Shown: positions 1 through 32,920 of the stretch, piece by piece
Numbering within the stretch: position 1 is the first letter of the stretch
Layout of the letters: every line of letters starts with the position of its first letter
DNA from: Bdellovibrionota bacterium
GTDB taxonomy: Bacteria; Bdellovibrionota_G; JALEGL01; DATDPG01
NCBI GenBank assembly: GCA_035292885.1
Contig: DATDPG010000118.1
Span: 1-32,920 of the forward strand
Length of the DNA stretch: 32,920 bases
Reading direction: 5' to 3'
The notes under the pieces: model-generated
The model's database searches: none
Told to the model about the DNA's origin: nothing
The model's input: only the letters and a program-made list of their open reading frames with translations
Made by a program: the position numbers and the translations under genes

Positions 1-1317
1 GCGCTCGTAAAACTCCTTCGCTCGATCGGGGCGCATCGCACGGTCCTCCAGCGCGCCCAGGCGGTAGAGAGCTCGCGCGTCCTCGGGCTGTTGTTGAAGT
101 CGTTTTTCAAACGCTTGCCGGGCGAGTTTGGGTTCGGCTCGAAGAATGTGCGCGTAGCCGACTAGATCATAGCCCTCAAGACGAAGAGGGTCCCGCTGAA
201 TCGCCGAAGAAGCGATGCCGATGGCTTCGTTCCAGGTGTTGTCGGATTGTCCGCCGGCGAGCAAAACTCGGGCTCGCGTCAGCAGAGCGCGGGCGTCGAC
301 GGGATCGAGTTCCATGGCTCGGCGGCTCGACTCTTGCGCCGTCTGGAAATCGTCCCCCGCCAGGGCCGCGCGCGCTTTCGCCACGTAGCCGTCGACTTGT
401 ATCGGGGCCATGCGTACGGCCGCGTCGGCCAGATCCACGGCGGTAAGTCGAAGCTGTGGACGGTCCCCGTACTGGGCGGCGATCGCATAGGTCTCGGCCA
501 ATCGGCCTACGACGTTGGAATCGGTCGGATGGATCGTGAGAGCCTGTTCCAGAAGTTTGCGGGCGGTTTCGTCGCTTTCGGGAAGATCGAGCGTCAAGAG
601 TCGCTTGGCCTGTTCCAAAAGCGCGTCGGCCGGCCGGCTTGGCGAGGATACCTTTGTACGAAGTTCGGCCACAACACGATCGAGGCGGGGATCGGTCGTG
701 CTTCCGAGAGGGGGGAGCGTAGCGAGCCGGTAGGAAAACCAACCGAGAAGCGAAGAACCGAGAATCACCAAGAAAATTTGAATGACCAATCCAGGGCGAA
801 GAAATCGGCGGGCCTGCCGGTTGAAAGACGGGCTTTTGGCTTGGAAATGTCTTCGTTCCGCCTGGAGGCGAAAGGCTTCTTGAAACTGCGGAAAATTCTT
901 CGCCGGAATCGACCGTCCTTCGGGCGAGACGATCCGATCTCCCGGAAAAATGTACCCCTGCCGAATCCAGTCGCGAACCGATCCCTCGGAATCCAGTTCC
1001 ACCACTTTTCCCTGCTGGGAGACCTTCCATGCCTCCCTCGGCTGAACTCGGGCCGATTCCTTCTGAGCGCCCTGGCATTCGGGGCAGACCGGAATCCCTT
1101 CGACGACGTCGGTTTCATATTCCTTCCCGCAGTTGATGCAGATTCGGGTCTTTCGCACGTCTCCGCTGAAAACGATTTTCTGGCGGCCGTCGGCGTCGGC
1201 CGGTTTTAATTCGTATTCAGCGTTGCAGAACGGACAGGTGGAACGGGCGCCGCGCGGGTCCGCGATCTCCAACGGAAGGACAAAGTCCGACCGGCAGCTC
1301 TGACAGGTGATCCGCAT
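1..1317 (-). CDS. Zinc-ribbon / GYF-like / TM / TPR protein (3' end outside window)
   Basis: The frame is open from an ATG at 1317-1315 to the left edge (439 codons, no stop), so the C-terminus is missing. Two zinc-ribbon-like knuckles are visible: C5/C8 with C28/C31, and C60/C63 with C78/C81. A segment at about 97-150 (W97, DWIRQGYI at 116-123) resembles the GYF_2-like module often found behind such ribbons in deltaproteobacterial proteins. One membrane helix spans about 176-198, and the rest is helical TPR-like repeat, ending in a TPR-type motif (RAKEFYER). The predicted layout is cytoplasmic ribbons and an anchored TPR scaffold on the other side of the membrane. The ribosome site is weak (GAAG). 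The specific function is unknown; this is a scaffold or sensor-type architecture, not an enzyme I recognise. Confidence 0.7.
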   Translation of the reverse strand, partial: MRITCQSCRSDFVLPLEIADPRGARSTCPFCNAEYELKPADADGRQKIVFSGDVRKTRICINCGKEYETDVVEGIPVCPECQGAQKESARVQPREAWKVSQQGKVVELDSEGSVRDWIRQGYIFPGDRIVSPEGRSIPAKNFPQFQEAFRLQAERRHFQAKSPSFNRQARRFLRPGLVIQIFLVILGSSLLGWFSYRLATLPPLGSTTDPRLDRVVAELRTKVSSPSRPADALLEQAKRLLTLDLPESDETARKLLEQALTIHPTDSNVVGRLAETYAIAAQYGDRPQLRLTAVDLADAAVRMAPIQVDGYVAKARAALAGDDFQTAQESSRRAMELDPVDARALLTRARVLLAGGQSDNTWNEAIGIASSAIQRDPLRLEGYDLVGYAHILRAEPKLARQAFEKRLQQQPEDARALYRLGALEDRAMRPDRAKEFYER

Positions 1318-1362
1318 GAAGAATCTTCATAATATCAGGGAACGTCAAAAGGGCTTAGGGGG

Positions 1363-1391
1363 TTGACCCATAAGATATCATTTACTAGAAT
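1363..1391 (+). promoter_or_regulatory. Sigma-70 promoter of the RHH/RelE operon
   Basis: TTGACC (1363-1368), a 17-nt spacer and TAGAAT (1386-1391) lie about 20 nt before the antitoxin start in a locally AT-rich stretch. Both boxes differ from consensus at one position. GATATC (1374-1379) lies in the spacer and could be part of an autoregulatory operator, as is usual for type II toxin-antitoxin operons; that part is inference. Confidence 0.7.
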
Positions 1392-1411
1392 TAAATATTA
1401 ATAAGGAGTAA

Positions 1412-1630
1412 ATGATGGCAAAGGTGCAGCTTGCGACCCGTGTGGATGAACGAATCAAGAGGGCCGTGGACCTCGTCTGTGCTTCCAAGGGCCTGAAAAT
1501 CAATCGGTTTTTGGAAGACGCCATTCTCGATAAATTGGAGGAATTAGAAGATATTGAGGATCTCAAGAAGATCCGCCACGAGCCGACCCGTTCGTTCCGG
1601 GCGGTCCTTAAAGAACTGAAGCTTGATTAA
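1412..1630 (+). CDS. Ribbon-helix-helix antitoxin of a type II TA pair
   Basis: A 72-residue acidic protein. The N-terminal strand (KVQLATRVDERIKRAVD) followed by two helices fits the CopG/RelB-type ribbon-helix-helix DNA-binding fold. The charged C-terminal half (EELEDIEDLKKI) would be the toxin-binding tail. Two ATGs stand in tandem at 1412 and 1415. The Shine-Dalgarno AAGGAG (1403-1408) is 3 nt from the first and 6 nt from the second, so the second (MAKVQL) may be the real start. Its stop lies inside the toxin reading frame (8-nt overlap), the usual antitoxin-first arrangement. It probably neutralises the toxin and represses its own promoter at 1363-1391. Confidence 0.82.
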   Translation: MMAKVQLATRVDERIKRAVDLVCASKGLKINRFLEDAILDKLEELEDIEDLKKIRHEPTRSFRAVLKELKLD

Positions 1631-1892
1631 GAAGTACCGGATTGAATTTTCACGTTCCGCGGAGCGTCAGCTCAAAGCCGTCCCCCGCGCGGACCAAGAA
1701 CGAATCGTACGATCGATCCTCTCACTCGAGTCCAACCCTTTTCCCTCCGGCGTGCGGAAACTGTCCGGATACGACGATGTTTTTCGCATTCGCGTCGGCA
1801 CGTACAGAATCCTCTATAGCGTTCAAGGGACCCACCTGCTCGTCATCGTACTAAAGATTGGGCATCGAAAGGATGTGTACCGAGGGCTTTAA
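1623..1892 (+). CDS. RelE/ParE-family toxin
   Basis: An 89-residue basic protein beginning at TTG 1623, overlapping the antitoxin stop. It has the RelE-superfamily pattern: N-terminal YRIEFSRSAERQLKAVP, a central R-K-L-SG stretch, then FRIRVGTYRILY, and a C-terminal VLKIGHRKDVYRG. The conserved Arg in the Y-R-I-L-Y strand and the His-Arg before the C-terminal Tyr-Arg match positions used by RelE-type ribosome-dependent mRNA endonucleases. The length is normal for the family and the gene looks intact. Its toxicity and whether it is RelE (RNase) or ParE (gyrase) type cannot be settled by eye; the C-terminal HRKDVYR favours RelE. Confidence 0.85.
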   Translation: MIKKYRIEFSRSAERQLKAVPRADQERIVRSILSLESNPFPSGVRKLSGYDDVFRIRVGTYRILYSVQGTHLLVIVLKIGHRKDVYRGL

Positions 1893-1923
1893 GCGCGCAG
1901 CCCGACCCTTTTCCAGCAACTTG

Positions 1924-3498
1924 TTAATGCCGGAAATGGCGGACGCCGGTGAAGATCATCGCCATGCCATGCTCGTCGGCCGCTTGAATCACTTCCGCGT
2001 CGCGAACCGAACCGCCCGGCTGAACTACGGCGCGGACGCCATGTTTCGCCGCCTCGTCGATGCCGTCCCGGAACGGGAAGAAGGCGTCGGAAGCCAGCAC
2101 GACATTCTTTAAAAGCTCGGGCTTCGCTTTCATGGCGGCGATGCGGCTGGAATCGACCCGACTCATCTGACCGGCACCGACGCCGACCGTCTGCGTTTCA
2201 TTCGCCAAAACGATGGCGTTGGATTTCACGTGTTTCGCGACCGTCCAGGCGAGGCGAAGCGCGGAATATTCCTGTTCCGTCGGTTTCCGTTTCGTCGCGA
2301 TTTTGCATTCCCGTAAGTCCTCGAACGAGCGGTCCCGGTTTTGGATCAAATAACCGTCGGCCGCTCTGCGAATATCTACTCCCCCCATGGCCGAGCGGAG
2401 GTCGTTCAAATCCGCCTCCAGCATACGAAGATTCTTTTTCTTTCCGAACACCGTCCGGGCGTCCGCGTCGAATTTCGGCGCGATGACGATTTCGGTGAAT
2501 GTTTTTTCACACGTCGAAGCGGTTTGGCCGTCCACCGGATGCGAAAATACGACGATTCCGCCGAAGGCGGAGAGAGGATCGCAGGAGAGGGCTCGCTCAT
2601 AAGCTTCCAGAAGCGATTTATCCGACGTTCCGACACCGCACGGATTCGTATGTTTCAAAATCGCTACGCTATAATTCTTTTCCAGTTCGAGGATGAGATC
2701 GAGGGCTGCATGAACGTCCATCAGGTTGTTGTAGGAGAGCGTTTTCCCCTGCAGCACCTTTTCCAGAACCGTATTCCCGAGTGCAGCGGATGGAAGATAA
2801 AAGCCGGCCTCCTGATGCGGATTTTCCCCGTAACGCAGCTCCCACTTCTTGTCGAGGCCGAGCGCGAACCGTTTCGGAAGCGTTTCACCGGAGCCGCGGA
2901 AATAAGCCGAAATCGTGGCGTCGTAATTCGCCGTCCGTTCAAATACGTGCAGGGCGCACTCTTTGCGGAACGCAAACGTGGTGCCTCCGTCGTTGGTTTC
3001 CAATTCCTTCAAAAAAGATTCGTACTGCCCCGGCTCGATCAGGGCCGTGACGTAGGGAAAATTCTTGGACGCCGCCCGCAAGAGTGTCGGCCCGCCGATA
3101 TCGATCTGTTCGACCACGTCGTCGAAGCTTTTTCCCGGCGTGCGCGCCGCCGCCTCGAAAGGATAAAGATTGACGACGACCAGGTCGATCGGGACGTACT
3201 TTTGCTCCCGCAGCGCGGCCATATGGGCCGAATTATCCCGGATCGCCAAAATGCCTCCATGGATCTTGGGATGGAGCGTCTTGAGTCGGCCGTCCAACAT
3301 CTCCGGCGCGCCTGTAAAATCGGACACTTCCACCACCTTGAGCCCCTTTTCGGAAAGGAACTTGGCGGTACCGCCGGAGGAGAGAATTTCCACCCCCCGG
3401 TTTTGAAGGACTCGGCCGAGCTGCTCCAACCCGGTTTTGTCACTGACGCTGATCAGGGCCCGTTGAATTTTCGTGATCTTTTGGTGTGTCGGCTCCAT
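1924..3498 (-). CDS. purH: Bifunctional AICAR transformylase / IMP cyclohydrolase
   Basis: PurH catalyses the last two steps of de novo IMP synthesis: formylation of AICAR with 10-formyl-THF, then ring closure. The 524-residue product has the N-terminal MGS-like cyclohydrolase domain ([10 protein letters not shown] at 14-23, LDGRLKTLHPKIHGG at 68-82) and the transformylase domain (LRYGENPHQ at 221-229, catalytic KHTNPCG with K282/H283). I chose ATG 3498; a TTG at 3522 would add eight residues that the family does not need. No Shine-Dalgarno is visible. It ends a same-strand run that begins with the kinase gene. The first 43 codons and the upstream 50 nt are repeated at 4217-4417, so its original neighbour was mlaD, now separated by two cargoes. 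Confidence 0.97.
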   Translation of the reverse strand: MEPTHQKITKIQRALISVSDKTGLEQLGRVLQNRGVEILSSGGTAKFLSEKGLKVVEVSDFTGAPEMLDGRLKTLHPKIHGGILAIRDNSAHMAALREQKYVPIDLVVVNLYPFEAAARTPGKSFDDVVEQIDIGGPTLLRAASKNFPYVTALIEPGQYESFLKELETNDGGTTFAFRKECALHVFERTANYDATISAYFRGSGETLPKRFALGLDKKWELRYGENPHQEAGFYLPSAALGNTVLEKVLQGKTLSYNNLMDVHAALDLILELEKNYSVAILKHTNPCGVGTSDKSLLEAYERALSCDPLSAFGGIVVFSHPVDGQTASTCEKTFTEIVIAPKFDADARTVFGKKKNLRMLEADLNDLRSAMGGVDIRRAADGYLIQNRDRSFEDLRECKIATKRKPTEQEYSALRLAWTVAKHVKSNAIVLANETQTVGVGAGQMSRVDSSRIAAMKAKPELLKNVVLASDAFFPFRDGIDEAAKHGVRAVVQPGGSVRDAEVIQAADEHGMAMIFTGVRHFRH

Positions 3499-3571
3499 GG
3501 CGGGCGGGAAGATGCCACACAATGCGGGGTTAGAAAAGGGCTAAAACTTACCCAGCGGAACGGCCGAAACC
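3371..3571 (-). repeat. Junction repeat copy 1: purH head plus last 9 codons of mlaD
   Basis: This stretch matches 4217-4417 base for base with no gap and about 8 mismatches in 201. It covers purH codons 1-43, the 42-nt leader and the mlaD stop with the codons before it (VSAVPLGKF). Right of 3571 the match to mlaD ends abruptly and cargo DNA begins. The copy is therefore a mlaD tail stranded in front of the functional purH, bounding the ORF6N cargo on one side. Confidence 0.93.
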
Positions 3572-3627
3572 AGCGCTTGAAGAATATTCGAAGAGTGGAG
3601 TCGGAACCGCGGTGACCGATGGAGTTC

Positions 3628-4179
3628 TCACTCTTTGTCGGTAACTGTGGTCGGCTTGTCAGTCGATTCTGATTGAAAGCCAATCCGACGCTTTGGCGTA
3701 GTAAGCGGTGCCATCAACTGGCGTATGGCAACGAAAACCTCTCGAAACTGAGCATCATACTTCCTCTCAAGCTGATCGAGTTTTCGCGCCAAGTCTTTGT
3801 GCGTGGCCAGCATCTCCCGAAGCCGAACAAAAGCCATGACAATTTGAACACTGGCCTGAACGGCCGTGGGACTATTCAGTATGTTTGCAGCCATGATGAC
3901 CCCGTGCTCGGTAAAGGCATAAGGTAGTTTTCGGCGACCGCCGTGCTGAGAGCTTGATCTCGCAAATTGCGACATCAAATCTGTAACTTCTTGAAATATA
4001 AGTTGAAACATGAAGGCTTCGGGGAATCGACCAGGGTTCCGTTTTACCTGTTCGTTCAACCGGGTCGTTGTCACGCCATAAAGTTCGGCTAGGTCAGAGT
4101 CGAGCATGACTCGGAGACCCCGAATTTCGTGGATACGTTTTTCAATCACTGGAATTGGAATAAGGGCTTTCTGTGTCAT
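3628..4179 (-). CDS. ORF6N-domain protein (cargo 1)
   Basis: A 183-residue protein with a clear ORF6N domain at about 8-100. Landmarks are VMLDSDLAELYGV (24-36), RNPGRFPEAFMFQL (47-60), YAFTEHGV (87-94) and MAANILNS (96-103), followed by a basic helical tail (LRKL/ERKYDAQF type, 120-155). ORF6N is known from phage antirepressor-like proteins and is scattered in bacterial genomes on mobile DNA; it is presumed to bind DNA, but no pathway is established. The gene lies exactly between two copies of the mlaD/purH junction repeat (3371-3571 and 4217-4417) and points the same way as the interrupted operon, so read-through could still reach purH. Local G+C is visibly lower than in its neighbours. Foreign origin is inferred. 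No integrase or transposase accompanies it. Confidence 0.88.
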   Translation of the reverse strand: MTQKALIPIPVIEKRIHEIRGLRVMLDSDLAELYGVTTTRLNEQVKRNPGRFPEAFMFQLIFQEVTDLMSQFARSSSQHGGRRKLPYAFTEHGVIMAANILNSPTAVQASVQIVMAFVRLREMLATHKDLARKLDQLERKYDAQFREVFVAIRQLMAPLTTPKRRIGFQSESTDKPTTVTDKE

Positions 4180-4216
4180 AGGATCTTCGTATTCTCACTA
4201 ATCGCCTTTACCCGTT

Positions 4217-4432
4217 CCGCCGGAGGAGAGAATTTCCACCCCCCGGTTTTGAAGGACTCGGCCGAGCTGCTCCAACCCGGTCTTGTCACTGACGCTGATC
4301 AGGGCCCGTTGAATTTTCGTGATTTTTGTGTGTGTGGGATCCATGGCGGGCGGGAAGATGCCACACAATGTGGGGTTAGAAAAGGGCTAAAACTTGCCCA
4401 GCGGAACGGCCGAAACCAAAGATTTAAGGTCG
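4217..4432 (-). pseudogene. Junction repeat copy 2: mlaD tail followed by truncated purH head
   Basis: On the minus strand this reads the last mlaD codons (LKSLVSAVPLGKF, stop), the same 42-nt leader, then purH codons 1-43, where it breaks off into cargo 1. Against copy 1 the purH start differs as MDPTHTK versus MEPTHQK, and several changes are synonymous. Its mlaD part (4379-4432) matches the true mlaD end (4967-5020) over 54 bp with one mismatch. The fragment cannot make a working enzyme. It is a middle copy shared by two insertions: cargo 1 on one side, cargo 2 on the other. Confidence 0.92.
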
Positions 4433-4439
4433 ATTGTTC

Positions 4440-4826
4440 CTAGCTTGAACTGTCGGCAGTAAGGAAGATGATTCCGAAAATAAGTCCTACAAGCACCCCC
4501 GCGCCCAAAACCGCCAGCCCCACTTTTCCCGCGGTGCTTAACTCTCTTGCCTGAGAGGACTGAAAGTTTTGTAATTCTGATGGCTCCAACACACTTCCCT
4601 TGAGTGGGCCCCGCATACTTATTAATTGGCCAGGCGGGTTGTTGAAAGCTGTCGGTTTGTATTCAATATCTGCGTTCTCAAATTCGGCCAAGTGGAACCG
4701 GCCCGACTCTACCGAAAATTCCTTTTGGTCCACCAGACTATATTTTTCGAAATTCAATTCGTCTGCGAAAACCGTCAGAGGACATGCCATTGATATTACG
4801 AGCAAGTAAATTAACGGCGTTTTCAT
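4440..4826 (-). CDS. Unknown small exported protein with C-terminal membrane helix (cargo 2)
   Basis: The predicted product is 128 residues. It has a signal peptide (MKTPLIYLLVISMACPLTVFA, cut before DELNF), a polar middle of about 70 residues, and a C-terminal hydrophobic helix (GLAVLGAGVLVGLIFGIIFL) near the end. I recognise no family. ATG 4826 is preferred over ATG 4841 because GGAG (4832-4835) stands 5 nt before it and it opens a textbook signal peptide. The stop is 7 nt from a 54-bp mlaD-tail repeat, and the gene region is more AT-rich than its surroundings, so it looks acquired. Upstream lie a sigma-54 -24/-12 element (4853-4869) and a CCTGACA dyad (4892-4914) that recur before the exported gene at the right edge. 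An envelope or stress role is possible but unproven. Confidence 0.72.
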   Translation of the reverse strand: MKTPLIYLLVISMACPLTVFADELNFEKYSLVDQKEFSVESGRFHLAEFENADIEYKPTAFNNPPGQLISMRGPLKGSVLEPSELQNFQSSQARELSTAGKVGLAVLGAGVLVGLIFGIIFLTADSSS

Positions 4827-4852
4827 AGCGGCTCCATTCATTCATGAAATGT

Positions 4853-4869
4853 AGCAACCAATATGCCAG
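4853..4869 (-). promoter_or_regulatory. Sigma-54 (-24/-12) promoter of the exported cargo gene
   Basis: In gene orientation the sequence is CTGGCAT-ATTGG-TTGCT. The GG and GC doublets have the invariant sigma-54 spacing, and the element differs from the TGGCAC-N5-TTGCW consensus at one position. The predicted transcription start is about 4842, giving a 16-nt leader that still contains the GGAG ribosome site. The same element with the same upstream motif occurs at 32770-32786. A promoter this specific implies an NtrC-type activator; two are encoded in the window. Confidence 0.72.
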
Positions 4870-4891
4870 ACTTTGGTGAGCACAAGAAGCA

Positions 4892-4914
4892 TGTCAGGAC
4901 AGCCTTACCTGACA
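4892..4914. promoter_or_regulatory. TGTCAGG-N9-CCTGACA dyad, candidate activator site
   Basis: Perfect 7-bp inverted arms lie around a 9-nt centre. In gene orientation the promoter-proximal CCTGACA spans about -56 to -50 relative to the predicted start at 4842. That is the same distance at which CCTGACA stands before the sigma-54 element at 32770. It could be an upstream activator site. It could also be an unrelated hairpin, but the repeated spacing argues for binding. Confidence 0.6.
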
Positions 4915-4966
4915 CTTCTCCCGTCAATTTCGTATTGGCTGATGATTACGGTTTTCGACAGCGGCG

Positions 4967-5020
4967 GAAAAGGGCTAAAACTTGCCCAGCGGAACGGCCG
5001 AAACCAAAGCTTTAAGGTCG
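4967..5020 (-). repeat. mlaD-tail repeat, resident copy (copy 3)
   Basis: The last 15 codons of the intact mlaD plus the stop match 4379-4432 with a single mismatch in 54 bp. The two copies bound cargo 2 (4433-4966). Beyond both ends the sequences are unrelated, so the boundaries are sharp. The arrangement resembles an attachment-site duplication at a gene's 3' end, or a crossover in homologous DNA. Confidence 0.92.
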
Positions 5021-6405
5021 TTGTCGGTGAATTGAATTCCGGCGCCGAAGAAGCCATTTTTCCCTTGGTTCTTGGTGGCCATGTCGTCCACGCCTCCCGT
5101 AAGCAGGAGGTACTTGTAAAGGACGAGCGTTCCGTAGGCGCGAAGGTGAGCTCGGTCGTTTATACGTCCAAAATCAAACGCTTCGAAACTGACGATGAAC
5201 TTGTCGCGAAAGAGGTGGTAGTCGAAACCGATGCCGCCTTCGCTGCGAATCAAGCCAAAGCGAAACGTCGCATTCCAGAACCGTTTGGCCAATAGGAACG
5301 TGAAAAGGATGTCATCGTTGGTTTGGACCGTCTGCGTGTTGCTGACGACCGTTCCTCCCTGCGTGACGGTGGTGTTGACGACGCGCGTCTTTCCCTGCGG
5401 GGCGTCTACAATTTCAAACAAAATGTACTTGTCCGGCGAAGGCGCAATCGATATTCCGACCAGATTCTGAAGGGAGTCGCTGGAGAGAAGGTATTCGCCG
5501 CGATAACGGACCCCCAACGTCACCCGTTTGAACGTTCCCAGTGTATCGTTCACATTCTCCAGCGTGTCGTTGAGATTGTTGACCGTGGTGTCGTCGTTAA
5601 GAAGCTTCCCGACGGTTCCTTCGCCCCGGTCGATTTTTGCGACGATTCGGTCCAACGCTTCCATCGTGTGGTCGAACTTTTCGGTCGCCTTGGTAATGTT
5701 GCCATCTTTGCCGAGAGCTTCCCGCATGCCCTCAGCGACGTCTTGGAGGGCGACGAGAACCGTATGAATCTGATCTTTGTTTTCACCCGTGATGTCGCTC
5801 AGGTCGGTGGAGAAGGAGTCCAGATTTTTAACGATATGATCGAGCCGGCCTTGGTTGTCCCCTACGATGTCGTTGAGCTTTCCGGTCATGTCACGCAAAT
5901 TGAGAACGACTTTGCCGAGCGCCCCCTGGGGATTGTCGGACTTGATGAGTTCCTGAATCATCGTGGCGGTGTCGCTTAAGGCCGAAGTGAGCTGGTCGAT
6001 ATCGCTTCGGGAATAGGTCTTCGGGATCTCGCCACCTTCAGGCAGGAGAGGATGATCCGGCGTTCCGGGGTTGAGGGCCAGGAATCGATCTCCCAGGAGA
6101 CCGCGGTCACGGATCGAAAGAACGGAATTCTCGTAAACATTCACGTTGTCTTTCACTCGTATGGTGACCCGCGCCCGGTTGTTTTCCAGAACGATGTCGT
6201 CGACGAAACCGGCGGGAATTCCCGAGACTTCCACCGGAACGCGCTTAAAGAGACCGGAGACGCTTTCAAAATAGGCGTGATACCGCTTGGCCGCGCCGCC
6301 GACGGTGCCGCGGTCGTTTATTTGGAGCGACATATAGATGATGACCGCAAGGCCCAGCAGTGCGAAGGCCCCGACGGTGAATTCTGTCGAGAGCAGACGT
6401 TTCAA
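4975..6405 (-). CDS. mlaD: MCE-domain lipid-binding subunit (MlaD-like)
   Basis: This is the periplasmic, membrane-anchored substrate-binding subunit of an MlaFED-type phospholipid transporter. The 476-residue product has an N-terminal helix (about 10-28), one MCE domain at about 40-115 (YFESVSGLFKRVPVEVSGIPAG, then RGLLGDRFLALNPG), and a long helical, coiled-coil-like middle (125-290). The C-terminal region from about 295 is beta-rich, with alternating aromatic strands typical of the longer deltaproteobacterial MlaD proteins, and may reach the outer membrane. The start is TTG at 6405 with GGGAGGA just upstream, overlapping the mlaF stop by 4 nt. Its final codons are the sequence duplicated at both cargo borders; the gene itself is intact. 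Confidence 0.93.
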   Translation of the reverse strand: MKRLLSTEFTVGAFALLGLAVIIYMSLQINDRGTVGGAAKRYHAYFESVSGLFKRVPVEVSGIPAGFVDDIVLENNRARVTIRVKDNVNVYENSVLSIRDRGLLGDRFLALNPGTPDHPLLPEGGEIPKTYSRSDIDQLTSALSDTATMIQELIKSDNPQGALGKVVLNLRDMTGKLNDIVGDNQGRLDHIVKNLDSFSTDLSDITGENKDQIHTVLVALQDVAEGMREALGKDGNITKATEKFDHTMEALDRIVAKIDRGEGTVGKLLNDDTTVNNLNDTLENVNDTLGTFKRVTLGVRYRGEYLLSSDSLQNLVGISIAPSPDKYILFEIVDAPQGKTRVVNTTVTQGGTVVSNTQTVQTNDDILFTFLLAKRFWNATFRFGLIRSEGGIGFDYHLFRDKFIVSFEAFDFGRINDRAHLRAYGTLVLYKYLLLTGGVDDMATKNQGKNGFFGAGIQFTDNDLKALVSAVPLGKF

Positions 6406-7145
6406 GCCGTCCTCCCGGCGCGGCCCTGCGTCTCGATGAATTGCCGGACGAACGGGTGGCGGGAGCGTCGGAATTCCGTCGGAGGAGCGACTTCCACAAT
6501 TTTGCCCTCATGAAGCATGGCGATCTTGTCGGCCAGGTCATAGCTTAGCGCCAAATCATGGCTGATCAAAACCACCGTTACCTTGTGGCGCCGGTGTGTT
6601 TCCCGGATCAGTTCGGTGATTTGGCTCGTTATAATCGGGTCCAATCCGGTCGTCGGCTCGTCGAAGAGAAGGATTTTTGGATCGAGCATCAGAGCGCGCG
6701 CCAATCCGACCCGCTTTCGCATGCCGCCGGAGAGCTCGTTCGGGAGCTTCTCTTCAATCCCGACCAACCCGACCTCCTCCAGCATGGCGGTCACCCGCCC
6801 TTCGATTTCTTGGTCCGAGAGTTGCGTGTGTTCAAAGAGCGGGAAGCTCACATTTTCGAAAACGGTCATGTCGTCAAAGAGCGCGGCATCCTGAAACAAC
6901 ATACCGAACTTTCGTCGGATTCGATTCATTTCCTTGGAGGGGAGATGCGTGATTTCCTCGCCGTCCACGAAAATTTCCCCGCGGTCGGGATGGATCAAGC
7001 CGATGAGGTGCTTGAGAAGAACCGATTTACCCACGCCGCTCGACCCCATGATCGAGGTGATCTTCCCGTCTTCGATCGTGAGATCGACGCCGCTCAGCAC
7101 GCGTTGTTCCCGGAACGACTTGAAGACATTTCGGATTTCGATCAT
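6402..7145 (-). CDS. mlaF: ABC transporter ATP-binding subunit (MlaF-like)
   Basis: The 247-residue ATPase would energise the MlaE permease for lipid movement between membranes. Visible motifs are Walker A GSSGVGKS (34-41), Q-loop MLFQDAALFDDMTVFENV, signature LSGGMRKRV, Walker B ILLFDEPTTGLDP and switch His in LISHD. The LFDDMTVFENVSFPL segment and LSGGMRKR are typical of the MlaF/Ttg2A group. ATG 7145 gives the standard MIEIRNVFKSF start; the frame stays open further upstream, but that part overlaps mlaE and looks like read-back. Five nucleotides separate it from the mlaE stop and it overlaps mlaD, so the three are translationally linked. Confidence 0.95.
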   Translation of the reverse strand: MIEIRNVFKSFREQRVLSGVDLTIEDGKITSIMGSSGVGKSVLLKHLIGLIHPDRGEIFVDGEEITHLPSKEMNRIRRKFGMLFQDAALFDDMTVFENVSFPLFEHTQLSDQEIEGRVTAMLEEVGLVGIEEKLPNELSGGMRKRVGLARALMLDPKILLFDEPTTGLDPIITSQITELIRETHRRHKVTVVLISHDLALSYDLADKIAMLHEGKIVEVAPPTEFRRSRHPFVRQFIETQGRAGRTA

Positions 7146-7150
7146 GGCGA

Positions 7151-7957
7151 CTAGAACAGGAGAGCCGTGAGAAAATAATCGGAAACCAAGATCGCCACGG
7201 ATGAAATTACGACCGCTTGCGTGGTGGCGCGCCCGACGCCGGCGGCTCCGCCGTGGGCGTAGTAACCCTTGTAACAAGAAACGATCGCGATAATCAGACC
7301 GAACACCGCCGCCTTAAACATACCCTGAACGATGTCGGGGACATCGGCGTAGTACTGAATCTTTTGAACGAAGATCCCTTCGTCGATTTGCAGAAGCTTA
7401 ACCCCGACGACGTAGGTCCCCAGCGCTCCGACAAAATCAAAGACCGCCGTAAGCAAAGGGAGCGCCACGACCGCCGCCAGGACGCGGGGGACGATCAAAT
7501 AGTGCACTGGGTGAACGGCCAGCGAAATCAGGGCGTCCACCTGCTGCGTCACCTGCATCGTTCCCAGTTGAGCGGCCATGGCCGAGCCTGCCCGCGCCGT
7601 GACCATCAAGGCCGTGAGCACCGGTCCGAGTTCGCGGGCGATCGCGATCGAGGCCACGGCGCCGGTCAAGGTTTCGGCTCGAAAGAGGGCGAACGCCCGG
7701 CCGCTCTGAAGAGCGAAGACCATTCCCGTGAAGGAGCCGGTCAAAACCACAATAAAGATGGAGCTGACGCCGATGAACTGGACCTGCTGAAGAGCCAGCC
7801 GCCATCTCACGGGAGGAGAGAAAAGCTGAATGGCGACCTCTTTGAGAAGAAGGAAGGTGCTCCCCGCCTCGCTGATCCCCGAAGTGAACGCCTGGATCAA
7901 CGCCAAAACAGCCCGGCCGATTTCCTGAACCGGCCCCCGGACGGCGGACGTTTTCAC
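7151..7957 (-). CDS. mlaE: MlaE-family permease
   Basis: A 268-residue inner-membrane permease of the MlaE (DUF140) family, the transmembrane partner of MlaF and MlaD. It is hydrophobic with five or six predicted helices. It carries family hallmarks: FTGMVFALQSGRAF, the stretch ARELGPVLTALMVTARAGSA with the conserved ELGP and ARAGSA, and C-terminal GRATTQAVV. The start is GTG at 7957, overlapping the alr stop by 4 nt (GTGA), with GGGAGGAG about 9 nt upstream. The length is normal. Confidence 0.95.
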   Translation of the reverse strand: MKTSAVRGPVQEIGRAVLALIQAFTSGISEAGSTFLLLKEVAIQLFSPPVRWRLALQQVQFIGVSSIFIVVLTGSFTGMVFALQSGRAFALFRAETLTGAVASIAIARELGPVLTALMVTARAGSAMAAQLGTMQVTQQVDALISLAVHPVHYLIVPRVLAAVVALPLLTAVFDFVGALGTYVVGVKLLQIDEGIFVQKIQYYADVPDIVQGMFKAAVFGLIIAIVSCYKGYYAHGGAAGVGRATTQAVVISSVAILVSDYFLTALLF

Positions 7958-9093
7958 GCGGAGATCTCCTCCCGGACGAACAACCGGCTGACGCGGGCGC
8001 TGATACTCGTGAGGACTTCATAGGGGATGGTGTTCCGCGCCGCCGCGAGCTCTCGCGCGGTGGGAGCCCCCTCTTTTTCCGGCCCGAGCAGCGTCACCTC
8101 TTCTCCCGGTTGGACATCATGCCACTCGGATACATCGATCATGAAAAGATCCATACAAATGATTCCGGCGATACGGCAGCGCTTTCCCCGGAAGCCGACA
8201 CCTACAGGGGCGTACTGTCGGGCGAAGCCGTCCCCGTACCCCGCCGCCACCGTGGCGATCTTCATCGGTTTCTCCGCCCGAAAGCCGCGGTTGTATCCCA
8301 CACTCTCTCCCCTGGCAACGCTCTTGACCTGAAGAATAGGCGCTTTCCAAGTGAGGGCCGGCGCAAATCGCGCCGTTGGAGGGTCGGGAGAAGGGGGATA
8401 ACCGTACAAGGCGATGCCCGGGCGCACCCAATCAAAATGAGCTGCGGGATGGAAGAGAATTCCTCCGCTGTTCGCCGCGTGGCGAATGAGCCGCCGGCCG
8501 AGCCTCCGTTCGAAAAAATCGATCGCCCGCCGAAAGGTTGCGATCTGTTCTTCGGTAAACGCTCGGTCCGAATTTTCCGATTCGGCGAGGTGGGTGAAAA
8601 TGCCCTCCACCTGAATCTGAGGATGAGACGAGAGAAATAGCGCCGCAGCCTCCCATTCCGTTTGAGGCAAGCCGAGACGATGCATTCCCGATTCAATCTT
8701 CAAATGAATCGGAATCGCCGCGTTTTCCCGGCCGGCGTAATCCGCCATGTCCTCCAGACTTTGGATCGAAAATCCGGTCAGCGTCATTTGATGATGAACC
8801 GCCTCGGCGAGCGCCCATTTTGAAATGGCGCCCAAGCACAGGACCAGGCCGGAATAACCTCCTTCGCGCAGGACGATCGCTTCGGTGACGTCCGCCACGC
8901 CGACACCGGCCCCGCCGAGCTTTCGGCATTCGAGAGCGATTTCGACGCTGCCATGCCCGTAGGCGTTCGCTTTGACGACGGCGAGGATCTTCGATTCCGC
9001 GGGGAGAAGGCTTTCAAGCGCTCTCCAGTTTTGGGCGAACGCCCCAAGATCGATCGTGGCCCGGGTCGGCCGGACGTAGGCGCTTCGTTTCAT
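7954..9093 (-). CDS. alr: Alanine racemase
   Basis: A PLP enzyme converting L- to D-alanine for peptidoglycan. At 379 residues it is the usual length for the family. The PLP-binding lysine lies in AVVKANAYGHG (K41). HLKIESGMHRLG, HAANSGG, VRPGIALYGY and SVGYNRGF (with the second catalytic tyrosine) are all present and in order, followed by GYGDGF and ICMDLFMIDV. The ATG overlaps the stop of the upstream kinase gene by 4 nt, and its own stop overlaps the mlaE start. Cell-wall precursor supply, lipid transport and a protein kinase are thus on one transcript. Confidence 0.97.
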   Translation of the reverse strand: MKRSAYVRPTRATIDLGAFAQNWRALESLLPAESKILAVVKANAYGHGSVEIALECRKLGGAGVGVADVTEAIVLREGGYSGLVLCLGAISKWALAEAVHHQMTLTGFSIQSLEDMADYAGRENAAIPIHLKIESGMHRLGLPQTEWEAAALFLSSHPQIQVEGIFTHLAESENSDRAFTEEQIATFRRAIDFFERRLGRRLIRHAANSGGILFHPAAHFDWVRPGIALYGYPPSPDPPTARFAPALTWKAPILQVKSVARGESVGYNRGFRAEKPMKIATVAAGYGDGFARQYAPVGVGFRGKRCRIAGIICMDLFMIDVSEWHDVQPGEEVTLLGPEKEGAPTARELAAARNTIPYEVLTSISARVSRLFVREEISA

Positions 9094-11528
9094 CGGAGTT
9101 TCGCCAGTAAAGCTTGAATTTCAGCCGCGTTTTGGAAGCGGTTCACCGGATCTTTTTCGAGGCATTTCAAGATCATCTGATTCAAAACGTCCGGAAGATT
9201 GGGGTCCAGTTCTTTGGGGATCGGCGGCGGCGTATTGACGTGGTGAAAGCCGAGATCTCCTTTTTTGAACGGCAATTCTCCGAGGCACATCTCAAAAATG
9301 CAGATCCCCAACGAATAAAGATCGGTTCTGTGATCGATCGGCCGCCCCAAAGTCTGTTCGGGCGACATGAAGGAAGGGGTGCCGCCGACGATCGACTGCT
9401 CGCTCATCAGTTCCCGGATGACCTTGGCCAGGCCGAAATCCATGATCTTAATCGTCTGCTGTTTCGTCCACATGATGTTGTTCGTCGTGAGGTCGCGGTG
9501 AACGATGTTCTTGGAATGAGCGTACTTCAGAGCGTCGAGCAGTTGGCGCAAAATCTCCGCGACGCTTTTCGTCGAAAGCTTTCCCCGTTTCTTGAGAATG
9601 TCCTTGAGCGTATTCCCTTCGATGTATTCCATCGCGATGTAGTATTCGCCGTCCTGGGTTCCCAGGTCGTGCACCGTGACGATATTGGGATGGTTGAGCG
9701 CCGCGGCCGCCTTGGCCTCTCGGAAAAAAGTCTTGACCGCCTGCTCGTTGGCTTTGAGAGAACTGGGAAGAATCTTCAGGGCGACAATGCGATCCAGTGT
9801 CGTGTCTTTCGCCGTATAGACGATTCCCATCCCGCCCCGGCCGACCTCCTTGATCACGCTGTACCTTCGGGGAAGGGGAGTAGTGGAGGTGTGTGATAGC
9901 GCTTTGTCGCTGGCGGCGAAGAGTCCTCCGGAGGTGGGGATCAATCCCACCTTCGACATCCGCGTGAACGCCCGGTCGGACAAAAGTTTCCGGACGTTTT
10001 GGGCTTTGTCGACCGCGCTTCGTTCCACCAGGTCCTGGGCCAACATTCGCTCGATCAGTTCGAGCGCGTTTGTTTGGCTCTGCGTCTGATCTGAGACGAC
10101 CGCTAAGTTGTACACGGTGTCCACATCGTCCGATGTCATCCTCTCCAAGCCCTTCAACGATTCCTCAAAACATTCCTTTGCCTTCATCGGATCCGCGAGA
10201 TCGAGATGGATTTTTCCACGCAAGGACATCGCCTGGCTGTGATCTTTAACCCCGACCTGGATTCGATCGAGTTCGACCAGGGCCTCTTTCATCAAACCCC
10301 GCTTATGAAGCGATCTCGCCGCTTGCACGAAATCTCCCATCCGTTCCAGCAGGGCGACCTCTTGGGCCGGCATATTCGCCAGTCGATAACTTTCCACCGC
10401 TTCCCGCCACATCTGGGCCCGCTCAAAAGCCTGAGCCGCGCGTTCATATTTTTTCGACTCCCGATAGAGAGAAGCCGCCAGGGCATGTTCCCTCGCCCGC
10501 TCGTACATGGCGGCCGCTTTTTCCATCTCGTGCAGGTCGCGGTAGATTTCCGCCGCGCGCGAGAAATCGCCGGATTCCTGAAATTTGCCCACGGCGAGGA
10601 GCGATTCGCCCGCTTGAAAGAGCCGCTCTCCTTCGATTCGGGCGGCTGCGGCCTTATCCCCCGAGCTTTCCAGAACCTCGGCCGCTCGCTTCAAGTCGCC
10701 CGCCTTTTCGTACAGCTTCGCCGCCTCTTTGGCGTTCCCGGCTTTCGCGAAACAACGGGCGGCCTCTTCCGGCAATTTGGCTTCCAGAAAAAGTTCGGCC
10801 GCCCGAGCTGGTTTAGCGCCTCTTTCATACAGACGTGCCGCTTCCTTAAGCCATTCCTGATGTTCCGGTCTCATCGATACGAAGGCCGAACCTCCCGATT
10901 CTCGTTCCGCTTGTTGAAAGGCCTTATAAAGGGTTTCGGCGGCTTCGAGCGGCTTGCCCGTATCCGCCAGCAGCCGCGCGGCGGGCAGCCACTGTGCCGA
11001 GCGCAAGTACGCTTTGATCGCCCGGTCCATTTCGCCGTGCTTTAGATAGATTGCCCCCACTTCATCGGCTCGTCCCGCCTTTTCCAGATTGGCTTCCGCA
11101 CGATCGAACTGTTTCCGGTCCAGGTAAATCTCCGCCGCTTTCAAAAAATCGCCCGCGCGTTCGTAAAACATCGCCGCCTTGTCCACCTGCCGGCGCCGCA
11201 GGTACACGTCGGCCGCCCGGCCGAATAGGTTTCCCTTCTGAAAGATGTCGATCGCTTGCTCCCACTGCCCGAGAGCCAAAAGCCGGTCGCCCGCCTGGGC
11301 ATATTCGCCCGAATCGATGAGGGTCGAGATCTCCCGTTTCCCGTGCATGGAAGCCAGCCACGGGATTTTGGAGCGGAGAACCGCGCCCTTACTTCCCATC
11401 AGGAACCGATAAATGACGATGCCGGCGGCCAAGAGAACGAGAACCTGGATCAGGCTGTGAAGCCACGCTCGCGTCAGAACGAACTCAAGCGTCGAACGAA
11501 GCAACTCCAGTGCGCGGGCGGAGTCCAC
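9090..11528 (-). CDS. Membrane-anchored TPR array with C-terminal Ser/Thr protein kinase
   Basis: The 812-residue product has an N-terminal membrane helix (about 20-43). About 400 residues of short helical TPR-like repeats follow, many of the form A-A-x-L-Y-E-x-A-G-D. The Hanks-type kinase domain runs from about 556 to the end. Kinase landmarks are GRGGMGIVY (564-572), VALK with K585, catalytic loop HRDLTTNNIM (H677, D679), DFGLAKV (D697) and SPEQ. The Lys of the usual HRDLK is Thr here; S/T at this place is familiar from myxobacterial kinases (HRDVSP/HRDVTP), so activity is likely kept. The usual order (N-terminal kinase, C-terminal TPR) is reversed. The start is GTG 11528 with no clear ribosome site. 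It heads the alr-mla operon and may sense envelope state through the TPR scaffold (inference). Confidence 0.9.
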   Translation of the reverse strand: MDSARALELLRSTLEFVLTRAWLHSLIQVLVLLAAGIVIYRFLMGSKGAVLRSKIPWLASMHGKREISTLIDSGEYAQAGDRLLALGQWEQAIDIFQKGNLFGRAADVYLRRRQVDKAAMFYERAGDFLKAAEIYLDRKQFDRAEANLEKAGRADEVGAIYLKHGEMDRAIKAYLRSAQWLPAARLLADTGKPLEAAETLYKAFQQAERESGGSAFVSMRPEHQEWLKEAARLYERGAKPARAAELFLEAKLPEEAARCFAKAGNAKEAAKLYEKAGDLKRAAEVLESSGDKAAAARIEGERLFQAGESLLAVGKFQESGDFSRAAEIYRDLHEMEKAAAMYERAREHALAASLYRESKKYERAAQAFERAQMWREAVESYRLANMPAQEVALLERMGDFVQAARSLHKRGLMKEALVELDRIQVGVKDHSQAMSLRGKIHLDLADPMKAKECFEESLKGLERMTSDDVDTVYNLAVVSDQTQSQTNALELIERMLAQDLVERSAVDKAQNVRKLLSDRAFTRMSKVGLIPTSGGLFAASDKALSHTSTTPLPRRYSVIKEVGRGGMGIVYTAKDTTLDRIVALKILPSSLKANEQAVKTFFREAKAAAALNHPNIVTVHDLGTQDGEYYIAMEYIEGNTLKDILKKRGKLSTKSVAEILRQLLDALKYAHSKNIVHRDLTTNNIMWTKQQTIKIMDFGLAKVIRELMSEQSIVGGTPSFMSPEQTLGRPIDHRTDLYSLGICIFEMCLGELPFKKGDLGFHHVNTPPPIPKELDPNLPDVLNQMILKCLEKDPVNRFQNAAEIQALLAKLR

Positions 11529-11559
11529 GGAATTGACACGCTAACGTTAAGGACTGGCC

Positions 11560-11589
11560 TTGACAAGTTAGGCTCCGGGTCGATACGAA
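11560..11589 (+). promoter_or_regulatory. Probable ssb promoter
   Basis: Consensus -35 TTGACA (11560-11565) and, 18 nt on, a weak -10 TACGAA (11584-11589) lie about 30 nt before the ssb start. The -35 is perfect and the -10 is poor, so the exact -10 is uncertain. The divergent kinase operon must be promoted from the same 90-bp gap, but I could not place its promoter. Confidence 0.45.
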
Positions 11590-11617
11590 GGCCGTGAGCA
11601 TTCAACTAGGAGTTCGC

Positions 11618-12040
11618 ATGGCCGGCGTCAATAAAGTGATTTTGATCGGAAATCTCGGAGCGGATCCCGAAATTCGCTACACGCAAGGAGGGGTACCGGT
11701 CGCCACGCTGCGCGTGGCCACGAGCGAACAGTGGAAGAACAAGAACGGACAGAAAGAAGAGCGGACGGAATGGCACCGCGTCGTGCTCTGGTCGAGGCTG
11801 GCGGAGCTGGCCGGTCAGTATCTTTCCAAAGGCCGCCAGGTTTACCTCGAAGGGCGAATCCAGACCCGTTCCTGGGACGACAAAGAGGGTAAGAAGAGGT
11901 ACTCCACCGAAGTCGTGGCCACGCAAATGCAGTTTCTGGGGGGTCCTTCCGAGCGCAAGGCCGAGCTTCCGTCCATGTCGGAAGAACTTCCTCCGCCGCC
12001 CGAAAACCTCGGCCAGAAAGAGGAAGACGTTCCGTTTTAG
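11618..12040 (+). CDS. ssb: Single-stranded DNA-binding protein
   Basis: A 140-residue SSB that coats single-stranded DNA in replication, repair and recombination. The OB-fold runs from [18 protein letters not shown] through [24 protein letters not shown] to [15 protein letters not shown] (residues 1-105). A short linker and the acidic tip EEDVPF follow, the protein-partner peptide. ATG 11618 has AGGAG (11607-11611) at 6-nt spacing and yields the canonical N-terminus; an in-frame GTG at 11594 was rejected. Originally it probably converged with the CsgG-like gene now 1.3 kb away, since that gene's tail is duplicated directly after ssb. Confidence 0.96.
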
Positions 12041-12060
12041 GTCGGCTGGTCTCTATTCCA

Positions 12061-12128
12061 AATCGTTTGGAAAGCTGCTTTCCGAAGTTGGGGCGCGGCA
12101 GGTTGCGCCTTATCGCCCACGCGGATGG
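12061..12128. repeat. Stranded 3'-tail of the CsgG-like gene (left border of cargo 3)
   Basis: These 68 bp match 13347-13414 with 7 mismatches and no gap. On the minus strand they read RVGDKAQPAAP, the exact C-terminus of the CsgG-like protein, but the stop codon TAA has become CAA. The post-stop hairpin GGAAAG-N3-CTTTCC is kept (12069-12083). Weaker similarity runs on to about 12137. The copy lies directly behind ssb and bounds cargo 3 on the left. Confidence 0.9.
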
Positions 12129-12394
12129 ATCGTCTCGCCGCTGACCCTGAACAACTGGGACCCGGCCAGCCGGACGGCCCTCCGGCCGATGAGTATGATC
12201 CTGAGGTTAGAGAAATTACACGCTTCTCGATAGGGAACTGGACGGAGATCCTTAAAAACCCGACGCTTCTCAAAGTTGAAATCAACCGAGTCTGGAATGT
12301 CTATTTCGATCATGACACCGGGCATGCGAGGGCCCTCGCAACAGCGATCATCCGAGAGATGAAGAAACAAGGCCCTCAAGGTGACAAGGACTAG
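12125..12394 (+). CDS. Small hypothetical protein with PADEYD motif (cargo 3)
   Basis: An 89-codon open frame starting at an ATG at the very end of the left border repeat. The N-terminal third is Pro/Gly-rich and carries PADEYDPEV, reminiscent of small bacterial proteins with a P-x-DEYD signature. The rest is mixed alpha/beta (GNWTEILKN, YFDHDTGHARALATAIIREMKKQ). There is no ribosome site, the start sits in repeated DNA and base composition changes along the frame. It may therefore be a remnant fused to the repeat rather than a full gene. No function is assigned. Confidence 0.4.
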   Translation: MDRLAADPEQLGPGQPDGPPADEYDPEVREITRFSIGNWTEILKNPTLLKVEINRVWNVYFDHDTGHARALATAIIREMKKQGPQGDKD

Positions 12395-12437
12395 GATTTG
12401 TATTGATATTCCGGGTAGTTAGAGCTTCCGAAGAGAT

Positions 12438-12466
12438 ATTGATAAATTATCAATTCTTGATATAAT
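12438..12466 (+). promoter_or_regulatory. Promoter and palindromic operator of the DUF4258/YgiT-type TA operon
   Basis: TTGATA (12439-12444), a 16-nt spacer and a perfect TATAAT (12461-12466) form a strong promoter about 50 nt before the toxin start. A perfect palindrome, ATTGATAA-A-TTATCAAT (12438-12454), covers the -35 box and most of the spacer, so a bound repressor would block RNA polymerase. The helix-turn-helix antitoxin encoded at 12779-13285 is the natural candidate repressor. Confidence 0.68.
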
Positions 12467-12517
12467 GTCAAAGTAAGGCTTCAGATTGGCGCGACTCGAA
12501 AGAAGGCGCGGCGATGT

Positions 12518-12766
12518 TTGAGAGTAGGATCTTACCGTCTCGCGGATCCTCATATGAAGATCAGGATGTCTGTGCGGGAGATCGTCATCAACGACCTGTT
12601 TAACGTGGTTCAGAGTGATAGTTCGAAGATCAGCAGTGAGTGGGATGAAAAGCATCGGGAATGGCGATATTGCTTCTTGACCAAACGGTTCGAGGTTTGG
12701 GTCACTTTCGAAGCGCCGAGCCGATTGGTTTTTATTACGGCGATACGCTTGAAGCGCAATCCGTAA
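12518..12766 (+). CDS. DUF4258-type (MqsR-like) toxin candidate
   Basis: An 82-residue basic protein. The N-terminal YRLADPHMKIRMSVREIVINDL fits the H-x3-R pattern with the following helix seen in DUF4258 proteins. The C-terminal half (EWRYCF, FEVWVTFEAPSRLVFITAI) gives the strand pairs of the same small RNase-like fold. Identification rests mainly on this pattern plus the zinc-finger/HTH partner directly downstream, a known pairing. The start is uncertain: TTG 12518 keeps the YRLADPH segment, while ATG 12554 would cut it off. Family toxins are thought to cleave mRNA; catalytic activity here is inferred. It lies within cargo 3, between the CsgG-tail repeats. Confidence 0.62.
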   Translation: MRVGSYRLADPHMKIRMSVREIVINDLFNVVQSDSSKISSEWDEKHREWRYCFLTKRFEVWVTFEAPSRLVFITAIRLKRNP

Positions 12767-12778
12767 GGGAGGTTCGCC

Positions 12779-13285
12779 TTGGCCTGCTATACATGCGGAT
12801 TTGAGGGAAAGTTCAAGAAGACAAAGATCGAAAGCTACCGGTACACGGAATGTGGCCTCGACAATGTATTCCTGCGCCATATTCCGGGGCTGCAATGTCC
12901 AGAATGCAAGATAGTGAGCGCAGATATTCCCCATCCTCTCCAGCTACACGAACTGTTGGCACAAATGATTGTCACAAAACCATTCCTGCTAACAGCTGGC
13001 GAGATCCGGTTCATTCGAACGCAGCTTGGATATTCCCAGGCGGACTTTGCGGGAAGACTTCAACGAAACCCAAGTGTTTTGAACCGTGTCGAACGCAAAA
13101 AGGAAAAGGTCAGCGCGGATCTAGACCGCCTTGTACGAATGGTCTACCTCAAAGAAAAGACCAGTCCAAAGCGGCTCTACGAGGAAGTCGAGAACCTAAT
13201 TGGCGAAAAGCGAGAAGGTCAGCGGCCCTATCGTTTCCATACGGTAAAGAATGATTGGAAGTACGAGGCTCGGGCCGCCGCTTAA
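12779..13285 (+). CDS. YgiT/MqsA-type zinc-finger and HTH antitoxin
   Basis: A 168-residue protein. A zinc-binding N-terminus with C3/C6 and C40/C43 (CYTC, CPEC) is the toxin-binding module of MqsA/YgiT-type antitoxins. A Cro/XRE-type helix-turn-helix follows at about 72-118 (GEIRFIRTQLGYSQADFAGRL, then NPSVLNRVERKK). The tail of about 50 residues is longer than in MqsA. TTG 12779 has an excellent AAGGGAGG (12765-12772) that overlaps the toxin stop, so the two are translationally coupled, toxin first as in mqsRA. It probably neutralises the upstream toxin and represses the operon at 12438-12454. Confidence 0.82.
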   Translation: MACYTCGFEGKFKKTKIESYRYTECGLDNVFLRHIPGLQCPECKIVSADIPHPLQLHELLAQMIVTKPFLLTAGEIRFIRTQLGYSQADFAGRLQRNPSVLNRVERKKEKVSADLDRLVRMVYLKEKTSPKRLYEEVENLIGEKREGQRPYRFHTVKNDWKYEARAAA

Positions 13286-13346
13286 CCTATGAAACATGGC
13301 GACAGTCTTCAAAAAGGGCAAGAATTTGGACGCTTGAGCTCATTCG

Positions 13347-13414
13347 AATCCTATGGAAAGCCGCTTTCCGAAGTTAGGGCGCGGCGGGTTGAGCCTTGTC
13401 GCCCACGCGGATGG
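13347..13414. repeat. 3'-tail of the CsgG-like gene, resident copy (right border of cargo 3)
   Basis: Matches 12061-12128 at about 90%. It contains the last 13 codons and the stop of the intact CsgG-like gene plus the hairpin after it. Cargo 3 (12129-13346, about 1.2 kb) is enclosed by the two copies in direct orientation. Confidence 0.9.
13355..13369 (-). terminator. Hairpin after the CsgG-like gene
   Basis: GGAAAG-CCG-CTTTCC, a perfect 6-bp stem with a 3-nt loop, lies 4 nt after the stop on the minus strand. There is no U-run, so intrinsic termination is doubtful. It may have acted in both directions between ssb and this gene before cargo 3 arrived. The hairpin is kept in the left repeat with compensating loop change (12069-12083). 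Confidence 0.35.
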
Positions 13415-14330
13415 GGCGTTTCGAAACTCCTGCGGGTTCGAGCGTAGCGACGCGGTCGGTCACCGCTACCACCTTTGCCTCACCGGCCGGCTCTTCTTGA
13501 TAACCTAAGATTTCCTTGGAGTCCGGATCCAGGATCGGATTTCCCAGCGAAAAGAGACGGAATGTATCGCCGACCTGAACGTTTTCCGCCGTTCCGGCGT
13601 TTAGATAGAACTTCCCGTGGGTCACCGAAGCGATCTTGCCGGTCCAGGGGATCTTGTCCATCGTCAGGACGATTTGCGATACGGCTCGGTCGATGACTTC
13701 CTGTTCCGTTCCGCCGAAAGCCCGGGCGGTTCCGACGATTCGGCTCGTCTCGACGTCATACATTCGAAGCAGAAGGCCGATCGGTCCCTCGCCTGAATGC
13801 GCCGGATCGTCGTTCGGGCCGATCGATCCGGTCACAATAATTTGGGCGCCGACGATTTTGCCGACCTTTGCGCTCTGGTTCTTGTCGACCCATTTCGTTT
13901 CTCCGAACGAAATTTCGCGCAAAATCGCGTTGATATCTTTTCGCTCGATGAGAATGAAGCGTTTCGTCTGTGCCAGCGCATCGATCAGCTTTTCCGAGAA
14001 TCGGGAAGAGACCGGTTCGCCTTCCGGTTTCATATCCTCTCGTTGGACATGGACGTTGGGCGCTACGATGTCGAGCGTGCGTTTCTGACCGAAGGGGCTG
14101 TCGGAAACCTTGAGATTGTCCTCGAATCGAGCGATTGCCACGCGTTTGCGAAGCGCCTTCTCGCTGACTACCTGCTTCTGTGTGTAGTCGAATCCGGTCG
14201 GAGCGGGGGTGGAGGTTACGGAAACCGGCGGCACCGCGGGGTAATCGATTTTCCCGGTATGGCAACCAGCCACGGACAGGGCGAGGCCTGCGATCAAGAA
14301 CGGTACGAGCCTCATGGTCGGGTCCGTCAT
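13374..14330 (-). CDS. CsgG-like outer-membrane lipoprotein
   Basis: A 318-residue lipoprotein with lipobox VAGC (C23). The CsgG-type alpha/beta core runs at about 63-210 (RVAIARFEDN, FSEKLIDALAQTKRFILIERKDI, VGAQIIVTGSI, YDVETSRIVGTAR). A C-terminal region of short strands at 225-318 (GKIASVTHGKFYLNAG, VQVGDTFRLF, RVGDKAQ) resembles FlgT/CsgG C-terminal barrels. True CsgG forms a secretion pore; whether this one does is unknown. The start ATG 14330 overlaps the upstream gene's stop by 4 nt; ATG 14315 is possible. It ends the lpoB operon. Its last codons are the border repeat of cargo 3. Confidence 0.8.
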   Translation of the reverse strand: MTDPTMRLVPFLIAGLALSVAGCHTGKIDYPAVPPVSVTSTPAPTGFDYTQKQVVSEKALRKRVAIARFEDNLKVSDSPFGQKRTLDIVAPNVHVQREDMKPEGEPVSSRFSEKLIDALAQTKRFILIERKDINAILREISFGETKWVDKNQSAKVGKIVGAQIIVTGSIGPNDDPAHSGEGPIGLLLRMYDVETSRIVGTARAFGGTEQEVIDRAVSQIVLTMDKIPWTGKIASVTHGKFYLNAGTAENVQVGDTFRLFSLGNPILDPDSKEILGYQEEPAGEAKVVAVTDRVATLEPAGVSKRPIRVGDKAQPAAP

Positions 14331-14722
14331 TTGGCGTTCCGAATCAAGACGCGGTAGTCGGCCGCCTTCGGATTGAGCGAGTTCTTTTGGTAGCTCGTCA
14401 CCGTTCTTCGATGGAACAGAACCGGCTCCCAGTCCGTCTTTTCCACTTCGAATCCATCTTCGGCGCGAAAGATCACCTGAACGTCCGTCCAGACGTCCTT
14501 GTCCTCTTCGTTTTCGACTTCAAGTTTTACTTGGAGCTGGCCGCCCGGAAGCCGATCGGCCTTTTGTTTAACGATATTAAAGTAGTAGGTGAGGCCGTGG
14601 TCCAGAAGGAGGACCTTTTCCGTCTCCTGCGGCGCACTCTTCGTTGCCTCGGTCCGATACGGGCGGCCGCACGAAGCGGCGAACAGAACGGTAACAAAAA
14701 GAATGAAACTCCATCGACTCAT
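14327..14722 (-). CDS. YcfL-like lipoprotein (DUF1425)
   Basis: A 131-residue lipoprotein with lipobox AASC (C18). The beta-sandwich-like body, with KLEVENEEDKDVWTDVQVIF and the FRAEDGFEVEKTDWEPV stretch, matches the pattern of the YcfL family: N-terminal lipoprotein signal followed by a domain describing relative strength of two-word conserved polar strands. ATG 14722 is chosen because GGGAGGTGG precedes it closely and it opens the signal peptide; an in-frame ATG at 14773 has neither. It sits in the order lpoB, COG3014-like, ycfL-like, as in several gammaproteobacteria where YcfL and LpoB are neighbours. Family function is unknown. Confidence 0.72.
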   Translation of the reverse strand: MSRWSFILFVTVLFAASCGRPYRTEATKSAPQETEKVLLLDHGLTYYFNIVKQKADRLPGGQLQVKLEVENEEDKDVWTDVQVIFRAEDGFEVEKTDWEPVLFHRRTVTSYQKNSLNPKAADYRVLIRNAK

Positions 14723-15996
14723 GATCCACCTCCCTTGGTTTCCGTGTTTTCCAGTCTCCCTGTTCTTTGGCACGGACTGCTATGAAAAACAAAAATCCGG
14801 TCCGGATTTTCCGAACCGGTATCGGTGTACCAGACTTGCTCTTCGCCGGGAAGAGCGCGGCCCGAAGCATTGTAAAAAACGACCCGTACTCGGTGCTCTC
14901 CCGGGGAGAGCTGGGCGAATTGGACCTGCAAAAGGTCCGGAAGAAGCTCCCACTGGCGGACATCCGCCTGGGACTGGTTCGCCACGGCGAAAAGACCGGC
15001 GCCCAGCGCGACCCATCCCGCGGTTTTGTTTCCACGAGCCGCCTGATCGGCGGCGATCACCGTTGTTGCGATCGCCGCATCCCGGGCTACTCCCTTCGTG
15101 ACCTGTACGGCGTCCTTTCCCGTCCTCCCCTGGGTCTTTGCTTGAGTTGTCAGATCGGCGACCTCGGTGGTTTTTCCGATCTCCACGTCATCGACAAAAA
15201 TGGAGGCGGAACGTTCGGGATAGTCTCGTCGTTGCCAGTCGTCGAGACTGCCTCCGGGCCCCTTACGAATTTTGCGCGGTGCCTTGCCCATCTCCACCAA
15301 GAAGATCGTGTTGTTTTTCTTCAGTTTCTCCACTTCGAAAAGGGAATTATTGGCGTAACGAGCCTTCGCCTTTTCCAGCGCGATTCGGGCGTTGTCCAAT
15401 TCTCCCATTTTTAGAGCGACCTTCGCTTCGAGGACGTAAGCGAGGGCGAAGTCTTCTCGGTTTTTCTCTTTTTGCTTGATGGCCAACACGGCCTTTGAAA
15501 ACGCCGCCCGGGCGTTGTCGTAATCCCCGCGGTTGAAATAAAGAATTCCCGGATAGATCATCGCCATGGCTTTTTCAAAGGGCTCTCCCTTGAACACTTT
15601 GATCGCCTCGGCGCTGACCAAGCTCGCCGTGCCCCGTTCCTTGCCGGCGTCGCTCCACATGACCCGCTGGGCGTCCAGAGCCGCTTTCTCGGCCAGATCG
15701 TATTTGCCCGCGCGCATCGCCGCGCTCAGGAGCGCCAAGTTATAGAGGACGTAGTCCTTTCCTCCCTCTTTGACCTTTTCCTGGAACGTCTCGATCGCCT
15801 GGTCGTAATTGCACCGGTCGAACGCTTCCACCCCCTTCGCCGGCAGCTTCGTACTGCATCCCCACAAAAAACAACTAAGAATCGTTAGGATCGTCCACGC
15901 ATGCCGGCCCCGAAATGATACGCGCGGGTGGCGCGACGGGGGCACGTTGACGAAGGTCGAGAGGATACCGTCGCGACGGAAGCCCGCGCGTTTCAT
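14719..15996 (-). CDS. TPR-type lipoprotein, COG3014-like
   Basis: The 425-codon frame has lipobox LWGC at C47. The N-terminus is therefore over-long, and the true start may lie inside it, although no better start with a ribosome site is visible. After the Cys come helical repeats (ILYFNRGDYDNARAAFSKAV at 150-170, MGELDNARIALEKAKARY). A beta-rich C-terminal part (VQFAQLSPGEHRVRVVFYNASG) follows, with a Gly/Ala-rich helix in between (WVALGAGLFAVANQ). This layout fits the COG3014 lipoproteins encoded beside ycfL and lpoB. The stop overlaps the ycfL-like start by 4 nt. A link to cell-wall synthesis is suggested only by the neighbours. Confidence 0.7.
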   Translation of the reverse strand: MKRAGFRRDGILSTFVNVPPSRHPRVSFRGRHAWTILTILSCFLWGCSTKLPAKGVEAFDRCNYDQAIETFQEKVKEGGKDYVLYNLALLSAAMRAGKYDLAEKAALDAQRVMWSDAGKERGTASLVSAEAIKVFKGEPFEKAMAMIYPGILYFNRGDYDNARAAFSKAVLAIKQKEKNREDFALAYVLEAKVALKMGELDNARIALEKAKARYANNSLFEVEKLKKNNTIFLVEMGKAPRKIRKGPGGSLDDWQRRDYPERSASIFVDDVEIGKTTEVADLTTQAKTQGRTGKDAVQVTKGVARDAAIATTVIAADQAARGNKTAGWVALGAGLFAVANQSQADVRQWELLPDLLQVQFAQLSPGEHRVRVVFYNASGRALPGEEQVWYTDTGSENPDRIFVFHSSPCQRTGRLENTETKGGGS

Positions 15997-16018
15997 TTCA
16001 AGAGACTGGATACGTGAA

Positions 16019-16600
16019 TTACCGGTCGTACAGACCTGCTTGGCCGACCTTTTTCACTTCGTACTCATCTTCCCAAACGATGTCGGTCGACTCCGCGTCC
16101 GTCAGGCGGAAGGCATATCGGGTGTACGTGGAACGTTTCCCGCCCGCCTGCTTGTCAATGGAGGAAAGCTTGCCGGTCAGAAAGAAGTCGGCGCCCGAGC
16201 GCGTCTTGGACCCCGAGGTTCCCAATTCGCCTCGCCGTTTCGATTCACGTTCTCTTGTAATCTGTTCGCTGATTTCGCGGTCCAGAAAAGTCATTTTGCC
16301 GCCCGCATTCTTGAGAAGAAGCGTTCGCATTTTTTCAATGAAGAGATTCTTGTTGATGATTTCATTCGTCTCGTTTTTCACGTCGGCGAACGCGATGCGC
16401 GGGGGACTCGTGGAGTTGGAGATCTGCGGAAGCTGGATCAGGGATCGCGCCATGTTTTGAGCGACGGTGACCAGATCCTTGCTCGAGGTTTCGGTGTCCG
16501 AGAAAGGCTCGTCGCTGGCGACGTCCACCCGGTTCGTGCTGGCGACGCAGCCGAGCAGGCCGACGGTCATTGCAATCAAAACTGATCGTACGCTCTTCAT
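16019..16600 (-). CDS. lpoB: LpoB-like penicillin-binding-protein activator
   Basis: In E. coli, outer-membrane lipoprotein LpoB reaches through the periplasm to stimulate PBP1B. The 193-residue homologue has lipobox LLGC (C18) and a short polar linker. The LpoB core follows: PRIAFADVKNETNEIINKNLFIEKMRT, FLDRE, GADFFLTGKL and the C-terminal DIVWEDEYEVKK. ATG 16600 has a perfect AAGGAGGT ribosome site; an open extension upstream to 16654 is unneeded. It leads a four-gene lipoprotein operon. PBP1B activation outside gammaproteobacteria is inferred from homology only. Confidence 0.85.
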   Translation of the reverse strand: MKSVRSVLIAMTVGLLGCVASTNRVDVASDEPFSDTETSSKDLVTVAQNMARSLIQLPQISNSTSPPRIAFADVKNETNEIINKNLFIEKMRTLLLKNAGGKMTFLDREISEQITRERESKRRGELGTSGSKTRSGADFFLTGKLSSIDKQAGGKRSTYTRYAFRLTDAESTDIVWEDEYEVKKVGQAGLYDR

Positions 16601-16680
16601 AGGGAACCTCCTTGAGATGAAATGTAACGGAATTCTTCCAGCGGACGGGTCCAAAGTAAAGATGCGGATGAATCGGGCTC

Positions 16681-17286
16681 TCAGTACAGCACGTTAGGCA
16701 AGAGTTCGGGACGCTCGGTGTTCAGCCTTTGGGCGATTGTTTGGAGCCCGGTGACGATATATCCAGGTAGTACCGTATAGCAATCGTCCCTAAAGTAATC
16801 CGCACCGCCCCGGAGAGCCGCCGCTGACAAGTCGTTGTGTATGCAGGGTAATTCGAGGATCAGGCGGTTGCGGCCGCGATCGAACGTGAACGAAGGGTTT
16901 GGCGGTCCTTCCGAAGTCGAATAGACCCAGCGTATGCCGAGGCCGCACGGTGCCGCGGCGCTAATGACGGCTTGATCGCGGATAGTCAGCGCATGCCACA
17001 CCATATCAAGATCCGCCATCAATCCTTTTTCGACAGCTTGCGTACTTTCTGGGGTGGAAGATCGGAATCTGTGAACCGTCTTTTCCCATCGGGAAGTATC
17101 AACCCGAAATAGCGCGGAATCCGGTGCGGCTGAATCGGGCGTTATCCAGTCCGGGAAATGGGCGACGTGAAGATAAAGCGAAGGATCTTGTCCAGGTTGG
17201 AGAAGGCAATCGGCGCCGGCGCGAGCAGCGTTCGGCACCAGAACGAAAAGCAAAAGAGCAACCACGGTTGAATGGGCGGTTTTCAT
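16681..17286 (-). CDS. Unknown exported protein with four cysteines
   Basis: A 201-residue product with a clean signal peptide (MKTAHSTVVALLLFVLVPNAARA, cut before GADC). The mature part has four Cys (ADC, APCGLG, LPCIHND, DDCYTV), enough for two disulfides, and ends in a helical segment (GYIVTGLQTIAQRLNTERPE). No family is recognised. ATG 17286 is preferred over 17349 because CAGGAGGT lies just before it. It stands 80 nt upstream of lpoB on the same strand, so they may share a transcript, and is divergent from gatC. Confidence 0.72.
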   Translation of the reverse strand: MKTAHSTVVALLLFVLVPNAARAGADCLLQPGQDPSLYLHVAHFPDWITPDSAAPDSALFRVDTSRWEKTVHRFRSSTPESTQAVEKGLMADLDMVWHALTIRDQAVISAAAPCGLGIRWVYSTSEGPPNPSFTFDRGRNRLILELPCIHNDLSAAALRGGADYFRDDCYTVLPGYIVTGLQTIAQRLNTERPELLPNVLY

Positions 17287-17390
17287 CTTACGACCTCCTG
17301 CGGGATTCGTTGAAGGTCGGGTTCTTAACACCTTGCTGTAATGCGGCAAAGCGAAAAATGAAGTGTCAAACTGGCCTCGGAGCCTTCGCT

Positions 17391-17723
17391 ATGGTAGCTC
17401 CTAAGCCCATGTCCCAATTCACGAGGGAGGATCTTCTCCATATCGCCGAGCTGGCGCGGCTGGAAATTCCGGAGTCCGAGATCGAAGCCAGACTTCGGGA
17501 ATTCAATGAAATCGTGGCCTATGTCGAAAAGCTGAGCGAATTGAATACGAAAGGCATCGTGCCGACGTCCCAAGTGACGGAAGGGGCCGGCCGGCTCGGC
17601 ACGCCGTTCGGCGAGGATATTCCCGCGCCCTCGTTCCAGCCGGATACCGCCGTTCAGAATGCGCCCGATCGCCAGGATCATTTCTTTAAAGTTCCGCGCA
17701 TGATCGACGACACGACTACGTGA
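17391..17723 (+). CDS. gatC: Asp/Glu-tRNA amidotransferase subunit C
   Basis: GatC stabilises the GatA-GatB pair that turns Asp-tRNA(Asn) and Glu-tRNA(Gln) into the amides. The protein shows the family pattern FTREDLLHIAELARLEIPESEIEARL, then FNEIVAYVEKLSELNT and the C-terminal DHFFKVPRMID. Two starts compete: ATG 17391 (110 residues, CGGAG at 8-nt spacing) and ATG 17409 (104 residues, canonical MSQFTRED but no ribosome site). I chose the former. One base separates its stop from gatA. Confidence 0.93.
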   Translation: MVAPKPMSQFTREDLLHIAELARLEIPESEIEARLREFNEIVAYVEKLSELNTKGIVPTSQVTEGAGRLGTPFGEDIPAPSFQPDTAVQNAPDRQDHFFKVPRMIDDTTT

Positions 17724-17724
17724 A

Positions 17725-19191
17725 ATGACGAAAGAGCTTCAAGATGCGTCTCTTCTCGAGCTTCACCAGCTCTTAGCGAGCAAGAAGATCTCATCCCGCG
17801 AACTGACGAAGGGTTTCATGGACGAGATCCAGAAGCGGGACGAAAGGTACGGTTCGTTCCTCACAGTATTGCGCGAACCAGCGCTGCAACAGGCCGACGA
17901 AGCCGATCGTCGTTTGAAAATTGGATCGGACGTGACCCCTCTTACGGGCCTGCCCATCGCTTTAAAGGATGTCATCCTATCCAAAGGAAGCCGTACGACG
18001 GCAGGATCCAAAATTCTCAAGGACTTCGTGGCGCCGTACGACAGCACCGTGGTTTCCAGGCTTCGGGCCGCGGGCGCCGTCTTTGTGGGAAAGACGAATT
18101 GCGATGAGTTCGCCATGGGTTCCAGCAACGAGAACTCGTCCTATGGCCCTGTGAAAAACCCGTGGAATCTTTCCTGCGTGCCCGGCGGGAGCAGCGGAGG
18201 TTCGGCGGCGGCGATTGCCGCGCGAGAGATTCCCGCGGCGCTCGGCACCGACACGGGCGGATCGATCCGGCAGCCGGCGGCACTCTGTGGAATCGTCGGA
18301 ATGAAACCGACGTACGGGCGTGTCAGCCGCTACGGAATAGTCGCGTTTGCTTCTTCGCTCGATCAGGTCGGCCCGATGGCCAAACGGGTCGAAGACTGCG
18401 CGCTTCTGTTGGAAACGATCGGAGGGCACGACCCGCTCGATTCGACCTCGGCCCAGGTTCCTTTGGGTTCATACCGGGACGAACTTCAACAACCGATTCG
18501 AGGGTTGAAAATCGGCGTGCCGAAGGAATATCTTCCCGCCGCTCTCTCGGCCGAGGTTCGCGCCAATTTCACGGCGGCGCTGAAAGAATTGGAAAAGCTC
18601 GGCGCACGGGTCGAGGAAATCTCCCTTCCCCACACCGATTACGCGATCGCCACGTATTACATTCTCGCCACGGCGGAAGCTTCGGCCAACTTGGCGCGAT
18701 ACGACGGCGTTCGTTACACGCACCGGTCGTCGCAGGCGAGGTCGGTCAAGGAGCTGATTACGAAATCGCGCACCGAAGGGTTCGGCGCGGAGGTTCGGAG
18801 GCGAATCATTCTGGGGACGTTTGTATTGAGCTCCGGTTATTACGATGCGTATTACCAAAAGGGCCAGCAGGTTCGAACGTTGATCCGGAAGGACTTCACC
18901 GATGCTTTTGCACGGGTCGACCTCATCGCCACGCCGACGACGCCGACGCCCGCATTTCCAATCGGAAGCAAGACCGCCGATCCTCTGGAGATGTATCTGT
19001 CCGACATATTCACCGTCTCGGTTCCGATCGCCGGCCTGCCGGGGATCTCCGTGCCGAGCGGTTTTACGTCGTCCGATCTGCCTCTGGGTTTGCAGCTGAT
19101 CGGAAAACCGTTCGACGAAACGACGATCCTGCGCGCGGCAAACGCGTACGAGAAAGAGACCCGTTTTTACGAGCGGAGGCCGCCCCCATGA
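17725..19191 (+). CDS. gatA: Asp/Glu-tRNA amidotransferase subunit A
   Basis: The amidase subunit, which frees ammonia from glutamine and channels it to GatB. At 488 residues it is full length. The Ser-cis-Ser-Lys triad is visible as K81 (LPIALKDV), S156 (PGGSSGGS) and S180 (GTDTGGS), matching the spacing of S. aureus GatA (79/154/178). The signature region around GGSSGGSAAAIAA is intact. It overlaps gatB by 4 nt (ATGA), so the three subunits are co-translated. The presence of GatCAB implies that at least one of AsnRS or GlnRS is missing or supplemented. Confidence 0.97.
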   Translation: MTKELQDASLLELHQLLASKKISSRELTKGFMDEIQKRDERYGSFLTVLREPALQQADEADRRLKIGSDVTPLTGLPIALKDVILSKGSRTTAGSKILKDFVAPYDSTVVSRLRAAGAVFVGKTNCDEFAMGSSNENSSYGPVKNPWNLSCVPGGSSGGSAAAIAAREIPAALGTDTGGSIRQPAALCGIVGMKPTYGRVSRYGIVAFASSLDQVGPMAKRVEDCALLLETIGGHDPLDSTSAQVPLGSYRDELQQPIRGLKIGVPKEYLPAALSAEVRANFTAALKELEKLGARVEEISLPHTDYAIATYYILATAEASANLARYDGVRYTHRSSQARSVKELITKSRTEGFGAEVRRRIILGTFVLSSGYYDAYYQKGQQVRTLIRKDFTDAFARVDLIATPTTPTPAFPIGSKTADPLEMYLSDIFTVSVPIAGLPGISVPSGFTSSDLPLGLQLIGKPFDETTILRAANAYEKETRFYERRPPP

Positions 19192-20660
19192 GCCACGAAC
19201 GCACGTGCGAAGCGACGATCGGCCTCGAAGTTCACGCCCAACTCAAGACGCGGACGAAACTATTCTGCCGGTGCGAAAATATTTTCGGCCGGGAAGCCAA
19301 CACGCTGACGTGCCCCGTCTGTCTGGGCCTCCCCGGCGCTCTTCCCGTTCTGAACGGAAACGCCGTCCGCCGGGCGATCCGGACGGGGCTCGCGCTGAAA
19401 TGCAAGATCCACGAGCGTTCGATTTTCGCGAGAAAGAATTATTTTTATCCCGACCTGCCGAAGGGATATCAGATCTCTCAATTCTCCGAACCGCTTTGCA
19501 CCGACGGGCATCTTTGGATCGACGGAAAAGAGGGGGCGAGAAAAGTGGGAATCATCCGCGTTCATATGGAAGAGGACGCGGGAAAACTTCTTCACGGCGA
19601 CAACCTTCTGACGAAAGAGGGGAGCCTGGTCGACCTCAACCGGGCCGGCGTGCCGTTGGTCGAAATTGTGGGTGCTCCGGACCTCCGTTCCCCTGAGGAG
19701 GCGGTGCAATACTTGAAGAAGTTGCGTTCGATCGTTCGATACATCGACGTCTGTGACGGAAACATGGAAGAAGGGAGCTTCCGTTGCGACGCCAACGTGT
19801 CGGTCCGAAAGCCGGGCGAAAAGGAATTCGGCACGAGGGCCGAAATCAAGAATATGAACTCCTTCAAGCATGTCCAAAAGGCGATCGAATATGAAATCGA
19901 GCGCCAGGTGGATGTCCTCGAGTCGGGGCAGCGCGTCGTTCAGGAGACGCGGCTTTGGAATCCCGACAAGGGGGTCACGATCTCCATGCGCTCCAAAGAA
20001 GAGGCGCACGACTACCGTTATTTTCAGGAGCCCGATCTACTCCCCTTGGATGTCCCGCGAAAATGGATCAACGACATCCGTAACGATCTTCCCGAACTTC
20101 CGGACGCCAGACGCGAAAGATTTCAAAAGGATTTGGGGCTTCCGTTTTACGATGCCGACGTTCTCACGGCGGATAAGGAGACGGCGGACTATTTCGAGGA
20201 AGTTCTCAAGCTTTGCGGGAAGGCGGGCAAAGAAAAGGCGAAGAGCGTCAGCAACTATGTGATGGGAGAGATCCTTAGGATCGCAAACGAACGGAGCGAG
20301 GATGTCACGACGATCAAGATTCGTCCTGCGCATTTGTCCCAACTTCTTTCGATGATCGATTCGGGCGAGATCAGCGGGAAAATCGCGAAAGACGTTCTTG
20401 ACGAGATGGCGACGACCGGAAGAGAGCCGAAAGCGATCGTCGCGGAAAAAGGGCTGGTTCAGATCACCGATGCCGACGCCATCCGTTTTGTTGTTCGTGA
20501 GATTATCTCGAAAAATCCGGGGCAGACGCAGGAATATCGAAGTGGCAAGGAGAAGCTGTTCGGATTTTTCGTCGGCCAGGTGATGAAGGCGACGCAGGGG
20601 AAGGCGAACCCGGCGCTGGCGAATCAAATTCTCAAAGAAGAGCTGACTCGTGGCGTTTGA
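19188..20660 (+). CDS. gatB: Asp/Glu-tRNA amidotransferase subunit B
   Basis: The 490-residue kinase/transamidase subunit, which phosphorylates the misacylated tRNA and amidates it. Landmarks are IGLEVHAQLKT at 11-21, zinc cysteines in LFCRCE and LTCPVCLGLPG, KNYFYPDLPKGYQISQ, and RVHMEEDAGK. The C-terminal YqeY-like tail is helical. ATG 19188 (SD GGAGG upstream) is the start; the frame is open far upstream, but that is gatA read in another frame. The last 11 nt overlap mtnA. Confidence 0.97.
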   Translation: MSHERTCEATIGLEVHAQLKTRTKLFCRCENIFGREANTLTCPVCLGLPGALPVLNGNAVRRAIRTGLALKCKIHERSIFARKNYFYPDLPKGYQISQFSEPLCTDGHLWIDGKEGARKVGIIRVHMEEDAGKLLHGDNLLTKEGSLVDLNRAGVPLVEIVGAPDLRSPEEAVQYLKKLRSIVRYIDVCDGNMEEGSFRCDANVSVRKPGEKEFGTRAEIKNMNSFKHVQKAIEYEIERQVDVLESGQRVVQETRLWNPDKGVTISMRSKEEAHDYRYFQEPDLLPLDVPRKWINDIRNDLPELPDARRERFQKDLGLPFYDADVLTADKETADYFEEVLKLCGKAGKEKAKSVSNYVMGEILRIANERSEDVTTIKIRPAHLSQLLSMIDSGEISGKIAKDVLDEMATTGREPKAIVAEKGLVQITDADAIRFVVREIISKNPGQTQEYRSGKEKLFGFFVGQVMKATQGKANPALANQILKEELTRGV

Positions 20661-21693
20661 AACGGTGACCTGGAAAGACGGCGCCGTCGTTCTTCTGGAT
20701 CAGACGCGTTTACCCCAAGAAACGATCTACCACTCGTATAGCGAACCCCAACAGGTGGTTGAGGCGATTCGCACGATGATCGTACGCGGAGCACCCGCTA
20801 TCGGCGTTACCGCAGCTCTTGGCCTCGCGCTCGCCGCAAAAAACCTGGCTCAAAAAAGCTTGGAAGCCGCCCGGAAGGAATGGAACGGCTGGACGTCTCG
20901 CTTCGCTACCGCCCGCCCGACGGCGGTGAATCTTTTTTGGGCGATCGAGCGGATGAAAAAGGTGTCCGATCAGTCGTTCAAAGATTCCAAAGGGTGGAGC
21001 GGAAAGCTTCTATCGGAAGCTCTCGTGATCCGCGAGGAGGATATAGCGGCGTGCAAGAAAATGGGGAAATTCGGCGCCGAGCTGATTTCAGACGGGGCCC
21101 GAATTCTCACGCACTGCAATGCCGGTGCGCTGGCGACCGCGGGATGGGGGACGGCGCTCGGCGTGATCCGCTCCGCCGTGGCGGCCGGGAAAAAGATTTC
21201 CGTTTGGGTCGACGAGACGCGGCCGTTTTTGCAGGGCTCGCGGCTGACGGCGTGGGAACTGGTTCAGGAAAAAATCCCCGCGACGCTGATCTCCGACAAC
21301 ATGGCCGGTTATTTTATGTCGCGAAAGGAAGTGGATGCCGTTATCGTGGGAGCGGACCGGATTGCGGCGAACGGGGATGTGGCCAACAAGATCGGAACCT
21401 ATTCCATAGCGGTGCTCGCCCGGGAGAACGGCATTCCATTTTATGTGGCCGCCCCGCGCTCCACGATCGATCTTCGTTGCTCCTCCGGGGGAAAAATCCC
21501 GATCGAAGAGCGGGACCCCAAGGAGGTGAGGGAAGCGATGGGGCGGCCGACGGCTCCCGCAGAGATCGCCGCGCGCCACCCGGCGTTCGATGTCACGCCC
21601 GCCAGGTATGTCACCGCCATCGTCACGGAAGTCGGTGTTGCGCGGCCTCCGTACGTCGATTCACTGGCGCAAGTCATGGAAAAGAAAGCGTGA
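20650..21693 (+). CDS. mtnA: S-methyl-5-thioribose-1-phosphate isomerase
   Basis: This enzyme isomerises methylthioribose-1-phosphate to methylthioribulose-1-phosphate in methionine salvage. The 347 residues show RGAPAIGVTAA (46-56), catalytic C156 in THCNAGALATAG, DETRPFLQGSRLTAWEL, and catalytic D236 in GADRIAANGDVANKIGTY. GTG 20650 starts inside the end of gatB. No other salvage genes are in the window, so it may act in a shortened pathway or on a related sugar phosphate. The closely related eIF2B-like aIF2B group is excluded by the intact active site. Confidence 0.94.
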   Translation: MAFETVTWKDGAVVLLDQTRLPQETIYHSYSEPQQVVEAIRTMIVRGAPAIGVTAALGLALAAKNLAQKSLEAARKEWNGWTSRFATARPTAVNLFWAIERMKKVSDQSFKDSKGWSGKLLSEALVIREEDIAACKKMGKFGAELISDGARILTHCNAGALATAGWGTALGVIRSAVAAGKKISVWVDETRPFLQGSRLTAWELVQEKIPATLISDNMAGYFMSRKEVDAVIVGADRIAANGDVANKIGTYSIAVLARENGIPFYVAAPRSTIDLRCSSGGKIPIEERDPKEVREAMGRPTAPAEIAARHPAFDVTPARYVTAIVTEVGVARPPYVDSLAQVMEKKA

Positions 21694-21741
21694 AAAATCC
21701 TTGATGAAGGAGAGGCAGAGAACTACCCTCGGCGCGGCAAG

Positions 21742-21759
21742 TGTCCCGGAGCCGGGACA
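21742..21759. repeat. 18-bp palindrome between mtnA and the aminotransferase
   Basis: TGTCCCGG-AG-CCGGGACA has perfect 8-bp arms and lies 20 nt before the aminotransferase start. It is GC-rich with no T-run, so a terminator is unlikely. It resembles REP-like palindromes built on a GTGTCCC/GGGACA core, but could equally be an operator or leader hairpin. Confidence 0.5.
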
Positions 21760-21778
21760 GTAAATTCGGGAGGTCGGG

Positions 21779-22699
21779 ATGTATCAGAAGACGGAAAAAA
21801 TCTGGATGGATGGCCGGTTCGTCTCGTGGGGGGACGCGAACGTTCACGTTTTAACGCACACGCTCCACTACGGCGTCGGCATTTTTGAGGGGATTCGTTA
21901 CTACGACTGCGGTTCGAAGGGGACGGCGGTGTTCCGTCTGCGCGACCATATGCGCCGATTCGACGAATCGGCCCGGATCGTGGAAATGAAACTGCCGTAC
22001 CGTGTTTCCGATCTCGTGGAGGCCTGCGTTAAAACGGTTCGCGAGAATAAACTGAAGGAAGGATATCTCCGCCCGCTCGCCTTTATCACCGGCGCTCCGG
22101 GAATGGGGATCTGGGCCTACGACAATCCCATCAGCGTGGCGATCATCACGTGGGGGTGGGGCGCCTACCTGGGAGCCGAAGGGGTTACGCGCGGGATCCG
22201 GATGAAAACGTCCAGCTACACGCGCCATCACCGAAACATCGGAATGACGAAAGCCAAAGTCTGCGGCCAATATTTTAATTCCGTCCTCGCGAAGCGGGAG
22301 GCCAAGATGTCGGGATACGACGAAGCCTTGCTTCTCGATCCGGAAGGGTATGTGGCGGAAGCGACCGGCGAGAATCTGTTTATGGTTCGGGACGGCGTGG
22401 TTCGCACGCCGCCGCTCGGCTCCATCCTTTCGGGCCTCACGCGCAACACGGTGATGACGCTTCTTCGGGAGTGGGGAACGCCGGTCGTTGAAGAGCAGTT
22501 GACGCGAGACGATCTTTACGTGGCGGACGAAGTGTTCTTGACCGGAACAGCCGCGGAAGTGACGCCGGTTCGGGAAGTCGACACGCGAATCGTCGGCGCC
22601 GGAAAACCGGGGCCGATGACGCAGAAGATTCAGAACGCGTACGGCGACCTCATTCGGGGGAAGAACGACAAGCACAAAGAGTGGCTCACGTTCGTTTGA
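21779..22699 (+). CDS. ilvE: Branched-chain amino acid aminotransferase
   Basis: A PLP fold-type IV enzyme making leucine, isoleucine and valine from their keto acids. The 306 residues include THTLHYGVGIFEGIR (26-40), the PLP lysine K160 in TKAKVCGQY, EATGENLFMV, and GSILSGLTRNTV followed by FLTGTAAEVTPV. These match class I IlvE rather than D-amino-acid transaminase or ADC lyase. The ribosome site is GGGAGGT upstream of ATG 21779. The palindrome at 21742-21759 lies in its leader. Confidence 0.93.
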   Translation: MYQKTEKIWMDGRFVSWGDANVHVLTHTLHYGVGIFEGIRYYDCGSKGTAVFRLRDHMRRFDESARIVEMKLPYRVSDLVEACVKTVRENKLKEGYLRPLAFITGAPGMGIWAYDNPISVAIITWGWGAYLGAEGVTRGIRMKTSSYTRHHRNIGMTKAKVCGQYFNSVLAKREAKMSGYDEALLLDPEGYVAEATGENLFMVRDGVVRTPPLGSILSGLTRNTVMTLLREWGTPVVEEQLTRDDLYVADEVFLTGTAAEVTPVREVDTRIVGAGKPGPMTQKIQNAYGDLIRGKNDKHKEWLTFV

Positions 22700-22715
22700 T
22701 AGGGAGCATCGGCCG

Positions 22716-23150
22716 GTGAAATTCAGCCATCTTTTTGTATCGCTGCTTTGTTTGTCGTCTATGACGGCCTGTGCCTCCAAGAGAGAGCCAACCCAAAAAA
22801 GTTTATTTCCTCCAAACGTTCGGATCTACCGCAGCCCGGTGAAAGAAGTTTGGAAAGCAGTGACCGATACGGTTCAGTTCGACTTTCTAATGCCGTTTGA
22901 AGTGAAGGATGAAAAGGCGGGCCGATTCTCGACGGAAGTGGTGAGAGACTACCAGCCGTATCAGAAGAACAAGTTTCGAATTTCCGGCACACTCGTCTTT
23001 GACGGCACCGGCGTCGTAGTCACGCTCTATAAACACCAGCAGGTTGAGCAAAATGGGGAGTGGGTGACGGTCGCAAGCGATCTGATGTTGGAAGACAAGA
23101 TTCTGACGATGGTTGCGAAAAAACTTCAACTCAAAAATCAGCCGAAATGA
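22716..23150 (+). CDS. Small lipoprotein of unknown family
   Basis: A 144-residue lipoprotein with lipobox MTAC (C19). The mature part begins with an N-terminal YRSPVKEVWKAVTD helix and alternating strands (GRFSTEVVRDYQ, FRISGTLVFDGTGVVVTLYKH). This single alpha/beta unit is loosely like one half of BamC-type helix-grip domains. That resemblance is weak. The start is GTG 22716, with GGGAG 9 nt before it and 16 nt after the aminotransferase stop, so it is probably co-transcribed. Confidence 0.75.
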   Translation: MKFSHLFVSLLCLSSMTACASKREPTQKSLFPPNVRIYRSPVKEVWKAVTDTVQFDFLMPFEVKDEKAGRFSTEVVRDYQPYQKNKFRISGTLVFDGTGVVVTLYKHQQVEQNGEWVTVASDLMLEDKILTMVAKKLQLKNQPK

Positions 23151-23187
23151 ACGGAGCAGTCGCCCCTCGTGGGATCGTTGATCGGGT

Positions 23188-23976
23188 TTAGTTGCCCGTG
23201 TGATTAATTCGTAGACGGCGAATGGTAAGAGCGCGTCCCGTGGCGACATCAATCTCGATGATCGCGCCGCAGAGGCGGACGTCGCCTTTCCCGACTTCAA
23301 ATTTCCCTTTTTTTTGCTGCACGAAACGCTCCAAGGCGAGATCGGTACGAAGGCCGATCACACTCTCGTAAGGCCCGGTCATGCCGACGTCCGTGATATA
23401 GGCGGTTCCCTTCGGAAGGATCTCCTCGTCCGCCGTTTGAACGTGCGTATGTGTCCCGACGACGGCGGACGCGATGCCGTCAAGGTACCAGGCCATCGCG
23501 CGCTTTTCGGACGTGGCTTCCGCGTGGATATCGACCACGACCACCGGAGTCTGCTCTTTGAGCGTTTTCACCCGTTCCATCGTCGGCAAAAAGGGCGAGG
23601 GAATTTCACCCATATGAACCCGCCCGATCGCATTAACGACGCCGACCGATGCGCCGCCCCGGCTGGGGCGGACCCCATGCCCGGTTCCGGGCATGGTGGG
23701 GGGGTAGTTGAGCGGCCGGAGGAGGCGCGGATCACTCTCCAACATAGCGTCGATCTCTTTCTGGTCCCGGACATGATTACCCGTGGTGATGACGTCGACG
23801 CCGACATCGAAAAGCTCCCGGCAGGTGGCGGGAGTTAATCCTTTTCCGCCGGCCATGTTTTCGCCGTTGGCGATGACGAAATCGAGCTTTTCTTCATCGA
23901 TCAGGCGCGGAAGATGAGCCTCGATGACACGCCGGCCCGGTTTCCCGAACACATCGCCGATAAAAAGAATCTTCAT
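23188..23976 (-). CDS. YmdB-type metallophosphoesterase (TIGR00282)
   Basis: The 262-residue calcineurin-like phosphoesterase has the binuclear-metal motifs GDVFGKPGR (7-15), ANGENMAGGKGLTP, TTGNHVRD, DIHAEATSEKRAM and GTHTHVQTAD in the order of the YmdB family. In B. subtilis YmdB hydrolyses 2',3'-cAMP and affects biofilm and motility decisions; the role here is not known. It lies 36 nt downstream of zapA on the same strand. ATG 23976 has only a weak GGAAAT upstream. Confidence 0.9.
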   Translation of the reverse strand: MKILFIGDVFGKPGRRVIEAHLPRLIDEEKLDFVIANGENMAGGKGLTPATCRELFDVGVDVITTGNHVRDQKEIDAMLESDPRLLRPLNYPPTMPGTGHGVRPSRGGASVGVVNAIGRVHMGEIPSPFLPTMERVKTLKEQTPVVVVDIHAEATSEKRAMAWYLDGIASAVVGTHTHVQTADEEILPKGTAYITDVGMTGPYESVIGLRTDLALERFVQQKKGKFEVGKGDVRLCGAIIEIDVATGRALTIRRLRINHTGN

Positions 23977-24012
23977 GGGGGATTTCCAAGCCGGAGCTTG
24001 GCGAAAAATCGG

Positions 24013-24303
24013 TTACGTACGCGAATCGATCAACCGGAGGAGTTTCCGAGCCTTTTGCTTCAAGGACTCCCGGATCGATTCTTCCCGTTTCCGGATCTGC
24101 AGCAATTCGCCGGCCAGGTTCATAGCGGTCAGCACGGCGACCTTCTCCGCGGAAAGCGCCCCCGCCTTGTCCATTAGTTCCCGCATTTTCCCGTTCACCA
24201 ATTTGGCGGTCTCCGTCGCGAACGAAGCATCCGTGTCGCTTCGAACGGAGTACGTTTTGCCGAGGATTTGAATGTCGGTGGTCGGTTGCGTTGCAGTGGC
24301 CAT
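24013..24303 (-). CDS. zapA: ZapA-like cell-division protein
   Basis: A 96-residue protein. The N-terminal strand part (DIQILGKTYSVRSDTD) and a long C-terminal coiled coil (KLVNGKMRELMDKAG, then LTAMNLAGELLQIRKREES) are the ZapA plan. ZapA tetramers bundle FtsZ filaments at midcell. ATG 24303 fits the family start; the frame continues open upstream into the transporter gene, which is not credible as coding. No strong ribosome site is seen. Confidence 0.87.
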   Translation of the reverse strand: MATATQPTTDIQILGKTYSVRSDTDASFATETAKLVNGKMRELMDKAGALSAEKVAVLTAMNLAGELLQIRKREESIRESLKQKARKLLRLIDSRT

Positions 24304-24347
24304 CAGGGAGCCAGAGTTACCGAGGCGGGCGGTCCAAGTCAAGGCCC

Positions 24348-25985
24348 CTATTTTCCACCTTGGTCCCGCCGGTCGAGAACGGGGTAGGAGAGTTTCGAAA
24401 CGATCGAGTTTATTCGGCGGAGGTTCGAGAGAATGTCGAGATGAATCGACGACGTGTCGATCGCCTCGCGAAGGCCTTGATGGAGCCTGCGAAGGTGGTT
24501 TTGCCCCAGTTCTTGTTCGAGCAGAGCCAGATGGCTCTTGTGACGAATGACCTTCGAACCGAGTTCGGCGTCTCCAGTGGCCAGCGAAGTAATCGCAAGA
24601 TGAAAATTTTCCATCACTTTCCGGTGAAATTCCTGGATCTCCGCCCATCCTTCCTTCGAAAACGAAACATTTTTCCGCCGTTTCTTTTTCGCGAGCTCCA
24701 TCAAGTCCTTGTTGATGACGTCGCCGATGGACTCCAAATCGTGCGTCAGAGTGAGGAGTTCGACCTGGCGGCGCGCTTGAACATCGGTCAGCTGGGCCAT
24801 ATTCACGCGGGCCAGATAGAATTTGATCTCGCGGTCCAGGCGGTCCACCTGATCGTCCAGCTCTTCCAACCGTTCCATCGTTTCGGTCCCCCCCTCTTCA
24901 AAGGGAATGAGGGACTGCGCGACCATCTTTTGTGCGATTTCGGCCATGCGCAGGGTTTCCCGAAACACGTTTGCAAAAGCGAGGGAGGGCGAATCGAGCG
25001 ATTGCTCGTCGAGATATTTGGCGCCGAAGCGCGTCTCTCGCGGTCGGGCCGGCACGACGATCGAAAGAATTCGAGCCGCCGTCGAAATCGTGGGCAACAG
25101 GATCACCGCGATACCTATGTTAAAAAGAATATGAATCGCCGCGATCTGGAACGTGGGAGAAGCGGTGATCCATTGAACGCGAGTGACCAGCTGATCCATG
25201 AAGGGAAAGGCGACCAGAACTCCGAGCACTTTTGCCGTGACATGGAAGGAAGCCAGCCGTTTCCCTTCGTCTTGGGAGCGAATTCCCACGAGAAGGGGCG
25301 CCACGCTGTTTCCTAAATTCGCTCCCAAAATGAAGGGAACGGCTTGCGTCACGTCCAGGATTCCGGAAGCCGAAAACGAAAGGAGAATCCCGATCAACGC
25401 GGCGCTGCTTTGAATCAGTCCGGTGACGAGGGCCGCGAAGAAGAGCGCTACGGAACGATGATTGGAGAGCGCCATTAAGATTTCCCGCACAAGGATCGAT
25501 CCGCGGAGCATTCCCCCCGCTCCAGCGACCAGGCTTAGACCATAAAAAAGAAAGCCGAATCCGAGGAGTGCGCGCGCGTAGGTTCGAAGAGGGTTTGCCC
25601 GAAAGAAAAAGGTACAGAGAAACCCGACGATCAGAATCGACAACGCAATCGCGGCGGCATCGAGCTGAACGAACGACGCAAGGATCAGCACCAACAGCGT
25701 CGTTCCGACGTCGGCGCCTAAAACCATGGGCATCGCCGACCGCAGGCTCAGCACGCCGATTCCCGTCAGGCCGACGAGCATCACGGTCGTGGCGGTCGAA
25801 CTTTGCAGAACGACGGTCATGAGCGCGCCGAAAAAAAAGGCCGAAAGGCGGTGCCGCGTCAGGCGCGTCAACCAGCCCCGCAGTTCGTCGCCGGCCGCCT
25901 GCCGGAGGGATTCCTCCGTCAGGTGAAGGCCGTACAGGAAAAAGCAAAGACCGCCGAGAAAGGTGCTAAACGAAAAGGTGGTCAT
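24348..25985 (-). CDS. Na/Pi cotransporter family protein with PhoU-like tail
   Basis: The 545-residue product has two repeated Na/Pi-cotransporter modules with the typical VLQSSTATT (about 60-68) and LIQSSAAL motifs, and about nine membrane helices in residues 1-310. A cytoplasmic PhoU-like helical domain occupies about 340-540. The architecture matches NptA/YjbB-type proteins that move phosphate with sodium, often outward. It overlaps the ftsY stop by 4 nt (ATGA). The frame appears intact. Confidence 0.92.
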   Translation of the reverse strand: MTTFSFSTFLGGLCFFLYGLHLTEESLRQAAGDELRGWLTRLTRHRLSAFFFGALMTVVLQSSTATTVMLVGLTGIGVLSLRSAMPMVLGADVGTTLLVLILASFVQLDAAAIALSILIVGFLCTFFFRANPLRTYARALLGFGFLFYGLSLVAGAGGMLRGSILVREILMALSNHRSVALFFAALVTGLIQSSAALIGILLSFSASGILDVTQAVPFILGANLGNSVAPLLVGIRSQDEGKRLASFHVTAKVLGVLVAFPFMDQLVTRVQWITASPTFQIAAIHILFNIGIAVILLPTISTAARILSIVVPARPRETRFGAKYLDEQSLDSPSLAFANVFRETLRMAEIAQKMVAQSLIPFEEGGTETMERLEELDDQVDRLDREIKFYLARVNMAQLTDVQARRQVELLTLTHDLESIGDVINKDLMELAKKKRRKNVSFSKEGWAEIQEFHRKVMENFHLAITSLATGDAELGSKVIRHKSHLALLEQELGQNHLRRLHQGLREAIDTSSIHLDILSNLRRINSIVSKLSYPVLDRRDQGGK

Positions 25986-26848
25986 ACGCGAAAAAGTTCG
26001 CGGGCAAACGTGGCTGCGTCAAAGTCCAGAAGATCGCCCGGTTTCTCTCCGACTCCAATGTAGCGAATCGGTTGAGACAACTCCAGCGAGGCGGCCACCA
26101 TGGAACCGCCTCTGGCGGTTCCATCGAGTTTGGTCACGATGAGACCCGTCACTGGCACGGCTTTCATGAATTCTTTGGCCTGCGATATGGCGTTTTGTCC
26201 GGTCGTGCCGTCCAGCACCAAATAGCATTCGTGCGGCGCACCCCGGCCGTCTTTTCCGAGGATGCGGACGACTTTTTTGAGCTCTTCGAGCAGCGGTTGT
26301 TTGGTGTGAAGCCGTCCGGCGGTGTCGGCGATCAGCATGGCGTTTTGACTTACCGCCTTCTGCCAGGCGTCGAAAACCACGGCGCCGGGATCCGCGCCCT
26401 CTTTCTGGGCGATGACTTCCGCGCCTACGCGCGTTCCCCACAACCGCAGCTGCTCGATCGCGCCTGCGCGGAAGGTATCCGCGGCGGCGAGAACCACCGG
26501 GATCTCCTGATCGCGAAATTTCTTCGCCAACTTTCCGGCGACGGTGGTCTTCCCCGAGCCATTCACGCCCAACAGCAAAATGGCTCCGGGCCTGGGCAAT
26601 GGACGGGGCGGCAGATATTGTTCCGCAAGCGCTTTGACAACCTCTTGAACGAGTTTTTCCGTCACATTCTCGCGCGTGCGAAGCCCGATGGGTGCAGCCG
26701 CATTCGCAAGGCGAGCGACCAGCGACGCGGGCAGGTCGGCTTCATAAAGAAGCGCTTCCAATTCTTCCTTGGGGAATTTCTCACCGGAGGCGCGAGACAA
26801 GAGTGTCTTGAGCTTACTGCGCCAGCCGTCCGCAGTTTTGCCAAACAT
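25982..26848 (-). CDS. ftsY: Signal recognition particle receptor FtsY
   Basis: The GTPase that docks SRP-ribosome complexes at the membrane. The 288 residues make up the NG domain only, without the acidic A region of E. coli FtsY, as in many lineages. G motifs are GVNGSGKTT (94-102), DTFRAGA, DTAGR and [10 protein letters not shown], ending with [11 protein letters not shown]. The start ATG abuts the stop of the response-regulator gene upstream (26849). Confidence 0.97.
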
Positions 26849-28258
26849 TCAGCGTGTCTTAAATTCTTCGGTGTTGATCTTGTACTTTTCGATCTTCCGC
26901 AAAAGCGTCTTTTTCGGGATATTCGTATGCGCGCTGGTCTGATTGATCTTTCCGTTAAACCGCCGCAACGCTCGAACGATGAAGTCTCGCTCGTATCTCT
27001 CTTTAAACGAAGGGAAATCGAGTTCCTCCGCGGCCGATCCATCGGCGCTCGGTGCGCTGACGGGAACGGGCGAAACATCGGCGGCCATCCCTTCGACGGG
27101 GCGGAGAGATTCCGGCAACGAAAATTCGGTGATCACCTTTCCGGATTCCAGAACAAAAGTATGTTCAATGACATTCTCGAGTTCGCGGATATTTCCCGGC
27201 CAAGAGTGGGTCTTGAGGCGGGCGAGTGCCGGGGCATCGATGCCTTGGATCTCCTTTTTGTGTGCGACGTTGAATTTCCGAACGAAATGCTGGACCAGCA
27301 TTTCGATGTCTTCGACCCGCTCTCGCAAGGGAGGAAGGTAGATCGGGAGGACGTTGAGGCGATAATAGAGATCCTCACGGAACGTACCCGCCTTCATCAT
27401 CTCCTCGAGATTCCGGTTGGTGGCCGCGATCACGCGGACGTTGGCTTCCACCTCTCGATTGGATCCGACCGGCATAAAGCATTTTTCCTGAAGAACGCGC
27501 AGAAGTTTGACCTGCATCGAAGGAGAAATGTCGCCGATCTCGTCGAGAAAAATCGTTCCGCTGTCGGCGAACTGAAACTTGCCGATCTTTCTCTGGTCGG
27601 CGCCGGTGAATGCGCCCTTTTCATGGCCGAAGAGTTCGCTTTCAATCAGCGTTTCGGGAATCGCACTGCAGTTAACGGCTACGAACCGTCCGTCTTTTCG
27701 AAGGCTGTTGAAATGAATGGCGCGGGCGACCACTTCCTTGCCGGTTCCGCTCTCGCCCCGGAGCAAAACGGCCGTGTCGACGTTGGCCAACTTCTCGATC
27801 AGTGTAAAAACTTTCTGCATGCCGCCGCTTCGACTGGAGAGTTTTGTTCCGGTCTCATCCGTGAAAATCGGCGCGGAATACGCCACTTGAGCGACCAGGT
27901 CGTGGGCCTTGAGCGCCCGCTCCACCATGTCTCGGATATCGGCGTGGCGGATCGGTTTTTGAAGGTAGTTATAGGCCCCTTCCCGCGTCGCGGCGACGGC
28001 GTCTTGAATGGTCGAATACGCGGTAAGAATTAGAACAATGGTCCGGGGGTCGTGCTTTTTGATTGCTCGAAGGGTGTCCATGCCTCCCATTCGGGGCATG
28101 TCCATGTCGAGGATAACGAGGTGTACGCCTCCGGCACGCACTTTTTCCATGGCTCCCAGGCCGTCTTCGGCCTCGTCCACTTCGTGAGGATCGGAGAGGG
28201 CGGTACAGAGCGATCGCCGCAATTCGGCGTCATCATCCACGATTAGAATACGGCTCAC
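26849..28258 (-). CDS. NtrC-type sigma-54 response regulator
   Basis: The 469-residue product has a receiver domain (D8/D9, phospho-acceptor D51, T79, K101). The AAA+ domain follows, with Walker A GESGTGKE (168-175), the sigma-54-contacting GAFTGA (215-220), Walker B FLDEIGD and the R-finger region. The C-terminal Fis-type HTH ends the protein ([24 protein letters not shown]). GTG 28258, with GGAGGA upstream, gives the usual ILIVDDD start. No histidine kinase is adjacent. It is a candidate activator for the sigma-54 promoters at 4853 and 32770, though the second regulator at 29450 is closer to one of them. Confidence 0.94.
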
Positions 28259-28344
28259 CGACGGGTTCCTCCGGCCGCAGCGTATAATGCGATGCGGCAA
28301 CAAGTCAAGCTTCTGGTGCCACTTTGGCCCCTCGAATTGATTGC

Positions 28345-28375
28345 TTGACGTTTCGGCGCGATGCTAGGATAGAAT
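28345..28375 (+). promoter_or_regulatory. Possible khpA promoter
   Basis: TTGACG (28345-28350) and TAGAAT (28370-28375) stand before khpA with a 19-nt spacer, longer than ideal. An alternative -10 TAGGAT gives a spacer of only 14. The placement is tentative. Confidence 0.35.
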
Positions 28376-28450
28376 GAAGAAAAAAGTCCACCAAAATCAG
28401 CTATTTGCGTTGGTGAGGGCGGAGTTGAGGCGCAACAATAGGCGGCGGTA

Positions 28451-28681
28451 ATGAAAGAACTCGTTGAGATGATTGCCAAAGCGCTTGTGGATAACTCGGA
28501 CGCAGTCCAGGTCGAGGAGGCCCAAGGGACTTACACGTGTGTCGTAAAGCTCCGTGTGGCGAAAGAAGACATCGGAAAAGTAATTGGGAAGAAGGGGGCG
28601 AACGCAAACGCCATCCGAACCATTCTGGACGCCGCCGGCGGAAAGCAGAACCGCCGGTATGTTCTTGAGATTCTCGAGTAA
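28451..28681 (+). CDS. khpA: KH-domain RNA-binding protein KhpA
   Basis: A 76-residue single type-II KH domain with the GxxG loop [18 protein letters not shown] (45-62). KhpA pairs with KhpB/Jag in several bacteria and binds many RNAs, affecting division and translation. Usually it lies between rpsP and rimM; here it stands apart, upstream of a molybdenum-carrier-like gene. No clear Shine-Dalgarno is seen. Length and sequence are typical. Confidence 0.93.
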
Positions 28682-28684
28682 CCG

Positions 28685-29158
28685 TTGCCCCTGACAATCT
28701 GGAGCGGGGGCCAAACCGGCGTCGACCGTGCCGCGTGGGACGCGGCGATTCGACTCCATCTTCCTCAATTTGGCTGGGTACCGAAAGGGAAAATCGCCGA
28801 GGATGGAACCATTCCAACACGCTACCGTTGCCGGGAGACGAAAGGGACCGACTACGTCGAGCGGACCGAACGAAATTTGATGGACGCCGACGCCACGTTG
28901 ATATTGAGCTTTGGTCCAATGGGCGCCGGCACGCAGCTTACGCTCGAACTAAGCCGAAAACATCAGCGGCCGCATCTTTGGGTCGATCTTGATTCGATGG
29001 GTATGGACGAGGCATTGGAAAAGGGGCTCCAGTTCCTAAGAGAGCGGAAACCGGGAACGCTCAATGTCGCCGGGCCGAGGGGAAGCTATCGCGAAGACGT
29101 TTATGGAAGGGCGAAGGAGTACCTGACGGAACTTTTCGAGAGCTATGGCGTGAAGTGA
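28685..29158 (+). CDS. Putative molybdenum-carrier (SLOG-like) protein
   Basis: A 157-residue protein with the Rossmann-like pattern of the putative Mo-carrier family. It shows the N-terminal WSGGQTGVDRAAWDAAI, the YRCRETKGTDYVERTERNL stretch, DADATLIL, GAGTQLTLE and the C-terminal NVAGPRGS. GGQTGVDRAA is the SLOG-type nucleotide-binding loop. Related proteins bind molybdenum cofactor or a nucleotide ligand; the ligand here is unknown. The start is TTG 28685, 3 nt after khpA, so it is probably translated from the same message. Its 3' end overlaps the convergent DUF503 gene by 16 nt. Confidence 0.8.
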   Translation: MPLTIWSGGQTGVDRAAWDAAIRLHLPQFGWVPKGKIAEDGTIPTRYRCRETKGTDYVERTERNLMDADATLILSFGPMGAGTQLTLELSRKHQRPHLWVDLDSMGMDEALEKGLQFLRERKPGTLNVAGPRGSYREDVYGRAKEYLTELFESYGVK

Positions 29159-29448
29159 TCCTTGGCGTAGTAGACGTCGCGGTCGCGGCTGACGATCTGG
29201 GCCACGTATAGCTCTTCGATCATCCGTTCAATCTTATCCAACATGCTCTGGACAAGTCCCGCCTCGTTCCCCACGACCGAAACACCCAGCACAGCGCTTT
29301 GCCACGTGTCGTTGTCGCCTACCTCGGCGATCGAGGCGTTGAAGTGGTGCTGGACTTTGTCTTTGATCTTGAGCAGAACCTGCCGTTTGTCTTTGAGCGA
29401 ATGGCTATTGGCCAAAAAGAGTTTGAGCCGGAGAATGCCGACGATCAT
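29143..29448 (-). CDS. DUF503 / YlxP-like protein
   Basis: A 101-residue protein with the DUF503 hallmarks MIVGILRLKLFLANSHSLKDKR (residues 1-22), FNASIAEVGDNDTWQSAVLGVSVVGN and a C-terminal helix. YlxP-type proteins are often encoded near rbfA and infB and have been linked to ribosome maturation. Here the gene follows a two-component system one base downstream of the regulator's stop codon, an unusual place, and shares its transcript. Confidence 0.92.
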   Translation of the reverse strand: MIVGILRLKLFLANSHSLKDKRQVLLKIKDKVQHHFNASIAEVGDNDTWQSAVLGVSVVGNEAGLVQSMLDKIERMIEELYVAQIVSRDRDVYYAKDHFTP

Positions 29449-29449
29449 T

Positions 29450-30814
29450 TCAATTCATGCCGAATCGTTTGAGATGGTAGTAGAGCGTCGGCCGTTTGAT
29501 TCCGAGCTTTCGAGCCGCCTGAACTTTGTTGCCGCCGCACACGGAAATGGCTTCCTCCAACTGCTCTTTCGTCAGGTCGGAGGCATCGGCCGCCTGGACG
29601 GTCTCATCGATTCCGGGTCCCAGGACCAAATCTTCGGGTGCGATCGTATCGGCGGAGGCTAGGATCAAGGCCCGTTCGAGAACGTTTTCAAGCTCGCGCA
29701 CGTTTCCGGGCCAGTCGTAACTTTTCAGTTTTTCCATCGCACTCTTGGAGAGTGCCTTTGCTGGAATCCCGGTATTTCGGGCCGCACGCGCCAGGAGACG
29801 GCCGGTCAGCTCGGTTAGATCGCCCATTCGCTCGCGCAGGGGAGGGACCCGGATGGGAAACACATTCATCCGGTAATAAAGATCCTCCCGGAACGTCCCG
29901 TCCTTCGACATTTTCTCCAAATCCCGGTGCGTCGCCGCGATCACGCGAACATCAACCCGAATTGTTTCGTTCCCTCCAACGCGCTCAAACTCTTTTTCTT
30001 GAAGGATACGAAGAAGGTTCACCTGAAGCTTGGGCGAGATATCGCCGATTTCATCGAGAAAGAGGGTTCCTCCATCCGCCGCCTCAAAACGTCCGATTCG
30101 TCGACCGACTGCGCCCGTAAACGCGCCTTTTTCATGGCCGAACAGTTCACTTTCCAAAAGTCCTTCGGCCAGCGATCCGCAGTTCACGCGAACGAACGGC
30201 TTTTCCCTCCGTGGACCGGCCGCATGAATCGCCCGAGCGACCAGTTCTTTGCCGACGCCGCTCTCGCCGCGAATGAGAACGCTGGAACTCGTAGGAGCGA
30301 CTTTAGAGATCATTGCCACCACGCCTTTTAGGCCCTGGGCGGCGCCCGCGATTTCAGAAAAGTCGTACTGTTCCGCGATCTCTTCTTTTAGATAGCGATT
30401 GTCTCTTTCCAACTCGGCGAGCAGACGGCGGTTTTCAATCACCAGGTCGTATCGTTCGAAAGCCTGAGCGATTGCTTGGATAAGGTCTGGCTCGCGCCAC
30501 GGTTTTGTGAGGTAACGATAAATCACCCCGGCGTTCACACCCTCCACCAGCGGACCTAGGTCGGTGTAGGCGGTGAGAAGGATTCCCACTCGGTCGGGAT
30601 TTTTTTTGAGCGCTTTCTTGAGAAACTCAACGCCGGTCATCTCCGGCATCCTCTGATCGGCGACGATTAATGCAAACTCCCCGCCCTCCAGGCGTGAAAG
30701 CGCGGCGGAACCGGTGGTTTCGGTCTCCACATCATATTTGCCCCGCAAAACGCGCCGTAGCGTGGCGAGATTTTCGAGACTGTCGTCGACGTAAAGAAAC
30801 TTTCGCGGCGTCAT
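29450..30814 (-). CDS. Sigma-54-dependent response regulator, partner of the adjacent kinase
   Basis: The 454-residue product has a receiver of the HupR/RpfG style (D10/D11, phospho-acceptor D53, T81, K104; [10 protein letters not shown] and YRYLTKPW). A coiled linker (about 120-150) follows. The AAA+ domain has Walker A GESGVGKE (183-190), GAFTGA (230-235) and FLDEIGD, and the Fis-type HTH closes the chain ([24 protein letters not shown]). It overlaps the histidine-kinase gene by 4 nt. The divergent exported gene past the kinase carries a sigma-54 promoter, which makes this protein the leading candidate activator. Confidence 0.94.
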
Positions 30815-32628
30815 GAGGCGTCCGGAGGAGAGATCGGCAGTGTCACCGTAACCATGGTACCTCGGTTCGGTTCACTGGCAATGGTCAGCTTTCCTCCGTG
30901 CGCCGTCACGATTCCGTGGCAGACGCTCAATCCCAATCCCGTGCCCCCCGGCTTCGTCGTGTAAAACGGCTCGATCACACGGGAGAGTTGCTCCTTCGAA
31001 ATGCCCTTTCCGGAATCGGCGATCGTCGTCACGACCTCCCGGCCGTTTGTGGTCACCGTCATATCGATGGTTCCCTCGCCTTCGATGGCTTGGATAGCGT
31101 TCAGAAGTAGATTCAGAAACAGTTGATGGATCGGCCCCGGCGCGCCTACCAGATCGGGTACCGGTTGAAAATCGGTTTTGATTTTGATCCCCTCTCCGGT
31201 CTGGGCACGTAAGAGTCGGAGCACGGAAGCTAAAACCTGACCCACGTTAAGAAGCGTCTTTTCGGACGCAGGAGGTTTCGCAAAGGCCTTCAAGTCTGAG
31301 ACGATATTGACCGTATGCTCCGCGCCTTTCGTGAGGTTCGAAAGAAGCTCCGGAAGATCCTGTCGAAGAAACTCGTAATCGGCTTTTCGCTTTAACTCAT
31401 CCAGCTTCGAGGAATCTCCCTGGGACTCCACGAGGGAGACGAGGGAATCTCCGTATTTCTTGAGGACTGGGAGATTCGACAGAACGACGTTCATGGCGTT
31501 GCCGATCTCGTGCGCCGTGCCCGCCGCCAATTGCCCCACGGCTGCGAGCTTGGTGGCTTCCGTAAGTTCCGCTTGCGCCTTTCGAAGTTCCGCCGTTCGT
31601 TCTTGCACTTGGGCTTCCAATCGATCCACGAGAAAGAGATTCGCCCGGAACATGGCGAATGCCACGGCGACGGGAAAGAGGGCGCTCAGGGGAGCCATCC
31701 AATGCAAAGGAATCGGGACGTCGAACATAAAAACGAGCCAGACACCCGCGAAAATGGCGCCGAAACCGGGAAGAAGAGGGATCAACATCAGCCGGCACTG
31801 TCGGCGAACCTCTTCCATTCGATCGTAAAATGCCCGCCACGCCGTTGCCCCCAGCCACACGACGTAAGCTAAGGAAAGGTAGAGAAAGAGAATGTACTCA
31901 AAGATCTTCCACCGAACGGGGTCTCGGTCGAAATAATAGAGATAGGGCAGGGCCAGCAGCGCGGAAATACCGTAGAAGATGGACGGGACAAATCGGCGGC
32001 CGGGAGAACTCCATGGTCGAGGAAAGGCGAGACACAAGTGTAGAACGCTGGCGGGGAGGACCGAAAACGCCGCCAAGAGTAAATATCTCAGTTCATATGT
32101 GGTGTGAAAATCGTAAGCGGTCAGAAAGTATATGGCCGTGGAGAAGCAATAGGCCAAGAACGCAACAAGGCCGGCGGGCGCCGGATAGACGAGCGCGGCG
32201 ATCATGCCGATCAGCCAAAACGCCAATCCCGTGGCGAACAGAGGGGTGAAAATCCGAAAGACGTCGCGAGCGGGCAGAGGAGAGATCGGTAAAGAAACTT
32301 CCAACGGACTTTTCCCGTGCGAGATTTGCGTTTGTACCGCTCCCAATGGAGCACCTTTTTCGCGGAGGAGTCTTTGCCAATCGTCGGCGCTTGAAAGAGG
32401 GCCGCCGTCGACCGAAAGAACGCGGTCGTGGTACGTGAGCGCCAGGGCGCCACCTTTCCACTCCGGTTGAGTGAAGGCGCCGATGAAGAGATTATGGAAC
32501 GGCAGAATTCCAGCGAATGGCATTTGAACCGTCGTGAGGGCTTTTTGAAGAACATTGCTCGAAAGAAGCAGGCCGCCCCCAAGGCAGCAAAGGATCAGCA
32601 GGTTTCGGACTGACGCCATACGCTTCAT
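30811..32628 (-). CDS. Multi-pass membrane histidine kinase with PDZ-like extracytoplasmic loop
   Basis: The 605-residue product starts with a membrane helix (about 8-24). A periplasmic stretch (50-118) follows, whose RVLSVDGGPLSSADDWQRLL reads like the core of a PDZ domain. About seven helices (125-330) come next, then a coiled coil (335-360) and the dimerisation helix with phospho-acceptor H373 in TAHEIGNAMN. The HATPase domain has N-box NLLLNAIQAI, DSGKGI, GGTGLGLSVCHGI. It resembles NtrB/7TM-type kinases of deltaproteobacteria. A PDZ-like sensor suggests response to envelope protein ends or misfolding (inference). ATG 32628 and ATG 32619 are both possible starts. Confidence 0.93.
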   Translation of the reverse strand: MKRMASVRNLLILCCLGGGLLLSSNVLQKALTTVQMPFAGILPFHNLFIGAFTQPEWKGGALALTYHDRVLSVDGGPLSSADDWQRLLREKGAPLGAVQTQISHGKSPLEVSLPISPLPARDVFRIFTPLFATGLAFWLIGMIAALVYPAPAGLVAFLAYCFSTAIYFLTAYDFHTTYELRYLLLAAFSVLPASVLHLCLAFPRPWSSPGRRFVPSIFYGISALLALPYLYYFDRDPVRWKIFEYILFLYLSLAYVVWLGATAWRAFYDRMEEVRRQCRLMLIPLLPGFGAIFAGVWLVFMFDVPIPLHWMAPLSALFPVAVAFAMFRANLFLVDRLEAQVQERTAELRKAQAELTEATKLAAVGQLAAGTAHEIGNAMNVVLSNLPVLKKYGDSLVSLVESQGDSSKLDELKRKADYEFLRQDLPELLSNLTKGAEHTVNIVSDLKAFAKPPASEKTLLNVGQVLASVLRLLRAQTGEGIKIKTDFQPVPDLVGAPGPIHQLFLNLLLNAIQAIEGEGTIDMTVTTNGREVVTTIADSGKGISKEQLSRVIEPFYTTKPGGTGLGLSVCHGIVTAHGGKLTIASEPNRGTMVTVTLPISPPDAS

Positions 32629-32668
32629 ACGATCTTATTTCAGGAGAGCAAGAAGCGAACCAGGAAAT

Positions 32669-32683
32669 TTAAATACGATTTAA
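32669..32683. promoter_or_regulatory. TTAAAT-N3-ATTTAA inverted repeat before the histidine-kinase gene
   Basis: Perfect 6-bp arms lie around ACG in an AT-rich 50-bp stretch, 40 nt upstream of the kinase start. The stretch probably holds the kinase promoter and possibly an operator. I could not fix -35/-10 boxes. Confidence 0.35.
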
Positions 32684-32700
32684 GGAAAATTAATTCGCGC

Positions 32701-32748
32701 TGACAGGAATCCTGACACCTCTTTAAACAAACCTGACACGCCTGACAC
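32701..32748 (+). promoter_or_regulatory. CCTGACAC repeat cluster, candidate upstream activator sites
   Basis: CCTGACAC occurs three times (32711, 32732, 32741). The first forms an imperfect dyad TGACAGG-AAT-CCTGACA (32701-32717). The first and second are 21 bp apart, two helical turns. Relative to the sigma-54 start predicted at about 32797 the cluster lies at about -96 to -49, the usual zone for NtrC-type enhancer sites. The last CCTGACA sits exactly as far from the -24 element as in the cargo gene promoter at 4853-4914. Confidence 0.6.
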
Positions 32749-32769
32749 CCCCGCCAAGCCTGAGAAAGC

Positions 32770-32786
32770 CTGGCATGCGAGTTGCT
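32770..32786 (+). promoter_or_regulatory. Sigma-54 (-24/-12) promoter of the right-edge exported gene
   Basis: CTGGCAT-GCGAG-TTGCT has GG and GC at the canonical sigma-54 spacing and differs from the copy at 4853-4869 only in the five spacer bases. The predicted start, about 32797, lies just before the gene's clustered ATGs, so the leader would be very short. A match this long in two upstream regions is unlikely by chance. Confidence 0.7.
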
Positions 32787-32798
32787 GAAGAGTGGGGC

Positions 32799-32920
32799 AT
32801 GATGCAAATGAACAAAAAGGTATTTTCCTTCCTCATCGCAACGTTATTTCTGGCCGGAATTTCTTCATCGAATGCCGCGGAGAAAAGACCGGTCGAAAAC
32901 CAGAGCACGAGTTCCGCGAA
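32799..32920 (+). CDS. Exported protein, N-terminus only (runs off right edge)
   Basis: The frame is open from ATG 32799 to the window end. A signal peptide is clear (MNKKVFSFLIATLFLAGISS, cut after SNA), followed by a polar stretch (AEKRPVENQSTSSA). In-frame ATGs stand at 32799, 32802 and 32808; 32808 starts the signal peptide most naturally, but the leader would then be only 11 nt. No further sequence is available, so the family is unknown. Divergent from the histidine kinase and preceded by a sigma-54 promoter with CCTGACAC sites, it is a likely target of that two-component system. Confidence 0.62.
   Translation, partial: MMQMNKKVFSFLIATLFLAGISSSNAAEKRPVENQSTSSA

Follow-up and report, generated by a model that had tools for sequence, protein, structure and literature searches.

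In a Bdellovibrionota bacterium, we found a sigma-54 promoter joined to a nearby upstream CCTGACA box at four places in the genome, and these sites probably mark a small regulon under sigma-54, with at least four members that encode exported proteins, which is activated by the NtrC-type regulator encoded at 29450-30814. Two of the genes lie in the window (the whole stretch of DNA that was analysed, 32,920 nucleotides, which is the entire contig C118) and two lie elsewhere in the 3.10-Mb draft assembly of 214 contigs; judging from their shared control regions, all four very probably respond jointly to a single sensor-regulator pair that turns them on.

The composite motif CCTGACA-N22-CTGGCAT-N5-TTGCT has exact matches in the window at 4853-4898 (minus strand) and 32741-32786 (plus strand), and no third site was found there with up to three mismatches. 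With three mismatches permitted, it was also missing from all of 100 dinucleotide shuffles of the window. Thus, the sequence-only reading was right that the same words recur with the same spacings at both loci. Its assignment of the promoters to the sigma-54 type is likewise supported: the -24/-12 elements CTGGCAT-ATTGG-TTGCT (4853-4869, minus strand) and CTGGCAT-GCGAG-TTGCT (32770-32786, plus strand) both match the consensus TGGCAY-N5-TTGCW in full, with GG at -24 and GC at -12. Counted from the C of the -12 element (4854 at the first site), the predicted transcription starts fall near 4842 and near 32797, respectively. The first site precedes gene a (4440-4826, minus strand), an ORF whose predicted regulated product has 128 amino acids; the predicted start near 4842 is compatible with the ATG at 4826, which has a GGAG just upstream, and we therefore took 4826 rather than the longer ORF start at 4841 as the beginning of the gene. 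The putative proximal activator box of gene a (CCTGACA, 4892-4898, minus strand) lies 22 nt upstream of CTGGCAT. At the second site, four CTGACA boxes lie in direct repeat on the plus strand (starting at 32700, 32711, 32732 and 32741, and ending at 32747) between a kinase gene and gene b, and four boxes within 100 nt have a probability of ~1e-4 under a first-order Markov model.

A scan of the whole genome, as the sequence-only reading had proposed, was then evaluated. The pattern TGGCAYN5TTGCW alone gave 23 matches, compared with 4 for its reversed-pattern control. The composite, with a spacer of 20-24 or 20-25 nt, gave exactly four sites, each ahead of a gene, and none for the reversed control. 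The two sites outside the window, C81:4112 (plus strand) and C150:1717 (minus strand), played no part in defining the motif; chance would give ~0.006 such sites close to the 21 -24/-12 sites that remain (P ~2e-5). These out-of-sample sites bear out the earlier claim of a conserved signal, which would probably place the genes under common control. At all four sites, the proximal box lies 21-22 nt from the -24 element. Moreover, the 100 nt upstream of each promoter held 13 TGACA/TGTCA boxes in all at the four composite sites, versus a total of 2 at the 19 other -24/-12 sites. A relaxed pattern (TGACA-N13-38-GGC-N8-TGC) recovered the four sites amid chance-level matches and gave no convincing fifth, and four further genomes from the phylum, G001 of the same order among them, had no match to the strict composite. 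In viral contigs, the exact composite matched 50 times among 2.9 million contigs, which by our estimate is about the number expected by chance. Together with the enriched -24/-12 set, the 24 matches to the Sigma54_activat domain in the genome imply that it encodes sigma-54. What the computation demonstrates is the motif at four sites, how specific it is, and that it stands ahead of genes with signal-peptide-like N-termini.

All four composite sites lie ~12-30 nt ahead of small genes with signal-peptide-like N-termini, and these N-termini are strongly hydrophobic in each of the four downstream ORFs; the signal peptides were called by inspection and hydrophobicity alone. The product of gene a also carries a C-terminal hydrophobic helix (residues 82-126 form a helix in a low-confidence structure model), and these predictions agree with the earlier view that it is exported. 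Gene b (32799-32920, plus strand; start at 32799 or 32808) is predicted to be regulated and ends at the contig edge. The third member (C81:4173) encodes 156 amino acids and is followed by a lipoprotein-like ORF, and the fourth (gene d, C150:1712, ~74 amino acids) is divergent from an OmpA-family porin gene. BLASTP detected no kinship among the four targets, the complete ones matched nothing in Pfam at E values of up to 1, and the gene a product had no NCBIfam match either. The C81 protein was also considered as a homolog of a neighbouring protein in G001, a genome of the same order, and this was rejected since the similarity is insignificant. Toxin-antitoxin or ORF6N genes occur within ~1 kb of three of the four members. 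Convergent to the C81 member is a MazF-like toxin-antitoxin pair (L028:5316-5899), while gene d ends in a 23-bp inverted repeat (L029:1468-1490 / 1522-1544) and is followed by an apparent C-terminal part of a RelE-like toxin in a decayed locus (L029:1185-1544).

The arrangement of the boxes is less uniform than the motif. The nearest box lies at about -27 relative to the -24 element at all four sites. The second lies at -43 to -45 in inverted orientation at three of them and at -36 in direct orientation at gene b, and further boxes occur at about -57 and at -66 to -84. At gene a, the proximal box and a second box (TGTCAGG, 4908-4914, minus strand) form the inverted pair TGTCAGG-N9-CCTGACA (4892-4914). 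In contrast, the 32.7-kb site has direct copies of CCTGACA at 32711, 32732 and 32741 plus CTGACA at 32700 (32700-32747), and no inverted pair. The claim of a dyad identical in layout at the two window sites therefore fails; the layout common to both is the proximal box and the promoter only. Inverted half-sites in this genome take the forms TGTC-N8-GACA, TGTC-N11-GACA and TGTC-N15-GACA, and because the half-sites are arranged differently from site to site, they do not reduce to one common dyad. The sequence-only reading had also stated that the intervening bases differ. They do, but not freely: pairwise identity of the 22-nt spacers is 46%, compared with 28% after shuffling, and none of 20,000 shuffles reached 46%. 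The spacer pattern NCCCN2TCGNGCT is thus a third, weaker conserved element, and its conservation may stem from function, as a third element of the control region, or from shared ancestry of the sites.

Common descent is also suggested by the setting of gene a. Together with its promoter and boxes, this gene occupies a unique insert (4433-4966, minus strand) between copies of the tail of mlaD, and the insert has a GC content of 47%, versus 56% for the window. The mlaD tail, a 54-nt direct repeat, is present in three copies (3533, 4379 and 4967), and a 215-nt mlaD-purH junction region is present in two (3368 and 4214; 94% identical), which indicates that mlaD once abutted purH directly. A 588-nt repeat unit contains gene a, its promoter and its boxes, and an 846-nt unit contains an ORF6N gene (3628-4179) and a truncated head of purH. 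These nested repeats (3368-5020), which enclose both genes and were read from a draft assembly of many contigs, could stem from two insertions with flank duplication or from a duplication followed by decay. Since gene a and its control region both lie inside the insert between mlaD-tail copies, they arrived, or moved, as a unit. The earlier description of gene a as horizontally placed is upheld as far as the insert and its GC content are concerned, but a foreign source is unsupported: searches of plasmids, phages and viral contigs gave no relatives of gene a. Its horizontal origin therefore remains a guess, and a move within the genome could explain the insert. Tuning of the gene to a host regulon after its arrival, as the sequence-only reading suggested, is likewise conjecture.

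It is possible, although we would not favour it, that one ancestral cassette of promoter and boxes was copied to four places and then decayed. The regulation would still be real, by a mechanism compatible with the regulon proposed above, but the sites would resemble each other through shared ancestry and not through independent conservation of the signal. The spacer identity, the arrival of gene a together with its control region, and the toxin-antitoxin genes or remnants adjoining the C150 and C81 members all fit such copying. However, the flanks beyond the boxes and promoter align poorly, the coding regions are unrelated, the number and orientation of the boxes vary among the sites, and the conserved spacer could just as well be kept for a function of its own, as a third element.

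The candidate activator of the regulon lies beside gene b. The regulator gene (29450-30814, minus strand) encodes an NtrC-type response regulator with a receiver domain (PF00072), an AAA+ domain (PF00158) and a Fis-type helix-turn-helix (PF02954), and its translation contains GAFTGA. It overlaps the gene of a proposed cognate sensor histidine kinase (30811-32628, minus strand), for which one transmembrane segment, a periplasmic PDZ-like domain, seven predicted transmembrane helices and HisKA/HATPase domains (Pfam) were assigned. PDZ_2 matched each of the three sensor regions that were aligned (best E 1.2e-4), and the seven helices after the PDZ-like region come from a low-confidence structure model. 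A comparison of the sensor fold with the PDB gave weak seven-helix resemblances only (best E 4e-3), which we do not take as a relationship. The kinase-regulator pair is divergent from gene b, and the densest box cluster sits in the kinase-gene b intergenic region. Among the 24 activator-domain matches, only the two in the window share a contig with any composite site, and the pair at 29450-32628 is the only kinase-regulator pair that touches any of the four. The second of these two, another NtrC-type response regulator at 26849-28303, has no adjacent kinase and lies ~1 kb beyond the first.

In addition, G001 has the same pair, in which the kinase is 41% and the regulator 59% identical and the recognition helix is identical. 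One of its 21 -24/-12 sites (C16:4696) carries several boxes, namely a GTGTCAACGTTGACAC palindrome (half-site gap 6) and CCTGACA, before a gene for an exported metalloprotease-like protein; the box spacing here is 46 nt and differs from 21-22 nt. The three boxes have a chance probability of ~0.006 for that single site, uncorrected for the 21 sites. On the basis of adjacency and of this one weaker match in a genome with the same pair and an identical recognition helix, we assign the boxes, with reasonable rather than high confidence, to the 29450-30814 regulator acting with the 30811-32628 kinase. In 80 named contigs bearing relatives of the regulator (mainly from Myxococcota, with others), no site with at least two boxes was detected nearby, and the recognition helices differ.

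Less probably, the regulon is the same but another activator, for example the one at 26849-28303, acts on the boxes, and the neighbouring pair controls something else. The 24 activator-domain matches in the genome and the presence of the 26849-28303 regulator on this contig, ~2.5 kb farther away, leave room for such an assignment, and neither a CCTGACA box nor a convincing -24/-12 site was detected beside the G001 kinase-regulator operon. Yet it is the 29450-32628 pair alone that touches a site and has the densest box cluster in its own intergenic region, and the sole multi-box promoter of G001 occurs in a genome with the same recognition helix.

More doubtful still is the reading that the CCTGACA boxes serve a repressor or other non-activator protein, bound immediately ahead of a conventional sigma-54 promoter. 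Most enhancers lie farther from the -24 element, and are less rigidly spaced, than the 21-22 nt of the proximal box, which would suit such a protein. Nevertheless, sigma-54 promoters require an activator, the extra boxes reach as far as 84 nt beyond the -24 element, in the manner of an enhancer array, and sigma-54 activators commonly use TGT/ACA half-sites (PMC4641369). Chance resemblance of the two window sites, which could only appeal to the shortness of CCTGACA and its six copies in the window (~2 expected), has a negligible probability and is rejected by the empty shuffles, the four genomic sites, two of them out of sample, and the lack of reversed controls.

For the preferred regulon, with the 29450-30814 regulator as its activator, the identity of the binding regulator, the sign of its effect and the signal are inferred, and the following sequence of events is proposed. 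Sigma-54 RNA polymerase would sit at the -24/-12 element (4853-4869; 32770-32786), and the phosphorylated regulator would occupy between two and five CTGACA/TGTCAG half-sites that lie ~50-110 nt ahead of the start, with the closest one a nearly constant 21-22 nt from the -24 element. ATP hydrolysis by the regulator would then open the promoter. The regulator itself would be driven by the PDZ-plus-multi-transmembrane kinase, which probably senses a condition of the cell envelope or membrane. Gene a itself was inserted, control region and all, between mlaD and purH.

Several known systems resemble this one. PrsK/PrsR, which controls a sigma-54 regulon of exported PEP-CTERM proteins, also combines a multi-transmembrane kinase and an NtrC-type regulator in tandem with scattered exported-protein targets and an upstream box, sometimes repeated, plus a -24/-12 element. 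However, its spacer is variable with a mean of 62.8 nt, and its regulon motif includes TTTACA (Haft 2006, PMC1569441; PMC9850573), whereas the spacer here is 21-22 nt, the box is CTGACA and the targets have no PEP-CTERM tail (Pro-Glu-Pro is absent from the gene a product and the C81 protein). PrsK/PrsR was rejected as an identity for the pair, since the regulator scored 369.6 against a cut-off of 502.6 (TIGR02915) and the kinase 72.8 against 300 (TIGR02916). The enterobacterial system QseE/QseF (GlrK/GlrR), with glmY and rpoE as targets and QseF sites of the form TGTCN10GACA (PMC6075780, PMC8745638), shares a sigma-54 response regulator, several upstream sites of TGTC/GACA half-sites and a cell-envelope theme. 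It was rejected as well: the regulator scored 325.6, far below the GlrR cut-off of 763, the half-site gaps here are 15, 11 and 8 (6 in G001) rather than 10, and the kinase has a PDZ/multi-transmembrane sensor. Activator motifs of Desulfovibrio vulgaris are likewise built of TGT and ACA half-sites, 9, 11 or 12 bp apart in three motif groups (PMC4641369), a likeness of half-sites that falls short of an exact match to the present arrangement. Finally, a general role of sigma-54 in governing the exterior of bacteria has been proposed (Francke 2011, PMC3162934), and most -24/-12 sites here and in G001 agree with this idea, as by inspection they precede exported proteins or lipoproteins. What differs is that the present lineage is poorly sampled and that the four sites form a sub-regulon with its own box.

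The general control logic is already known, and we consider the regulon here to be real. It provides a concrete set of regulator, boxes and targets in a little-studied lineage, as well as a testable example of a gene inserted along with a complete activator-dependent control region. The PDZ-plus-multi-transmembrane kinase, encoded next to a sigma-54 regulon whose products are exported, is also a lead for envelope sensing outside well-studied bacteria. DegS reads misfolded outer-membrane protein ends for sigma-E. By analogy, it is conceivable, if rather improbable, that the PDZ-like domain does the same and that the small exported proteins are a protective output, carried as promoter-plus-gene inserts; if true, this would be a sigma-54-based envelope stress response with self-contained inserts plugging into it around the genome.

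Some further features of G001 are worth recording. A gene for a Cu/Zn superoxide dismutase lipoprotein follows its kinase-regulator operon (L150:6686-10502), a possible hint to the signal. The product behind its box-bearing promoter (L211:3708-5827) is an exported HExxH metalloprotease-like protein, and the product of the gene upstream of it in this locus is also exported, has hydrophobic helices and ends in an aromatic C-terminus. Moreover, orthologous genes (L008, L199; 81% identical over 90 amino acids) lie directly behind a -24/-12 element in both genomes, which suggests a conserved sigma-54 target across the order.
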